The notes under the pieces are model-generated. The model made no database searches, was not told the origin of the DNA, and saw nothing but the letters and a program-made list of their open reading frames with translations. DNA of 64,000 bases from Mixta tenebrionis. Its GTDB lineage: Bacteria; Pseudomonadota; Gammaproteobacteria; Enterobacterales; Enterobacteriaceae. The stretch is taken from the NCBI RefSeq assembly GCF_006517625.1, contig NZ_VHQI01000003.1:186001-250000 (forward strand). Direction: 5' to 3'. Below, one piece after another: positions 1 to 64,000 of the stretch. The first letter of the stretch is position 1. Each line of letters opens with the position of its first letter. Made by a program: the position numbers and the translations under genes.

Positions 1-408
1 GGACCAGACGCGCTCGGCGCAGTCGCCGGAAGCGACAAAAACTGCCGGCAGCCACTTATCCAGCGGCAGCCAGCTGGGAAAACGCGCGGCAAAATCGCAG
101 GTGACGAAAGGGCTGGGGTGCAGTTGAATCATGGTGTGTTCATAAGAGAGACGCAAGCCCTCCCAGGCGCTGTAAAGCCAGATCGCCAGCGCCGCGTAGC
201 GCAGCGGCGTTTTCGGCGCGATGGCGCCTGCCAGCCCGGCGCCCATCACGCCAAACAGCGCGCAGCGTTCATAAATGCACATGACGCAGGGTTTGAGCAT
301 CATCACATGCTGAAACCACAGCGCGACCATCTCAAGCGCAAATGCGGTCAGCGCCAGCAGCAGCCAGGCGCCACGTCCTGTTGAGCATTGATTCAGATAT
401 CGCAACAT
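1..408 (-). CDS. dsbB: Disulfide bond formation protein B, 3' end cut by window edge
   Basis: Inner-membrane protein that reoxidises periplasmic DsbA and passes the electrons to quinones. I translated the minus strand from the ATG at 408. The first 136 residues are present and about 40 C-terminal residues lie outside the window (E. coli DsbB has 176). Both cysteine pairs fall at the E. coli positions: Cys41-x-x-Cys44 in a [10 protein letters not shown] context with the quinone-site Arg48, and Cys104/Cys130 in the second periplasmic loop. The hydrophobic segments fit a four-helix protein. It lies downstream of nhaB on the same strand, as in E. coli, but a terminator-like hairpin separates them. 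Confidence 0.95.
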
Positions 409-450
409 AATTCATTCCATTTCATTAGCGTTGAACCGGCAGTGTAAAAC

Positions 451-480
451 AAAAAAAATTCGCTGCCAGCCAGGGCAGCG
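451..480 (-). terminator. Intrinsic terminator of nhaB
   Basis: Read on the minus strand, a 7-bp stem CGCTGCC/GGCAGCG with a 6-nt loop is followed by AA and a run of eight T. It lies between the nhaB stop and dsbB, so dsbB probably has its own promoter. Confidence 0.75.
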
Positions 481-539
481 AAAAAAAGCGGATCTAAATT
501 CATCTCAGCGGTTTTTTACCGCCTGCGCGGCCACGCACT

Positions 540-2075
540 TTACAGCGCCGGCAGGGTTAACCAGCCATGCTGCATAAACCACTGCGTCATCGGTTCCAGC
601 GTATAGATAATGCAGAGCAGCCCGACCAGCGAAAGCACCAGCGTATAGGGCAGCGCCATCCACACCATGCGCCCATAGGAGAGACGGATCAGCGGCGCCA
701 GCGCCGAGGTCAGCATAAACAGAAACGCCGCCTGACCGTTTGGCGTCGCCACCGACGGCAGGTTAGTGCCGGTATTGGTCGCCACCGCCAGCAGCTCAAA
801 CTGTTCCAGACTGATAGCGCCGTGGGTAAAGGCGTTTTTCGCCTCGTTGATATAGACCGTGCCGACAAAAACGTTATCTGAAATAGAAGAGAGCAGGCCG
901 TTAAACACATAAAACCAGGTAAGCTGCGTATTGGCCTCAGCCTGCAGCACAAAGTGAATCAGCGGGCTGAACAGGTTCTGTTCCACAATAACGGCGACGA
1001 TAGCGAAAAAGACCGTCAGCAACGCGGTGAACGGCAACGCTTCGGAAAAGGCGCGGCCAATCACATGCTCATCGGTAACGCCGCACAGCGAGGTCGCAAG
1101 GATGATCACCGACAGGCCAATCAGCCCCACTTCAGCCAGGTGCAGCGCCAGCGCGCAGATCAGCCAGACGGCGATAATGCCCTGCATCCACAGATTAAGT
1201 TTTTCCTGACGGGTACGTTTCCGGCTCGCTTCCCGATCGTAATCCACTAATACGGCGCGCACCTTTTCCGGCAGCGGTTCGCCGTAGCCAAACAGACGAA
1301 AACGCTCCAGCAGCGCGCAGGTGATTAAACCGCAGATCAGCACCGGCAGAGTAACCGGCGCCATACGCAGGAAGAAGCCGATAAAATCCCAGCTGGCCGC
1401 TTTGGCGATGATCAGATTTTGCGGCTCGCCGACCATGGTCATGACGCCGCCCAGCGCCGTACCCACGCCCGCCTGCATCATCAGGCTGCGCAGAAAAGAG
1501 CGGAATTTCTCCAGCGTCTCGCGATGCTCTTCATCATTAAGGCTGTCGGCGCCTTCTCCCGTCGACAGCACGCGATGATAGATATCATAGAAGCCGGCGG
1601 CGACGCTTAGCACCACCGCAACCACCGTCAGCGCGTCAAGGAAGGCGGAGAGGAAGGCGGCGGCAAAGCAGAACGACAGCCCCAGCCAGACTTTAGAACG
1701 AATAGTCAGCAGCAGCCGGGTAAAAACGAACAGCAGCAGCTGGCGCATAAAGTGAATACCGGCCACCATAAAAATCAGCAGCAGCAGCACTTCAAGATTA
1801 TTGGCCAGCTCCTCTTTGACCTGTTCGGCGCTGGCCATGCCGATCATAACGGCTTCCAGCGCCAGCAGGCCGCCGGGCATCAGCGGATAACACTTTAGCG
1901 CCATGGCGAGCGTAAAGATAAATTCCGCCACCAGCAGCCAGCCGGCAAGAAAGGGGCTGACAAAGAAAAACAGCAGGGGGTTGATCACCAGGAAACCCAG
2001 CAGCGTCAGCTTATACCAGTCAGGGGACTGGCCGAGGAAATTACGCGTAAAAGCGCGCCCAGGGGAAATATCCAT
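540..2075 (-). CDS. nhaB: Na+/H+ antiporter NhaB
   Basis: Inner-membrane sodium/proton antiporter of the NhaB family, about 12 hydrophobic segments, expelling Na+ at neutral to alkaline pH. The protein from ATG 2075 ([20 protein letters not shown]) is 511 aa, close to the 513 aa of E. coli NhaB, and aligns from its first residues. An in-frame ATG six codons upstream (2093) would add MRVLLH, which has no family counterpart, so I prefer 2075; a GAGG lies about 12 nt before it. Conserved features include the acidic/amide-rich [18 protein letters not shown] stretch near residues 430-450. It is divergent from fadR, as in E. coli. Confidence 0.95.
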
Positions 2076-2241
2076 GTGTAAAAGCACCCTCATACAGGAT
2101 TAAGTAAAGTTGAAACGCAAAGGGTAAACGTCGCTTACGATGGTGGCAATGCGCTTACGGCTAAACAGCCGAATAATCTCGTTAATATTTGCGCCGGGTT
2201 AAAGTTTTAACCGTAGCGAGGCTAGGTGATGCCTGGGCCCT

Positions 2242-2254
2242 CTGGTATGATGAG
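2242..2254 (+). promoter_or_regulatory. Candidate fadR promoter / FadR operator-like site
   Basis: CTGGTATGATGAG lies about 40 bp before the fadR start. TGGTATGAT reads as an extended -10 element (TGn plus TATGAT, 5/6 to TATAAT). From memory, the same 13 bases form the core of the FadR operator in the E. coli fadD promoter. The two readings overlap, so the resemblance to an operator could come from the -10 alone. No good -35 is visible. Confidence 0.4.
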
Positions 2255-2295
2255 CGGCATATTGCCTAATGATGAAGCAACGAGAATATAACGCT

Positions 2296-3009
2296 ATGGT
2301 TATAAAGGCGCAGAGCCCGGCCGGGTTCGCGGAAGAATATATCATTGAAAGTATCTGGAATAGCCGTTTTCCTCCCGGAACCATCCTCCCTGCCGAGCGC
2401 GAGCTGTCCGAATTAATCGGCGTAACCCGTACCACGCTGCGTGAGGTGCTTCAGCGTCTGGCGCGCGACGGCTGGCTGACTATTCAGCACGGTAAGCCGA
2501 CGCGGGTTAATGATTTCTGGGAGACCTCCGGCCTGAATATTCTCGAAACGCTGGCGCGTCTCGATCATGACAGCGTACCGCAGCTGATTGATAACCTGCT
2601 TTCCGTACGCACTAATATTTCCTCTATTTTTATTCGCCGCGCTATTCGCCACTTTCCCGATAACGCGCGTCAGGTGCTGATCGACGCAGAAGGCGTTGAA
2701 GATCAGGCGGATGCCTATACTGAGCTGGACTATCGCATTTTCCGCGGCCTGGCCTTCGCTTCCGGCAACCCGATCTACGGCCTGATCCTGAACGGTCTGA
2801 AAGGGCTTTATACCCGCGTCGGGCGGCACTACTTCGCTAATCCGGAAGCGCGTTTGCTGGCGCAGCGGTTTTATCAACAGCTGCTGGCCTTCTGCGACGG
2901 CGCCGAGCCGGAGCATATCGTGGCCGCCGTGCGTGATTATGGGCGGCGCAGCGGTGAGATCTGGCACGGCATGCAGAAAAATCTGCCGGACGATCTGCAG
3001 CCCCGCTGA
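2296..3009 (+). CDS. fadR: Fatty acid metabolism regulator FadR
   Basis: GntR-family DNA-binding protein that represses fatty-acid degradation genes and activates fabA/fabB; long-chain acyl-CoA releases it from DNA. From ATG 2296 ([20 protein letters not shown]) the product is 237 aa; E. coli FadR has 239 aa and starts identically. The nine extra codons upstream of this ATG are not conserved. The winged helix-turn-helix covers residues about 10-75 ([24 protein letters not shown]), followed by the all-helical acyl-CoA-binding domain with the conserved [19 protein letters not shown] stretch. It is divergently transcribed from nhaB. Confidence 0.97.
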
Positions 3010-3055
3010 ACCACCGGGGGCGAACAGGCGTCCGGCACGCTGTTTTAATAGCGGC

Positions 3056-3081
3056 AAAAAGGCCGGAAATGCCGGCCTTTG
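3056..3081. terminator. Bidirectional terminator between fadR and ycgB
   Basis: Stem AAAGGCCGG/CCGGCCTTT with a 5-nt loop between two convergent genes. On the minus strand it continues into a short T run (CCTTTTTG), so it best serves ycgB. The plus-strand T tract is only three bases. Confidence 0.6.
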
Positions 3082-3097
3082 CAGAAGATGCGCCTGA

Positions 3098-4633
3098 CTA
3101 CAGCGCGTTAGGGCGCGGCGGACAGCGATCCAGCATCTCTACGCTGCCGTCTTCGTTTTGCTGCTCCAGATGTACGTCAAATCCCCACAGACGGTGTACA
3201 TGCTTCAGCACTTCGCGGCGGCTTTTATCCAGCGGCGCGCGCTGATGCGGCACGTAGCGCAGCGTCAGCGAACGATCGCCGCGCAGATCGACATTGTAAA
3301 CCTGAATATTGGGTTCAAGGTTGCTCAGGTTATACTGCGCCGACAGCTGCTGACGAATGGCGCGATAGCCAGCTTCATCATGAATTGCCGCGATCTCCAG
3401 ATAGTTGTTGCGATCGTCGTCGAGTACGGTAAACAGGCGGAAATCGCGCATTACCTTTGGCGAAAGAAACTGGCTGATAAAGCTCTCATCCTTAAATTCA
3501 CGCATGGCGAAATGCAGCGTTTCCAGCCAGTCAGCGCCGGCGATGTCGGGGAACCAGTAGCGATCCTCTTCCGTCGGCGTCTGGCAGATGCGCTTAATAT
3601 CCTGGAACATGGCAAAGCCCAGCGCATAAGGGTTGATGCCGTTATACCACTGGCTGTTGTAGGGGGGCTGAAACACCACGTTGGTGTGGCTGTGCAGAAA
3701 CTCCAGCATAAAACGCTCGGTCACTTTCCCCTCATCATAAAGATGGTTAAGAATGGTGTAGTGCCAGAAAGTAGCCCAGCCTTCGTTCATTACCTGCGTC
3801 TGCTTTTGCGGATAAAAATACTGGCTGACCTTGCGCACGATGCGCAGGATTTCACGCTGCCAGGGCTCCAGCAGCGGAGCGTTCTTCTCCATAAAGTAGA
3901 GTAAATTTTCCTGCGGCTCAGAAGGGAAGCGTACTTTTTCCGCCTGCACCTCCTCTTTCTCGCGGCGCGGCAGCGTGCGCCAGAGAGTATTGACCTGACT
4001 TTGCAGATACTCTTCGCGGCTTTTTTGCCGCGCTTTCTCCTCCTGCAGCGAGATCTTTTGCGGGCGCTTATAGCGATCGACGCCGTAGTTCATCAGCGCA
4101 TGACAGGAGTCGAGCAGCCGCTCTACTTCCTCAACGCCGTAACGTTCTTCACATTCGGCGATGTAATTTTTGGCAAACAGCAGATAGTCGATGATCGAGC
4201 TGGCATCGGTCCAGCTGCGGAACAGGTAGTTATTTTTGAAAAAGGAGTTATGGCCGTAGCAGGCATGGGCAATTACCAGCGCCTGCATGGTAATGGTGTT
4301 CTCTTCCATCAGGTAGGCGATACAGGGATTAGAGTTAATCACGATTTCATACGCCAGACCCTGTTGGCCGTGCTTATAGCGCTGTTCGGTTTCAATAAAC
4401 TTTTTGCCGAACGACCAGTGGGCGTAGTTGATCGGCATCCCGACGCTGGAGTAAGCATCCATCATCTGTTCCGAAGTGATAACTTCAATCTGATGCGGAT
4501 AGGTTTCCAGTCGGTAGTATTTCGCTACGCGGTCGATTTCCGCCAGGTAGGTATCAAGCAGTTCAAAGGTCCAGTCGGGTCCGTCACTGAGTCGTTTGCT
4601 GTCCTTAACCGGATCGTCAAATATAGTCGTCAT
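3098..4633 (-). CDS. ycgB: SpoVR family protein YcgB
   Basis: SpoVR-family cytoplasmic protein of uncertain biochemical role. In several bacteria it is co-inherited and co-expressed with the kinase YeaG and with YeaH. The 511-aa protein is collinear with E. coli YcgB (510 aa), including the long identical segments SDGPDWTFELLDTYLAEIDR near residue 16 and NEGWATFWHYTILNHLYDEG near residue 285. The start is supported by GAGGGG before ATG 4633. Its partner genes yeaG and yeaH lie only 7.4 kb away on the same strand in this window, unlike in E. coli. Confidence 0.95.
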   Translation of the reverse strand: MTTIFDDPVKDSKRLSDGPDWTFELLDTYLAEIDRVAKYYRLETYPHQIEVITSEQMMDAYSSVGMPINYAHWSFGKKFIETEQRYKHGQQGLAYEIVINSNPCIAYLMEENTITMQALVIAHACYGHNSFFKNNYLFRSWTDASSIIDYLLFAKNYIAECEERYGVEEVERLLDSCHALMNYGVDRYKRPQKISLQEEKARQKSREEYLQSQVNTLWRTLPRREKEEVQAEKVRFPSEPQENLLYFMEKNAPLLEPWQREILRIVRKVSQYFYPQKQTQVMNEGWATFWHYTILNHLYDEGKVTERFMLEFLHSHTNVVFQPPYNSQWYNGINPYALGFAMFQDIKRICQTPTEEDRYWFPDIAGADWLETLHFAMREFKDESFISQFLSPKVMRDFRLFTVLDDDRNNYLEIAAIHDEAGYRAIRQQLSAQYNLSNLEPNIQVYNVDLRGDRSLTLRYVPHQRAPLDKSRREVLKHVHRLWGFDVHLEQQNEDGSVEMLDRCPPRPNAL

Positions 4634-5140
4634 CGCGCACCCCTCATTGATGAATCTGCCTGAGCAAGCCGTTGCCGTGCAGACTCCTGTTGTTTAAGGC
4701 TCATCCCGCACAACACCGCCAAAAAATCAGGCGAACAGAGTAATGATAGTTCACTGTTTTCCATCTGAAACCCGAATGCAACCGGAAACGGCGATACAAA
4801 ATAAAGCGGCAGAGAAAAACGAACTTTTAAATAACGAATGATGCGTTTATTTCTTATTAGTGCAGAATAAAATATCGCTTACCTTCTGTTTTGCTGCGCA
4901 TGATGATTTCTGCTGAGCTGCCCCTGTTTACAGAGATTCGGCCTCACTTGCTGCTGGATATGGTGCAAAAGCACTATTTTCTACCGAAATGATGCTCTCT
5001 GCTTGTTTTTACTTACCGTAAAGGTAAAAAAGATGTGAAATATGTCAACGTTATGTGTTGATGAATGCGGCAAAATTATCATCCGCCGTGTAGGCTAATA
5101 TTCAGAATATTGTTCTTTAATCATCTCTGCTGGGGGAGCT
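4634..5140. other. Divergent intergenic region ycgB/dadA
   Basis: About 500 bp without a supportable gene, AT-rich around 4790-4880 and 5000-5110. It must hold the ycgB promoter (minus) and the dadA promoter (plus). The only site I can point to is the CRP-like sequence at 5034-5049. Confidence 0.6.
5034..5049 (+). promoter_or_regulatory. CRP-like site upstream of dadA
   Basis: TGTGA-N6-TCAAC compared with the consensus TGTGA-N6-TCACA (8 of 10 core positions). E. coli dadAX is known to be controlled by CRP and Lrp, so the location, about 92 bp before the dadA start, is sensible. No convincing -10/-35 pair fixes the distance to the promoter. Confidence 0.4.
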
Positions 5141-6445
5141 ATGCGAGTTGTCATTCTGGGAAGTGGGGTTGTCGGCGTAGCCAGCGCCTGGTATCTGGCG
5201 CAGGCGGGACATGAGGTAACGGTGGTCGATCGCCAGTCGGGAGCCGCACAGGAAACCAGCGCCGGAAATGCCGGGCAGATCTCGCCGGGCTACGCGGCGC
5301 CCTGGGCAGCGCCGGGCGTTCCCTTAAAGGCAATGAAGTGGATGTTTCAGCGTCATGCGCCGCTGGCGATTCGGCTTGACGGCAGCCGCTTCCAGCTGGC
5401 GTGGATGTGGCAGATGCTGCGTAACTGCGATATGCGTCACTACCAGGAAAATAAAAGCCGCATGGTGCGTATTGCGGAATATAGCCGCGACTGCATGAAA
5501 ATGCTGCGCGAGCAGACCGGTATTCGCTATGAAGGGCGGCAGGGCGGCACGCTACAGCTGTTCCGCACTGCGCAGCAGTATGAGAGCGCCAGCAAAGATA
5601 TCGCCGTGCTGCAACAGGCGGGCGTGCCCTACGAGCTGCTGGAGGCGCACCAGCTGGCCCGCGTGGAGCCGGCGCTGGCCTCCACGCAGCATAAACTGAC
5701 CGGCGGGCTGCGGCTGCCTAATGATGAAACCGGCGACTGCCAGCTGTTCACGCAGCGCCTGGCGGAGATGGCCGCCCAGGCGGGGGTGACCTTCCGCTTT
5801 AATACGCCGGTGGATCGCCTGCTACGCGAGGACAACCGCATTGTCGGCGTGCAGTGCGGCAACGAGGTGCTGACGGCGGATAGCTATGTGGTAGCCTTTG
5901 GCTCCTGGTCTACCGCGCTGCTGAAAGAGATGGTGGCTATCCCGGTCTATCCGCTGAAAGGCTATTCGCTGACTATTCCGCTGCGCGATGAGGCGGGCGC
6001 GCCGGTTTCTACCGTACTGGATGAGACCTATAAAATCGCCATTACCCGTTTCGATCGGCGCATTCGCGTCGGCGGCATGGCTGAAATCGTCGGTTTCAAT
6101 AGCCGTCTGCCGCCGGCACGGCGTGAAACGCTGGAGATGGTGGTGCGCGATCTCTATCCCAACGGCGGCTTTATCGAGCAGGCAAGCTTCTGGAGCGGCC
6201 TGCGCCCGATGACGCCGGACGGCACGCCTATTGTCGGCGCGACGCCGCTGAAAAATCTTTATCTGAATACTGGTCACGGTACGCTCGGTTGGACCATGGC
6301 TTGCGGTTCAGGCCAGCTGCTTTCTGATATCATCTCCGGCAAAAGACCGGCGATTGCCGCAGATGACCTGTCGGTGCATCGTTATCTGCCAGGTTTTTCG
6401 CCGGTAACGCAGCCGCAGCTACATAACGCTAACGTTGCACGTTAA
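5141..6445 (+). CDS. dadA: D-amino acid dehydrogenase small subunit DadA
   Basis: FAD-dependent membrane-associated dehydrogenase that oxidises D-alanine to pyruvate and ammonia and feeds electrons to the respiratory chain. 434 aa, collinear with E. coli DadA (432 aa). The N-terminal dinucleotide-binding motif [20 protein letters not shown] is at residues 4-23; the C-terminal DAO motif includes [11 protein letters not shown] and [18 protein letters not shown] strong Shine-Dalgarno (GGGGGAG) precedes ATG 5141. It is followed 19 bp later by the catabolic alanine racemase dadX, forming the dadAX operon that converts L-alanine to D-alanine and then pyruvate. Confidence 0.97.
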
Positions 6446-6464
6446 TCAGTTACAAGGAGAGGCT

Positions 6465-7535
6465 ATGTCACGTCCGATTGTCGCAACCATTCATAGCGCT
6501 GCGTTGCGGCAAAACCTGGCGATTGCGCGCCAGGCCGCACCGGATTCCCGCATCTGGTCTGTGGTAAAAGCTAACGGCTACGGCCACGGCATCGCTCGTA
6601 TCTGGCAGCATCTTAGCGCTACAGATGGTTTTGCTTTGCTTAACCTTGAAGAGGCGATTTTGCTGCGCGAGCAGGGGTGGAAAAAACCGATTCTGCTGCT
6701 GGAAGGTTTTTTTCACAGCGATGAGCTGGCGCTGCTCGATCGTTATCGTTTGACTACCAGCCTGCACAGCAACTGGCAAATCAAAGCGCTGGCGCAGGCG
6801 CGGCTGAGCGCGCCGCTGGATATCTATGTCAAAGTAAATAGCGGCATGAACCGGCTGGGCTTTTTGCCGGAGCAGATTCCTAATGTCTGGCAGAAGCTGC
6901 GCGCGCTGGAAAACGTCGGCGAAATGACGCTGATGTCCCATTTTGCCGAGGCGGAAAGCGCAGAAGGCATTGTCGAGCCGATGAAGCAGATTGAGCGCGC
7001 GGCGGAAGGGCTGGAATGCCCGCGGTCGCTGTCGAACTCGGCGGCGACGCTGTGGCATCCTGAAGCGCACTTCGACTGGGTCAGGCCGGGCATCGTGCTG
7101 TACGGCGCCTCGCCCAGCGGGCGGTGGCAGGATATTGCCGGCACCGGCCTGAAGCCGGCGATGACGCTTACCAGCGATATTATCGCTGTACAGACGCTGA
7201 AGGCGGGCGCCGGGCTAGGCTATGGCTATCGCTATCACGCGCCTGATGAACAGCGTATTGGTATTGTTGCCTGCGGCTATGCCGATGGATATCCGCGCCA
7301 CGCGCCTACCGGTACGCCGGTGATGGTAGATGGCGTGCGCACCCGGACGCTGGGCACGGTTTCCATGGATATGCTGGCGGTGGATCTGACGCCCTGTCCG
7401 CAGGCGGGCATTGGCTCGAAGGTCGAGCTGTGGGGAGAGCAGATCAAAATTGACGAGGTGGCCGGCAGCGCCGGCACCGTTGGCTATGAGCTGATGTGCG
7501 CGCTGGCGCCGCGGGTACCGGTTGAGGTGCGTTAA
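6465..7535 (+). CDS. dadX: Catabolic alanine racemase DadX
   Basis: PLP-dependent racemase that interconverts L- and D-alanine and supplies DadA. ATG 6465 is preceded by AAGGAGAGG and gives 356 aa, the E. coli DadX length; an ATG ten codons upstream overlaps the end of dadA and has no such site. The PLP-binding lysine is Lys35 in [10 protein letters not shown]. The second catalytic element is near residue 255 in the [19 protein letters not shown] region. The TAA stop (7533-7535) overlaps by 4 bp the stop of the convergent MFS gene. Confidence 0.96.
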
Positions 7536-8728
7536 GATCGGAGCGCGGTGAGCGAGCCGCGCATCTGCTTACTGCAGCGCCACGCCAGAAACGTGAGCGC
7601 TGCGCCCGCCAGCATCATCAGCGCCAGCGCATCTTTTTCCTTTAGCGGCAGCGCCATCATCACCAGCCCGGCAGCGGATCCGCCCGCCATCTGAATAAAA
7701 CCCACCAGCGCCGAGGCGACGCCCGCCTGCTGCTGATAAGGCTCCAGCGCGTAGCTGGTGGCGGGGCCGACGGTAAAGGCCAGCCCGGCGACCGCCACCG
7801 CTACCGGCAACATATAAAGCGCCCAGTGGGTTTGCAGGCCGGCCGGCAGCAGCTGCTCGCCAGCAAACAGCAGCGCGGCGCCCAGCAGCATCGTCAGCGT
7901 GCCCAGCGCCAGACACACAGGGCGCCCTGCCTTACGAATTATTTTATTGGCCAGCACGCTGACCAGCATGATCCAGAAGCCGTTGGCGCCAAAGGCGACA
8001 GAAAACTGTAACGCGCTTAAATGGCCTTCGGTCATCAATACATGCGGCGCCAGCGAGACGTAGGTCAACACCATGCCCAGCGCGCCGGCATTAGCGAAGG
8101 CAAAGGCCAGGAAGCGCGGCTCGCGCAGGATAGCGCCATACTGGCGCAGCGGCACTCCTCTGACCTTACGCGTGTCCGCCGGCCGCGTTTCCGGCAGCAG
8201 CAGACCAATCAGCACGCTGATAAACAGCGCGTAGCAGGCCAGGAACCAGAAGGGCGCGCGCCAGCCGAAGGCGGCGGCGAGAAAGCCGCCCAGCATCGGC
8301 GCCAGCGCCGGCACAATATTCAGCGCGCCGTTAAGAAAGCCGTAGGCGCGCGCCGCCTCGTCGCCGGCGAGGCGATCGCGCACGCCGCTGAAGGCTACCA
8401 CCGCCGTACAGCAGACCGCACAGCCCTGTACCACGCGCGCCAGTAAAAACATCGGCCAGTTCAGGGCGCAGGCGGCAAGGGCGCTGCCGCAGATATACAG
8501 CAGCAGGCCGATCATCGCTATCGGCTTGCGGCCAAAGTTATCCACCAGCGGCCCGGCGATAATCTGCCCCAGCCCCATGACCAGTAAAAAGACCGGAATA
8601 GTGGTTTGCACGGTGGTAACCGGCGTCGACAGCCCCAGAGCAATATCCGGCAGGGTAGGCAAATAGAGATCGATGCCCAGCGGCGCCAGCAGCACCAGGC
8701 TAAGCAGCAGAAAGGTAAATTTTTGCAT
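7532..8728 (-). CDS. Bcr/CflA-type MFS drug efflux transporter
   Basis: Proton-driven inner-membrane exporter of the DHA1 class, 398 aa with about 12 hydrophobic segments. The N-terminal signature [16 protein letters not shown] and the motif LVDNFGRKP (loop 2-3) are typical of Bcr/CflA transporters. Overall it most resembles the MdtL-like branch, but I cannot assign a substrate. No clear Shine-Dalgarno precedes ATG 8728 (the upstream bases are CTTTTCCT), so translation may be weak or start elsewhere. It is convergent with dadX and absent from the corresponding place in E. coli, so it is an insertion in the dad-cvrA interval. Confidence 0.85.
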
Positions 8729-8801
8729 AGGAAAAGGTTTGCCCTGAGTTTTTTAAGCTGCACAGGGTAAAGAGATGTTAAACAAAAAGAAAGCGGAATG
8801 A

Positions 8802-8830
8802 TAAAAAGGGGAGCAGCCAGACACTGCCCC
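8802..8830 (-). terminator. Terminator of the 77-aa hypothetical gene
   Basis: On the minus strand GGGGCAG and CTGCTCCCC form a stem with a small bulge and 7-nt loop, followed by TTTTTATC. It lies 18 bp past the stop of the small gene at 8848 and before the MFS gene. Confidence 0.55.
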
Positions 8831-8847
8831 GTATGACGATCGGCGTA

Positions 8848-9081
8848 TCAGGCGGGTTTTTTCAACACCCAGCGATCCTGCTGTTTATCGTAGTGGCAGA
8901 TCTGCAAATCAACCGGCTCACCGTCGATCCAGGCAGGCACGCTGGTTTCCTGATCCCAGCCGTCAAGCTGGTAGCTGAGTCCGGGATTGGTTTGACAGGG
9001 AATGCTGACGGTATCCACCTTTTCGGCATCCAGATCCGCATCAATAATCTCGTAGCGACCAATTTTGACTACATGACCCAT
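8848..9081 (-). CDS. Hypothetical protein, 77 aa, acidic
   Basis: Small soluble protein (starts MGHVVKIGRYEIIDADLD) that I do not recognise. It has a well-placed GGAGG 9 nt before ATG 9081 and its own terminator, which together make it a credible gene. It has no signal peptide or membrane segment. The centre is rich in D, E and Q and contains four tryptophans (GWDQE, PAWIDGEPVD, DRWVLKK). It sits between the MFS exporter and cvrA on the same strand; no function can be inferred from context. Confidence 0.7.
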   Translation of the reverse strand: MGHVVKIGRYEIIDADLDAEKVDTVSIPCQTNPGLSYQLDGWDQETSVPAWIDGEPVDLQICHYDKQQDRWVLKKPA

Positions 9082-9162
9082 AGTTATTCCCTCCAGGAAA
9101 GACGTGAGCTTTAAGCGTAGTCGCTGCAGCCGGAAAATCGAGCGCCAAAGCGGGCAACCAGA

Positions 9163-10890
9163 CTATTCTTTCTCTTCCGGCACGCGCACGCCGATTTTAA
9201 CCACCTGATTATCTTCTTTCTCGGCAATCGTCCAGATGAGGTGGTTCCACTCAACCTGGTCGCCGACTACCGGCGCGCCGCCCAGCATGCCCAGAATGAG
9301 CTGGCCCAGCGACTGCTGATCGTTCGTCTCTTCATCCAGATCGAGCCCGTAAATTTGCGCCACATCGCGCAGCCGCGCATCGGCTTCCAGAATAAAGTCG
9401 CCGAAGAAGCGCTGATCGAGCGCCACCGGCGGCGACTGGCTGAACAGCTTGCCGAGCGCGGGCAGATCGCGCTCGCGTCCGATAACGCACAGCACGTCGC
9501 CTTCGCGCAGGCGGGTATTGCCGGTAGGATGCATCAATACGTTATTACGAAACAGCGCCGCGATGCGCGTTTCGCGCGGCATATGCAGATCGCGCAGCGC
9601 CGCGCCGACGCACCACTTATCGGCGCTGAGCTGGTAGACAAACTGTTCCCAGGGATTTTCGGGATGAATATCAAGCCCGGCGCGGCTGATCGGCGAGGCG
9701 GTAGGCGGCACGATCACTTTCGCCTTCCGCGCCGCAAAGCCCAGCGAAGTGCCCTGCAGCATCAGCGATACCAGCACCACGAAAAAGGCGATATTAAAGA
9801 ACAGCGAGGCGTTCTCCAGGCCCGCCATCATCGGGAATACTGCCAGAATAATCGGTACCGCGCCGCGCAGACCTACCCAACTGATAAAAACGCGCTCGCG
9901 CAGGGTAAAACTGCGGAAAGGCAGCAGGCCGATCAGCACCGAAATCGGGCGGGCAAACAGAATCAGCCAGAGCGACAGCAGCATCGCCGGCACGGCGATA
10001 TGCCAGAGATCGGACGGCGTCACCAGCAGGCCCAGCACCAGGAACATGCCGATCTGGCTCAGCCAGGCCATGCCGTCAAAGGTTTGTAAAATACCGTGCC
10101 GGTTGCGAATCGGGCGGTTGCCCAACAGGAAGCCGCAGAGGTAGACGGCGAGGATGCCGCTGCCTTCCAGCACCGTCGTCAGCGCAAACACCAGAATGCC
10201 GCCGCTGACGGCCAGCAGGGGATAGAGGCCGTTCGCCAGTGAAATACGATTGATAAGCTGCTGGATCGCCCAGCCGCCGCCCAGCCCCAGCACAATACCG
10301 AGACCGAACTGCTGAATAAGGTGTACGACAAACATCCAGCTCAGGCCGGTTTCGCCCCGCTGGATCATCTCAATCAGAGTGATGGTAAGGAACACCGCCA
10401 TTGGATCGTTGCTGCCGGATTCAATTTCCAGCGTTGAGCCGACGCGCTCGTTAAGCCCTTTATCGCCCAGCAGGGAGAAGACGGCGGCGGCGTCGGTTGA
10501 GCCGATAATGGCGCCGATGAGAAAACCCTGCATCAGATCGAGGCGAAACAACCAGGCGGCGGCCAGCCCGGTTAAGCCAGCGGTAATCAACACCCCGACC
10601 GTCGCCAGCGACAGCGCCGGGCCGAGCGCGACGCGCAGCGAGCTGGCGCGGGTACGCATGCCGCCGTCCAGTAGGATCACCGCCAGCGCAAGGTTAGAAA
10701 CCAGATAGGCGAGCGGGTAATTATCAAAAGCGATGCCGCCGATACCGTCTACGCCGGTCAACATGCCGAGCGCAAGGAAGATCACCAGAATAGGGATGCC
10801 AAGACGTGATGAAAACGAGCTAAGCAGAATGCTTGATGCCACCAGTACGGAACCAATAATGAAAAGACTGTATATCGTGCTGGCGTTCAA
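9163..10890 (-). CDS. cvrA: K+/H+ antiporter NhaP2 (CvrA)
   Basis: CPA1-family cation/proton antiporter of the inner membrane involved in K+ efflux and osmotic adaptation. 575 aa compared with 578 in E. coli CvrA. The membrane domain covers residues about 1-400, with the family stretches [22 protein letters not shown] and [13 protein letters not shown] (ND pair). It is followed by a cytoplasmic RCK_C/TrkA-C domain near residues 405-485 and a CorC_HlyC-type C-terminus. The start is TTG at 10890, preceded by GAGGAG at good spacing; no in-frame ATG nearby would keep the conserved N-terminus. Confidence 0.95.
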
Positions 10891-11054
10891 AGCGGCTTCT
10901 CCTCATAAACCAGGCCGGTCAAGACGATGCGGGACGTGGCGTTACTATAACCGTTTTAAAAACATAATGCTTTATCAATAGCTTGTCATAGCTGCTGCGG
11001 AAAGCGTTTTATACTTTGCGTGCCGGCCCGAATAACTGAACTGATTAAAAAAAA

Positions 11055-11074
11055 TACTGGATATCCAGCCAGTA
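11055..11074. promoter_or_regulatory. LexA-like palindrome overlapping the antirepressor promoter
   Basis: The 20-mer TACTGGATATCCAGCCAGTA has perfect 6-bp outer arms (TACTGG/CCAGTA) spaced by 8 bp, the geometry of an SOS box. By my alignment it matches the E. coli sulA operator at 16 of 20 positions. Both arms carry CTGG/CCAG where the consensus has CTGT/ACAG, so affinity could be low. It overlaps where a -35 would sit for a candidate -10 TATACT at 11080-11085. Confidence 0.35.
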
Positions 11075-11136
11075 ATCAGTATACTATTTGTACTCCCGCA
11101 TGGGGCTGTTGCTGTTTGCAAGTCAAGGGTGAAGCT

Positions 11137-11847
11137 ATGATGATTTCAACTGAGAGCCTGAATGCTCTTCATCAATCCGTCACGATGAGTAGCCGCGAAA
11201 TCGCAGAGATGACCGGTAACACGCATGGCGAGGTGAAACGTCTGATAAAGAGCCTGGAAACCGCGCAGCGGCTGTCGCAGCCGCTTATCGCCTGGGATTA
11301 CGAAGCTGAAGGAACGGTGCGCCAGGAATACCGCCTTAACAAGCGTGACTCGGTGCTGGCCGTAGCGCGCCTGTCGCCGGCGTTTACCGCCGAAGCGCTG
11401 GATCGCTGGCAGGAGCGTGAAAAGGTGGCGCACCTGCCCGATTTCACCAATCCGGCCGAAGCGGCGCGCGCCTGGGCTGAGCAGTTTGAGCAGCGCCAGA
11501 AGGCGGAGCAGCAGCTGGCGCTATTCGCCCCGAAGGCTGAGTTCTTCGATCGCTATGTTACGCTGGAAGAGGAGTCGCTCGGCTTTCGCCAGCTGTGCAA
11601 AATGCTGAAGGTTAAAGAACCTGATTTTCGCCAGTTCCTGCTGGAGCGCAACATTATGTACCGGCTGAACGGGACGCTGACGCCTCATCAGCAGCACCTT
11701 AGCGCCGGGCGTTTTACCTTACGCTCCGGCGTCGGTGAAAATCAGCATGCCTTTTCCCAGGCGCGCTTTACGGCGAAAGGGGTGAAATGGGTGGCCAGCC
11801 TGTGGGCGGGACATCTTGCTTCGCAACCGAAAGGCGCGGCAGCCTGA
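11137..11847 (+). CDS. Orphan phage-type antirepressor (Rha + KilAC domains)
   Basis: 236-aa DNA-binding regulator. Residues about 17-90 resemble the phage Rha domain (MSSREIAEMTGNTHGEVKRLI). Residues about 130-230 resemble the KilAC/ANT C-terminal domain of phage antirepressors (APKAEFFDRYV, LGFRQLCKMLKVKEPDFRQF, ARFTAKGVKWVASLW). A charged linker of about 35 residues joins them. ATG 11137 follows AAGGGTGAAG; ATG 11140 is equally possible. No integrase, repressor or structural phage gene is nearby, so it is a lone or domesticated gene. Phage antirepressors inactivate or outcompete repressors; its target here is unknown. A LexA-like palindrome lies 63 bp upstream and a terminator 40 bp downstream, giving a self-contained unit. 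Confidence 0.85.
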   Translation: MMISTESLNALHQSVTMSSREIAEMTGNTHGEVKRLIKSLETAQRLSQPLIAWDYEAEGTVRQEYRLNKRDSVLAVARLSPAFTAEALDRWQEREKVAHLPDFTNPAEAARAWAEQFEQRQKAEQQLALFAPKAEFFDRYVTLEEESLGFRQLCKMLKVKEPDFRQFLLERNIMYRLNGTLTPHQQHLSAGRFTLRSGVGENQHAFSQARFTAKGVKWVASLWAGHLASQPKGAAA

Positions 11848-11888
11848 GGACGTGACATGATAAAAGCAACGTGCTGCGCGGTGGTAAG

Positions 11889-11913
11889 AAGCCGGTCATA
11901 ACGACCGGCTTTT
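11889..11913 (+). terminator. Terminator after the antirepressor gene
   Basis: Stem AAGCCGGTC/GACCGGCTT (9 bp) with a 5-nt loop, followed by TTGGCTTTTGG. The T tract is interrupted, so moderate strength. Confidence 0.55.
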
Positions 11914-12010
11914 GGCTTTTGGCTATCGGCTGCGGGATAATAGCGGCTGGAGCCGGGCGGCGTCGGAGTCGCGTAGTCTCCGGCGCCGGCCCGCAACTGC
12001 AACAGCGTTC

Positions 12011-13288
12011 TCAATTCTCCGCCGTCTGTTTATGAAACAGTTCGCGGAATACCGGATAAATATCTTCCGGTTCGCGAATATGCTGAATGGCGAAGTTATC
12101 AAATGACGCCTGCAAATGTTCATATTCACGCCACAGCGTTTGATGCGCGCGCCGGGTGATCTCGATATAGCTGTAGTAACGCACCACCGGCAGGATATTT
12201 TTCGCCAGAATTTCGTGGCACAGCGGCGAATCGTCAGCCCAGTTATCGCCATCCGACGCCTGCGCGGCGTAAATATTCCACTGCGTCGGATCGTAGCGCG
12301 CCTTCACTACTTCATCCATAAGCTTAAGCGCGCTGGAAACGATGGTGCCGCCAGTCTCCTGCGAGTAGAAGAATTCCTGCTCGTCCACCTCTTTGGCCTG
12401 CGTATGATGGCGGATGTAGACCACTTCAACGTTTTTATAGGTTCGGCTCAGAAACAGATAGAGCAGGATATAAAAGCGCTTGGCCATATCTTTGGTGGGC
12501 TGATCCATCGAACCGGAAACATCCATCAGGCAAAACATTACCGCCTGGCTGGAAGGCTCCGGGCGTTTCTCAAAGTTTTTATAGCGCAGATCGAAAGTAT
12601 CGATAAAGGGGACGCGCTCAATCCGCGCCCGCAGCTCGGCAATCTCTTTTTTCAGCCGCTCCTCTTCCAGCAGCTGGATCGGCTCCGCTTTCTCTACCTG
12701 CAGCAGCGCCTCTTCCAGCTCGTGCAGCATACGACGTTTACCCGCCGTCATCGCGGTACGTCGCGCCAGCGAATTTTGCAGCGAGCGCACTACGCTGATA
12801 TTGGCCGGCACGCCGTTAGAGGTGAAGCCCGCGCGATGGGTTTTATACTCGTTCATCTGCCGCTGCTGCGTTTTACGCAGGTGCGGCAGCGCCAGATCCT
12901 CAAACAGCAGATCGAGATACTCATCTTTTGAAATCTGGAACACAAACTCATCCTGACCTTCGCCATCCTGGCTGGCGTTGCCCTGACCGCCGCCACCGCC
13001 GCCACCGCCGCCCTGAGGACGTTCAATGCGATCGTTCTGCACAAAGTGATCGTTGCCAGGATGGACGCGATGGCGGGTGCCGCCGCGGCCCTGATGAAAA
13101 ATGGGTTCGTTAATGTCATCTACCGGAATGGAAACGGATTCGCCACTTTCAACGTCGGTCACCGAGCGTTTATTAATGGCCTCGGAGATCGACTGTTTGA
13201 TTTGCGACTTATAACGGCGTAAAAAGCGCTGGCGGTTTACCGCGCTCTTGTTTTTGCCGTTAAGTCGCCGATCGATAAAATAGGCCAT
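12011..13288 (-). CDS. yeaH: YeaH/YhbH family VWA-like protein
   Basis: UPF0229 protein, 425 aa (E. coli YeaH 427 aa), working with the kinase YeaG in nitrogen-starvation and stationary-phase stress. ATG 13288 ([15 protein letters not shown]) is preceded by GGGGGAG; the nine codons further upstream are not conserved. Near residue 100 there is a run of nine glycines (RPQ followed by poly-Gly then [10 protein letters not shown]). The C-terminal half contains a von Willebrand A-like metal motif, [11 protein letters not shown], near residue 260. It is the second gene of yeaG-yeaH, 92 bp after yeaG. Confidence 0.95.
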
Positions 13289-13314
13289 AGCTCCCCCAAA
13301 CAACGTGGTAAGCA

Positions 13315-13337
13315 AGGTCGGACGCAGCGCCCGACCT
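13315..13337 (-). other. Hairpin between yeaG and yeaH
   Basis: Inverted repeat AGGTCGG/CCGACCT with a GC-rich 9-nt loop in the yeaG-yeaH gap. There is no T tract, so it is more likely an mRNA-stability or processing element than a terminator. Confidence 0.4.
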
Positions 13338-13380
13338 GTTTTATGCTGTCATTACGCGTTTATTGCTTACACGCCTTCAC

Positions 13381-15315
13381 TCAGGATGATTTGCGTACGC
13401 GCAGATACCATTCGCACAGCAGGCGAACCTGCTTGCGGGTATAGCCTTTTTCCATCATGCGGTCGACAAAATCATCATGTTTCTTCTGCTCGTCGGTAGA
13501 GGTTTTCGCATTAAACGAGATAACCGGCAGCAGCTCTTCGGTATTGGAGAACATTTTCTTCTCAATCACCGTGCGCAGCTTCTCATAGCTGGTCCAGTTC
13601 GGATTGCGTCCATTATTCTGCGCGCGGGCGCGCAATACGAAGTTGACGATTTCATTACGGAAATCCTTCGGATTGCTGATACCGGCAGGTTTTTCAATCT
13701 TCTCCAGCTCGGCATTCAACGCCTCGCGATCGAACAGCTGCCCGGTATCGGGATCGCGGTACTCCTGATCCTGAATCCAGAAATCGGCGTAGGTGACATA
13801 GCGATCGAAGATGTTCTGACCATATTCGGAATAGGATTCCAGATAGGCGGTCTGAATCTCTTTGCCGATAAACTCCGCGTACTTCGGAATTAAGTAGCCT
13901 TTCAGGAACTCCAGATATTTCTCCGCCAGCTCCTGCGGGAACTGTTCACGCTCAATCTGCTGCTCCAGCACGTAGAACAGATGCACCGGGTTAGCCGCCA
14001 CTTCGGTATGATCGAAGTTAAATACGCGCGACAGGATCTTAAAGGCGAAGCGGGTGGAGAGCCCATTCATGCCTTCGTCAACGCCCGCGTAATCGCGATA
14101 TTCCTGGTATGATTTCGCTTTCGGATCGGTATCCTTCAGGCTTTCGCCGTCATAAACGCGCATCTTGGAATAGATGCTGGAATTTTCCGGCTCTTTCAGA
14201 CGAGAAAGGATCGAGAAGCGCGCCAGCGTCTCCAGCGTGCCAGGGGCGCAGGGCGCATGGGTTAGTTCACTGTGGTTAAGCAATTTCTCATAGATTTTAA
14301 TCTCTTCTGAGACGCGCAGGCAGTAGGGCACCTTGACGATATAAACGCGATCGAGAAACGCTTCGTTGTTCTTGTTATTACGGAACTGCACCCACTCAGA
14401 TTCGTTAGAGTGCGCCAGAATAATACCGTTGAAAGGCAGCGCGGAGATGCCTTCGGTGCCGTTATAGTTCCCTTCCTGCGTTGCGGTCAGCAGGGGATGC
14501 AGCACTTTAATCGGCGCCTTGAACATCTCCACGAATTCCATAATGCCCTGGTTGGCGCGGCACAGCGCGCCGGAATAGCCGTAGGCGTCGGGATCGTTCT
14601 GGGCATGATTTTCCAGCTTGCGGATATCCACTTTGCCCACCAGCGCGGAGATATCCTGGTTGTTTTCATCGCCCGGTTCGGTTTTGGCAATTGCCAGCTG
14701 TTCGAGGATGGAAGGCCAGACCTTCACTACTTTAAAGCGGGTGATGTCGCCGCCGAACTCATGCAGCCGCTTGGCCGCCCAGGGCGACATAATCGTGCCG
14801 AGATAGCGGCGCGGCACGCCATACTCTTTCTCCAGAATATTGGCGTCTTCCTGCGGATTAAACAGGCACAGCGGGTGATCGTTAACCGGGCTGCGTTCGC
14901 CATCAGCGCTGAGAACGTAAATAGGCACGCGCTGCATCAGCGATTTCAGCCGTTCGGCCAGCGAGGATTTCCCGCCGCCTACCGGGCCTAACAGATAGAG
15001 GATCTGTTTCTTCTCCTCCAGCCCCTGAGCCGCATGTTTCAGGTAGGAAACGATTTGCTCAATGGCTTCCTCCATCCCATAAAACTCTTCAAAGGCCGGA
15101 TAGCGTGCGATAACGCGGTTTGAGAACAGTCGGGAAAGGCGCGGCTCCTGGGCAGTGTCCACCATTACCGGCTCACCAATAGCCATTAATAGTCTCTCTG
15201 CCGCGTTGGCGTATGCACTGCGATCCTGCTTACAGGTGGTCAGGAACTCCTGCAGTGTGAACTCTTCGTCCTTGGCAGCTTCATAGCGCTGACGATAGTG
15301 ATCGAATATATTCAT
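13381..15315 (-). CDS. yeaG: PrkA-family serine protein kinase YeaG
   Basis: Cytoplasmic AAA+/PrkA-type protein kinase, 644 aa, the same length as E. coli YeaG. The N-terminal AAA domain has a Walker A motif GPVGGGKSS near residue 110. The C-terminal kinase-like domain is near residues 420-640. In E. coli it is induced on nitrogen limitation and in stationary phase and affects metabolic heterogeneity. The ATG at 15315 begins MNIFDHYRQRYE, identical in type to E. coli. It is co-transcribed with yeaH. A sigma-54-type promoter lies about 90 bp upstream. Confidence 0.97.
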   Translation of the reverse strand: MNIFDHYRQRYEAAKDEEFTLQEFLTTCKQDRSAYANAAERLLMAIGEPVMVDTAQEPRLSRLFSNRVIARYPAFEEFYGMEEAIEQIVSYLKHAAQGLEEKKQILYLLGPVGGGKSSLAERLKSLMQRVPIYVLSADGERSPVNDHPLCLFNPQEDANILEKEYGVPRRYLGTIMSPWAAKRLHEFGGDITRFKVVKVWPSILEQLAIAKTEPGDENNQDISALVGKVDIRKLENHAQNDPDAYGYSGALCRANQGIMEFVEMFKAPIKVLHPLLTATQEGNYNGTEGISALPFNGIILAHSNESEWVQFRNNKNNEAFLDRVYIVKVPYCLRVSEEIKIYEKLLNHSELTHAPCAPGTLETLARFSILSRLKEPENSSIYSKMRVYDGESLKDTDPKAKSYQEYRDYAGVDEGMNGLSTRFAFKILSRVFNFDHTEVAANPVHLFYVLEQQIEREQFPQELAEKYLEFLKGYLIPKYAEFIGKEIQTAYLESYSEYGQNIFDRYVTYADFWIQDQEYRDPDTGQLFDREALNAELEKIEKPAGISNPKDFRNEIVNFVLRARAQNNGRNPNWTSYEKLRTVIEKKMFSNTEELLPVISFNAKTSTDEQKKHDDFVDRMMEKGYTRKQVRLLCEWYLRVRKSS

Positions 15316-15404
15316 AGCGATGCCCGTCCTTTCGTTTTTAGCACAGGTAAAGGAAGCGTTATAAAAGGTGTATCAGCTTCCGGAAGATATTCTCTTAGGA
15401 GTAC

Positions 15405-15421
15405 AGCAACCCTTATGCCAA
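15405..15421 (-). promoter_or_regulatory. Sigma-54 promoter for yeaGH
   Basis: On the minus strand TTGGCATAAGGGTTGCT matches the sigma-54 consensus YTGGCACR-N4-TTGCW with one mismatch (C to T). The -24 GG and -12 GC are correctly spaced, and the predicted start lies about 75-80 nt before yeaG. E. coli yeaGH is known to depend on RpoN and NtrC, which supports the call. I did not find a clear NtrC site. Confidence 0.75.
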
Positions 15422-15740
15422 CCTGACGTATTTTTATCGGGGTACACAGATTTGATGGTTACTCTGCTCGAACGAATCACATAGGTTACTTTTAACTGTA
15501 GATGGCATTTCGGGAAATTTCTTTCATGCCATTTAATTTCAACAGGAAAGGGAGCCCAGGAATAAGCAAGGCCCTTGCGCGGCGCGGGTTGTGACGAATT
15601 TGTAAATAAAAGCGCTTTTTTCTGCCGTCACCGCTGGGATAGCCTTGCAACAGGAAGAGAGAAAGTATAAGGATTTAAAACCGTCGCGTATTCGCGTTAA
15701 ACTAACTGCCTCAATGTTATATTTACGGAAGAAATATATT

Positions 15741-16490
15741 GTGAACCATTTCAAAATTAGCGCGCTGGCGCTGCTATTGCCAATATGTGGTTTTGCTTAT
15801 GCGGATGAAGCGCGTCCGCTTACCCTCGGCGCATCGGTAATCTATGCGCAAAGCCCTTACAAAGGCGGCCAGGATCGCTACCTGCCGTTGCCGGTCATCA
15901 ACTATGAGGGCGATCGCTTCTGGTTGCGCACTCTGCAGGGCGGCTACTATCTGTGGAAAGATCAGCAGGACCAGCTTTCTTTTACCCTGGCCGGCTCGGC
16001 GCAGCGCTACGATCCCAGCGATAACGATCTCGGCGCAATGAAAGGCCTCGATAAGCGTCGCATGACGCTGATGGGCGGCGTGGAGTATCGCCATATCGCC
16101 GACTGGGGGATAGTACGCACCAATTTGCTGGGCGACGTACTGGATAAGAGCGACGGGATTGTCTGGGATTTAACCTACCTTTACCGCTTTGATTTCGGTG
16201 ATTTCAGCGTGACGCCGGGTATTGGCGCCACCTGGAGCAGCGCTAACCAGAACCGCTATTACTATGGCGTTGCCAGCCATGAAAGCGCACGTACCGGTAT
16301 TGCGCGCTACCGTCCTGACGATAGCTGGAGCCCCTATGTTGAACTGAGCGCAAACTATCGCCTTGACGATCGCTGGAACGCGGGCATCTATGCGCGTTAT
16401 ACCCGTCTGGCCGATGAAATTAAAGATAGCCCGATGGTGGATAACAACTCTCAGCTAACGGCCTGGACCGGTATTAGCTACAGCTTCTGA
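15741..16490 (+). CDS. mipA: MipA/OmpV family outer membrane protein
   Basis: Outer-membrane beta-barrel-like protein; E. coli MipA scaffolds the murein hydrolase MltA with PBP1B. The GTG start at 15741, preceded by GGAAG, gives 249 aa (E. coli 248) beginning with a signal peptide ending near AYA. The ATG nine codons upstream (15714) has no ribosome site. Conserved family segments are VPVINYEGDxFW-like near residue 52, GIVWDLTYLYR and QNRYYYGVASHESARTG, with a C-terminal aromatic residue (Phe). It sits divergently from yeaG, as in E. coli; a hairpin without T tract (16506-16524) follows it. Confidence 0.93.
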   Translation: MNHFKISALALLLPICGFAYADEARPLTLGASVIYAQSPYKGGQDRYLPLPVINYEGDRFWLRTLQGGYYLWKDQQDQLSFTLAGSAQRYDPSDNDLGAMKGLDKRRMTLMGGVEYRHIADWGIVRTNLLGDVLDKSDGIVWDLTYLYRFDFGDFSVTPGIGATWSSANQNRYYYGVASHESARTGIARYRPDDSWSPYVELSANYRLDDRWNAGIYARYTRLADEIKDSPMVDNNSQLTAWTGISYSF

Positions 16491-16566
16491 TCGGCTGCGT
16501 TAAAACGGAGCGCCTGACGCTCCGCTGCACCTGCATGGTGCTTGCCTGATGTGCAATGGAGGGAAC

Positions 16567-17418
16567 ATGAGCAGAACCGTAAAATTTACTGACGAGCTGA
16601 GCCTGCCGGCTATCGGCCAGGGAACCTGGTATATGGGCGAGGATGCAAGCCAGCGCCGTCAGGAGATCGCTGCCCTGCAGGCCGGCCTTGACTGCGGTCT
16701 GACGCTGATCGACACGGCGGAAATGTACGCGGAGGGCGAAGCGGAGCGCGTGGTTGGCGAGGCGCTGCGGGGAAGGCGCGATCGGGCCTGCCTGGTATCA
16801 AAGTTTTATCCGTGGAATGCGGGCGCCGTGGATGCGACAGAGGCCTGCGAACGCAGCCTGCAGCGGCTGCAAACTGACTATCTCGATATTTATTTGCTGC
16901 ACTGGCGCGGCAACGTTCCGCTGGAAGAGACGATCAGGGCAATGGAAACGCTGCAGCAGCAGGGTAAGATTCGCCGCTGGGGCGTGTCAAATTTCGATAT
17001 CGATGATATGCGCGAACTGTGGCAGGAACCGGGCGGCAGCAGCTGCGTGACCAATCAGGTACTCTACCACCTGGCCTCGCGCGGCATTGAGTTCGATCTG
17101 CTGCCGGCCTGTCGTGAGCAATATCTGCCGGTTATGGCCTACTGCCCGCTGGCGCAGGCGGGGCGGCTGCGGCACGATCTGCTGACCAATCCGCTGCTGC
17201 ATGATATCGCCAGCCAGCTCGATATCAGCGTAGCGCAGCTGCTGTTGGCCTGGGTTATACGCCAGCCGGGCGTGATGGCGATTCCCAAAGCCAGCAGCGT
17301 GGCGCATGTACAGGAAAACAGTGCGGCGCTGGCGGTCAGCCTGAGCGAAGAGCATCTGGCAGAAATTGATGCTGTCTTTCCGCCGCCGCAGAGCCGACAG
17401 CCGCTGGATATGGTATAA
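16567..17418 (+). CDS. yeaE: Aldo/keto reductase YeaE (methylglyoxal reductase)
   Basis: NADPH-dependent aldo/keto reductase that reduces methylglyoxal and related carbonyls. 283 aa from ATG 16567, which follows GGAGGG; E. coli YeaE has 284. The catalytic tetrad of the family is visible: Asp and Tyr in DTAEMYAEGEAE, Lys in VSKFYPWNAG, His in YLLHWRG. NADP-binding residues lie in the C-terminal AIPKASSVAHVQENSAAL stretch. It is transcribed with or just after mipA and convergent with yeaD. Confidence 0.94.
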   Translation: MSRTVKFTDELSLPAIGQGTWYMGEDASQRRQEIAALQAGLDCGLTLIDTAEMYAEGEAERVVGEALRGRRDRACLVSKFYPWNAGAVDATEACERSLQRLQTDYLDIYLLHWRGNVPLEETIRAMETLQQQGKIRRWGVSNFDIDDMRELWQEPGGSSCVTNQVLYHLASRGIEFDLLPACREQYLPVMAYCPLAQAGRLRHDLLTNPLLHDIASQLDISVAQLLLAWVIRQPGVMAIPKASSVAHVQENSAALAVSLSEEHLAEIDAVFPPPQSRQPLDMV

Positions 17419-17429
17419 AAAATGGCAGG

Positions 17430-17454
17430 GCCGGGCGTGCGCCCGGCTTTTTTT
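17430..17454 (+). terminator. Terminator of yeaE
   Basis: Perfect 8-bp stem GCCGGGCG/CGCCCGGC closed by TG and followed by seven T. It overlaps the stop codon of the convergent yeaD gene. Confidence 0.85.
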
Positions 17455-18331
17455 AGCGTTTATGCCGTAAGCGAAAGGTAGCGGCAAGTCGGGCTGGTTG
17501 CTCAACGGCGCTTTTCATCGGCGCGTTAATGCGCGCGGTTTCCACGCATACCATGGTCTTATAGCCTTCATTCGCCATATCTTCCATGCTGCATGAAAGT
17601 TCCACGCCGGGGTTCCAGGTTACCACATCGCTGTGATGGTGATGGTAAACCTCGATAACGCGCTGCCCCTGTTCATCGTGAATCAGGCTGCAATCGTCCG
17701 GCTGGGTGTAGATGCGATCGACGCGCTGCGTATAGCGCTGTTTGCCCTCAGCGGACAGGCCCGTTTCGCCATCCTGGACTTTATCAATATACGCTTTGCC
17801 CAGGCCGCTGACTTCCACTCCGGCGATATCGGCGACGCAGAAATAGCTGTGCAGCGCGCAGGTAGCCTGGTAATCACCGTGCGCCTCCAGTTCGATTTCA
17901 CAGCGTTCGCCCAGGCGGAAACGGGCAAACAGCGTAAAATCATGCGGCCACAGCGCTTTCGTTTGTTCATTGCTTTCCAGTTCCAGCGTCAGCAGCACAT
18001 TCTCTTCGTTCTCATCATGCGCGGAAAGCGTCCACGGCTGCACGCGAGCGAAACCATGCCCCGGCTTGCCCGCCGGACCGAACCACGGCCAGCAGATCGG
18101 CACGCCGCCGCGAATCGCTTTGCCGTTGCTGAATGCTGTTTTCTCGCTCAGCCAGATAACCGGCTTCTCCCCGTTGGGCTGCCATGCGATAAGCTGGGCG
18201 CCCTGCAGGGTGACGGCGGCGCGCACCTTAGGATGGTTAACCACCAGCACCGGCAGTTCGCCGATCTGTCGCAGGCTCAGGTAGGGAGAGATCTGCTCAA
18301 CCACGGGGAGAGAAAACAGTTTTTCGGTCAT
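17453..18331 (-). CDS. yeaD: D-hexose-6-phosphate mutarotase YeaD
   Basis: Aldose-1-epimerase-like enzyme interconverting alpha and beta anomers of glucose-6-phosphate and related hexose phosphates. 292 aa compared with 294 in E. coli. The galactose-mutarotase fold is indicated by GGVPICWPWFGPAGKPGHGFARV near residues 72-95, the histidine in ALHSYFCVADI and the C-terminal WNPGVELSCSMEDMANEGYKTMVCVE. It lies 80 bp downstream of gapA on the same strand, past a gapA terminator. Confidence 0.94.
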   Translation of the reverse strand: MTEKLFSLPVVEQISPYLSLRQIGELPVLVVNHPKVRAAVTLQGAQLIAWQPNGEKPVIWLSEKTAFSNGKAIRGGVPICWPWFGPAGKPGHGFARVQPWTLSAHDENEENVLLTLELESNEQTKALWPHDFTLFARFRLGERCEIELEAHGDYQATCALHSYFCVADIAGVEVSGLGKAYIDKVQDGETGLSAEGKQRYTQRVDRIYTQPDDCSLIHDEQGQRVIEVYHHHHSDVVTWNPGVELSCSMEDMANEGYKTMVCVETARINAPMKSAVEQPARLAATFRLRHKR

Positions 18332-18361
18332 GATGATAGTACCTTGCTGGAATTCAGACGA

Positions 18362-18387
18362 TAAAAAAGGGCGACCGTAGTCGCCCT
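18362..18387 (-). terminator. Terminator of gapA
   Basis: On the minus strand a 7-bp stem GGGCGAC/GTCGCCC with a 4-nt loop is followed by TTTTTTA. It lies between gapA and yeaD. Confidence 0.85.
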
Positions 18388-18411
18388 CAAGGTTTAGTCT
18401 GTCACTGCTGC

Positions 18412-19422
<1,011 letters not shown>

Positions 19423-19617
19423 CTATTTGTTAGTGAATAAAAGGTTGCCTGTAAAATTACAAAATCCTTACCAGGCGTCAAGCGGAATCGTGTCAATTAT
19501 TGCGACAGGTCAATCCCTTTTCAGAGAATTCCGCCAGTCGAAACCGCTTTCTCAACTATTTTCCCGTAAGGATCTTGCGGCTTCATGACGGAATATAAAG
19601 CGCTGACCTGGCTGAAA

Positions 19618-19633
19618 GGTGATCTGTATCACA
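19618..19633. promoter_or_regulatory. CRP site between gapA and msrB
   Basis: GGTGA-N6-TCACA differs from the CRP consensus TGTGA-N6-TCACA at one core base. It is centred about 215 bp upstream of gapA and 121 bp upstream of msrB. E. coli gapA has a CRP-regulated promoter, so gapA is the likely target. Confidence 0.6.
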
Positions 19634-19746
19634 AATCGGTAGTCAGGCCGTCTCTGAAGCTTGCCAGGCACAAAATATTAACCTGTTCTTGTTAACTGCT
19701 TGTTAGAATACTAGCTGATTTTTCGAGAATAACACTGGCAGAGACG

Positions 19747-20163
19747 ATGAAAATGGCTAAAGAATTGAACGATCGTACGCCTGATAACCAGCTCAGCGAA
19801 ATGCAGCGCTATGTCACCCAGCAGCGCGGCACGGAGCCGCCGTTCAGCGGCGCGCTGTTGCATAACAAAGCGGACGGCGTTTACCACTGCCTGGTTTGCA
19901 ACGCCCCGCTGTTTTTATCGCAAACCAAGTATGATTCCGGCTGCGGCTGGCCCAGCTTCTATCAGCCTTACAGCGAAGAGGCGATCCGCTATCTGGAAGA
20001 TAATTCGCACGGTATGCAGCGCATTGAGATCCGCTGCGGCAGCTGTGATGCGCATCTTGGCCATGTTTTTCCCGATGGTCCGCAGCCGACCGGCGAACGT
20101 TACTGCGTGAACTCCGCATCGTTGAGCTTTAGCGATCGGAACGGCAACCAGACGCGAGGCTAA
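19747..20163 (+). CDS. msrB: Peptide methionine-R-sulfoxide reductase MsrB
   Basis: Repairs methionine-R-sulfoxide in proteins. 138 aa. The zinc site is formed by Cys48/Cys51 and Cys97/Cys100. The catalytic Cys120 is in RYCVNSASL and a second conserved Cys66 is in [10 protein letters not shown]. The first few residues are not conserved, so ATG 19756 (MAKELND) is an alternative start. It is divergent from gapA and followed 3 bp later by yeaC. Confidence 0.96.
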
Positions 20164-20166
20164 CCA

Positions 20167-20448
20167 ATGAAATCAGAACTGGAAGCGATCCTTGCCGGTA
20201 TGACGCCGGAACTGTATCAGCGGCTGGCAACGGCGGTTGAAACCGGTAAATGGCCCGACGGCGTGGCGCTCACTGAGGAGCAAAAAGAGCACTGCATGCA
20301 GCTGGTTATGCTGTGGCAGTCGCGCCATAACCAGCAGCCGCAGCATATGAGCATCGGGCAGGGCGGCGAGCTGGTGACGCGCTCAAAGCGTGAACTGAAA
20401 GAAGAGTTCGGCATCAGCGACGACGTCACGCGCATCACGCTCCGGTAA
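20167..20448 (+). CDS. yeaC: DUF1315 family protein YeaC
   Basis: Small conserved cytoplasmic protein of unknown function, 93 aa (E. coli YeaC is about 90). Family features are MTPELYQRLATAVETGKWPDG near the N-terminus and EEQKEHCMQLVMLWQSRHN. It starts 3 bp after the msrB stop, so the two are very likely co-transcribed and translationally coupled. Confidence 0.9.
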   Translation: MKSELEAILAGMTPELYQRLATAVETGKWPDGVALTEEQKEHCMQLVMLWQSRHNQQPQHMSIGQGGELVTRSKRELKEEFGISDDVTRITLR

Positions 20449-20590
20449 GCTGCTCAGCCAGGCGCCAGCCTGCCCGCGAACAGGCCGCCGGCTGAAAAAG
20501 TGCGGCTTCGGTTTAAACGCGGGCGCTGACCTGCCTGCGGGCGGGAAGCGATGGCTGGTGCGGTGTGAACGGCGACCAGGCTTTATCTGG

Positions 20591-20606
20591 CCCGCCCGCG
20601 GGCGGG
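20591..20606. repeat. GC palindrome between yeaC and pncA
   Basis: CCCGCCCGCGGGCGGG is a perfect 16-bp palindrome in the 183-bp gap between convergent genes. A near copy of its right half (CTGCGGGCGGGAA) lies about 60 bp upstream. No T tract follows on either strand, so a terminator role is uncertain. Confidence 0.5.
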
Positions 20607-20631
20607 AATTGACGAAGCGGGCGGGGAGTTG

Positions 20632-21243
20632 TTATCGGCGAATAAGCGCGCCGCTGGCCGCCATCTCCTCCAGCGCCTGCGCGCTGTCCTGCGGCTGCAG
20701 GTTGACGCCGCGGCAGCCTGCGGCGACTACTTCCACCTGATAACCCAGCCGCAGCGCATCCAGTACGCTGAATTTAACGCAGTAGTCCGTTGCCAGCCCC
20801 ATCATCAGCAGCCGCTTAATGCCGTGCTGCCGTAGCCAGGCGTCCAGCCCGGTTTGCCGTCGACGACCGTTATCGAAAAATGCGCTGTAGCTGTCGATAT
20901 CGCGCTGCTCGCCCTTATGGAAGACCATATCAATATATTCCTGCTGCAGCGCCGGGTGAAACTCAGCGCCCCAGCTCTGCTGGATGGCATGATCGGGCCA
21001 CCAGATCTGCGGCAGGCCGTTCAGCTGGCCGAGCGTATTAACCGTTTGGCCAGCAACCGACGCGAAGCTGCCATGATCGGCGGGATGCCAGTCCTGAGTG
21101 GCGATAACCGGCTCGCCGCGTTGATGGAACTCTGCCGCCAGCTGGTTGGCCACGGCGATGGTGGCGTCGCCGTCAGCAACCGCCAGCGCGCCGCCCGGAC
21201 AAAAATCGTTCTGTAAGTCAATTAAAATTAACGCTTGCGTCAT
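20632..21243 (-). CDS. pncA: Nicotinamidase PncA
   Basis: Hydrolyses nicotinamide to nicotinate in the NAD salvage pathway; the same enzyme activates pyrazinamide. 203 aa. The isochorismatase-fold triad is visible as Asp9 (ILIDLQNDFCPGG), the Lys of VFHKGEQ near residue 112 and the Cys of GLATDYCVKFSV near residue 153. Metal ligands are in the DWHPADHGSF stretch. ATG 21243 follows AGGAGCAGG, 15 bp after the ansA stop, giving an ansA-pncA operon that links asparagine and nicotinamide deamidation. Confidence 0.95.
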   Translation of the reverse strand: MTQALILIDLQNDFCPGGALAVADGDATIAVANQLAAEFHQRGEPVIATQDWHPADHGSFASVAGQTVNTLGQLNGLPQIWWPDHAIQQSWGAEFHPALQQEYIDMVFHKGEQRDIDSYSAFFDNGRRRQTGLDAWLRQHGIKRLLMMGLATDYCVKFSVLDALRLGYQVEVVAAGCRGVNLQPQDSAQALEEMAASGALIRR

Positions 21244-21258
21244 CAGGCCTGCTCCTTA

Positions 21259-22275
21259 TTATTCATCGGGCGTCAGTTCGCCACGCAGGTTAACCTGCAT
21301 CAGGCGTCGAACCTCTTCACCGCTTAGCGGCTGGCTAAGCAGATAGTGTAGCTTGGTCAGCGTTGCTTCAACCGTCATATCGAAACCGCTGATAACGCCG
21401 GCGTGCGCCAGCGCATTACCGGTTGCATAGCCGCCCATATTAACTTTACCCGACATGCACTGCGTCAGATTTACCACCACGATGCCACGCGCCGATGCCG
21501 CTTGCAGTTCGGCAAGAAACTCTGCGTTTTGCGGGGCATTGCCTACGCCGTAACAGCGTAAAATCAGCGCTTTTACCGGCTGGCGCAGAAAGTTGCGCAC
21601 CACCTCGGCGGAAATACCCGGATAGATGGTCACCACGCCAATAGGCTGCGGCGTAATCGGATGCACCAGCAGCTCGCCCGCGCCATGCGGGGCGGCAGGC
21701 GTATTCAGGCGGCGAATATGGATACCCGCCTCCAGCAGCGGCGCCAGGTTAGGCGATGCGAAAGCGTTAAAGCCATCGGCATGCGCTTTGGTGGTGCGGT
21801 TGCCACGATAAAGCGTGTTATTGAAAAATAAGGCGACCTCGTTGACCGGATAGTTGGCCGCCACGAACAGCGCGTTCAGCAGATTTTGCTGGCCGTCAGA
21901 GCGCAGTTCGGCCAGCGGAATCTGTGACCCTGTCACAATAACCGGCTTCGCCAGGTTTTCCAGCATGAACGAGAGCGCTGAGGCGGTAAAAGCCATGGTA
22001 TCGGTGCCGTGCAAAATCACAAAGCCGTCATACAGCGCGTAGTTGCGCTGAATATCTTCAGCAATAACCTGCCAGTCCTGTGGCGTCATATCCGAGGAGT
22101 CAATCAGCGGCTGGTACTCATGAATGGTAAAATCGGGCATTTCCGGACGATGAAATTCCGGCATCGCCGCCAGCTGCTGTTGCAGATGTCCGGACACCGG
22201 AATATAGCCCTGCTCGGAGCGCTGCATACCGATGGTTCCGCCGGTATAGGCAACGTAAATGGATTTTTTTGGCAT
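21259..22275 (-). CDS. ansA: L-asparaginase I (cytoplasmic)
   Basis: Low-affinity cytoplasmic asparaginase, converting L-asparagine to aspartate and ammonia. 338 aa, the E. coli AnsA length. Catalytic threonines are visible: Thr14 in YTGGTIGM and the Thr-Asp of ILHGTDTMAFTASAL near residue 91. The absence of a signal peptide distinguishes it from the periplasmic AnsB. It lies downstream of sppA and upstream of pncA on the same strand, as in E. coli. Confidence 0.96.
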   Translation of the reverse strand: MPKKSIYVAYTGGTIGMQRSEQGYIPVSGHLQQQLAAMPEFHRPEMPDFTIHEYQPLIDSSDMTPQDWQVIAEDIQRNYALYDGFVILHGTDTMAFTASALSFMLENLAKPVIVTGSQIPLAELRSDGQQNLLNALFVAANYPVNEVALFFNNTLYRGNRTTKAHADGFNAFASPNLAPLLEAGIHIRRLNTPAAPHGAGELLVHPITPQPIGVVTIYPGISAEVVRNFLRQPVKALILRCYGVGNAPQNAEFLAELQAASARGIVVVNLTQCMSGKVNMGGYATGNALAHAGVISGFDMTVEATLTKLHYLLSQPLSGEEVRRLMQVNLRGELTPDE

Positions 22276-22374
22276 GAAAAGCGACTCAGCTCTGCGGAAA
22301 AGTCGCAGTATACGGTAAAGCAGGGGGAAGAGCAGCCCGACCAGCGTTGCGCCAGCCGGGCTGAAGCGGAAGGG

Positions 22375-24231
22375 TTAGCGCACCTCGCCGCAGGTCAGGC
22401 AGATGGCGTAACGGTTCTGCGGATCGTTAAAGCGATCGAACAGGCCCGGCTGCTGTCTCAGGGCGCCGATCGCCTCGCCCAGCGGCGCCGGAAGCCAGGC
22501 CTGCAGCGCATTCGGCAGCGTGGCGCGGGATGAGGCTTCCATCTGGCCCAACAGCATATCAATAAAGGCAGGTTCGCTGGTGAGCCAGTTCAGGCGTATC
22601 GTTTTCAGCTTCGCCAGCTCGCCCGCTTTGGCGATGGCGTCGTCAAAATCGCCCAGCGCATCAACCAGCCCGTTGGCTTTCGCATCCTTGCCGGTCCAGA
22701 CGTGGCCCTGAGCGATGCTATCGATCTGCTGCGGCGTTTTCTTCCGCGCCTTCGCCACCAGATCGATAAAGTTGTGATAGCCGTTTTCAATGCTGAGCTG
22801 CATCATCTGCTGCACTTCCGGCGGCAGCGCTTTGGTCATGGCGATATCGGCCAGCGGCGAGGTGGCGACGCCGTCAGTATGTACGCCGATCGCATCCAGC
22901 GAGTTTTCCACCGTGTTGATCACGCCGAAAATGCCGATAGAGCCGGTAAGGGTAGAAGGGCTGGCAACGATATAGTTTGCCGGGGTAGAGATCCAGTAGC
23001 CGCCGGAAGCCGCCATACCGCCCATCGATACTACAACCGGCTTGCCGGCCGCCCGCGCCGCCGCCAGCTCCTGGCGTACCACTTCTGACGCGGTCACGCT
23101 GCCGCCGGGGCTGTTAACGCGCAGCACGATCGCTTTGATATTCTGATCGAGCCGTGCCTGACGAATCTGCGCCGCGGTGGTATCGCCGCCCACCGCTCCC
23201 GGCGTTTCTTCGCCATCCATAATCGCGCCCGTGGCCATAATCACGGCGATATTGCCGTTGCGCGCGCCCTTATCCTGTAGCTGATAGTCATAAATACTGA
23301 TGGCGTTGTAATCCTGACCCCGCTGGTTCCAGCCGAACTGTTTTGCGAGCAGCTGCTCCGCTTCAGAGCGGGTAGCCAGCTGATCGACCAGCTTATGCTC
23401 TTTAGCGTAGCGCGCCGTATCGCCGCCCGTTTGCTGCAGAGCCTGTAACAGCCCCTGCGCGCCGGGAAAAAGCTGCTGCGGCGTAATTTTACGGTTAGCG
23501 GCAACCGTGTTCAGGTAGTTTTGCCACAGCTCGCCGACCCAGCGGCTGTCCGCCTCGCGCGCGGCGGGCGACATATCATTACGCAGGAAAGGCTCTACCG
23601 CCGATTTATAGGTGCCGACTCTGAACACATGCGAGTTAACCTTCAGCTTATCCAGCAGCCCTTTATAATAGAGGGTATTGGTGGCGAAACCGTGCAGATC
23701 GACCGTACCCTGTGGAGAGAGGTAAATCTTGTCGGCATAGCTGGCAAGATAATATTGCGTCTGGCTATAGTTGTCGCCGCTGGCATAAATCGGCTTGCCG
23801 CTCTGGCGGAATTCATTCAGCGCCTTACCAATATATTGCAGCGAAGGCTGATCGGCCCCGGCAAAATTACGCAAATCGAGGACGATACCGGTAATTTTAT
23901 CGTCGTTTTTCGCCTGCCTGATGGCGGCAACGATGTCAAACAGCGAATTTTCCTTCAGGCGATCGCCGCCTGAGCCCAGCAGCTGGCGTCCTATCTTACT
24001 CAATTTGTTACTGACTGAAGGTTTATCGACCACCACGCCGGAAAGATCGATTTTCAGCGCGCCGCGCGCTACGTCCGCCTGGTTAGCTGGATTTTTAACC
24101 TGTTGCCAGATGCCGAAGCAAATCAACAGAAAAAAGATGAAAAATAAATTAAGGATGCATTCACGAACAAAGTTCAGCACCCGCCACGTCCATTTAAATA
24201 AGCCTGCTATGATTCGCCACACCGTGCGCAT
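22375..24231 (-). CDS. sppA: Signal peptide peptidase / protease IV SppA
   Basis: Inner-membrane serine protease that degrades cleaved signal peptides. 618 aa from ATG 24231 (MRTVWRIIAGLFKWTWRVLN), exactly the E. coli length, with GGAGAAAAC just before it; 21 further upstream codons are not conserved. One N-terminal membrane anchor covers residues about 25-46. The tandem S49 peptidase domains carry the Ser/Lys dyad: Lys near 209 in FRVGTYKSAVEPF and Ser near 409 in GGMAASGGYWIS. Confidence 0.97.
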   Translation of the reverse strand: MRTVWRIIAGLFKWTWRVLNFVRECILNLFFIFFLLICFGIWQQVKNPANQADVARGALKIDLSGVVVDKPSVSNKLSKIGRQLLGSGGDRLKENSLFDIVAAIRQAKNDDKITGIVLDLRNFAGADQPSLQYIGKALNEFRQSGKPIYASGDNYSQTQYYLASYADKIYLSPQGTVDLHGFATNTLYYKGLLDKLKVNSHVFRVGTYKSAVEPFLRNDMSPAAREADSRWVGELWQNYLNTVAANRKITPQQLFPGAQGLLQALQQTGGDTARYAKEHKLVDQLATRSEAEQLLAKQFGWNQRGQDYNAISIYDYQLQDKGARNGNIAVIMATGAIMDGEETPGAVGGDTTAAQIRQARLDQNIKAIVLRVNSPGGSVTASEVVRQELAAARAAGKPVVVSMGGMAASGGYWISTPANYIVASPSTLTGSIGIFGVINTVENSLDAIGVHTDGVATSPLADIAMTKALPPEVQQMMQLSIENGYHNFIDLVAKARKKTPQQIDSIAQGHVWTGKDAKANGLVDALGDFDDAIAKAGELAKLKTIRLNWLTSEPAFIDMLLGQMEASSRATLPNALQAWLPAPLGEAIGALRQQPGLFDRFNDPQNRYAICLTCGEVR

Positions 24232-24373
24232 GTTTTCTCCATAATCATCAGACAGCGGGCAGAAAAACTGCTTTTCTGCCAAAATTTCATCCACATCCTA
24301 AAGAGCGGCAGGGCAAAAGTCAGTAGGAAATCGCTCATCTCTGTAACAAAACTTCAGCCTGTGGTAATTTAAT

Positions 24374-24392
24374 AAGAATGCTAATCATTATC
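24374..24392. promoter_or_regulatory. Fur box at ydjA
   Basis: AAGAATGCTAATCATTATC matches the 19-bp Fur consensus at 16 positions, with the right half perfect. It ends 11 bp before the ydjA start, directly next to the AGGAGG ribosome site, and would block transcription or early elongation. Confidence 0.55.
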
Positions 24393-24403
24393 AGGAGGGC
24401 CCT

Positions 24404-24955
24404 ATGGAGGCACTGAGTTTACTGGTTAACCGCCGTTCCGCGTCGCGTTTAACCGAGCCTGCGCCGGGCGGCGAAGCGCTGGAAAATATTTTGCGCGCCG
24501 CGATGCGCGCGCCGGATCATGGCACCCTGCAGCCCTGGCGCTTTCATATTATAGAAAAAGATGGTCTTGATCGTTTCAGCCAGCTGCTGGAGCAGGCGGC
24601 GCGCGACGGCGGCCAGGATGATAAAGCAGTCGAAAAAGCGAGGCAGGCGCCGTTTCGCGCGCCGATGATTATTACCGTAGTGGCGCACTGCGAAGCGCAT
24701 CCTAAAGTGCCGCGCTGGGAACAGCTGCTTTCCGCCGGCTGTGCGGTTATGGCGATGCAGATGGCCGCGATGGCGCAGGGCTTTAACGGTATCTGGCGCA
24801 GCGGAGCCTGGACGGATAACGAAGCGGTACGCACGGCTTTCCACTGTCGCGAACAGGATGCGATTGTCGGTTTCCTCTATCTCGGCACGCCGCAGCTTAA
24901 ATCCTCTACCACGGTTTTACCGCCTGAAACCGCACCCTTTGTCAGCTATTTCTGA
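24404..24955 (+). CDS. ydjA: NAD(P)H nitroreductase YdjA
   Basis: FMN-dependent oxidoreductase of the minimal nitroreductase family, 183 aa, the same as E. coli YdjA. Residues [14 protein letters not shown] near position 9 bind FMN phosphate. The middle [15 protein letters not shown] and the C-terminal [11 protein letters not shown] are family signatures. It starts at ATG 24404 behind AGGAGG. The physiological substrate is unknown. Its promoter carries a candidate Fur box, and it precedes selD with a terminator between. Confidence 0.95.
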
Positions 24956-24977
24956 CAGACGCGCCGCATTTATTCTG

Positions 24978-25005
24978 GCAGGGTAGCGCTTTGGCCCTGC
25001 TTTTT
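24978..25005 (+). terminator. Terminator of ydjA
   Basis: Stem GCAGGG/CCCTGC with an 11-nt loop followed by TTTTTCC, 23 bp after the ydjA stop. Confidence 0.65.
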
Positions 25006-25089
25006 CCGCACACTGCGACCGGGGTGACTTATCACGCTATGGCTAACACGTTAACATACGGCCCAGTGATGCGGACGAAGGAGCCACCC

Positions 25090-26133
25090 ATGAGCCAGAA
25101 AATTCGTTTGACCCAATACAGCCACGGCGCGGGCTGCGGTTGTAAAATATCTCCCCAGGTTTTAGAAACCATCCTGCAAAGCGAGCTGACGGCGTTTCAC
25201 GATCCTCAGCTGCTGGTGGGGAACGAAACGCGCGACGATGCTGCCGTGTATGACCTGGGAAACGGTACGGCGGTAATCAGCACCACCGATTTTTTTATGC
25301 CGATTGTCGATGATGCGTTTGATTTTGGACGCATCGCTGCTACCAACGCCATTAGCGATATTTACGCCATGGGCGGCAGGCCGATAATGGCGATTGCGAT
25401 TCTGGGCTGGCCGCTGGAGAAACTGCCGCCGGAAATCGCCAGGCGAGTGGTGGAGGGCGGACGCAGCGTCTGCCATGCTGCCGGCATCGCGCTGGCGGGC
25501 GGCCACTCTATCGATGCGCCGGAGCCGATTTTTGGGCTGGCGGTTACCGGCGTGGTGCCCAGCGAACGGGTGAAAAAGAACAGCGCCGCCGAAGCGGGCT
25601 GTACGCTGTTTCTCACCAAGCCGTTGGGCATTGGCGTGTTAACCACCGCCGAGAAAAAATCACTGTTGCGTCCGGAACACCAGGGGCTGGCGCGTGACGT
25701 AATGTGCCAGCTAAACAGCGCCGGCGAACATTTCGCCCGCCTCTCCGGGGTGACGGCTATGACCGACGTTACCGGCTTTGGCCTGCTGGGGCATCTGAGC
25801 GAAATTTGCCAGGGCTCCGACGTGCGGGCGCGGGTGCGATTTTCGGCCGTGCCGCGTCTGCCGGGCGTGGATGATTATATTGCCGCTGGCTGCGCGCCGG
25901 GCGGCGCCCAGCGCAATTTTGCCAGCTATGGCCATCTGATTGGCGAGATGAGCGAGCCGCAGCGTAAACTGTTGTGCGATCCGCAAACGTCCGGTGGTTT
26001 ACTGGTGGCGGTGCGTCAGGATGCCATTGACGAGTTTCGTCGACTGGCTGACAATCTGATGCTTTCCGTCAGTCCGATTGGCGAGTTAATTCCGGCCAGC
26101 CCCGGTGTTCCCTTGATTGAAATATTGCCGTAA
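25090..26133 (+). CDS. selD: Selenophosphate synthetase SelD
   Basis: Makes selenophosphate from selenide and ATP for selenocysteine and selenouridine synthesis. 347 aa from ATG 25090 (AGGAG upstream), equal to E. coli SelD. The catalytic pair is Cys16 and Lys19 in GAGCGCK (Cys17/Lys20 in E. coli numbering); the active-site residue is cysteine, not selenocysteine. ATP-binding segments are [14 protein letters not shown] and [21 protein letters not shown]. It is followed 18 bp later by topB, as in E. coli. Confidence 0.97.
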
Positions 26134-26151
26134 GAGAGTCTTGCCCCATTA

Positions 26152-28068
26152 ATGCGCCTGTTTATTGCTGAAAAGCCAAGCCTGGCCCGTGCTATTGCCG
26201 ATGTGCTGCCAAAACCGCATCGGCGCGGAGATGGCTATATTGCCTGTGGAAACGATCAAATTGTCACCTGGTGCGTGGGGCATCTGCTGGAACAGGCGCA
26301 GCCTGACAGCTACGATAGCCGCTATGCGCGCTGGGCGCTGGCCGATCTGCCGATTGTGCCGGAAAAATGGCGCCTTCAGCCGCGTCCTTCGGTGGCGAAG
26401 CAGCTGAACGTGGTAAAAAAACTGCTGGAGCAGGCCGATGAAGTTGTCCATGCAGGCGACCCGGACCGTGAAGGGCAGCTGCTGGTGGACGAGGTGCTGG
26501 ATTACCTCGCGCTGCCTGCTGAAAAGCGCGAAAAGGTACAGCGCTGCCTGATTAACGATCTCAACCCGCAGGCCGTGGAGCGCGCCGTAGGACGTCTGCG
26601 CCAGAATCGGGAATTTATCCCGCTGTGCGTTTCGGCGCTGGCGAGAGCGCGCGCCGACTGGCTGTACGGCATTAATATGACCCGCGCCTGGACGCTGCTG
26701 GGCCGTAATGCGGGCTATGACGGCGTGCTGTCGGTAGGGCGCGTACAGACGCCGGTGCTGGGGCTGGTGGTGCGGCGCGATGAAGAGATCGAGAACTTTG
26801 TTCCCAAAGATTATTTTGAGGTGAAGGCTCATATCGTAACGCCTGAAGAGGAGCGATTCGTTGCCCTCTGGCAGCCGAGCGACGCCTGCGAACCCTGGCA
26901 GGATGAAGAGGGACGGCTGCTGCATCGTCCGCTGGCGGAGCATGTGCTGGCGCGCATCGGCGGCCAGCCGGCGCTGGTTACCAGCTATCAGGATAAGCGC
27001 GAAAACGATACGGCGCCGCTGCCTTTTTCGCTCTCCAGCCTGCAGATTGAGGCGGCAAAACGCTATGGCCTCAGCGCGCAGATGGTGCTGGATACCTGCC
27101 AGCGCCTGTATGAAACCCACAAACTGATCACCTATCCCCGTTCCGACAGCCGCTATCTGCCGGAGGAGCACTTTGCCGGACGCCATGCGGTGCTGAATGC
27201 GATCGGCGTACATCAGCCTGATATGAAGCCGCCGGCGGATTTTGCCAGCGATCGTAAAAATCGCTGCTGGGACGATAAGAAAGTGGATGCGCACCATGCC
27301 ATTATTCCTACTGCGCGCAGCAGCGCGGTACGGCTGACCGATAATGAAGCTAAGGTGTATGGCCTGATTGCGCGTCAGTATCTGATGCAGTTCTGTCCTG
27401 ATGCGGTTTATCGTAAGTGTGTTATCGAACTCGATATCGCCGGCGGGAAATTTATCGCTAAAGCGCGTTTTCTGGCCGAGGCGGGCTGGCGCGCGCTGTT
27501 AGGCAGCAAGGAGCGTGATGAAGAGAATGACGGTACGCCGCTGCCGGTCGTAGCAAAAGGCGACGAGCTGCTGTGTGAAAAAGGTGAAATCGTCGAGAAG
27601 CAAACTCAGCCGCCGCGCCATTTTACCGACGCTACGCTTTTATCCGCCATGACCGGTATCGCCCGTTTTGTGCAGGATAAAGATCTAAAGAAAATCCTGC
27701 GTGCAACCGATGGTTTAGGAACGGAGGCGACGCGGGCAGGCATTATTGAGCTGCTGTTCCGGCGCGCTTTCCTGGTGAAGAAAGGGCGTTATATTCACGC
27801 CACCGAGGCGGGCAGGGCGCTGATTCATTCTCTGCCTGAAATGGCCGCACGCCCTGATATGACGGCGCACTGGGAATCGACGTTGACGAAAATCAGTGAA
27901 AAAGCCTGTCGTTATCAGGACTTTATGCAGCCGCTGGTAGCGACGCTGCATGAGCTTATCGCCCAGGCGCGCCAGCAAAGTTCCGCGCGCGCGTTTCGCG
28001 GCGTAGCGGCGCCCGGCGGCGGCGGCAAACGTCGTGGCAAAAAGGCGAAAGCGAAGGAGACGGGATAG
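26152..28068 (+). CDS. topB: DNA topoisomerase III
   Basis: Type IA topoisomerase that decatenates replication intermediates. 638 aa compared with 653 in E. coli; the difference is a shorter basic C-terminal tail. The Toprim domain is N-terminal ([13 protein letters not shown] at residue 3; acidic [17 protein letters not shown] near 101). The catalytic tyrosine is near residue 328 in [15 protein letters not shown]. The decatenation-loop region near residues 500-580 is conserved. The ribosome site is weak. The TAG stop overlaps by one base the GTG start of ynjH. Confidence 0.97.
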
Positions 28069-28394
28069 TGAAACGGGTATCGGGTATCGCGCTGCTGCTA
28101 TTGATCGCTACGGCGGTGCAGGCGCAGCGCCATGATTATGGCGCCGGCAGCGGCGGGGCGGGAAATAGCGGGAGTACGGCAGGCAACAGCGATGTGGTAG
28201 TGGAGCTGCCGCCGGAAGTCTGGACGCAGGGGCAGAACGGCGCGCAGGCATCTCCCTGTTTACGCTGCTGTACCTATGAGAATCGCAGCTATTCCGAAGG
28301 CGCGATCGTTAAGGCGGAAGGAATACTGTTGCAGTGCGTGCGCGATGAAAAATCATTGGGAACCAATAATCTTATCTGGCGCATAGTTAAATAA
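28068..28394 (+). CDS. ynjH: DUF1496 exported protein YnjH
   Basis: Small periplasmic protein of unknown function, 108 aa. A signal peptide (MKRVSGIALLLLIATAVQAQ) is followed by a Gly/Ser/Asn-rich spacer. The DUF1496 core CLRCCTYENRSYSEGAIVKAEGILLQCVRDE contains four cysteines that may form disulfides. The start codon is GTG, sharing its first base with the last base of the topB stop, with AGGAG about 8 nt upstream inside topB. In E. coli ynjH lies close to topB but is not fused to it in this way. Confidence 0.88.
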   Translation: MKRVSGIALLLLIATAVQAQRHDYGAGSGGAGNSGSTAGNSDVVVELPPEVWTQGQNGAQASPCLRCCTYENRSYSEGAIVKAEGILLQCVRDEKSLGTNNLIWRIVK

Positions 28395-28398
28395 GCAA

Positions 28399-28420
28399 CG
28401 CTGCGGATGGACCCGCAGCG
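28399..28420. other. Hairpin between convergent ynjH and xthA
   Basis: Perfect 8-bp inverted repeat CGCTGCGG/CCGCAGCG with a 6-nt loop just before the xthA stop. It has no T tract on either side, so it is at best a weak or Rho-assisted terminator. Confidence 0.4.
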
Positions 28421-28428
28421 CCTGAATG

Positions 28429-29235
28429 TTACAGGCTAAATTCAGCCCAGATCGGGGCATGGTCGGAAGGTTTTTCCATGCCGCGAATCTGATAATCAAT
28501 GCCGGTATTGATGCAGCGCTGCGCAAGCGGGCGCGTAGCTAACAGCAGGTCGATCCGCAGGCCGCGATTATCATCAAAGCCTTTCGAGCGGTAGTCGAAC
28601 CAGGAGAAACGGTCAGCGCAGTCAGGGTTAGCCGCACGCCAGGTATCCACCAGCCCCCAGTTCAGCAGGCGATCCATCCACTCGCGCTCTTCCGGCAGGA
28701 AAGAACATTTGCCGGTGCGCAGCCAGCGTTTACGACTCTCCTCGCCAATGCCGATATCAAGATCGCTGCTGCTGATATTCATGTCGCCCATAATCACCAC
28801 CTGGTCATCGGCTTTCAGATGCGCTTCCAGATAGCTTTGCAGATCGCGGTAAAATTTCTCTTTGGCCGGAAATTTAGTGGGGTGGTCGCGGCTTTCGCCC
28901 TGGGGAAAATAGCCGTTGATGACGGTAATATCGCCTGATGGCGTAGGGATTTGCGCCATAATCAGACGACGCTGCGCCTCTTCATCATCGTCGGGAAAGC
29001 CGCGTTGCACCGTTAGCGGCATTTCGCGCGTCAGCAACGCCACGCCATAATGACCTTTTTGCCCGTGATAAAAGACGTGATAGCCCAACTTGCTGACTTC
29101 CTCCAGCGGAAACATATCGTCGTGGACTTTGGTTTCCTGCAGGCCGATAACATCTGGGTTATGTTGAGCGATGATCGCTTCAAGCTGATGGGGGCGAGCG
29201 CGTAGCCCGTTGATGTTGAAGGAGATAAATTTCAT
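28429..29235 (-). CDS. xthA: Exodeoxyribonuclease III
   Basis: Base-excision repair enzyme with AP-endonuclease and 3'-5' exonuclease activity. 268 aa, the E. coli length. Metal and catalytic residues are in place: Glu34 (IGLQETK), Asp/Asn in [14 protein letters not shown] near 151-153, and Asp-His in [11 protein letters not shown] near 258-259. It is monocistronic, convergent with ynjH, and followed upstream on the plus strand by the repeat-rich tRNA region. Confidence 0.97.
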
Positions 29236-29341
29236 GTCGCGTTAACTGCCTGATAAAAGATGGCGGAATGTTAACAGAAGCGGGCGCATGATGTCACGGT
29301 AAGCCGCCGTGAGCTTTAGCGTTTTGCCTGGTGCTGCGCAC

Positions 29342-29393
29342 GTTGTCTCGCGTTGCTCGCCCCGAACCCTGTCGAAGGTTCTTACCTTCTCTC
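29342..29393. repeat. tyrT-locus repeat element, copy 1
   Basis: A 52-bp element running GTTGTCTCGCG...ACCTTCTCTC with an internal hairpin-forming GAACCCTGTCGAAGGTTC. Read in reverse it resembles the end of the tRNA-Tyr T arm and acceptor stem (GGGAGAAGG plus GAACCTTCGA). Similar copies lie at 29442, 29602 and 29845. Confidence 0.6.
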
Positions 29394-29531
29394 GTTACGG
29401 GAAAATGGGATGGCTGAGCGGATGGATAAAATTGGAGAATTGTTGCTCGCCCCGAACCTTGTCGAAGGTTCTCACCTTCTCCCGTTACGGGAAAATGGGA
29501 TGGCTGAGCGGATGAATATAACTGGAGAATT
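29352..29531. repeat. Two tandem 90-bp repeats downstream of the tRNA-Tyr genes
   Basis: Units 29352-29441 and 29442-29531 are near-identical with a period of exactly 90 bp. They share the GCTCGCCCCGAACC segment and the GGGATGGCTGAGCGGATG segment. They lie on the 3' side of the minus-strand tRNA genes, where E. coli tyrTV carries its rtT repeats. Confidence 0.7.
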
Positions 29532-29540
29532 AAAGAAAGA

Positions 29541-29559
29541 TGGTGGTGGGAGAAGGATT
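29541..29559 (-). repeat. 19-bp copy of the tRNA-Tyr 3' end
   Basis: TGGTGGTGGGAGAAGGATT equals the last 19 bases (with CCA) of both tRNA-Tyr genes on the minus strand; sequence identity stops at both edges. A 19-bp tRNA 3'-end repeat is also known in the E. coli tyrT distal region (rtT). Confidence 0.75.
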
Positions 29560-29601
29560 ATTCGTCGCTTCGCTCCTCACCCTGCGGGCCGTGCTGCGCA
29601 C

Positions 29602-29709
29602 GTTGTCTCGCGCTGCTCGACTCGAACCTTGTCGAAGGTTCTCACCTTCTCCCAACAGTGAAAACGTCAACCGTTTCACTCTGGTTCAACGTGGCGTCAA
29701 TATTGAAAA
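29602..29709. repeat. 3'-flank repeat of tRNA-Tyr gene 2
   Basis: 108 bp that recur with a single-base deletion and few changes at 29845-29951, each directly adjoining the 3' end of a tRNA-Tyr gene. The tRNA plus flank was therefore duplicated as one unit of about 193 bp. Confidence 0.8.
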
Positions 29710-29794
<85 letters not shown>

Positions 29795-29844
29795 AGATAA
29801 AGCTGTTTAGATAATGCCTGGCGCTTTCAGCTTAGTCAATCGCC

Positions 29845-29951
29845 GTTGTCTCGCGCTGCTCGACTCGAACCTGTCGCAGGTTCTCACCTTCTCCCAACAG
29901 TGAAAACGTCAACCGTTTCACTCTGGTTCAACGTGGCGTCAATATTGAAAA
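29845..29951. repeat. 3'-flank repeat of tRNA-Tyr gene 1
   Basis: Partner of the 29602-29709 repeat. One nucleotide is missing and one changed within the hairpin (GAACCTGTCGCAGGTTC), which keeps the stem paired. The compensatory pattern suggests that the hairpin is selected. Confidence 0.7.
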
Positions 29952-30036
<85 letters not shown>

Positions 30037-30070
30037 ACTGGTCAGACATAAATGCCTGAAAGCGGGGCGC

Positions 30071-30098
30071 ATCATACCAAATGATGCGATGCTGTAAA
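30071..30098 (-). promoter_or_regulatory. tyrT-type stable RNA promoter
   Basis: On the minus strand, -35 TTTACA and -10 TATGAT are spaced 16 bp and followed by a GC-rich discriminator GCGCCCCGC, the hallmark of stringently controlled tRNA/rRNA promoters. As I recall it, the E. coli tyrT promoter has the same hexamers, spacing and discriminator. Confidence 0.88.
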
Positions 30099-30142
30099 GC
30101 GTCATGCGGAAAAAAGCGTATCGTTCGCCGCTTTTTTATGCA

Positions 30143-30172
30143 CGGCGCCGGTTTGCTGAACAACCGGCGCCG
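30143..30172. other. Long perfect hairpin after purU
   Basis: 11-bp inverted repeat CGGCGCCGGTT/AACCGGCGCCG with an 8-nt loop, 6 bp past the purU stop. On the minus strand it is followed by ATAAAAAAG rather than T's, so it is not a standard intrinsic terminator. A T6 run comes only about 27 nt later. Confidence 0.45.
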
Positions 30173-30178
30173 CCGACA

Positions 30179-31027
30179 TTACAGAATAATCGTGCGGTTG
30201 CCGTAAACGAATACGCGCTGACCCAGCACCTTATCCAGCGCCCGACTCAGGACATTCTTCTCTACGTCCCGTCCCGCGCGCATCATCTCTTCTGCCGTAT
30301 AACTGTGATCGACGTTAATCACATCCTGCATAATAATCGGACCTTCATCCAGGTTGTCATTTACGTAGTGCGCCGTTGCGCCGATAATTTTTACGCCGCG
30401 CTCATAGGCCTGGTGGTAAGGGCGCGCGCCGATAAACGCCGGCAGAAAAGAGTGATGAATATTGATAATCTGGTTAGGGTAGCGCTGGACGAAAGCAGGC
30501 GTCAGTACACGCATATATTTCGCCAGCACGACATAATCTGGCTGGTAGCGATCGATCTGCTCCGCCATGTTATTATCATGCTCTTCGCGGCTGAGCCCTT
30601 CATGGCTAACCAGTACGAAAGGAATATCGAAACGTTCAACCAGCGAGCGCAGCGTATCGTGATTGCCGATAACCGCGGCGATTTCCATATCCAGCCCGCC
30701 AAAAGCGCTTTTCATCAGCAGATCGCCCAGACAGTGCGCCTCTTTAGTTACCAGGATCACTACGCGGCGGCGTCCGGCGCACTGTAGCTCGCGAACGGAA
30801 CCCTGCGGCAGCGCGCCATCCAGATCGGCCAGCAAGGTGGCGTCGTTAAAGATACCTTCCAGCTCGGTACGCATAAAGAAACGGCCGGTGCGATGATCGA
30901 CAAACTCATTGTTCTGTACGATGTTGAGTTCGTGCTTGTAGCAGATGTTCGTGATTTTGGCGATAAGACCTTTGGCGTCAGGGCAAATCGTTCGTAGTAC
31001 TTTTCGTTGTAGATTTTGCGCTTGCAT
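30179..31027 (-). CDS. purU: Formyltetrahydrofolate deformylase PurU
   Basis: Hydrolyses 10-formyl-THF to formate and THF, supplying formate to PurT and balancing one-carbon pools. 282 aa from ATG 31027 (MQAQNLQRKVLRTICPDAKG); E. coli PurU has 280. AGGA lies about 9 nt upstream. The long open frame further upstream overlaps ychJ and is not coding. An N-terminal ACT domain covers residues about 8-85. The C-terminal formyltransferase-like domain has NIHHSFLPAFIGARPYHQA and the Asp of VNDNLDEGPII. Confidence 0.95.
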   Translation of the reverse strand: MQAQNLQRKVLRTICPDAKGLIAKITNICYKHELNIVQNNEFVDHRTGRFFMRTELEGIFNDATLLADLDGALPQGSVRELQCAGRRRVVILVTKEAHCLGDLLMKSAFGGLDMEIAAVIGNHDTLRSLVERFDIPFVLVSHEGLSREEHDNNMAEQIDRYQPDYVVLAKYMRVLTPAFVQRYPNQIINIHHSFLPAFIGARPYHQAYERGVKIIGATAHYVNDNLDEGPIIMQDVINVDHSYTAEEMMRAGRDVEKNVLSRALDKVLGQRVFVYGNRTIIL

Positions 31028-31079
31028 CTGTATCAATCCTGTTGAAGCGGGAGAGCGGCGGAACTGAACGGCGCCAGCA

Positions 31080-31538
31080 TTACTGGCCGCAACACTTTTT
31101 GTATTTTTTGTCGGAGCCACAGGGACAGCGATCGTTTCGACCCACCTGAGGTGCGGTTCCGTCAATATAGTACCAGCGTTGATCCTCGCGAACAAAGCGC
31201 GAACGTTCATGAACTGCAGCGGAACGGCCGTTTTCGCGGTAACGCGCAAAAAAGGTTACCCAGGCTTCGTTTTCCTTCTCTCCATCTTCACAGGCAATTA
31301 TCCTCAATCCCAGCCACTGGGTATGAGGAAAACTTTCAGACAATGCCTGGCGCAGCTGCGGGGAGCGATGGGTACTGTGCCAGGTAGCGATTAAGTAGTC
31401 AGCGTCGTGCCGGCTATAGGCGGTGTAACGCGAGCGCATTAAGGCTTCCGCGGTAGGGGGCAGCAGGTCGCCACTTAGATAGCGACCGCAACATAGGCTA
31501 TACTGCAAACCGCTGCAGCATGGGCAGTTTTCAGACAC
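31080..31538 (-). CDS. ychJ: UPF0225 / SEC-C motif protein YchJ
   Basis: Small soluble protein of unknown function with SEC-C zinc-binding motifs at both ends: [13 protein letters not shown] near residue 5 and the canonical [13 protein letters not shown] at the C-terminus. The GTG at 31538, preceded by GGAG, gives 152 aa, the same as E. coli YchJ; the ATG eight codons upstream adds residues not found in the family. The upstream half of the first motif reads CPCC rather than CPCG, a mild departure. Divergent from rssA, upstream of purU. Confidence 0.92.
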
Positions 31539-31647
31539 GTTATCTCCAGGTTTTGCAACCACAGGGTTAAAGGCGTTATTTTACGTTATGTTATCTGACC
31601 CTGGCGCTTAACGCCATTCAGCAAAGAAGGGTTAAAACAGGAATGCA

Positions 31648-32550
31648 ATGAGAAAGGTGAAAGTTGGACTGGCGCTGGGTTCAGGCGCCGCCAAGGGATG
31701 GGCCCATATTGGCATTATCAATGCGCTGGCGCGCGCGGGCATAGAGCCTGATGTGATTGCCGGCTGTTCTATCGGCGCGCTGGTTGGCGCAGCACAGGCA
31801 ACAAACCGGCTGGAACTGCTGGATAAATGGGTACGTTCGTTTAGCTATTGGGATGTGATTCGGTTGATGGATTTTTCATGGCAGCGAGGCGGCTTGCTGC
31901 GCGGCGATCGCGTTTTTAACCAGATCCGTCGGCTGATGCCTGATGAGTCTATCGAACAGTGTCATCTCCGCTTTGGCGCGGTGGCTACCAATCTGAGCAC
32001 CGGACGCGAGCTCTGGTTAACCGAAGGCGATTTACATCAGGCGCTACGTGCTTCCTGCAGCATGCCGGGGCTGCTGGCGCCCGTTGAGCATCAAGGCTAC
32101 TGGCTGGTAGATGGCGCCGTGGTCAATCCGGTTCCGGTTTCGCTGACCAGAGCGCTGGGCGCGGATATCGTTATCGCCGTAGATCTTCAGCACGACGCCC
32201 ATTTAATGCCGCAGGATTTACTTTCCGCTTCGCCAGCGCAGCCCGCGCCGGAAACGGAGCTTATCACCTGGCGCGCCCGGTTACGTCAACGTCTTGCGCA
32301 GCGCCTGACGCAGCGACGCGCTATGCTTGCGCCGGGCGCCATGGAAATTATGACAACCTCTATTCATGTTCTGGAAAATCGTCTGAAACGCAGCCGCATG
32401 GCGGGAGACCCGCCGGATGTTTTACTACAGCCCTATTGTCCGCAAATCAGGACGCTTGATTTTCATCGCGCAGAGGAAGCGATCGCCGCCGGGGAAGCTG
32501 CGGTTGAGAAAAAAATGGATGAATTATTACCGTTAGTACCAGGCCGGTAA
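31648..32550 (+). CDS. rssA: Patatin-like phospholipase family protein RssA
   Basis: Patatin-like serine hydrolase of unknown substrate, 300 aa (E. coli 301). The oxyanion-hole glycines are in LGSGAAKGWAHIG, the nucleophile Ser41 in GCSIG, and the catalytic Asp in the DGA of WLVDGAVVNPVPVSL near residue 152. It is upstream of the RpoS adaptor rssB, about 100 bp apart, and probably co-transcribed with it as in E. coli. Confidence 0.95.
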   Translation: MRKVKVGLALGSGAAKGWAHIGIINALARAGIEPDVIAGCSIGALVGAAQATNRLELLDKWVRSFSYWDVIRLMDFSWQRGGLLRGDRVFNQIRRLMPDESIEQCHLRFGAVATNLSTGRELWLTEGDLHQALRASCSMPGLLAPVEHQGYWLVDGAVVNPVPVSLTRALGADIVIAVDLQHDAHLMPQDLLSASPAQPAPETELITWRARLRQRLAQRLTQRRAMLAPGAMEIMTTSIHVLENRLKRSRMAGDPPDVLLQPYCPQIRTLDFHRAEEAIAAGEAAVEKKMDELLPLVPGR

Positions 32551-32650
32551 GGGGAATGGGTCAATTATATATGTCACTTCAGTCAAATCTGACAGGCACA
32601 AGTGCGTATCCTGGACCACTATTGAATTATCTGGCTTACAGGGGGACGCA

Positions 32651-33664
32651 ATGGAAAAACCATTAACAGGAAAACAGATCCTGATTGTTGAGGATGAGAT
32701 CGTTTTTCGCTCCCTGCTGGAAAATTTCTTAGGTTCGCTTGGCGCTGATCTGCTTGTGGCTAACGATGGGCTTGATGCTATCGAAACGTTGCGCTCCCAT
32801 CAGCCCGATTTACTGATCTGCGATCTGGAAATGCCGCGGATGAACGGCATCAAGCTGGTAGAGCATTTACGCACCCGCAACAACCAGGTTCCTGTACTGG
32901 TCATTTCCGCCACTGAGCAGATGTCCGATATTGCTCATGTTCTGCGTCTTGGCGTGCAGGATGTCTTGCTGAAGCCGATAAAAGATATGGAGCGCCTGCG
33001 AGAGGCGGTCTACGAGTGCCTGTATCCTTCGATGTTTACGTCGCAGGTCGAAGAAGAGGAGCAGCTCTTTCAGGACTGGGATGCTTTAGTCAGCGATCCT
33101 TCCGCGGCGGCCAAACTGCTTAAGCAACTGCAGCCGCCGGTGCAGCAGGTGATTGCTAACTGCCGTATCAACTATCGTCAGCTTACGATGGCGGAACAGC
33201 CGGGGCTGGTACTGGATATTGCCGCATTATCCGATAAAGATCTGGCTTTTTATTGTCTGGATGTTACGCGCGCCGGCGACAACGGCGTGCTGGCGGCACT
33301 GCTGCTGCGGGCGCTATTCAACGGCCTGCTGCAGGAACAGCTTTCCGGGCAAAAGCAGCGTTTGCCGGAATTAAGCAGCGTATTAAAGCAGGTTAATCTG
33401 TTATTGCGCCAGGCGAATCTAAAAGGGCAGTTTCCTTTATTAGTCGGCTATTATCATCAGGCCCGTAAAAATCTGATTCTGGTTTCAGCAGGTTTAAACG
33501 CAACGCTAAACATTGACGATCAAGAAATACAACTTAGCAACGGCGTACCTTTAGGAACCCTGGGCAGCACGCATCTTAACCAAATTAGCCAGCAGGGCAG
33601 CGCCTGGCAGTGTCAGGTATGGGGAAACGGCGGGCGGCTACGCCTGATGCTGTCGCCTGAATAA
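32651..33664 (+). CDS. rssB: RpoS-degradation adaptor RssB (Hnr)
   Basis: Two-component response regulator that delivers RpoS to ClpXP. 337 aa, as in E. coli. The N-terminal receiver domain covers residues 8-120 with phospho-acceptor Asp58 (LLICDLEMPRMNG), acidic pocket Glu14/Asp15 and Lys near 108 (DVLLKPI). A helical linker leads to a degenerate PP2C-type effector domain. ATG 32651 follows CAGGGGG. Confidence 0.96.
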   Translation: MEKPLTGKQILIVEDEIVFRSLLENFLGSLGADLLVANDGLDAIETLRSHQPDLLICDLEMPRMNGIKLVEHLRTRNNQVPVLVISATEQMSDIAHVLRLGVQDVLLKPIKDMERLREAVYECLYPSMFTSQVEEEEQLFQDWDALVSDPSAAAKLLKQLQPPVQQVIANCRINYRQLTMAEQPGLVLDIAALSDKDLAFYCLDVTRAGDNGVLAALLLRALFNGLLQEQLSGQKQRLPELSSVLKQVNLLLRQANLKGQFPLLVGYYHQARKNLILVSAGLNATLNIDDQEIQLSNGVPLGTLGSTHLNQISQQGSAWQCQVWGNGGRLRLMLSPE

Positions 33665-33860
33665 TCACCGGTTGTTTTTTATTTTTTGCATTTCACAGAC
33701 AGTTGTAACTATAAGTTTTACACTTGGGTAATAATCTTAATTTCGCCAGAATCATCTTATCCAGGATAAATCCGGCGGCCCTGAACTGATATACTCGTTT
33801 CGTTTTTTAAATTGACATATCAAGCATTAACTTGAACGGCCTATAAGAGAGGTGCCTTTA

Positions 33861-34769
33861 ATGTCTGCCTATAAGTCTAAAGTAAAAAAAGCGGTAATCC
33901 CTGTTGCCGGTTTGGGGACGCGTATGCTACCCGCAACCAAGGCCATTCCAAAAGAAATGCTGCCGCTGGTTGATAAGCCGTTAATTCAGTATGTCGTTAA
34001 CGAATGTATCGCCGCCGGGATTAATGAGATTGTGCTGGTTACGCATTCCTCAAAAAACTCCATTGAGAACCATTTTGATACCAGTTTTGAGCTGGAAGCG
34101 ATGCTGGAAAAACGCGTGAAGCGTCAGCTGCTGGATGACATTCAGTCTATCTGCCCGCCGCACGTTACCATCATGCAGGTTCGTCAGGGCATTGCGAAGG
34201 GGTTGGGGCACGCGGTAATGTGCGCGCATCCGTTAGTGGGCGATGAGCCGGTAGCGGTTATTCTGCCCGACGTTATTATCGATGAGTATGAATCTAATCC
34301 GACCAAAGATAACCTGGCGGAAATGCTGAACCGTTTTGATGAAAGCGGCCGCAGCCAGATTATGGTCGAACCGGTAGCCGACGTTACCGCCTATGGCGTA
34401 GTGGATTGCCAGGGCGCGGAATTGCAGCCTGGCGACAGCGCGCCGATGGTAGGCGTAGTAGAAAAACCGAAGGCCAGCGAAGCGCCGTCAAACCTTGCGG
34501 TGGTAGGACGCTATGTCCTTTCTGCCGATATCTGGCCTCTGCTGGCCAAAACGCCTCCGGGAGCCGGTGGTGAAGTGCAGCTGACCGACTCTATCGCCAT
34601 GCTGATGGAAAAAGAAACGGTTGAAGCTTACCACCTGAAAGGCATCAGCCATGACTGCGGCAACAAGCTGGGCTATATGCAGGCATTCGTTGAGTATGGT
34701 TTACGCCATCCGTCACTGGGCAATGATTTCAAACAGTGGCTGAATGATACCGTTGAAAATAAAAAGTAA
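33861..34769 (+). CDS. galU: UTP-glucose-1-phosphate uridylyltransferase
   Basis: Makes UDP-glucose from UTP and glucose-1-phosphate for LPS, trehalose, glycogen-like and colanic-acid-type polymers. 302 aa from ATG 33861, the E. coli length, behind AGAGAGG; a GTG three codons upstream is less likely. The nucleotide-binding signature is [21 protein letters not shown] near residue 11; sugar-site segments are [19 protein letters not shown] and [16 protein letters not shown]. The next gene, ugd, begins 24 bp later and uses its product. Confidence 0.97.
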
Positions 34770-34793
34770 CTCACACAGCAACAGGATAACGCA

Positions 34794-36134
34794 ATGAAAG
34801 TCACCGTATTTGGTATCGGCTATGTGGGTCTGGTTCAGGCAGCGGTACTGGCCGAAGTCGGACATGACGTTCTTTGTATTGATGTCGACGAAAACAAAGT
34901 CGAAAATCTGAAGAAAGGAATTATTCCCATCTATGAGCCGGGTCTGACGCCACTGGTTAAGCAAAACTATGAAGCGGGCCGTCTGAACTTTACTACCAAT
35001 GCCGAAGAGGGCGTAAATCACGGGGTGATGCAGTTTATCGCCGTGGGTACGCCGCCGGATGAGGATGGCTCTGCCGATCTGAAATATGTTACTGCCGTGG
35101 CCCGCACCATTGCTCAGCATATGAACGAGCACAAAGTGGTGCTGGATAAATCTACCGTGCCGGTTGGCACCGCCGATCGCGTTCGCGGCGTTATGCAGGA
35201 AACCCTGAACGCACGCGGCGTGGATTTAACCTTTGACGTGGTTTCCAACCCTGAATTTCTGAAAGAAGGCGCGGCGGTTAGCGACTGTATGCGTCCTGAA
35301 CGTATCGTTGTCGGCACCGATAACGAAGAAGTTGTTGAGCTGCTGCGTGAACTGTACGAGCCGTTTAACCGTAACCACGATCGTCTGATTCTGATGGATA
35401 TTCGTAGCGCAGAGCTGACCAAGTATGCCGCCAACTGCATGCTGGCGACAAAAATCAGCTTTATGAATGAGATTTCCAATCTGGCGGAACGGCTGGGAGC
35501 GGATATTGAAAAAGTGCGTCAGGGTATCGGCTCCGATTCCCGTATTGGTTATCACTTTATCTATCCGGGCTGCGGCTACGGCGGTTCCTGCTTCCCGAAA
35601 GATGTGCAGGCGCTGATTCGCACGGCTGAAACCATCGGCTATAAGCCTCGTCTGCTGCAGGCGGTAGAGGATGTCAATGACGATCAAAAAATGAAGCTGC
35701 CAGGCTTTATTAAGCGTCACTTTGGCGACAATCTGCAGGGCAAAACTTTCGCACTGTGGGGGCTGGCGTTTAAGCCGAATACAGACGATATGCGCGAAGC
35801 CTCCAGCCGGGTGCTGATGGAGACGCTCTGGGCAGCTGGCGCAACGGTTCAGGCTTTTGACCCGGAAGCGATGGATGAAGCTCAGCGGATCTATGGCCAC
35901 CGCGCCGATCTTAAGCTGATGGGAACTAAAGAAGCGGCGTTGCAGGGCGCTGATGCGTTGGTTATCTGCACCGAATGGCAAAACTTCCGCGCGCCGGATT
36001 TCGACGTCATTAAAAATGCCTTAAAACAACCCGTGATTTTTGACGGGCGTAACCTGTATGATCCAGAGCGCACCAGCAAACGCGGTTTTGTTTATTATGC
36101 AATTGGCCGCGGAGCGTCTCTTCAAATTGCATAA
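34794..36134 (+). CDS. ugd: UDP-glucose 6-dehydrogenase (long form)
   Basis: Oxidises UDP-glucose to UDP-glucuronate with two NAD+. 446 aa, clearly longer than the 388-aa E. coli Ugd and more like the TuaD/RkpK-type enzymes. The Rossmann motif [21 protein letters not shown] is at the N-terminus. The catalytic cysteine is in [12 protein letters not shown] near residue 266. The C-terminal UDP-binding domain includes [13 protein letters not shown]. It lies between galU and a UDP-glucuronate-epimerase-like gene, so the three genes form a UDP-glucose to UDP-uronate pathway. Confidence 0.95.
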
Positions 36135-36148
36135 TTAATGGGGAATAT

Positions 36149-37153
36149 ATGAACTATCTGGTTACCGGCGCGGCAGGGTTTATTGGTTTTCACGTTACCC
36201 AACGCCTGTTGTCGGCCGGTCACCAGGTTGTCGGCCTCGACAACCTGAATGATTATTATGATGTTAATCTTAAACGTGCCCGCCTTAATGAAATTACTTC
36301 CGCAGATTTTACCTTTATTGAAGCTGACTTAGCCGATCGCGCCGCCATGGCTTCTCTGTTTACGCAGCACCGTTTTCAGCGGGTAATCCATTTGGGCGCT
36401 CAGGCTGGGGTACGTTACTCTATTGAAAATCCGCATGCCTACGCAGATGCCAATTTGACTGGACATCTCAATATCCTGGAAGGCTGTCGTCACCATAAAA
36501 TCGAGCATTTGTTATACGCTTCCTCCAGCTCTGTTTATGGGCTGAATCGAAAAATGCCTTTTTCTACTGATGACAGCGTCGATCATCCGGTATCGCTTTA
36601 TGCGGCGACGAAAAAAGCAAATGAGTTAATGTCCCATACTTATTCCCATCTTTATGGCATTCCTACCACCGGGCTGCGATTCTTTACCGTGTATGGTCCG
36701 TGGGGCAGGCCCGATATGGCGCTGTTTAAATTTACACGCGCTATTATTGCCGGTGAAAGTATTGACGTATATAACAACGGCGAAATGCGCAGGGATTTCA
36801 CCTATATTGATGACATTACGGAATCTATCTATCGTTTGCAGGCGGTTATTCCTCAAAGCGATGCTGGCTGGACGGTTGAAAAAGGTTCACCGGCAACCAG
36901 TTCGGCGCCTTACCGGGTCTATAATATCGGTAACAGCCAGCCAGTGACGCTGATGGCTTATATAGAGGCGCTGGAGAAAGCGCTGGGTATTGCGGCGCGT
37001 AAAAACATGCTGCCGATGCAGCCTGGCGACGTACTGGAAACCAGCGCCGATACGCAGGCGCTGTTTGAAGCTATCGGCTTTAAACCGCAAACCAGCGTAG
37101 AGGAGGGCGTTCAGCGCTTCGTCGACTGGTACCGGGCGTTTTATCGGGTATAA
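36149..37153 (+). CDS. NAD-dependent epimerase, probably UDP-glucuronate 4-epimerase
   Basis: Extended short-chain dehydrogenase/reductase, 334 aa. The N-terminal NAD motif is GAAGFIGFHVTQ, and the catalytic Ser-Tyr-Lys is seen as SSSSVYG and YAATKKANE (YxxxK near residue 153). Its stretch LDNLNDYYDVNLKRARL near residue 30 is characteristic of the CapI/Gla group that interconverts UDP-GlcA and UDP-GalA. It is 14 bp downstream of ugd, whose product is the expected substrate. UDP-glucose 4-epimerase activity cannot be excluded from sequence alone. E. coli K-12 has no gene here. Confidence 0.88.
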   Translation: MNYLVTGAAGFIGFHVTQRLLSAGHQVVGLDNLNDYYDVNLKRARLNEITSADFTFIEADLADRAAMASLFTQHRFQRVIHLGAQAGVRYSIENPHAYADANLTGHLNILEGCRHHKIEHLLYASSSSVYGLNRKMPFSTDDSVDHPVSLYAATKKANELMSHTYSHLYGIPTTGLRFFTVYGPWGRPDMALFKFTRAIIAGESIDVYNNGEMRRDFTYIDDITESIYRLQAVIPQSDAGWTVEKGSPATSSAPYRVYNIGNSQPVTLMAYIEALEKALGIAARKNMLPMQPGDVLETSADTQALFEAIGFKPQTSVEEGVQRFVDWYRAFYRV

Positions 37154-37170
37154 AGCGGATATTCAGATAT

Positions 37171-37200
37171 AAAAAAGGAAGCTATTAGCTTCCTTTTTTT
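37171..37200 (+). terminator. Terminator of the galU-ugd-epimerase operon
   Basis: AAAAAAGGAAGC and GCTTCCTTTTTTT pair around a TATTA loop. A strong intrinsic terminator 18 bp past the epimerase stop, also functional in reverse. Confidence 0.9.
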
Positions 37201-37244
37201 ATGGGTATACCTGGTGTATAAAAAGAGTGCAACAAAACGATCAA

Positions 37245-37272
37245 TAAAAAACCCCATCGGCAAATGGGGTTA
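37245..37272 (-). terminator. Terminator of hns
   Basis: On the minus strand AACCCCAT/ATGGGGTT with a 6-nt loop is followed by a run of T. It is 23 bp past the hns stop. Confidence 0.88.
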
Positions 37273-37294
37273 AGGGAAGCACCCTGAACAGGAA

Positions 37295-37702
37295 TTACAG
37301 CAGGAAATCGTCCAGCTGTTTGCCTTCCTCTTCAATGGCTTTTTTGATAACTGCTGGAGTACGGCCCTGACCGGTCCAGGTTTTAGTTTCGCCATTTTCA
37401 TCAACGTATTTGTATTTAGCCGGACGCGCAGCGCGTTTAGCTTTACCGCTTGATTTTGTGGCTGCCATGGTTTGCAGCAGTTCATTCGGGTCAATGCCAT
37501 CTGCAATCAGCATTTCACGATACTGTTGAAGTTTACGCGTACGTTCTTCAATTTCAGCCTGCGCCTGGCTTTCTTCTTCGCGACGTTCGTTAACGATGAC
37601 TTCCAGCTTTTCCAGCATCTCTTCCAGAGTTTCCAGAGTACATTCTCTGGCCTGGGCGCGCAGTGTACGGATGTTGTTCAGAATTTTAAGTGCTTCGCTC
37701 AT
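37295..37702 (-). CDS. hns: Nucleoid-associated protein H-NS
   Basis: DNA-bridging xenogeneic silencer. 135 aa from ATG 37702 ([24 protein letters not shown] upstream); E. coli H-NS has 137. Residues 1-83 form the coiled-coil oligomerisation domain. The C-terminal DNA-binding domain has [21 protein letters not shown] with the AT-hook-like QGR loop near residue 112. The last residues (DDFLL) lack the KQ end of E. coli. About 500 bp of partly AT-rich DNA separates it from divergent tdk. Confidence 0.97.
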
Positions 37703-38203
37703 TGTCCTAATCTCAAAATATATTGGGTGGGAGAAATGTTCTGCCTGACAATAATAGAGGCGGAAAAAAAGAACTGCAATAGTTAATTTTGTAAGAAATT
37801 CACAAAGTCTTTTTAAAGTGCGATTTGCATAACGCAATTGGTGGAAAGTTATAGATGCCGGAAGTGAAAATAAGCGCGTCGCTTTAAACATCACCCATAA
37901 ACATCCTCAGGATGCAAAGGGCTATCCGTACAGCCTATCGTTTAAATCAGGGTATAGCTAAACCTTAGTCAACAATAGGAGACTTTCTACAGCGCGCTTA
38001 TCGAAGCGCGGATAATAAGAGTCAGGTTTGCGCTTTTATCATTTTATGCCACAGCGGCCCATTATGACAGAAGCGCTGTCGGGATAACCCTCCGCTGCGG
38101 TTAAAGAGGATATTCTTATTGACGGGTTGCCCCACCGGGGCGCACGCGTTGTGATACAATCCGGCCGCTATTTTTGTTTAACCCTTTTGGCGGAGTTTGG
38201 CCC
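37703..38203. other. Divergent intergenic region hns/tdk
   Basis: 500 bp without a gene. The hns-proximal half is AT-rich (37730-37860), as expected for an autoregulated hns promoter. Near tdk an extended -10 (TGATACAAT at 38152-38160) lies 44 bp before the start and is the only promoter element I can support. Confidence 0.5.
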
Positions 38204-38809
38204 ATGGCTCAGCTTTATTTCTATTACTCGGCGATGAACGCTGGGAAATCCACCGCATTGTTGCAGTCTTCTTATAATTATCAGGAAAGGGGGATGCGTA
38301 CGCTGGTCTGGACCGCAGAGATAGACGATCGTTTTGGCAGCGGCAGGGTAAGCTCACGTATCGGTCTTTCGTCGCCGGCTAAATTGTTTAACAATCAGAC
38401 TTTACTGATGCGTGAAATTACTGAAGAACATCAAAAAAAGCCGGTACACTGCATTCTGGTTGATGAATGCCAATTTTTGACCCGCGATCAGGTTAGAGAA
38501 CTTTCTGATGTGGTCGACTACCTTGATATTCCCGTGCTCTGTTATGGTTTGCGCACTGATTTCCTCGGTGAATTATTTAGCGGCAGTCAGTATTTATTAG
38601 CCTGGGCTGACAAACTTGTTGAATTAAAGACTATTTGTCACTGCGGACGTAAAGCCGGCATGGTACTGCGACTTGATGGTGATGGGAAGCCCTATGCTGA
38701 AGGGGAGCAGGTGGTTATCGGCGGCAATGAGCGCTATGTCTCCGTATGCCGTAAACATTATAAAGAAGCGCTTGCTAACGGCTTTCTGGCGCCGGTCAAG
38801 TCTGACTAA
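38204..38809 (+). CDS. tdk: Thymidine kinase
   Basis: Type II thymidine kinase for nucleoside salvage, 201 aa (E. coli 205). P-loop [14 protein letters not shown] near residue 9; catalytic Glu in VDECQFLT; zinc-finger cysteines in CHCGRK and the C-terminal CRKH. ATG 38204 has GGAG upstream and matches the E. coli start [16 protein letters not shown]. Ten upstream codons in frame are not conserved. Confidence 0.96.
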
Positions 38810-39020
38810 TGGATTCCTGTAGGGAAGGCGGGAACGTCGCTTATAGCGGCTTACAGCGCGTTTTTGATAAGTGAATGCGCTGAGTCCAGCACCCCGCAGC
38901 AAATCATCGGCAGCGCTTTTCTGTACGCAATGTAATGATTCCCTCAGGTGGTAGTAAATCTCCCTCTTTACCGCCGGCGGTATTGTTGGCGCCTGCAAAG
39001 GCATACCCAAACCTCTAAGA

Positions 39021-39049
39021 GGCAGAGGCAGAGGCAGAGGCAGAGGCAG
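39021..39049. repeat. GGCAGA hexamer tandem repeat
   Basis: Four perfect GGCAGA units plus GGCAG in the 373-bp gap between convergent tdk and adhE. A simple-sequence tract of this kind changes length by slippage. It is not inside a supportable gene. Confidence 0.9.
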
Positions 39050-39142
39050 CCGTTCCTGTGAATCTCCAGCCGCGAGTAATAAGCGGAGCCAAAGCCACGC
39101 CTCGTTACGGGCATGCTCACAGCGGCAATTTGCCACGGCAAT

Positions 39143-39172
39143 AAAAAAACCCGCCGCAGCGGGTTTTTCTTT
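39143..39172. terminator. Bidirectional terminator at the adhE 3' end
   Basis: Stem ACCCGC/GCGGGT with a 4-nt loop, preceded by seven A and followed by TTTTTCTTT, so it can stop adhE (minus) and tdk (plus). Confidence 0.85.
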
Positions 39173-39182
39173 AACCTTAAAA

Positions 39183-41870
39183 TCAGGCTTTTTTAGCTTT
39201 CTTCACGGCTTTACTCTCCTGAACCGGTTGAGCGCTAATCGCTTCAGCTACGGATTCAAAAGGCTCTACGTATTCACGTCCGTAGAAAGTATCCAGCATA
39301 ATCTGTTTCAGCTCAGCGATCAGCGGATAGCGCGGGTTAGCGCCGGTGCACTGGTCATCAAAAGCATCTTCAGCCAGCTTGTCCACTTTCGCCAGGAAAT
39401 CCGCTTCCTGTACGCCCGCTTCGCGAATTGATTTCGGAATGCCCAGCTGCGCTTTCATCTCTTCCAGCCACGCCAGCAGTTTTTCGATTTTCTGCGCGGT
39501 GCGGTCGCCAGCAGCGCTCAGACCCAGATGATCGGCTATTTCTGCATAACGACGGCGCGCCTGCGGACGATCGTACTGGCTGAAAGCGGTCTGCTTAGTC
39601 GGGTTGTCATTGGCGTTATAGCGAATAACATTCGAAATCAGCAGGGCGTTGGCCAGGCCGTGCGGGATATGGAACTCGGAGCCCAGCTTGTGCGCCATAG
39701 AGTGACATACGCCAAGGAAGGCGTTCGCAAAGGCGATGCCGGCAATGGTTGCGGCATTGTGTACGCGTTCGCGCGCCACCGGGTTTTTCGCGCCGCTGTG
39801 ATAACTGTTCGCCAGGTTATCTTTCAGCAGCTTAAGCGCCTGCAGAGCCTGACCATCAGAATATTCATTAGCCAGCACCGATACATAGGCTTCCAGCGCG
39901 TGGGTTACCGCATCGAGACCACCGAAAGCGGTCAGCGATTTTGGCATATTCATTACCAGGTTTGCGTCGACAATCGCCATATCTGGGGTTAAAGCATAAT
40001 CCGCCAGCGGATATTTCTGGCCTGTCGCGTCGTCGGTTACTACCGCAAACGGCGTAACTTCCGAACCGGTACCGGAGGTAGTGGTAATAGCGACCATCTT
40101 CGCTTTCACGCCCATTTTCGGGAACTTGTAGATACGTTTACGGATATCCATAAAGCGCAGCGCCAGCTCTTCGAAATGTGTTTCCGGATGTTCGTACATT
40201 ACCCACATAATTTTGGCCGCATCCATCGGTGAACCGCCGCCGAGCGCAATAATCACGTCCGGTTTAAAGGAGTTCATCTGTTCAGCGCCTTTACGCACGA
40301 TGCTCAGCGTCGGATCGGCTTCTACTTCAAAGAAAATTTCCGTTTCGAGGCCGTGAGACTTCAGTACGGAGGTAATCTGATCGGCATAGCCGCTATTAAA
40401 CAGGAAGCGGTCAGTGACGATAAATGCGCGTTTAGCGCCATCCGTTGCCACTTCTTCCAGTGCGATTGGCAGCGAACCGCGGCGGAAATAGATAGATTTT
40501 GGAAGTTTATGCCACAACATATTCTCAGCTCGCTTGGCCACGGTTTTCTTATTAATAAGATGTTTAGGTCCAACGTTCTCCGAAATAGAGTTACCGCCCC
40601 AGGAACCGCAGCCCAGCGTCAGGGAAGGCGCCAGCTTAAAGTTATACAGGTCGCCGATACCGCCCTGCGAAGCTGGTGTGTTGATCAGAATACGCGCGGT
40701 TTTCATTTTGTCGCCAAAATAGTTAACGCGCTCACGCTGATTGTCCTGATCGGTATAAAGGCAGGAGGTATGACCGATGCCGCCCATCGCCACCAGTTTC
40801 TCCGCTTTATCTACCGCCTGGGCAAAATCATCTGCGCGGTACATTGCCAGCGTCGGCGACAGTTTTTCATGGGCGAAAGGTTCGGTTTCATCAACCACTT
40901 TTACTTCGCCGATCAGAATCTTGGTATTTGCCGGCACTTTAATGCCCGCCATTTCGGCAATTTTCACCGCCGGCTGGCCAACAATCGCAGCGTTGAGCGC
41001 GCCATTTTTCAGCAGAATATCCTGCACCGCTTTCAGCTCAGTGCCCTGCAGCAGATAGCCGCCGTGGCTGGCGAAACGTTCGCGTACCGCTTCATAAACG
41101 GAATCCACCACGATAACAGACTGCTCGGAAGCGCAAATAACGCCGTTATCGAAGGTTTTCGACATCAGAATAGAGGCGACGGCGCGCTTGATATCCGCCG
41201 TTTCGTCAATAACTACCGGCGTGTTGCCTGCGCCAACGCCGATGGCCGGTTTACCTGAACTATAGGCGGCCTTCACCATGCCTGGTCCACCCGTCGCCAG
41301 AATCAGGTTGATATCGGGGTGATGCATCAGCTGGTTAGAGAGTTCGACGGAAGGCTGATCGATCCAGCCGATAATGTCTTTCGGCGCGCCGGCGGCGATG
41401 GCAGCCTGCAATACGATATCCGCCGCTTTGTTGGTGGCGTCTTTTGCGCGCGGATGCGGCGAGAAGATAATACCGTTACGGGTTTTCAGACTGATCAGCG
41501 CTTTAAAGATAGCGGTTGAAGTCGGGTTAGTGGTAGGTACGATACCGCAAATCAGGCCGGTAGGTTCTGCGATGGTAATGGTGCCGAAGGTGTCATCCGT
41601 TTCGAGGATGCCGCACGTTTTCTCATCTTTATAGGCGTTGTAAATATATTCTGAAGCAAAGTGGTTTTTAATCACTTTATCTTCCACAATACCCATACCG
41701 GACTCGGCAACGGCCATTTTGGCCAGAGGAATACGGGCGTCAGCAGCAGCCAGCGCGGCAGCGCGGAAGATGTTGTCGACCTGTTCTTGAGTGAAGTTGG
41801 CATATTCGCGCTGTGCTTTTTTCACACGTTCAACAAGTGCGTTAAGTTCAGCGACATTGGTAACGGCCAT
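39183..41870 (-). CDS. adhE: Bifunctional acetaldehyde-CoA/alcohol dehydrogenase AdhE
   Basis: Fermentative enzyme reducing acetyl-CoA to ethanol through acetaldehyde; it forms spirosomes. 895 aa from ATG 41870 (MAVTNVAELNALVERVKKAQ, AGGAGAG upstream); E. coli has 891. The N-terminal aldehyde dehydrogenase domain (residues 1-440) has catalytic Cys246 in FDNGVICASEQ. The linker has the conserved GDLYN..LTLGCGSWGGNS. The C-terminal iron-dependent alcohol dehydrogenase domain (about 450-870) has GGGSPMDAAK, metal-binding His in GLDAVTHALEAYVS and GVCHSMAHKLG. The tail is Lys/Ala-rich. A perfect FNR box lies in the 470-bp upstream region. Confidence 0.98.
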   Translation of the reverse strand: MAVTNVAELNALVERVKKAQREYANFTQEQVDNIFRAAALAAADARIPLAKMAVAESGMGIVEDKVIKNHFASEYIYNAYKDEKTCGILETDDTFGTITIAEPTGLICGIVPTTNPTSTAIFKALISLKTRNGIIFSPHPRAKDATNKAADIVLQAAIAAGAPKDIIGWIDQPSVELSNQLMHHPDINLILATGGPGMVKAAYSSGKPAIGVGAGNTPVVIDETADIKRAVASILMSKTFDNGVICASEQSVIVVDSVYEAVRERFASHGGYLLQGTELKAVQDILLKNGALNAAIVGQPAVKIAEMAGIKVPANTKILIGEVKVVDETEPFAHEKLSPTLAMYRADDFAQAVDKAEKLVAMGGIGHTSCLYTDQDNQRERVNYFGDKMKTARILINTPASQGGIGDLYNFKLAPSLTLGCGSWGGNSISENVGPKHLINKKTVAKRAENMLWHKLPKSIYFRRGSLPIALEEVATDGAKRAFIVTDRFLFNSGYADQITSVLKSHGLETEIFFEVEADPTLSIVRKGAEQMNSFKPDVIIALGGGSPMDAAKIMWVMYEHPETHFEELALRFMDIRKRIYKFPKMGVKAKMVAITTTSGTGSEVTPFAVVTDDATGQKYPLADYALTPDMAIVDANLVMNMPKSLTAFGGLDAVTHALEAYVSVLANEYSDGQALQALKLLKDNLANSYHSGAKNPVARERVHNAATIAGIAFANAFLGVCHSMAHKLGSEFHIPHGLANALLISNVIRYNANDNPTKQTAFSQYDRPQARRRYAEIADHLGLSAAGDRTAQKIEKLLAWLEEMKAQLGIPKSIREAGVQEADFLAKVDKLAEDAFDDQCTGANPRYPLIAELKQIMLDTFYGREYVEPFESVAEAISAQPVQESKAVKKAKKA

Positions 41871-42083
41871 AATACTCTCCTGATAGAAGTTAAACTCTTT
41901 TAGTAAGCGAGCCTGAAGAGTCGTCGCCTGCGTTATGTCGTGCAGGCTGCGCAATGTGCGCTTTACCTATTCTCATGCCGTTTACTGAAAGAGTTTCTAT
42001 GGAGGCGGCGCTAAAAATGCAGCGCCAGTCGTTATCAACTCCTTTTGATGTCCTGAGCTTACCTGGATCGAGGTAGTTATTTT

Positions 42084-42097
42084 TTGATGCAGATCAA
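42084..42097. promoter_or_regulatory. Perfect FNR box upstream of adhE
   Basis: TTGAT-GCAG-ATCAA matches the FNR consensus TTGAT-N4-ATCAA at all ten positions. Its centre (42090.5) is 220 bp from the adhE start. At the class II distance a weak -10 (TAAGCT, minus strand 42056-42061) is present, giving a predicted start near 42049 and a leader of about 180 nt. Anaerobic control of adhE fits. Confidence 0.65.
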
Positions 42098-42338
42098 TAT
42101 TCCTTAAAGCTGATACCTTTCAGCAAGGTTATTTTTTGAACTGAATCGAATTTTTTACAATATAAAGGGGAACTATTGTTAATTCGAATCACATGCTGAG
42201 CAAGCCGTTAACAATAGTGATTATAGCCGGTATCCTCGCTAAGTTAAGCGTATTATTCTGCTATGGTGGGCTGGTTACCTTGAGGTTTTTCTATTAAATT
42301 AAGCCAGTTAACTTTGGCACAGTTTTGTGGAGCGGTTT

Positions 42339-42986
42339 GTGAATAACCTGGCGCTGGATCTGTCTGGCTATATTAAATTTTTTGTCGGTCTGTTTGCGTT
42401 GGTTAACCCCATCGGCATTATTCCGGTGTTTATCAGCATGACCAGCTATCAGGCTGTTGCTGAAAGAAATAAAACTAACCTGACGGCTAACCTCGCCGTT
42501 GCGATTATCCTCTGGTCTGCGCTGTTCCTGGGCGATGCGATTCTGCACGTTTTTGGCATCTCTATTGATTCTTTCCGTATCGCCGGCGGCATCCTGGTGG
42601 TGACTATCGCCATGTCGATGATTAGCGGCAAGCTGGGAGAAGACAAGCAAAATAAGCAGGAAAAATCAGAAACGGCGGTACGTGAGAGCATCGGCGTCGT
42701 GCCGCTGGCGCTGCCGTTGATGGCGGGCCCCGGCGCTATCAGCTCTACCATCGTCTGGAGCACTCGTTATCATAGCTGGGTGAATCTGTTGGCCTTCAGC
42801 GTCGCTATCGCGCTGTTTGCTTTCTGCTGCTGGCTGCTGTTTCGTGCGGCGCCGATGATGGTGCGCATGCTGGGGCAAACCGGCATTAACGTTATTACTC
42901 GTATTATGGGTCTGCTGTTAATGGCGCTGGGTATTGAGTTTATTATCACCGGTCTGAAGGCCAGTTTTCCTGGCCTGCTGGGCTAA
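42339..42986 (+). CDS. ychE: MarC family integral membrane protein YchE
   Basis: Inner-membrane protein of the MarC/UPF0056 family, unknown function, 215 aa with six predicted membrane segments; E. coli YchE also has 215. The GTG at 42339 is preceded by GGAG at 6-nt spacing and gives the family length; the in-frame GTG four codons upstream lies on the Shine-Dalgarno itself. Conserved motifs are FALVNPIGIIPVFISMT and GVVPLALPLMAGPGAISS. It lies between adhE and opp, as in E. coli. Confidence 0.93.
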   Translation: MNNLALDLSGYIKFFVGLFALVNPIGIIPVFISMTSYQAVAERNKTNLTANLAVAIILWSALFLGDAILHVFGISIDSFRIAGGILVVTIAMSMISGKLGEDKQNKQEKSETAVRESIGVVPLALPLMAGPGAISSTIVWSTRYHSWVNLLAFSVAIALFAFCCWLLFRAAPMMVRMLGQTGINVITRIMGLLLMALGIEFIITGLKASFPGLLG

Positions 42987-43599
42987 TTTTGTGCAGGCGT
43001 TTACGCTGTTTAATTTCAGGTAAACGCCCGATCCTCTCCTGATGATCCCTTTGTAAAACCCGCCTTTGCTCTTTTCTGATGCATATGCAGCGTTTTATGC
43101 ACTTTTTTAGGGCATTTATTCATGCTGCTTCCTGGCTACACTGCACTATTCGTTTCCCTGCTGAACTTTTTCCGACGGCGCTCTGTTGCCTGTAAATGTG
43201 ATTATTTTCACATCACAGCGTGCGTTATTTTTTTCATTTGTAAGGCTTTTATCGGCAATACCTGCCTGAGGGTAGCTAAAAATGCCAGGTAAAAACAAAG
43301 TTATGAATTTTTGCTTGTTTTGTAACCTGTAAATTATCCACTCTGCTGCATTTACTCCGTTTATGCTTTTTTTCATGATGGATATCAGTGGGATAGATAA
43401 TAATTTGTTGGCAAAAATAATTCTTTCTTGATACGAACGATCGTGATAAAAGAGAAATGGATAACATTTTTGGCATTTGTATTTGGCGCAGAAAAAATTC
43501 ATCTGTTAATTTCCGGTAAAAGAATTTTCCGTTCTCATCAAGTGAGAATGAATTTTGCTTAACAGCCAGAGCGGTAACTTTTCGAGAGCAAGGAATTTA
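42987..43599. other. AT-rich intergenic region ychE/oppA
   Basis: About 610 bp without a convincing gene. The stretch 43190-43560 is clearly AT-rich compared with its surroundings and probably carries the promoter of the first oppA copy. An open frame on the minus strand (43146-43502) has no ribosome site or recognisable protein. Confidence 0.6.
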
Positions 43600-45214
43600 A
43601 TGAAATCAGCCATTTTCAAGCGCTATAGCAGTGTGACCGTAACGCTTTTGCTCGCTTCGTTATGCAATGCGCAGGCTGCCAGCGTACCGCCAGGAACAAA
43701 GCTGGCGCAGCAACAGGCGATTACCATTAATAACGGCAGCGAGGTTGCTTCGCTCGATCCGCATAAAACGGAAGGGGTGCCGGAAAGCAACGTTATTGCT
43801 AATCTGCTGGAAGGGCTGCTTGCGACTGATAATTCAGGACGCCTGGTGCCGGGCGTCGCTCAGCAATGGCGGCAGGAAAATAATGTCTGGACCTTTACCC
43901 TGCGTCCGGATGCGCGCTGGAGTAACGGCGCAGGATTTCGTCTACAGCTGGCAGCGGCTGGCCGATCCGAAAACGGCGTCTCCCTATGCCAGCTATCTGC
44001 AATATGCGCATATCGCTAATGTGGATGAGATCATCGCCGGACGGCAGCCGCCGTCAGCGCTGGGCGTTAAGGCGCTGGATGCCCGCCATTTACAGGTTAC
44101 GCTAACTCAGCCGGTGCCTTATTTTACCGCCATGCTGGCGCATACCGCCTTAAAGCCGGTCTATCGTCCGGCGATAGAACAGTGGGGCGATAAGTGGACG
44201 CGCCCGGAACATTATATCGGTAACGGCGCCTATACCTTAGACGGCTGGGTTGTTAATGAAAAAATTATCCTGAAGCGCAACCCGCAATACTGGGACAATG
44301 CTCATACGGTGATTGAAAGCGCCGTCTTTTTGCCTGTCAGTTCGGAAACCAGCGATGTTAATCGCTACCGCAGCGGCGATATCGATATCACCAACAGCGC
44401 CGTTCCGCCGGAGCTGTTTACGATGCTGAAAAAAGAGCTGGGCGCGCAGGTTCGTGTCAGCCCTTATCTCTGCACTTTTTATTACGAATTAAATAATCAG
44501 CGCCCGCCGTTTAACGATGCGCGCGTGCGTACCGCAGTGAAACTTACGCTGGATCGGCAAATTATTGCGGAGAAGGTGATGGGGCAGGGGCAGATTCCCG
44601 CTTTTAGTTTCACGCCGCCCTATATTGATGGCGGGAATTTCACCGCGCCCGCCTGGTTTAAGCTGACGCAGGCGGAACGGAACGCGCAGGCGAAAAAGCT
44701 GCTGGCGGAGGCGGGCTATAGCGCAGATAAGCCGCTCTCCTTTACGCTGCTCTACAACACCTCCGATCAGAATAAAAAGCAGGCAATCGCCGCCGCCTCG
44801 ATGTGGAAAAAAAATCTTGGCGCCAGGGTTACGCTGCAAAACCAGGAGTGGAAAACCATGCTGAATACGCGGCATGCAGGCGATTATGACGTTGCGCGCG
44901 CCACCTGGTGTTCCGATTACAACGAGCCGTCTACCTTCCTTAATATGCTGCTCAGCAACTCTTCCACTAATACGGCCTTTTATCGCAGCCCGGCGTTTGA
45001 CGCGCTGATCGCCCGCTCGCTTAATACGCGCGACGATGCGCAGCGTGCCGCGCTTTATCAACAGGCGGAAGCGCAGCTGGATAAAGATTCCGCGCTGGTG
45101 CCGGTCTATTATCGCGTCAGCGTGCGGCTGGTGAAGCCGTGGGTCGGCGGCTATACCGGTAAAGATCCGCAGGATCTGCAGCAGATTAAATATTACTACC
45201 TCACCCAACATTAA
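43600..45214 (+). pseudogene. oppA paralogue disrupted by a frameshift
   Basis: Periplasmic oligopeptide-binding protein gene broken near base 43930. Frame 1 from ATG 43600 (AAGGA upstream) encodes a signal peptide and residues up to RWSNGA. The reading then continues in another frame as QDFVYSWQRLADPKTASPYASYLQ to the normal C-terminus at 45214. Comparison with the intact oppA just downstream shows that 18 bases between AACGGC and GATTTC are reduced to 4, a 14-bp deletion next to repeated GGCG. The rest has no other lesion and has diverged clearly from the intact copy, so the break is recent. Only a short truncated periplasmic peptide would be made. Confidence 0.85.
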
Positions 45215-45377
45215 CCTGCCGCCCGGCGCAGATCGGGCGCAGATGATGATAGCCCTTACGTCATAAGTGTAAGTAAACCCTGTCCAGCTTCAGGTTCCGG
45301 AGCGTGAGACAGGCTACCCGGACAGCGGGAAAAGCCGCAGGCTGATGCTGCGGTAATGATAAAAAACTGGAGTAAAC

Positions 45378-47018
45378 ATGAACAACATCACAAAAAAAAG
45401 CCTGGCCGCGCTGGGTGTTATGGCGGCGCTGGGCGCGCTGACGGCAACCGGCGCGCTGGCGGCCAATGTGCCGGCTGGCGTTCAGCTGGCGGACAAGCAG
45501 GAGCTTATCAGGGGGAACGGCGCCGAGCTGCAGTCGCTCGATCCGCATAAAGTGGAAGGCGTGCCGGAAGCTTATGTCAGCCGCGATCTTTATGAAGGGC
45601 TGGCGATTACCGATGACAACGGCAAAGTAATACCGGGCGTAGCGGAGAGCTGGGAAAGCAAAGAGGGCGGTAAGGTTTGGATTTTCCATCTGCGCGACAG
45701 TGCAAAATGGTCCAACGGCGAACCGGTGACGGCGAAAGATTTCGTCTACAGCTGGCGTCGTCTGGCCAGCCCGAAAACCGCCTCTCCCTATGCCAGCTAC
45801 CTGCAATACGGCCATTTGCTGAATGTTGATGATATTATCGCCGGTAAAAAGGCGCCCGATACGCTGGGCGTAAAGGCTATTGACGATCTTACGCTGGAGG
45901 TGACGCTCAGCGAGGCGGTGCCCTATTTTGATAAACTGATTATTCATCACTCTATGTCGCCGGTTTATCAGCCGGTGGTGGATAAATTTGGCGATAAGTG
46001 GACGCAGCCGGAAAACTTTGTCGGCAACGGCGCGTTTAAAGTCAAAGAGTGGGTAATCAATGAGCGCCTGGTCGTAGAGCGTAACCCGCAATACTGGGAT
46101 AATGCGCGCACCGTACTGAATAAAGTCACCTTCCTGCCGATTTCATCTGAGGTTACGGATGTTAACCGGTATCGCAGCGGCGGCAGCGATATGACCTATA
46201 ACAATCTGCCGATCGAGCTTTATCAAAAGCTGAAAAAAGAGATCCCGCAGGAAATTCACGCCGATCCCTATCTCTGCACCTATTACTATGAAATTAACAA
46301 CCAGAAACCGCCGTTTAATGACGTGCGCGTGCGCACCGCGCTGAAGCTGGGCATCGATCGCGACATTATCGTCAACAAGGTGAAGGCGCAGGGCGAAGAT
46401 CCCGCATGGAGCTATACTCCGCCTTATACTGACGGCATGGCGATTACGAAGCCGGAATGGATGGGCTGGACGCAGGAAAAACGTAATGAAGAGGCGAAAA
46501 AACTGTTGGCGGATGCGGGCTATGGTCCCGGCAAGCCGCTGACCTTTAATCTGCTGTATAACACCTCCGATCTGCATAAGAAGCTGGCTATCGCTGCCGC
46601 CTCTATCTGGAAAAAGAACCTTGGCGTAGAGGTAAAACTGCAAAATCAGGAGTGGAAGACCTTCCTTGATACCCGTCATCAGGGCAACTTTGACGTGGCG
46701 CGCGCCGGCTGGTGCGCCGACTATAACGAGCCGACCAGCTTTTTAAATACCATGCTTTCCGGCAGCAGCAACAATACCTCGCACTATAAGAGCGAGGCGT
46801 TTGATAAGCTGCTGGCTCAGGCGCTGGCCGCGCCCAGCGAGGCGGCGCGCAGCCAGTTCTACAGCGAAGCGGAGAAGCAGCTGGATAACGATTCCGCTAT
46901 CGTACCGATCTACTACTACAAAAACCTGCGTCTGGTGAAACCTTACGTTGGCGGCTACAGCGGCAAAGATCCGCTGGATAACTCCCACGATAAAGATCTC
47001 TATATCATTAAACATTAA
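45378..47018 (+). CDS. oppA: Oligopeptide ABC transporter periplasmic binding protein OppA
   Basis: SBP family 5 protein that binds 2-5-residue peptides and delivers them to OppBCDF. 546 aa; E. coli OppA has 543. The signal peptide runs to about residue 25 (ALTATGALA/AN). Family hallmarks are LDPHKVEGVPEAYVSRDLYEGL, the WSNGEPVTAKDFVYSWRRL motif near residue 118 and CADYNEPTSFLNTMLSG near residue 440. It starts 163 bp after the broken paralogue and heads the opp operon; the 90-bp gap before oppB may hold an attenuation point. Confidence 0.97.
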   Translation: MNNITKKSLAALGVMAALGALTATGALAANVPAGVQLADKQELIRGNGAELQSLDPHKVEGVPEAYVSRDLYEGLAITDDNGKVIPGVAESWESKEGGKVWIFHLRDSAKWSNGEPVTAKDFVYSWRRLASPKTASPYASYLQYGHLLNVDDIIAGKKAPDTLGVKAIDDLTLEVTLSEAVPYFDKLIIHHSMSPVYQPVVDKFGDKWTQPENFVGNGAFKVKEWVINERLVVERNPQYWDNARTVLNKVTFLPISSEVTDVNRYRSGGSDMTYNNLPIELYQKLKKEIPQEIHADPYLCTYYYEINNQKPPFNDVRVRTALKLGIDRDIIVNKVKAQGEDPAWSYTPPYTDGMAITKPEWMGWTQEKRNEEAKKLLADAGYGPGKPLTFNLLYNTSDLHKKLAIAAASIWKKNLGVEVKLQNQEWKTFLDTRHQGNFDVARAGWCADYNEPTSFLNTMLSGSSNNTSHYKSEAFDKLLAQALAAPSEAARSQFYSEAEKQLDNDSAIVPIYYYKNLRLVKPYVGGYSGKDPLDNSHDKDLYIIKH

Positions 47019-47108
47019 TGCAGGTTTCCGGGCGGCCTCGTGCCGCCCCTTGATGAAGCAATATGGCTTTGGGCGGTGTGCTGAAGCCATAATTATCGGG
47101 TACGGGCA

Positions 47109-48029
47109 ATGTTAAAGTTCATTCTGCGTCGCTTCCTTGAAGCTATTCCGACGCTGTTTATTCTGGTTACCATCTCCTTCTTTATGATGCGCCTGGCGCC
47201 TGGCAGCCCGTTTACCGGCGAACGCGCCTTAACGCCGGAGGTGATGGCGAATATCGAAGCGAAATATCATTTAAACGATCCCATGTGGAAGCAGTACGGC
47301 AGTTATCTGATTCAGCTGGCGCATGGCGATTTCGGCCCTTCATTCAAATATAAAGACTATACCGTTAACGATTTGGTGGCCGGCGCCTTTCCGGTTTCGG
47401 CGAAGCTCGGCGCGGCGGCGTTTATTTTCGCCGTGCTGCTGGGAGTATCGGCGGGCGTTGTTGCCGCACTGAACCAAAACAGTAAATGGGATTATGCGGT
47501 AATGAGCGTCGCCATGACCGGCGTGGTAATACCCAGCTTTGTGGTGGCGCCGCTGCTGGTATTAATTTTCGCCATTACGCTGAAGTGGCTGCCCGGCGGC
47601 GGCTGGAACGGCGGGGCGCCTGAATTTATGATTCTGCCGATGGTGGCGTTATCGCTGGCCTATATTGCCAGCATTGCACGTATTACCCGCGGCTCGATGA
47701 TTGAAGTGATGCACTCCAACTTTATTCGCACCGCGCGCGCGAAGGGATTACCGATGCGTCGCATCGTGCTGCGCCATGCGTTAAAGCCTGCGCTGCTGCC
47801 GGTACTTTCCTATCTTGGCCCCGCCTTTGTCGGCATTATTACCGGCTCGATGGTAATTGAAACTATTTATGGTTTACCCGGTATCGGCCAGCTGTTTGTG
47901 AATGGCGCGCTAAACCGCGACTATTCGCTGGTGCTGAGCCTGACCATTCTGGTCGGTACGCTGACGATTATTTTTAACGCGATCGTTGATGTGCTGTATG
48001 CCGTTATCGATCCGAAAATTCGCTATTAA
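47109..48029 (+). CDS. oppB: Oligopeptide ABC transporter permease OppB
   Basis: Inner-membrane channel subunit, 306 aa, six membrane segments. It begins MLKFILRRFLEAIPTLFILVTISFFMMRLAPGSPF, typical of the OppB/DppB class. The EAA loop that contacts the ATPases is near residue 200 (IRTARAKGLPMRRIVLRHALKPA). It is followed 14 bp later by oppC. Confidence 0.97.
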   Translation: MLKFILRRFLEAIPTLFILVTISFFMMRLAPGSPFTGERALTPEVMANIEAKYHLNDPMWKQYGSYLIQLAHGDFGPSFKYKDYTVNDLVAGAFPVSAKLGAAAFIFAVLLGVSAGVVAALNQNSKWDYAVMSVAMTGVVIPSFVVAPLLVLIFAITLKWLPGGGWNGGAPEFMILPMVALSLAYIASIARITRGSMIEVMHSNFIRTARAKGLPMRRIVLRHALKPALLPVLSYLGPAFVGIITGSMVIETIYGLPGIGQLFVNGALNRDYSLVLSLTILVGTLTIIFNAIVDVLYAVIDPKIRY

Positions 48030-48043
48030 TATCGGGGTTCGCC

Positions 48044-48952
48044 ATGTTATTGAGTAAGAAAAATAGCGTTGCGCTGGATTCCTTCAGCGAAAAACTTGAG
48101 GTGGAAGGGCGTAGCCTGTGGCAGGATGCGCGGCGTCGTTTTATCCACAACCGCGCGGCGTTGGTCAGCCTGTTTATGCTGCTGTTGATCGCGCTGTTTG
48201 TAATTATCGCTCCCTGGGTCTCGCCTTTTACCTACGACGACACCGACTGGGCGATGATGTCCGCCGCGCCGGATATCGCCTCCGGGCACTACTTCGGCAC
48301 CGATTCGTCCGGGCGCGATCTGCTGGTGCGCGTCGCGATTGGCGGACGTATTTCATTAATGGTGGGTATTGCCGCCGCGCTGGTAGCGGTAGTTGTGGGC
48401 ACGCTGTACGGCACGCTGGCGGGCTACCTCGGCGGCAAAACCGACTCGGTGATGATGCGCCTGCTGGAGATCCTCAACTCCTTTCCGTTTATGTTCTTCG
48501 TCATTCTGCTGGTAACTTTCTTCGGACAAAACATCCTGCTGATCTTCGTGGCCATCGGTATGGTTTCCTGGCTTGATATGGCGCGTATCGTGCGCGGGCA
48601 AACGCTGAGCCTGAAGCGAAAAGAGTATATTGAAGCGGCGCAGGTCGGCGGCGTCTCCACCATTAATATTGTGCTGCGCCATATTGTGCCGAACGTGCTG
48701 GGCGTGGTGGTGGTATACGCCTCGCTGCTGGTGCCGGGCATGATCCTGTTTGAATCCTTCCTCAGTTTCCTGGGGCTGGGAACCCAGGAACCGCTCAGCA
48801 GCTGGGGCGCTTTGCTTAGCGACGGCGCTAACTCAATGGAGGTGTCGCCGTGGCTGCTGCTCTGGCCCGCCGGTTTCCTGGTAGTGACGCTGTTTTGCTT
48901 CAACTTTATCGGCGATGGCCTGCGTGACGCCCTCGATCCGAAAGATCGTTAA
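48044..48952 (+). CDS. oppC: Oligopeptide ABC transporter permease OppC
   Basis: Second permease subunit, 302 aa. It has the N-terminal cytoplasmic extension of OppC proteins (WQDARRRFIHNRAALVSLFML), the periplasmic HYFGTDSSGRDLLVRV motif and the EAA loop YIEAAQVGGVSTINIVLRHIVPN near residue 195. OppB and OppC together form the peptide pore. Confidence 0.97.
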   Translation: MLLSKKNSVALDSFSEKLEVEGRSLWQDARRRFIHNRAALVSLFMLLLIALFVIIAPWVSPFTYDDTDWAMMSAAPDIASGHYFGTDSSGRDLLVRVAIGGRISLMVGIAAALVAVVVGTLYGTLAGYLGGKTDSVMMRLLEILNSFPFMFFVILLVTFFGQNILLIFVAIGMVSWLDMARIVRGQTLSLKRKEYIEAAQVGGVSTINIVLRHIVPNVLGVVVVYASLLVPGMILFESFLSFLGLGTQEPLSSWGALLSDGANSMEVSPWLLLWPAGFLVVTLFCFNFIGDGLRDALDPKDR

Positions 48953-48963
48953 GGAGTTTCCCG

Positions 48964-49977
48964 ATGAGTACGATTGAACTGGAACCGGCGGTAACGCCAA
49001 ATGCGGGAAGCGACCTGTTGCTTGACGTAAAAGATCTGCGCGTTACCTTCAGCACGCCGGACGGCGCGGTTACCGCCGTCAATAATCTCAACTTCAGCCT
49101 GCGGGCGGGAGAAACGCTGGGCATCGTGGGCGAATCCGGCTCCGGCAAATCGCAAACCGCCTTTGCCCTGATGGGGCTGTTAGCCAGCAACGGCACTATT
49201 ACCGGCTCGGCGCGCTTTAACGGCAGCGAAATTCTTAACCTGCCGGAGAAGCAGCTTAACCGGCTGCGCGCTGAGCAGGTAGCGATGATTTTTCAGGACC
49301 CGATGACCTCGCTGAACCCCTATCTGCGCGTCGGCGAGCAGCTGATGGAGGTGCTACAGCTGCATAAAGGCTTAAGCAAGGCGCAGGCGTTTGAAGAGTC
49401 GGTGCGGATGCTGGATGCGGTGAAAATGCCGGAAGCGCGCAAGCGTATGCGGATGTATCCCCATGAGTTTTCCGGTGGGATGCGCCAGCGCGTGATGATC
49501 GCTATGGCGCTGCTCTGTCGGCCGAAGCTGTTGATCGCCGACGAGCCGACCACCGCGCTGGATGTGACCGTACAGGCGCAGATCATGACGTTGCTGAACG
49601 AGCTGAAGCATGAATTTAACACCGCCATTATCATGATTACCCACGATTTAGGCGTAGTGGCAGGTATCTGCGATAAGGTGCTGGTAATGTACGCCGGGCG
49701 TACCATGGAATATGGCAGGGCGCGCGACGTTTTTTATCAGCCGACGCATCCCTATTCGCTGGGGCTGCTCAGCGCGGTGCCGCGTCTCGATACCGAAGGC
49801 GACACGCTGATGACGATTCCGGGCAATCCGCCGAACCTGTTACGCCTGCCGGCGGGCTGTCCGTTTCAGCCGCGTTGCCCTTACGCAATGGACATTTGCG
49901 CCAGCGCGCCGCCGCTGGAACCTTTTGGCGCGGGGCGCCTGCGCGCCTGCTTTAAGCCGGTGGAGGAGTTAGCATGA
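48964..49977 (+). CDS. oppD: Oligopeptide ABC transporter ATP-binding protein OppD
   Basis: ATPase subunit, 337 aa. Walker A is GESGSGKSQTA near residue 54, the Q loop includes FQDPMTSLNP, the signature is SGGMRQRV, Walker B is LLIADEPTTALD and the switch is THD. The C-terminal OppD/DppD extension has the Cys motif CPFQPRCPYAMDIC, which in related transporters holds an iron-sulfur cluster. AAGGAG precedes the ATG; its TGA overlaps the oppF start by 4 bp. Confidence 0.97.
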   Translation: MSTIELEPAVTPNAGSDLLLDVKDLRVTFSTPDGAVTAVNNLNFSLRAGETLGIVGESGSGKSQTAFALMGLLASNGTITGSARFNGSEILNLPEKQLNRLRAEQVAMIFQDPMTSLNPYLRVGEQLMEVLQLHKGLSKAQAFEESVRMLDAVKMPEARKRMRMYPHEFSGGMRQRVMIAMALLCRPKLLIADEPTTALDVTVQAQIMTLLNELKHEFNTAIIMITHDLGVVAGICDKVLVMYAGRTMEYGRARDVFYQPTHPYSLGLLSAVPRLDTEGDTLMTIPGNPPNLLRLPAGCPFQPRCPYAMDICASAPPLEPFGAGRLRACFKPVEELA

Positions 49978-50975
49978 GCGCCGTAGCTGAGAAAAAAGTG
50001 CTGCTTGAAATCGCCGATCTGAAGGTGCATTTCGAGATTAAAGATGGCCGACAGTGGTTCTGGCAGCCGGCTAAAACGCTGAAGGCGGTAGATGGCGTCA
50101 GCCTGCGCCTGTATGAAGGCGAAACGCTGGGCGTGGTGGGCGAATCGGGCTGCGGTAAATCGACGCTGGCGCGGGCGATTATTGGTCTGGTGAAGGCCAC
50201 GGAAGGACGCGTCGCCTGGCTGGGGCGCGATCTGCTCGGCCAGAGCGAAGAGGAGTGGCGCAGGGCGCGCAGCGATATCCAGATGATTTTCCAGGATCCG
50301 CTGGCCTCGCTGAATCCGCGTATGACTATCGGCGATATTATTGCCGAACCGCTGCGCACTTATCACCCCTCAATGCCGCGTCAGGAAATCAAGGATCGCG
50401 TCAAAACGATGATGATGAAGGTGGGGCTGCTGCCGAACCTGATTAACCGCTATCCCCATGAGTTTTCCGGCGGTCAGTGCCAGCGCATCGGTATCGCGCG
50501 CGCGCTGATTCTGGAACCGAAGCTGATTATCTGCGATGAGCCGGTATCGGCGCTGGACGTTTCTATTCAGGCGCAGGTGGTTAACCTGCTGCAGCAGCTG
50601 CAGCGTGAGATGGGGCTGTCGCTGATCTTTATCGCGCACGATCTGGCGGTGGTAAAGCATATTTCCGATCGCGTGTTGGTGATGTATCTCGGCCATGCGG
50701 TGGAGCTGGGCACCTACAGCGAGGTGTATAACCATCCGCAGCATCCCTACACCCGTGCGCTGATGTCGGCCGTGCCGATTCCCGATCCCGATCGGGAGAG
50801 AAACAAGGAGATCCAGCTGCTGGAAGGAGAGCTGCCGTCGCCGATCAATCCGCCGTCGGGCTGTGTATTTCGCACGCGCTGTCCCATTGCCGGACCGGAG
50901 TGCGCCAAAACGCGTCCGCTGCTGGAGGGCAGTTTCCGCCATGCGGTTTCCTGCCTGAAGGTTGATCCGCTGTAA
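49974..50975 (+). CDS. oppF: Oligopeptide ABC transporter ATP-binding protein OppF
   Basis: Second ATPase, 333 aa, overlapping oppD by ATGA. Walker A GESGCGKSTLA, signature SGGQCQRIGIARAL, Walker B LIICDEPVSALD. The C-terminal Cys motif (CVFRTRCPIAGPEC) matches the one in OppD. A strong terminator follows, so the operon ends here. Confidence 0.97.
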   Translation: MSAVAEKKVLLEIADLKVHFEIKDGRQWFWQPAKTLKAVDGVSLRLYEGETLGVVGESGCGKSTLARAIIGLVKATEGRVAWLGRDLLGQSEEEWRRARSDIQMIFQDPLASLNPRMTIGDIIAEPLRTYHPSMPRQEIKDRVKTMMMKVGLLPNLINRYPHEFSGGQCQRIGIARALILEPKLIICDEPVSALDVSIQAQVVNLLQQLQREMGLSLIFIAHDLAVVKHISDRVLVMYLGHAVELGTYSEVYNHPQHPYTRALMSAVPIPDPDRERNKEIQLLEGELPSPINPPSGCVFRTRCPIAGPECAKTRPLLEGSFRHAVSCLKVDPL

Positions 50976-50980
50976 GCAGC

Positions 50981-51018
50981 GAGAAAAACGGCTGCCTTAC
51001 GCAGCCGTTTTTCTGTTT
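50981..51018 (+). terminator. Terminator of the opp operon
   Basis: AAAAACGGCTGC and GCAGCCGTTTTTCTG pair around a 5-nt CTTAC-type loop, 8 bp past the oppF stop. Confidence 0.9.
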
Positions 51019-51086
51019 CAGGCCGACGTCTTCCCGCGCAACGCAGCTGTGCATCGTGCGGCGGCAAAAGGGGCGCTCAGGCAGCG

Positions 51087-51410
51087 CTATTCCCGCCAGA
51101 GAATATGGCACAGCTTGTGATCTTTCTCGCGGCAGAGCAGTACGCGTGCGAACACGTCGGTTACCGGTTCGCCTTCCGCCTCGCCAAGGCCAATCACCAC
51201 TTCAGCGAAAAAGTCCGGGTTAATATCGAAATCAACGTGCTCCTGCCAGTCTTCAGAAGGATCGAACAGCTCCGCGCCGCCGCGCTCTTCAAACTGCAAA
51301 TTAAACAGGATGATATCGGCCGGATCGAGGTTATCGCCCGCCAGCTCAAGAAAGATATCGTAAGCCTGTTCCAGCGTTTCATCTTCGGTAAGACGGTTGT
51401 TTAAGTCCAT
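51087..51410 (-). CDS. yciU: HI1450-family acidic protein YciU
   Basis: Small, very acidic DNA-mimic-like protein of unknown role, 107 aa (E. coli YciU 109). It begins [25 protein letters not shown] precedes ATG 51410. The longer frame upstream overlaps clsA's end and is not conserved. Members of this family resemble double-stranded DNA mimics; a specific target here is unknown. Located immediately downstream of clsA. Confidence 0.92.
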
Positions 51411-51456
51411 AATCTGTCCTGTATGCCCGCAGGCGTGGTCGCATTTGCCGCACCTT

Positions 51457-52917
51457 TTACAGTAACGGGCTGAAGAAGTAAAACAGTCGTTCAACGATTC
51501 GCTGCCACCATGCGCGATGGGCCCAGCGTCTGGCGTCCACCAGGCGGGAACGGGCAATATAATCATCCTGCACGTGCGCCAGATCGCTGCCGAAACCGTC
51601 ATCGTCAATTACCAGCGTAATCTCAAAGTTAAGCCACAGGCTGCGCATATCCAGATTTACCGTACCGATCAGGCTAAGCTGCCCGTCGACCAGCACGCTT
51701 TTGGTATGCAGCAGGCCGCCTTCAAACTGATAGATTTTTACCCCCGCCTCCAGCAGTTCGGTAAAGAAGGCGCGGCTGGCCCAGCCGACCAGCAGCGAAT
51801 CATTGTGCAGCGGCACGATGATGCTTACCTCAACGCCGCGTAACGCGGCGGTGCAGATGGCGTGCAGCAGATCGTCGCTGGGAACAAAGTAGGGCGTAGT
51901 CATAATCAGCTGTTCGCGCGCTGAATAGACCGCCGTCAGCAGCGCCTGATGAATCATATCTTCAGGAAAACCGGGGCCGGACGCGATTACCTGGATAATG
52001 TGTCCGCTCTCCTGCTCGAACGGCATAATATTGGTATCCGGCGGCGGCGGCAGAATGCGCTTGCCGGTTTCAATCTCCCAGTCGCAGGAGTAGATGATTC
52101 CCATGGTGGTAGCTACCGGCCCTTCCATACGCGCCATAAGATCAATCCACTGGCCGACGCCGGCGTCCTGTTTAAAATAGCGTGGATCGACCAGGTTCAT
52201 GCTGCCGGTATAGGCGATATAGTTATCGATCAGCACCACTTTACGATGCTGGCGCAAATCCATGCGGCGCAGAAAAACGCGCAGCAGGCTGACCTGCAGC
52301 GCCTCCACCACGTCGATACCGGCATTGCGCATCATCGCCGGCCACGGGCTGCGAAAGAAAGTGACGCTGCCCGCCGAATCGAGCATCAGCCGACAGTGAA
52401 CGCCGCGCCGCGCCGCCGCCATCAGCGATTCCGCTACCTCGTCCGCCAGGCCGCCCGGATGCCAGATATAGAACACCATCTCAATATTATGGCGCGCCAG
52501 CTGAATATCGCGGATCAGCGCCTTCATGGTGTCATCGGTGCTGGTCAGCAGCTGTAGCTGGTTACCTTTAACTCCGGCAATGCCCTGACGATTTTCACAC
52601 AGCTGAAACAGCGATCGCGCCACGTCGCTGTGCTCGGTAGCGAAAATTGAATGGCAGTTTTTTAAATCATTCAGCCACTTGGCCGTTGAAGGCCACATAG
52701 TGCGCGCGCGCTCCGCCCGGCGCTTCCCCAGGTAGAGCTCGCCAAAAGAGAGGTAGGCGATAATTCCCACCAACGGCAGGATATAAATAATCAGCAGCCA
52801 GGCCATTGCTGAGGTAACCGCGCGGCGCTTCATTAAAATACGCAGCGTTACGCCCGCAATCAGCAACCAATAGCCAAAAAACAGTAGCCAGCTGACCAGA
52901 GTATAAAATGTAGTCAT
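51457..52917 (-). CDS. clsA: Cardiolipin synthase A
   Basis: Membrane enzyme condensing two phosphatidylglycerols to cardiolipin and glycerol. 486 aa, as in E. coli. Two N-terminal membrane helices (residues about 5-60) precede the PLD-type catalytic halves, each with an HKD motif: HRKVVLID near residue 224 and HTKSVLVD near residue 404. Highly conserved around [12 protein letters not shown] near the C-terminus. The gene is followed by yciU on the same strand. Confidence 0.97.
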
Positions 52918-53072
52918 TAAGTGGAAATCCTGTTCGCGCTTTGATGGATGAAGTGTACGTGGAGATGGCTGAGTGCGAAACCCTTTGTCGGCGTCCGGCG
53001 ACGGCGAAGGATGTTGTCACGCGCTAAATGGGTTTATAATGCGCCGCGTTGTTATGCAATCAGGTATTTGTT

Positions 53073-53246
53073 ATGAGGCGGAGCAAAAACGAAGTTGCTC
53101 GCTGGCGCATGTTGCGTCAGGTTCAGCGCCGGCGTTCGCGCTGGCTGGAAGGGCAGTCGCGTCGTTACCGGCGTATCCATGTTATCCGGCATCGGCTGGC
53201 GCAGCAGCAGCGCCGTTCAGTGCTGTTTATTCATAATCAGTTCTGA
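53073..53246 (+). CDS. yciY: Small basic protein YciY
   Basis: 57-aa Arg-rich protein (MRRSKNEVARWRMLRQVQRR), the same length as E. coli YciY, with the shared core RWLEGQSRR and the same position next to clsA. AGG is 8 nt before the ATG. Function unknown; the high charge (about 30% Arg/Lys) suggests nucleic acid or ribosome association, which is only an inference. The E. coli neighbour kch is missing here. Confidence 0.85.
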   Translation: MRRSKNEVARWRMLRQVQRRRSRWLEGQSRRYRRIHVIRHRLAQQQRRSVLFIHNQF

Positions 53247-53323
53247 CGATGTTAACAAGGGAGCGTCCGGCTCCCTGTCTGCTGTTCAACGGCAAACTAT
53301 CATCCGGCACACCGCCGTAACCA

Positions 53324-53578
53324 TTAAAATCCCTCTTGCGGCGTCGGCTGGATAATCGTCTCCAGCGCCCGGCGATAAATATTGCACAGTAAGGTATCTT
53401 CTTCCGTTTCAAGCTTTTCAAGCAGAGCCAGAATAATATCTTTATTACCGAAGGCGCTTTTAGTGCTGGCCAGCTCGCTGCAGATCGCCGCAATCACCTC
53501 TTTTTCGCTGCTGGATGGCGCTACAGACGTTGCGAAATATTGAGAAATTTGCGACTCCGTAGTGGAAAGCTGTTGCAT
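53324..53578 (-). CDS. YmgB/AriR-like biofilm regulator family protein
   Basis: 84-aa protein related to the E. coli YmgA/YmgB(AriR)/YcgZ group, small connector proteins that affect RcsB-controlled biofilm and acid-resistance genes. The shared part is NKDIILALLEKLETEEDTLLCNIYRRALETI, close to AriR NKNIILSLIHSLE. The ATG at 53578 has GGGG at 8 nt; the ATG six codons upstream has no site. It sits between yciY and yciI, where E. coli has kch. A candidate promoter is at 53720-53747. Confidence 0.75.
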   Translation of the reverse strand: MQQLSTTESQISQYFATSVAPSSSEKEVIAAICSELASTKSAFGNKDIILALLEKLETEEDTLLCNIYRRALETIIQPTPQEGF

Positions 53579-53964
53579 GCTAAAACCCCATAACATGGCG
53601 CGCCGCCTGGCGCGTTAAAAAGCACTACGGCTGGCGGCGCATAAATAAAACGTGCTAAAAGCGGGCGAGGCCGAGCTTTTAGCGCTGAGCTGGCGCGTAA
53701 TTTATTGCTGCCGGATAAAGTTATACAGCAAAATTTAAGTTGTACAATTTAACGCTGAGCAATTTGTGTGGTCGGATGAGTGCGCTGCCGTATGTCGCTA
53801 CGGTAAGCCAGGGCGGCGGGCAGGAACCGCGAGGATAAGAAAGCTGCCGGAGTGGGGAAGCGCTGTCCGGCAGATTGCAGGTTGCACTAAGCGAGCGGCG
53901 AACAAAGCGTACTGAAAACAGCGAGCCAGACGCATCCGCTGCGCAACAGCGGGGCATTCCCGGT
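53579..53964. other. Intergenic region AriR-like/yciI
   Basis: 386 bp with no supportable gene. A 429-bp open frame runs through it antisense to its own flanks but encodes no recognisable protein. The AT-rich stretch 53700-53760 holds the likely promoter of the AriR-like gene. Confidence 0.55.
53720..53747 (-). promoter_or_regulatory. Candidate promoter of the AriR-like gene
   Basis: On the minus strand, -10 TATAAC (5/6) and -35 TTGTAC (partial) at 16-bp spacing lie in an AT-rich pocket, about 140 nt before the gene. The -35 is within a short palindrome TTGTACAA. Confidence 0.35.
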
Positions 53965-54261
53965 TTACATAGCGCGTCGGAACGGTTTAACCGCCACCTG
54001 CCTGTAGACGCCAGCGGCAATGTAAGGATCGTCTGCGGCCCAGGCCTGTGCCGCTTCCAGTGAAGGGAACTCCGCAATGACCGTTGAGCCGGTAAATCCC
54101 GCGACGCCAGGATCGTTACTGTCAACCGCAGGCATAGCGCCAGCGACAATCAGGCGCCCCTCATCCCGCAGCAGCTGCAGGCGGGCAAGGTGAGCCGGAC
54201 GCACAGCCTTACGCTTTTCCAGCGAATCGGCATTGTCTTCAGCATAAATGACATACAGCAC
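53965..54261 (-). CDS. yciI: YciI family protein
   Basis: 98-aa ferredoxin-like fold protein, the same length as E. coli YciI. It has the conserved His-Asp pair of the family (His24 in [11 protein letters not shown], Asp near 36-47 in PAVDSND), proposed as an active site of unknown reaction. It is next to and divergent from tonB, as in most enterobacteria. Confidence 0.93.
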
Positions 54262-54411
54262 GATAGTTACTCCTGTAGGGGGGCGGGTCAGTTTGACAGC
54301 TACGTTAAGTTATCGTAACTACTTGTGCAAATGAAAAGATACGGCAATGTTGACCTGTCGCAACGAACCGGGTTTTTACACTTTTTTCTGATCCGCAGGG
54401 TGGCTGAGTTG

Positions 54412-54441
54412 TTGAAACTGATTGCTATTTGCATTTAAAAT
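54412..54441 (+). promoter_or_regulatory. tonB promoter
   Basis: -35 TTGAAA and -10 TAAAAT spaced 18 bp, 30 bp before the tonB ATG. The spacer ATTGCTATTTGCATTTAAAA is, as I recall it, nearly the same as in E. coli tonB, which is Fur-regulated. I could not see a high-scoring 19-bp Fur box here. Confidence 0.65.
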
Positions 54442-54470
54442 CGATGCTTCACTTAATCAATCGAATAGTT

Positions 54471-55202
54471 ATGACAACGCTGACGACTCCTTTACCTCGC
54501 CGCTTATCAATACCCGTATTGCTTTCAGTGGTGCTGCACGGCAGCGTGATTGCCGCTTTGCTTTATACCTCATTTCATCAGGTGATTGAAGCGCCTGAAA
54601 CCTCGCAGCCTATCAGCGTCTCGCTGGTAGCGCCTGAGGTGCAGCCGGAACCTCAGTCTGCGCCGCCGCAGGCCGCGCCGCAACCGCAGCCTGAACCTGA
54701 ACCTGAGCCGGTACCGGAGCCGCCGAAACCGGAACCGGTAGCGATACCCAAACCTAAGCCGAAGCCGAAACCAAAGCCGGTTAAAAAAGAAGTGGTTAAG
54801 CCGCGTAAAGAGGTGAAACCGCATCCTGAACCGCGTCAGGCTTCGCCGTTTGACAATGATCGCCCGACATCGGCCTCGTCCCGTCCATCCACCGCGCCGA
54901 CGCGATCCACTGCGCCTTCGCGCGCCATATCAACCGGTCCGCGGGCGCTGAGCGTAGGCAAGCCCGCCTATCCGGCGCGCGCTTTTGCGCTGCGCATCGA
55001 AGGGCGCGTTCGCGTTCAGTACGATGTGGATAGCGATGGGCGGGTTGATAATATCCGTATTCTTTCCGCCCAGCCGCGCAATATGTTTGAGCGTGACGTT
55101 AAGCAGGCGATGAGAAAATGGCGTTACGAAAGCGGCAAACCGGGCAGCAACCTGACGATGACTATCGTGTTCCGTATTAACGGCGGCGCCAGTATCGAAT
55201 AG
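54471..55202 (+). CDS. tonB: Energy-transducing protein TonB
   Basis: Inner-membrane-anchored protein that couples the ExbBD proton motor to outer-membrane siderophore and cobalamin receptors. 243 aa from ATG 54471 ([18 protein letters not shown]); E. coli has 239. The anchor helix near residues 12-33 includes [16 protein letters not shown] with the key His of the S-H motif. A long Pro-rich region (about 60-125) has the Glu-Pro repeats then Lys-Pro repeats. The C-terminal receptor-contact domain is near 155-243 ([20 protein letters not shown]). An in-frame ATG 14 codons upstream precedes the predicted transcription start region and is unlikely. Confidence 0.97.
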
Positions 55203-55212
55203 CGCTGGCTGC

Positions 55213-55247
55213 TGAAAAAAAGGCTGCCCCAGGGCAGCCGTTTTTTT
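55213..55247. terminator. Bidirectional terminator tonB/yciA
   Basis: AAAAAAAGGCTGCC and GGCAGCCGTTTTTTT form a 7-8-bp GC stem with a short loop. It serves tonB (plus) and, three bases past its stop codon, yciA (minus). Confidence 0.9.
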
Positions 55248-55249
55248 AT

Positions 55250-55669
55250 CTACTCCGCCGACTGGAAGTGGCTTTTTCCGTCAGGAAGCGGGCGCGATTT
55301 TCCTTCTGCATCAACCGCGACGTAAACGAAGCTGGCCTCCGTGGTGCAGTAGCGCTGGCCCAGCGGCTCGGAAGAGACTTTTTTAATCCAGACTTCGACA
55401 TTAATCGTCATCGAGCTGCTGCCGGTGCGGATACAGCGGGCGTGGCAGCTGACCACGTCGCCCACCGCAACCGGTTTAAGGAAGGTCATGCCGTCCACGC
55501 GCACCGTTACTACCCGGCCTTCGGCGATCTCTTTCGCCAGAATCGCGCCGCCGATATCCATCTGCGACATCAGCCAGCCGCCGAAAATATCCCCATTGGC
55601 ATTGGTATCCGCCGGCATAGCCAGGGTACGTAACACCATCTCGCCTTGCGGCTTGCGATCGTTATCCAT
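55250..55669 (-). CDS. yciA: Acyl-CoA thioesterase YciA
   Basis: Hotdog-fold hexameric thioesterase with broad acyl-CoA specificity, 139 aa (E. coli 132). Active-site region PADTNANGDIFGGWLMSQMD near residue 19 contains the catalytic Asp. The CoA-binding segments GRVVTVRVDGMTFLKPVAVGDVV and VEVWIKKVSSEPLGQRY are conserved. Convergent with tonB; yciB and yciC are upstream on the same strand. Confidence 0.95.
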   Translation of the reverse strand: MDNDRKPQGEMVLRTLAMPADTNANGDIFGGWLMSQMDIGGAILAKEIAEGRVVTVRVDGMTFLKPVAVGDVVSCHARCIRTGSSSMTINVEVWIKKVSSEPLGQRYCTTEASFVYVAVDAEGKSRPLPDGKSHFQSAE

Positions 55670-55723
55670 TGCTCAGTTCTTGTCAGGTAATAAAAGCCCG
55701 GCGCTTAGCGACGGGCGAAACGT

Positions 55724-56260
55724 TTATTTTTGCTGTTGCGGCATCAGACGATAGATATAGATACCGCTTATCAGAGTAAACAGCAGCGTCAGCCCGGTAA
55801 GGCCGAATACCTTAAAGTTAACCCAGAACGCCTGCGGCAGCCAAAAGGCAACGTAGATATTCGCCGCGCCGCAGGCGAAAAAGAAGATAGCCCAGGCGAT
55901 ATTCAGCCGGCGCCATACCGGCTGCGGCAGCTGCAGCTCTTTACCCAGCATCGACTGGATCAGTGGTTTTTCCATAAAGAACTGACTGTAAAGCATAGCC
56001 AGCGCAAACAGGACATAGATGACCGTAACTTTCCACTTAATAAACTCATCGTTGTGGAAGATCAGCGTCAGGGTGCCAAATACCGCAACCAGTACGAAGG
56101 TGATGATGGTCATTTTTTCCAGGCGACGATACATAATCCAGCTGGCTACCAGCGCGAGGCCGGTAGCCACAATCAGCGCCCCGGAGGCGACATAAATATC
56201 GTATAGCTTGTAGAAAACGAAAAAGACGACAAGCGGAAGAAAGTCGAGTAGTTGTTTCAT
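55724..56260 (-). CDS. yciB: Inner membrane septation protein YciB
   Basis: IspZ/YciB family membrane protein, 178 aa (E. coli 179) with five hydrophobic segments. In E. coli it contributes to envelope integrity and septation together with yciC-like and cell-elongation factors. The signature [23 protein letters not shown] is at the N-terminus. It lies between yciC and yciA on the same strand. Confidence 0.94.
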
Positions 56261-56323
56261 AGTTAATTCCAGATGGCGCTTGCAGGTAACAACGTAACGG
56301 CATAGCAGCTATGCCGTTCGCGT

Positions 56324-57061
56324 TTAACGCAGCAGCATATAAAGACGGAACAGGTAAATGATCAGAATTGCCGATACCAGGTTGCTCAGGGCGTTAACCA
56401 CTATTGCAGCGACGTTGGCGGGCAAAACGGCAAACGAGGCGGCCATCAGCAGCAGCGCCAGCTTGGCCAGTATCCAGACCAGCACCGCCGGCGAAATCAG
56501 CTTAATATTCGCCCAGGCGAGGCGGGAGCTGGCGCGCATCGCCGCGATAACTCCGCTTTTTTCCGTAGCCAGAATCACCGGGGCCAGCGAAAACAGAATG
56601 CCCAGCAGCAGGCCGGGGATAACCAGCGCCATAAAGCCCAGCTGCACCAGCAGCGTGATAAGAAACGTCAGCAGCAGCAGGCGCGGCAGTAAAGGCGCGG
56701 AAGCGCCGATAGCGCGCAGGGCGCTGATGCGCTGGCCTGATGAAACCAGCTGAATCAGACAGAGCATCCCGCCAAGCAGCAGCGTATTGCCCACCAGCGA
56801 CGCGAGGGTGCCGGCGGCTGAAGCGTGCAGCAGAACCTGCTGCTGTTCAGGCGTCATATCCTGAATGATTTTGATCAACGATCGGGTCGTGCCGTCATCT
56901 CCTTCGCTCAGAATAGAGAGCTGGGCAGCGTCTGGCGTTAGCGCATGATTAAGCATGACCGTGATAAATGAGGTCAGCAGCGCGATCAGCACAATAGTTA
57001 CCAGCTGATGGCGTAAAAAATTACCCGTGTCACGGTATAGCGAGCCCGCCGTGATGGACAT
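56324..57061 (-). CDS. yciC: UPF0259 membrane protein YciC
   Basis: Six-helix inner-membrane protein of unknown role, 245 aa from ATG 57061 ([25 protein letters not shown] upstream); E. coli YciC has 247. Upstream codons in this frame overlap the YkgJ-type gene and are not conserved. Family features are [20 protein letters not shown] and the C-terminal [23 protein letters not shown]. It is followed by yciB. Confidence 0.93.
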
Positions 57062-57086
57062 GTACACTCCTTTGATAATAACCGGT

Positions 57087-57506
57087 TTACAGATCCGGCG
57101 ATTGTACATGGTCTGACGCGGAACTGGCACCCAGACTTACATAACTTTCCGTAACTGACGGCAGGCCGGCGGGAAACAGCGGCGGCAGGCCATATTTTGC
57201 CCGCGCCCGATCGCAGGCTTCATTCCAGACGCCATTCTCGCCCGACATGGCAAAATCGCGGCAGGGGGTAGGACGGTTTTCATAAATGCCGCAGGAGACG
57301 CACTGGCCTGGTTCGCCCTGTAACGCGACACAGCGCGGCGCGCGCGCATTGGTGCCGCGCATATTGCGCATCAGCAGATTAAGCGGCTCGGTCATGGCGG
57401 CAGGCACCTGCCCACCGGCATCGTCAGCTTCGGCCCAGTAAAAGGAAACGCGGAAATGGGCGCAGCAGGCGCCACAGGAAACACAGGGATTCACAATATC
57501 GCTCAT
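57087..57506 (-). CDS. YkgJ-family cysteine cluster protein
   Basis: 139-aa cytoplasmic protein with a CxxCxxCC-type N-terminus ([11 protein letters not shown] near residue 7) and further cysteines in [28 protein letters not shown] near residues 59-84, the layout of the UPF0153/YkgJ zinc- or iron-chelate family. ATG 57506 ([15 protein letters not shown]) is preceded at somewhat long spacing by GAGGGGCGG. Its stop is 26 bp before yciC, so the two are probably co-transcribed. E. coli K-12 has no gene at this place. Function unknown. Confidence 0.85.
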
Positions 57507-57545
57507 TTGATCGCCCGCCCCTCCGAGGCATCGAACCAAAATCAC

Positions 57546-57912
57546 ACGGGAAGAAGAGCAAAATAATCCTTTCGCTTTTTTCCCGCAACGTAAATCTTAT
57601 CATTATGCATGATAATTTTTAACATTTATAACAAGCAGAGCAGCGGATGCCCGTGCTTTTATTTTAAATTCAAGCGCATTTTAAAAAAAAGCATGAGCTG
57701 TCATTTACCAGCTGAAAGTTAGCCGTACATGCCGGATTGCGGAGATGGCGCCGCTTCAGCAAGCCCGGTTAGTTTGCTGTAGCCAGCAGAACAGGATAAT
57801 TGTCTGATTTAGCCTGGATCTGAACGGCACCGGGCCAGGCGGTGCGCCGGCCCGAAGCGTTAAAACTTGTGCTATAGATCACGTTATATTTCAAGCGAAA
57901 CCGGAGGCGTTT
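57546..57912. other. Intergenic region upstream of the 58-aa ORF
   Basis: 367 bp without a gene. It contains an inverted repeat TTATCAT-N5-ATGATAA at 57597-57615 about 90 bp before the YkgJ-type gene, and a CRP-like TGTGC-N6-TCACG at 57868-57883 next to a -10-like TATATT (57885-57890) before the small ORF. Confidence 0.45.
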
Positions 57913-58089
57913 ATGACACTGGCGTTAAAAAGTGATCTACTGGTAGGGGCGGTATTGGTGGAGGTGCTCCGACAGCATCCTGAAATTAAGCTGGATGGCG
58001 ATTTTGTCGATGCGGTCATTGAAATGGGCGAAGCGCTGTGTGAAAAGTTTCCGCGCGAGGCGGAAAAAGTAATTAAGCCTGCGGTTTAA
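57913..58089 (+). CDS. Small hypothetical protein, 58 aa
   Basis: MTLALKSDLLVGAVLVEVLR is the start; the rest is acidic and helical-looking (DGDFVDAVIEMGEALCEKF, ending KPAV). ATG 57913 has a near-ideal CGGAGGCG ribosome site and a -10-like sequence upstream, which makes it a credible gene despite its size. It has no signal peptide or cysteine motif. I do not recognise it. It sits between the yci cluster and the trp operon, where E. coli has ompW and yciEFG. Confidence 0.6.
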   Translation: MTLALKSDLLVGAVLVEVLRQHPEIKLDGDFVDAVIEMGEALCEKFPREAEKVIKPAV

Positions 58090-58272
58090 GGGGGCATTTT
58101 GCAGTTATTTTCTTTTGTCAGGCGGACAGGAAAACGAACGACAGTGTCGGGCAATAACCAGGTAGAGATTTAACGCAAAGGGCCGTTAACAGCACTGTTC
58201 TGCCCGTAACGCCTGATGTGAAATCATCGTTGGGCGCGGGGCGAACCGCTATCGAGAGCACCGGCGTCTTTC

Positions 58273-58294
58273 AAGGCCGCGCTACCGCGGCCTT
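58273..58294. other. Hairpin before the BON lipoprotein gene end
   Basis: Perfect 9-bp inverted repeat AAGGCCGCG/CGCGGCCTT with a CTAC loop, 9 bp from the stop of the lipoprotein gene. No T tract, so it is a possible weak terminator only. Confidence 0.45.
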
Positions 58295-58303
58295 AAAGCC
58301 GGC

Positions 58304-58618
58304 TTATTTAATCTGCATGTTGTTAACCACGGATTTCACGCCAGGCACGCGACGCGTTACTTCCACCGCATGATTCGCCATCTGCGGCGAAGAAACAAAC
58401 CCGCTCAGCTGCACGCGTCCCTTAAAGGTTTCCACATTAATCTCACGCGCCTTCAGCGTCTCATCGCGCAAAAATTCCGTTTTTACTTTCGTCGTCACCA
58501 CGGTGTCATCGATATAGCCGCCGGTACCTTCCTGTTTCGACGTTGGCGCACAGGCGCTCAGCAACAGAGCGACGGCGGCGGCGGCGACTGTACCGCTAAA
58601 TAATTTCTTCAGTTTCAT
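58304..58618 (-). CDS. BON-domain lipoprotein
   Basis: 104-aa envelope lipoprotein. The signal sequence ends in a lipobox LLSAC (Cys23), followed by APTSKQEGTGGYIDD. One BON domain covers residues about 38-104 (VVTTKVKTEFLRDETLKAREINVETFKGRVQLSGFV). It resembles OsmY/DolP-type proteins, but is too short for the two-domain OsmY or DolP. The residue after Cys is Ala, so outer-membrane sorting is expected. A small stand-alone gene beside trpA; role unknown, possibly envelope stress. Confidence 0.85.
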   Translation of the reverse strand: MKLKKLFSGTVAAAAVALLLSACAPTSKQEGTGGYIDDTVVTTKVKTEFLRDETLKAREINVETFKGRVQLSGFVSSPQMANHAVEVTRRVPGVKSVVNNMQIK

Positions 58619-58724
58619 CCTGCTACTCCCTGTTTAAAAAGGCTGTTACCGTTTCGATAAACGGCGTGCTAAGTGTGGTTGAGGGTAGCGAAAAATACAA
58701 ATCAGACCGGGGAAAAAAGATGTG

Positions 58725-58755
58725 GATAAAGAGTGCCTTACCTGATGTAAGGCAC
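58725..58755 (-). terminator. Terminator of the trp operon
   Basis: On the minus strand GTGCCTTAC/GTAAGGCAC (9 bp) with a 5-nt loop, followed by TCTTTATCC, 9 bp past the trpA stop. The T tract is imperfect; in E. coli the trp operon also ends in a weak intrinsic plus a Rho-dependent site. Confidence 0.6.
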
Positions 58756-58763
58756 GAGGAAAC

Positions 58764-59567
58764 CTAGCGCGTGGCCGCCTTCAGCGCGCTGACGAATTGC
58801 TTCAGCTCGGCCAGCATGGTCGCCGGCTCGGCGTGATGCCGTTCAATGATTTTCACAATGGCCGAGCCGGAGATCGTGCCGTCGGCGCCGCAGGCGATCG
58901 CCTCTTTTACCTGCGCCGGTTCGGAAATGCCGAATCCCTGCAGGGTAGGAGCGGCGTTATACTCGCGTAGCTTATCCACCAGATGCTTCAGCGGCAGGCT
59001 GGCGCGATTTTCCGCGCCGGTTACCCCGGCACGCGACAGCAAATAGATGTAGCCGCGCGCGTGTGAGGCGATAGCGCGCAGCAGATCGTCATCGGCGTTA
59101 GGCGGGCAGATGAAGATCGGCGCGATATGATGACGCAGCGCCGCCTGGCGGAAGGGGGCGGATTCCTCTATCGGCACATCGGCAACCAGCACTGAATCGA
59201 CGCCCGCCTGCGCGCAGCGGGCATAAAATTCATCGATGCCGTTGGTAAACACCAGATTGGCATACATCAGCAGGCCAATGGGCAGATCGGGATATTTCTG
59301 GCGAATGGTCGCCAGCATCTCAAAGCAGTGTGCGGGCGTGGTGCCGGAGGCAAAGGCGCGCAGCGTGGCATTCTGGATAGTGGGGCCGTCGGCCAGCGGA
59401 TCGGAGAAAGGGATGCCCAGCTCCAGCGCGTCCGCTCCCGCCTCTACCAGCGCATCGATAATCTGCAGCGAAAGCGCCGGCGTGGGATCGCCCAGCGTGA
59501 CAAACGGAACAAAGGCGCCTTCTTTATTGGCCTGCAGGCGTTTGAACAGTTGCTGATAACGTTCCAT
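58764..59567 (-). CDS. trpA: Tryptophan synthase alpha chain
   Basis: Cleaves indole-3-glycerol phosphate to indole and glyceraldehyde-3-phosphate. 267 aa (E. coli 268). Catalytic residues are Glu49 ([12 protein letters not shown]) and Asp60 (LADGPT). The phosphate-binding loop [13 protein letters not shown] is near residue 211. The trpA ATG overlaps the trpB stop by one base (TAATG). Confidence 0.98.
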
Positions 59568-60757
59568 TAGATTTCTCCCTGCGCTGTCAAAATATCGTGA
59601 ACGGTAAAAATATCTTTATCGCCGCGTCCGGAAAGGTTCACCACCAGCAGCTGCTCTTTGTCCGGATGCTGGCCGATTATTTTCAGCGCATGCGCCAGCG
59701 CATGGGAAGATTCCAGCGCCGGAATAATGCCCTCCGCGCGGCACAGCTTTTTAAAAGCATCCAGCGCTTCGTCATCGGTAATTGAAACATAATCGGCGCG
59801 GCCAGTACTGTTCAGATAAGCGTGCTGCGGCCCGACGGAGGGGAAATCGAGACCGGCAGAAACCGAATAGGACTCTTCAATCTGCCCATCTGCGGTTTGC
59901 ATCATCGGTGATTTCATGCCGAAATAGATGCCGACGCGTCCATGCTTCAGCGGCGCGCCGTGCTCGCCGGTTTCAATGCCGTGCCCGGCAGGTTCAACGC
60001 CGATCAGCGCCACATCCGGCTCATCGATAAAGTCGGCGAACATGCCGATAGCGTTCGAACCGCCGCCGACGCAGGCGATAACCGCATCCGGCAGACGACC
60101 TTCCGCCGCCAGCATTTGCGCCTTTGTCTCTTCGCCGATCATGCGCTGGAATTCACGCACGATAGTGGGATAGGGATGCGGCCCGGCGGCGGTGCCCAGC
60201 ATATAGTGCGCTTTTTCGTAGCTGCCGGACCAGTCGCGCAGCGCCTCGTTACAGGCATCTTTCAGCGTGGCGGAGCCGCTGTGTACCGGGATCACCTCGG
60301 CGCCCATTAGCCGCATGCGGAATACGTTGGGCGACTGACGCTCGACATCCTTCGCGCCCATATAAACACGACACTTAAGGCCCAGCAGCGCGCTGGCAAG
60401 CGCGGAGGCGACGCCGTGCTGGCCCGCGCCGGTTTCCGCTATAATCTCCGTTTTTCCCATGCGCTTCGCCAGCAGCGCCTGACCCAACACCTGGTTGGTT
60501 TTATGCGCGCCGCCGTGCAGCAGATCTTCGCGCTTCAGATAGAGGCGGGTTTTCGTGCCGGCGGTCAGGTTGCGGCACAGCGTCAGGGCGGTAGGACGGC
60601 CGGCGTAATTTTTCAGTAAATCGGTAAACTGCGCCTGAAAGTCCGCATCGCGTTGGGCGCTGACAAAGGCTTCTTCCAGCTGACGCAGCGCGGGCATCAG
60701 AATCTGCGGCACATACATACCGCCAAATTCGCCAAAGTAGGGATTAAGTAGTGTCAT
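59567..60757 (-). CDS. trpB: Tryptophan synthase beta chain
   Basis: PLP enzyme condensing indole with serine. 396 aa (E. coli 397). The PLP lysine is Lys86 in [10 protein letters not shown] (Lys87 in Salmonella numbering). The phosphate-binding [10 protein letters not shown] is near residue 231. It overlaps trpA by one base, the usual coupling for a 1:1 complex. Confidence 0.98.
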
Positions 60758-60802
60758 ATGCGTGGTTTTCCTTTTAGCCGCCCGCAGCCCGCGGGCGTTA
60801 TT

Positions 60803-62164
60803 TCAGTAGGCGCGCAGCGTTTGCAACACGGCGGCGATTTTTTCTGCATCCTTGACGCCCGGCGCGCTTTCAACGCCGGAATTAAAATCGAGTCCGGCGC
60901 AGCCCAGCTGCGCGGCGGAAACGCAGTTATCCGCGCTCAGCCCGCCCGCCAGCAGCACGTTATCCAGCGGCTGGCCCGCCAGCAGCGTCCAGTCGAAATG
61001 CTGCCCCGTGCCGCCGGCGCCGTTATCCAGCACGTAGCGTGAAACCTGCTGCAAATTACGCGGCGGCAGCGTATCGCCGACGCGCAGCGCTTTCCAGATC
61101 GCCGTATTTTGCGGCAGGCGCAGGCGCAGCGCATCGATACAGGCCTGATCTTCATCGCCGTGCAGCTGAACCGCACAGAGTTGCAGCGTTTCTGCACAAG
61201 TGACAATGTCACTAATGGCGGCATCGCGAAACACGCCGACGTAGCTGAGCGGCGCGGCGGCCGCGATCTGCTGCGCCTGGGCGAGCGTCAGCTGACGCGG
61301 CGAGCCGGCGGCGAAAATCAGTCCGCCGTAAACCGCGCCCGCCTGCCAGGCCGCCTGCGCATCTGCGGGTTTGGTCAGGCCGCATATTTTGTTCTCGCCA
61401 AACAGCACGCGCCGCACCGCCAGATGCAGGTTCTCTTCGCCCATCAGCGCTGAGCCGATCAAAAAGCCGTTGGCAAAGCGGCTGAGCTCACGCACCTGTG
61501 CATAGCTGTTAATGCCCGATTCGCTAATCACCGTTACGCCGTGTCCGAGGCGCGGCGCCAGCTGGCGCGTACGATCGATATCAACCGACAGATCGCGCAG
61601 GTTGCGGTTATTGATGCCCACCACTTTCGCGTCCAGCGCCAGCGCGCGTTCCAGCTCCGCTTCGTTACTTATCTCGGTCAGGATACCCATCTCCAGGCTG
61701 TGTGCGACGGCAGCCAGCGCGCGGTACTGCTCATCATCCAGCACCGACAGCATCAGCAAAATCGCATCCGCCTGATAGTGGCGCGCCAGATAGATCTGAA
61801 AGGGATCGATAATAAAATCTTTGCACAGCACCGGCTGGGTGATAGCCGCGCTCACCAGCGGTAAAAAATCGAAGCTGCCCTGAAAATATTTCTCATCGGT
61901 AAGCACCGAAACCGCCGAGGCGTAATCTTTATAAACCTGCGCGATTGCCAGCGGATCGAAATCCGCGCGGATGACCCCTTTGGAAGGCGAAGCCTTCTTA
62001 CACTCCAGAATAAAGGCGGTGCGCGCGCCCTGAAGCGCATGATAAAAGCTGCGTGTGGAAGGCGTCAGCTGCTGCTGAAATGATGCGAGCGGCTGCGCCT
62101 GTTTACGCTGTTCGATCCATAGCGCTTTATCTCTGACGATATGATTCAGTACGGTTTCCTGCAT
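60803..62164 (-). CDS. trpC: Bifunctional IGP synthase / PRA isomerase TrpCF
   Basis: 453-aa fusion (E. coli 453). The N-terminal indole-3-glycerol-phosphate synthase domain (about 1-255) has AFILECKKASPSKG and VLCKDFIIDPFQIYLARHYQADAILLML. The C-terminal phosphoribosylanthranilate isomerase domain (about 256-453) has KICGLTKPADAQAA and the PRAI C-terminus LDFNSGVESAPGVKDAEKI. The trpF function is present as the fused domain, as in E. coli. It follows trpD by 2 bp. Confidence 0.97.
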   Translation of the reverse strand: MQETVLNHIVRDKALWIEQRKQAQPLASFQQQLTPSTRSFYHALQGARTAFILECKKASPSKGVIRADFDPLAIAQVYKDYASAVSVLTDEKYFQGSFDFLPLVSAAITQPVLCKDFIIDPFQIYLARHYQADAILLMLSVLDDEQYRALAAVAHSLEMGILTEISNEAELERALALDAKVVGINNRNLRDLSVDIDRTRQLAPRLGHGVTVISESGINSYAQVRELSRFANGFLIGSALMGEENLHLAVRRVLFGENKICGLTKPADAQAAWQAGAVYGGLIFAAGSPRQLTLAQAQQIAAAAPLSYVGVFRDAAISDIVTCAETLQLCAVQLHGDEDQACIDALRLRLPQNTAIWKALRVGDTLPPRNLQQVSRYVLDNGAGGTGQHFDWTLLAGQPLDNVLLAGGLSADNCVSAAQLGCAGLDFNSGVESAPGVKDAEKIAAVLQTLRAY

Positions 62165-62166
62165 CT

Positions 62167-63165
62167 TTAGCCTCTTGCTGCTAATGCGACCACGCGTTCA
62201 TAGGCCTGGCCGCTGGCGATAGCGCTCAGCGCCCGTTGGGCGTTCTCGCGTAAATCTTCATTGCCGAATATTTTCAATAGCATAGCTACGTTAGCCGCTA
62301 CCGCATGCTGGTGCGCGCGTTCGCCTTTACCCTGGAGCAATTGCGCCAGAATGTCACGGTTTTCTTCCGGGGTGCCGCCCGCCAGCGCCTCTTTAGGATG
62401 ATAAGGCAGGCCGAAATCCTCCGGCGTCAGCTGATAACTGGTAATGTCGCCGTCGCGCAGCTCCGCCACCTGCGTGGCGCTGTGTACCGCAATTTCATCC
62501 ATGCCGCCGCCGTGTACCACCGCCGCGCGCTGATAGCCCAGCACGCGCAGCGTTTCCGCGATTGGCAGTACCAGCTCCGGGCTGTAGACGCCGATCACCG
62601 CCAGCGGCGGGCGCGCCGGGTTGATCAGCGGTCCCAGCACGTTAAACAGCGTCCGGGTTTTAAGCTGCTGGCGAACCGGCATCGCATGACGGAAACCGGT
62701 GTGATACTGCGGAGCAAACAGAAAACAGACGTTAAGGTCATCCAGCGCCTGCCGCGCCTTTTCCGCCGGCAGATCGAGACTGATGCCGAAGGCCGCCAGC
62801 AGATCGGATGAACCGGACTTGCTGGATACGCTGCGGTTGCCATGCTTCGCCACTTTTAAACCGCAGGCGGCGGCGACAAAGGCGCTGGCGGTGGAGATAT
62901 TAATACTGTTGCTGCCGTCGCCGCCGGTGCCGACGATATCGGCAAAGGCGTAGCCGGGGCGCGGAAAGGGCCGCGCGTCGGCCAGCAGCGCCGACGCTGC
63001 GCCGGCAATTTCCTCCGGGCGCTCGCCGCGGACTTTCATCGCTATCAGCACCGCCGCCAGCTGCGTCGGCTCCAGCTGGCCGGTAACGATCGCCGTAAAC
63101 AGCTGGTGGCTTTCCGCCTGCGTCAGGGGCTGCGCCTGATATAACTTCTCCAGAATATGTTGCAT
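62167..63165 (-). CDS. trpD: Anthranilate phosphoribosyltransferase (stand-alone)
   Basis: 332 aa, a free-standing TrpD without the glutamine amidotransferase domain that is fused to it in E. coli. Conserved PRPP-binding motif [22 protein letters not shown] near residue 78; [17 protein letters not shown] near residue 106. It starts 15 bp after trpG. The split arrangement is common in Serratia, Erwinia and Pantoea relatives. Confidence 0.97.
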
Positions 63166-63180
63166 CGCGTGCTCCTCCGC

Positions 63181-63759
63181 TTATGCCAGCGCCCAGGCCA
63201 GAGTTTGTTCCAGCAGGCGCGCGCCCTGCGTGGTCAGAATAGATTCGGGGTGGAACTGAAAACCGCACACCCGGTCGGCATCGTGCCGTACCGCCATCAC
63301 CATCCCGTTGTAAGTGGCGTTGACCGTCAGCCCGGCGGGGATATCGCTGCCTGCCAGCGAGTGATAGCGCGCTACCGGTAACGGGTTGCTTAAGCCGGCG
63401 AACATCGCCTGCCGGTCGTGATGAATCGCCGAGGCTTTACCGTGCAGTATTTCGCCCGCCTGGCCGACGCGCCCGCCATAAGCCTCCACAATCGCCTGAT
63501 GGCCAAGGCAGATGCCGATAATCGGCAGCTGTCCGCGCAGCCGCTGCAGCAGCGCGGGCATACAGCCCGCTGCCGATGGCGTACCGGGACCGGGCGACAG
63601 CATCAGTATCGGCGTTTCCATCTGTTGCAGCCGCGCTATCAGGGTATCGACCGCCACGGTATTACGGTAAATCACTACGCGATGACCAAAGGCGCGTAGC
63701 TGATCGACGAGGTTCCAGGTAAAAGAATCGATATTATCGAGCAGCAGGATATCGGCCAT
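63181..63759 (-). CDS. trpG: Anthranilate synthase glutamine amidotransferase TrpG
   Basis: 192-aa class I glutamine amidotransferase that supplies ammonia to TrpE. Triad: Cys near residue 82 in [10 protein letters not shown], His-x-Glu in FQFHPESIL near 170. Unlike E. coli it is a separate gene, not fused to trpD. Its ATG overlaps the trpE stop (TGATG), matching the one-to-one TrpE-TrpG complex. Confidence 0.97.
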
Positions 63760-64000
63760 CAGAAACTCTCCTCGCAGTGATGGGCGCTGGCAATGGCGCG
63801 CAGTACGGCGCGCGCTTTGTTGCGGCTTTCGTCCGCTTCCGCCTGCGGCTGCGAATCCAGCACCACGCCCGCGCCAGCCTGTACGGTGGCGATGCCGTCT
63901 TCGACGTAAGCCGACCGGATAACGATGCAGGTATCGAGATCGCCGCTGCCGGTAAAGTAGCCGACGGCTCCGCCGTAGGCGCCGCGGCGCGTGCCTTCGA
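63759..64000 (-). CDS. trpE: Anthranilate synthase component I, C-terminal end only
   Basis: Translation of the minus strand gives the last 79 codons, with [21 protein letters not shown] and [20 protein letters not shown], ending CEESF. This is the end of TrpE, the chorismate-utilising subunit that makes anthranilate. The start, the leader peptide gene and the attenuator lie beyond base 64000. Confidence 0.96.

Follow-up and report, generated by a model that had tools for sequence, protein, structure and literature searches.

A 236-residue open reading frame of the Mixta tenebrionis genome lies alone between cvrA, which encodes a potassium/proton antiporter (9163-10890, minus strand), and yeaH, a DUF444 gene (12011-13315, minus strand). 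All positions refer to the window, that is, the whole 64-kb stretch of DNA analysed. The gene and its neighbourhood downstream of the promoter comprise the following features.

11137-11847, plus strand: orphan Rha-KilAC antirepressor-type gene, a 236-residue ORF called on domain and orthologue evidence (dN/dS 0.016-0.085 in 12 pairs, a rough estimate)
11185-11418, plus strand: Rha domain (Pfam PF09669, residues 17-94), a predicted winged helix, with model pLDDT of about 73-95 there
11437-11478, plus strand: linker motif PDFTNPAxAARAWA (residues 101-114), which leads into a long helix predicted at residues 106-141
11506-11808, plus strand: KilAC/ANT domain (Pfam PF03374, residues 124-224), with a predicted MerR-like winged helix at about residues 146-231
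11887-11913, plus strand: possible terminator hairpin downstream of the gene, with an 11-pair stem (11870-11930 folds at z -3.4 against shuffles); the consensus scan made no terminator call here

The gene product

The Pfam matches of the ORF are Phage_pRha at residues 17-94 (3.2e-07) followed by ANT/KilAC at residues 124-224 (7.7e-22), which is the order found in the Rha-KilAC family, and both phage domains are kept at full length. In PHROG the protein matches phrog_63, 'anti-repressor Ant' (8e-52), together with other regulator families. These matches and the flanking genes bear out the sequence-only reading, which had described a lone Rha+KilAC gene between cvrA and yeaH.

A structure model of the protein is of modest quality (mean pLDDT 76, pTM 0.40) and predicts winged helices at both ends. 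For approximately residues 146-231 the best match among solved folds is the RacA DNA-binding domain (Z 6.3, 61 residues, rmsd 2.3), with the MerR family also matched, and modelled residues 16-82 resemble the pSK1 Par centromere-binding domain, of ParA/Par type (Z 6.3 or less). All fold matches have Z of at most 6.3, a level that the tool itself rates as common. Among viral structure models 31 matched at E <= 0.001, ten of them annotated as antirepressor or KilAC, and a search of solved structures by sequence gave no credible match for the protein.

In an alignment of 33 orphan rows (the window and 32 of 41 loci) almost all positions of the linker motif PDFTNPAxAARAWA are invariant. Of 11 phage or prophage homologues that were found without a motif search only two have a version of this motif, and the other nine, the nearest relatives in the tree included, have a different one. 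We therefore rejected the idea that the motif is common to orphans and phage copies, and the protein has not simply kept the features of its phage kin. Invariance across a larger set of 51 rows is partly by construction, since the viral sequences in it were retrieved by means of the patterns PDFTNPA and FRQ[LV]CKM. The orphan linker is of PDFTNP type and that of the nearest tree relatives of PQTLPEALRLAADLAE type, while phages psageK9 and S1249 have the orphan type; judged from these linker types, a domain exchange at the origin of the orphan clade is possible.

A candidate LexA box in the promoter

The region upstream of the gene contains the following features.

11047-11054, plus strand: UP-element-like A-tract immediately 5' of the box, conserved in 48 non-redundant promoters
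11055-11074, no strand assigned: candidate LexA (SOS) box TACTGGATATCCAGCCAGTA, called by sequence, CTG-N10-CAG, 21.4 bits on a LexA matrix from this genome
11058-11063, plus strand: -35 hexamer TGGATA within the box, from a consensus scan (9/12 together with the -10, spacer 16)
11080-11085, plus strand: -10 hexamer TATACT, from a consensus scan; the commonest base at each of its six positions occurs in 27-45 of 48 promoters

The 20-mer at 11055-11074 occurs once within the window, and its arms, TACTG and CAGTA, are separated by exactly 10 bases. It shares 17 of 20 bases with this genome's own sulA box and presumably 16 of 20 with the E. coli sulA operator. The SOS-box geometry claimed from the bare sequence is thus upheld, with the full CTG-N10-CAG at 21.4 bits, as is the claim that the box overlaps the -35 position for a -10 TATACT at 11080. 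The -35 hexamer lies inside the box and the -10 hexamer begins six bases past it, an arrangement in which box and promoter overlap as in the SOS regulon.

We aligned 48 non-redundant promoters of orphan genes anchored on the box, so that the box columns are conserved by construction. The conserved block starts about 12 bp 5' of the box and takes in the A-tract, the box, the -10 and a few bases past it, with almost no conservation farther upstream. The A-tract reaches 1.1-1.75 bits at positions -7 to -1 and 0.7 bits at position 0 in these 48 promoters, and may act as an UP element. The LexA consensus as quoted in PMC8072944 has T at box position 6. The G found there in the present box has probably been kept because this position doubles as a base of the -35 hexamer. 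In a promoter of Pantoea wallisii type (L032 and L220) the box is followed at once by another LexA-like one, AACTGTATACTTATCCAGCG, which overlaps the -10.

LexA sites across the genome

The 4.66-Mb genome was scanned with the 11 fixed bases of the target box, ACTGGATA-N6-CAG. This gave 11 sites including the target, against four for the reversed-pattern control. Eight of the ten non-target sites lie upstream of SOS genes (ydjM, cho, uvrA/ssb, uvrD, uvrB, a dinI paralogue, recN and dinB) and the remaining two fall within unrelated ORFs. A sister pattern, ACTGTATA-N6-CAG, gave nine distinct sites against one for its reversed control; these belong to dinI, sulA, recA, lexA, yebG and dinB, with three more beside ORFs that in our own reading are phage- or bacteriocin-like. 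The identities of the genes behind the sites were confirmed with Pfam and NCBIfam family models.

Since eight of the ten sites with the same fixed bases precede SOS genes, CTGGATA is, as judged from where it occurs, an ordinary LexA half-site in this genome. The sequence-only reading had remarked that both CTGT arms read CTGG; that observation is accurate, but the arms are no weakness, and we rejected a weak operator on this ground.

The LexA matrix rests on 14 boxes from this genome, retrieved by two fixed patterns of which the second was copied from the target, and on the first lexA box beside them. Because a training pattern was copied from the target, the matrix is sharper than an unbiased one would be and its leave-one-out scores are flattering. 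On this matrix the target reaches 21.4 bits and no other site in the window exceeds 12.3; the true boxes, left out one by one, span 9.0-26.7 bits, a range that includes the target; none of 49.9 million simulated positions reached 21.4 bits. Scoring the 20-mer with a LexA matrix, which had been suggested as a check, therefore came out strongly in favour of a LexA site. Which genes lie behind the sites is nevertheless a less circular argument than the matrix score.

The scans also turned up sites at other genes. A strong LexA-type box (G000:C2:150157, L089) precedes a small ORF that has no Pfam match and that could be another SOS-controlled prophage regulator; the long ORF 5' of it is one that we take to be phage-replication-like. 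Near-perfect LexA-type boxes precede two ORFs (G000:C19:723, L092, and G000:C23:56471, L094) that are presumably bacteriocin-like. A second DinI-family gene has its own CTGG-type LexA box (G000:C11:5529, L104).

Conservation of the box in orthologues and its absence from phage homologues

Orthologues were gathered by protein similarity alone, without use of the box, and were separated from the prophage type by identity (at least 62% for the orphan type and at most 53% for the prophage type). The box is present at all 76 orphan loci (41/41 and 35/35, the window included), with scores of 15.9-28.4 bits; these represent 68 distinct promoters, eight pairs having equal promoters. All 20 orphan promoters fetched later also carry it (16.2-23.8 bits), of which 15 are new and five repeat earlier promoters. 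Conservation of the palindrome upstream of orthologues, which the sequence-only reading had made a test of its proposal, is thus complete in 76 of 76 loci and in 15 of 15 new promoters. This, the score of 21.4 bits and its absence from 49.9 million simulated positions led us to reject a chance palindrome.

In this strain the 20-mer encloses a perfect palindrome of 12 bp, CTGGATATCCAG, as would be expected if the site were the operator of another regulator, or of the protein itself, rather than of LexA. The inner palindrome is however not conserved in orthologues, which have for example CTGGATATTTAAACAG, whereas CTG-N10-CAG is kept throughout their promoters, and SOS genes of this genome have the same half-site in front of them. 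We consequently rejected an operator for another protein on the inner palindrome, and regard a regulator other than LexA at this site as very improbable.

Homologues of phage type gave a different picture. No LexA box was found at seven prophage homologues (best score 3.5 bits) or at seven phage homologues out of 772 records (best score 7.4 bits). Of 79 homologues tested on viral contigs, from a total of 87, 78 stayed at or below 9 bits throughout 400 bp, and the remaining one had a site of 13.0 bits without a CTG arm; these sites were measured from the start of the match, with an enterobacterial matrix that may not suit all hosts.

A single clade under purifying selection

A maximum-likelihood tree of 73 rows placed all 50 orphans (the window, 30 of the 41 loci from genome contigs and 19 from a wider genome search) in one clade with 100/100 support. 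A long stem sets them apart from the 23 phage and prophage rows (seven phages, 12 of 80 viral loci and four of seven prophage homologues). The nearest outside group, with weak support, comprises enterobacterial prophages, Escherichia phage Flotzy and two long-branched viral rows. In all likelihood, then, a phage Rha-KilAC gene was domesticated once.

Twelve chosen pairs gave dN/dS of 0.016-0.085, indicating purifying selection, in a rough NG86 estimate for which dS is often near or above 1. Relative to two other Mixta the protein is conserved to much the same degree as cvrA and yeaH (95% and 95-97%, respectively); relative to two more distant carriers with the gene at the same site, it is less conserved than these neighbours (84-85% and 91-93%).

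We also considered that the gene might still be phage-borne. Only one viral contig has a close copy (98%), IMGVR_UViG_2791355151_000001, and this is the chromosomal edge of a Mixta prophage call near an integrase. The other viral loci from two scans of viral contigs (79 kept of 86 found) all have identities of at most 55%, and the idea was rejected.

Distribution and neighbourhoods

In Mixta the gene is found in eight of eight genomes, with one copy broken; cvrA adjoins it in all eight and yeaH lies inside the 1.5-kb flank in six. Outside Mixta its distribution is patchy. A sample of the family gave matches in 27 of 198 genomes at E <= 1e-60, two of which (48-49% identity) have the prophage type only, leaving 25 genomes (19 of 154 genera) with an orphan gene. 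A sample of the order gave seven of 394 genomes, one with the prophage type and hence six with an orthologue. The orphan gene is therefore missing from most genomes sampled in family and order. It is present in 38 of 61 genomes of a Pantoea-type genus and in 12 of 61 of another genus (g144). None of 5,426 complete E. coli genomes had a DNA match that spanned 80% of the query, in a search able to detect identities down to about 65-70%; partial matches occurred in five, and the one viewed was a prophage homologue.

Neighbourhoods were viewed for the window and 41 loci. Their immediate neighbours fall into 17 arrangements, or 13 if those with a common neighbour are merged. No phage family was found among the immediate neighbours in the 13-17 neighbourhoods scanned; of 30 neighbour proteins 28 match non-phage families and two match none. 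In Pantoea vagans C9-1 the gene lies on the 530-kb plasmid pPag3 amid transport and metabolic genes. One clade occurring in many neighbourhoods, with the box at every orphan promoter examined, indicates that gene and promoter move or persist as a single unit.

The exception is one Mixta genome (G003) in which a stretch of about 20 kb (G003:C1 2495992-2516033; L112, L113) lies between the orphan gene, which is frameshifted, and yeaH, directly beside the broken copy. By our reading of its ORFs the stretch carries an integrase and an S24-type repressor, and no direct repeat of at least 12 bases was found at its ends. A second broken copy occurs in Candidatus Pantoea haifensis (L053:4977-5707), where the usual Pantoea neighbours are replaced downstream by a series of small leftward ORFs, which is unusual. 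Given these two broken copies, the gene is dispensable.

Two further genomic observations concern copy number. In a Pantoea-type genome (G574) the orphan gene is listed twice with equal scores, on contigs C29 and C30, by duplication or as an assembly effect. The genome of the window itself also encodes a distant homologue (G000:C45:262935-263579; L002, L111) with 33% identity and without a LexA box, in a stretch that to us looks like prophage and has a repressor-like ORF.

A phage-family protein at the locus, and the prophage inserted just downstream in one Mixta genome, might suggest a prophage remnant with a chance palindrome. Purifying selection, the single clade, the conserved promoter, the non-phage immediate neighbours and the position beside cvrA in all eight Mixta genomes argue against this, and we give it next to no probability; with the box at 76 of 76 loci and no phage family among 30 neighbour proteins, we rejected it for practical purposes. 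The clade apart from phages, the purifying selection and the non-phage neighbours lend support instead to the earlier suggestion of a domesticated, stand-alone gene.

Relation to prophages

In Pantoea, 24 of the 38 carriers have portal genes, as do 18 of the 23 non-carriers (p = 0.26), which is no significant association in a crude comparison that ignores phylogeny. The GpA terminase was found in six of 38 carriers and two of 23 non-carriers, phylogeny again being ignored. Among six annotated phage records with the same domain architecture that were viewed, the gene lies by cI and replication genes in three and away from the immunity region in the other three.

Discussion

Collectively our data show that the gene has a conserved promoter in which a LexA-type box covers the -35 region, and from the sequence evidence it is almost certainly under LexA control. 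It is thus very probably an SOS gene absent from the current list. In this genome it has the half-site TACTGGATA, CACTGGATA or AACTGGATA in common with the E. coli-type SOS genes recN, uvrB, uvrA/ssb, cho, ydjM and uvrD. These serve mainly in repair or are other genes of the host, whereas the orphan is of phage origin and patchily distributed.

The closest functional precedents are phage genes. According to PMC3121763, Gifsy GfoA/GftA/GfhA, 186 Tum and N15 AntC have a LexA box at their promoters, as the orphan does, and the Gifsy antirepressors act on the repressors of other prophages and can release them. By analogy, the orphan product too is predicted to be a regulator of phage type that works in trans once DNA is damaged. 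The known proteins are small, Tum having 146 residues and the Gifsy ones about half that (PMC3121763), and are encoded within prophages, whereas the orphan is a stand-alone host gene for a 236-residue Rha-KilAC protein with no surrounding prophage in this genome. It has, by sequence, its own LexA-type promoter and does not lie inside a prophage. It may therefore work like a LexA-controlled prophage antirepressor, but we do not file it as one because no phage family was found among the immediate neighbours scanned.

By domain content the nearest relatives are the temperate-phage Rha-KilAC proteins (phrog_63; for example in Escherichia phage Flotzy and Yersinia phage vB_YenM_29.18). They share the two domains with the orphan, in the same order, and are up to about 48% identical along their full length. 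They differ from the orphan in sitting in phage gene blocks, in lacking a LexA box of their own where tested and, in nine of 11 cases, in their linker. Rha of phi80 and P22 represents the family of the orphan N-terminal domain, and Roi-named proteins are among the matches. Rha and HK022 Roi are phage genes described through IHF-dependent or general effects on lytic growth, and the available portions of the sources mention no SOS promoter (PMC4936722, PMC3430580). A further comparison is Rem of the Qin cryptic prophage in E. coli K-12, like the orphan a phage-derived antirepressor kept in the host, and one that affects host physiology (PMC10448788). Rem lies in a cryptic prophage and relieves repression by DicA of the same prophage, and the abstract of that paper states no LexA control.

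We searched the open-licence literature, from which subscription papers are mostly missing, and found no report of a stand-alone LexA-controlled antirepressor, nor any experiment on a member of the orphan clade, among the matches listed. LexA-controlled antirepressors are known in phages; what appears to be new, as far as sequence evidence goes, is a stand-alone version that is under selection in hosts of several genera.

We propose the following model. LexA bound over the -35 region would hold the gene off, as the box, its geometry and its conservation suggest. On DNA damage RecA filaments bring about self-cleavage of LexA, with derepression of its targets, and the orphan promoter would then fire. 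The product would be a phage-derived regulator, presumably dimeric, with two predicted winged-helix domains joined by the linker motif and the long helix, and would interfere in trans with phage-type repressors or their operators. Resident prophages, also those with repressors that RecA leaves uncleaved, would thereby be tied to the host SOS response. As to its history, the gene would have left phages once and then acquired its LexA promoter, and the clade and its neighbourhoods suggest that the promoter-plus-gene unit has since moved among sites and genera. Taken as a whole, an SOS-controlled, domesticated gene that still does its phage job in trans has close to an even chance of being correct, the doubts slightly prevailing.

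The least certain step is the target of the protein. Because both domains of the phage proteins are retained, a phage job in trans is the function most likely to have been kept. Action on prophage repressors, which rests on family resemblance and on these retained domains, is nonetheless a tentative proposal, and one we hold the more loosely because the linker motif is not common to most phage relatives. 'Antirepressor' is mostly a family label for this protein, and from the model its 236 residues and two DNA-binding-like domains fit a DNA-binding regulator at least as well.

With the same LexA switch, the protein could now be a host transcription factor that acts on chromosomal promoters after DNA damage and has dropped phage repressors. 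This would fit the two predicted winged-helix domains, with fold matches to RacA/MerR at about residues 146-231 and to pSK1 Par at residues 16-82, although matches at Z of 6.3 or less are of a kind the tool calls common. Strong purifying selection points the same way, as do retention in all eight Mixta genomes, which need not share prophages, and a linker that is near-invariant in the clade yet unlike that of most phage homologues, as expected after a change of role. The full length of both phage domains speaks against such a change, and we consider a host factor somewhat doubtful, though a serious candidate.

It is also conceivable that the protein, again under the LexA switch, restrains phages by blocking or delaying the lytic growth of induced or incoming phages during SOS. 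A gene kept by the host should benefit the host, and in one Mixta genome the gene is broken with a prophage inserted beside it, although a single broken copy is anecdotal. In PMC4936722 phi80 Rha is termed an antirepressor, yet what is described there is that phages are kept from growing in IHF-deficient hosts; of HK022 Roi, PMC3430580 says only that it is implicated in lytic growth. These precedents would make a brake on phages plausible, but the Rha and Roi effects require IHF deficiency, and carriage of the gene in Pantoea shows no association with prophage portal genes. We regard such a role as improbable. Our order of preference is accordingly action on phage repressors, then a host regulator, the two being close, and then the restraint of phages. 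In its most far-reaching form, the preferred reading is of a host-owned antirepressor in the SOS regulon that frees heterologous prophages, those with RecA-uncleavable repressors included, and travels between genera as one gene with its LexA promoter. This full form is unlikely, although not remote.

Few bacterial stress responses have been mapped as well as the enterobacterial SOS regulon, of which the orphan gene is a conserved and selected candidate member. That the DNA search of E. coli genomes gave no full-length match may explain why it was overlooked. If prophage repressors are what the protein acts on, the host would control the induction of prophages in these bacteria; if its targets are host promoters, the SOS response would gain a downstream transcription factor.
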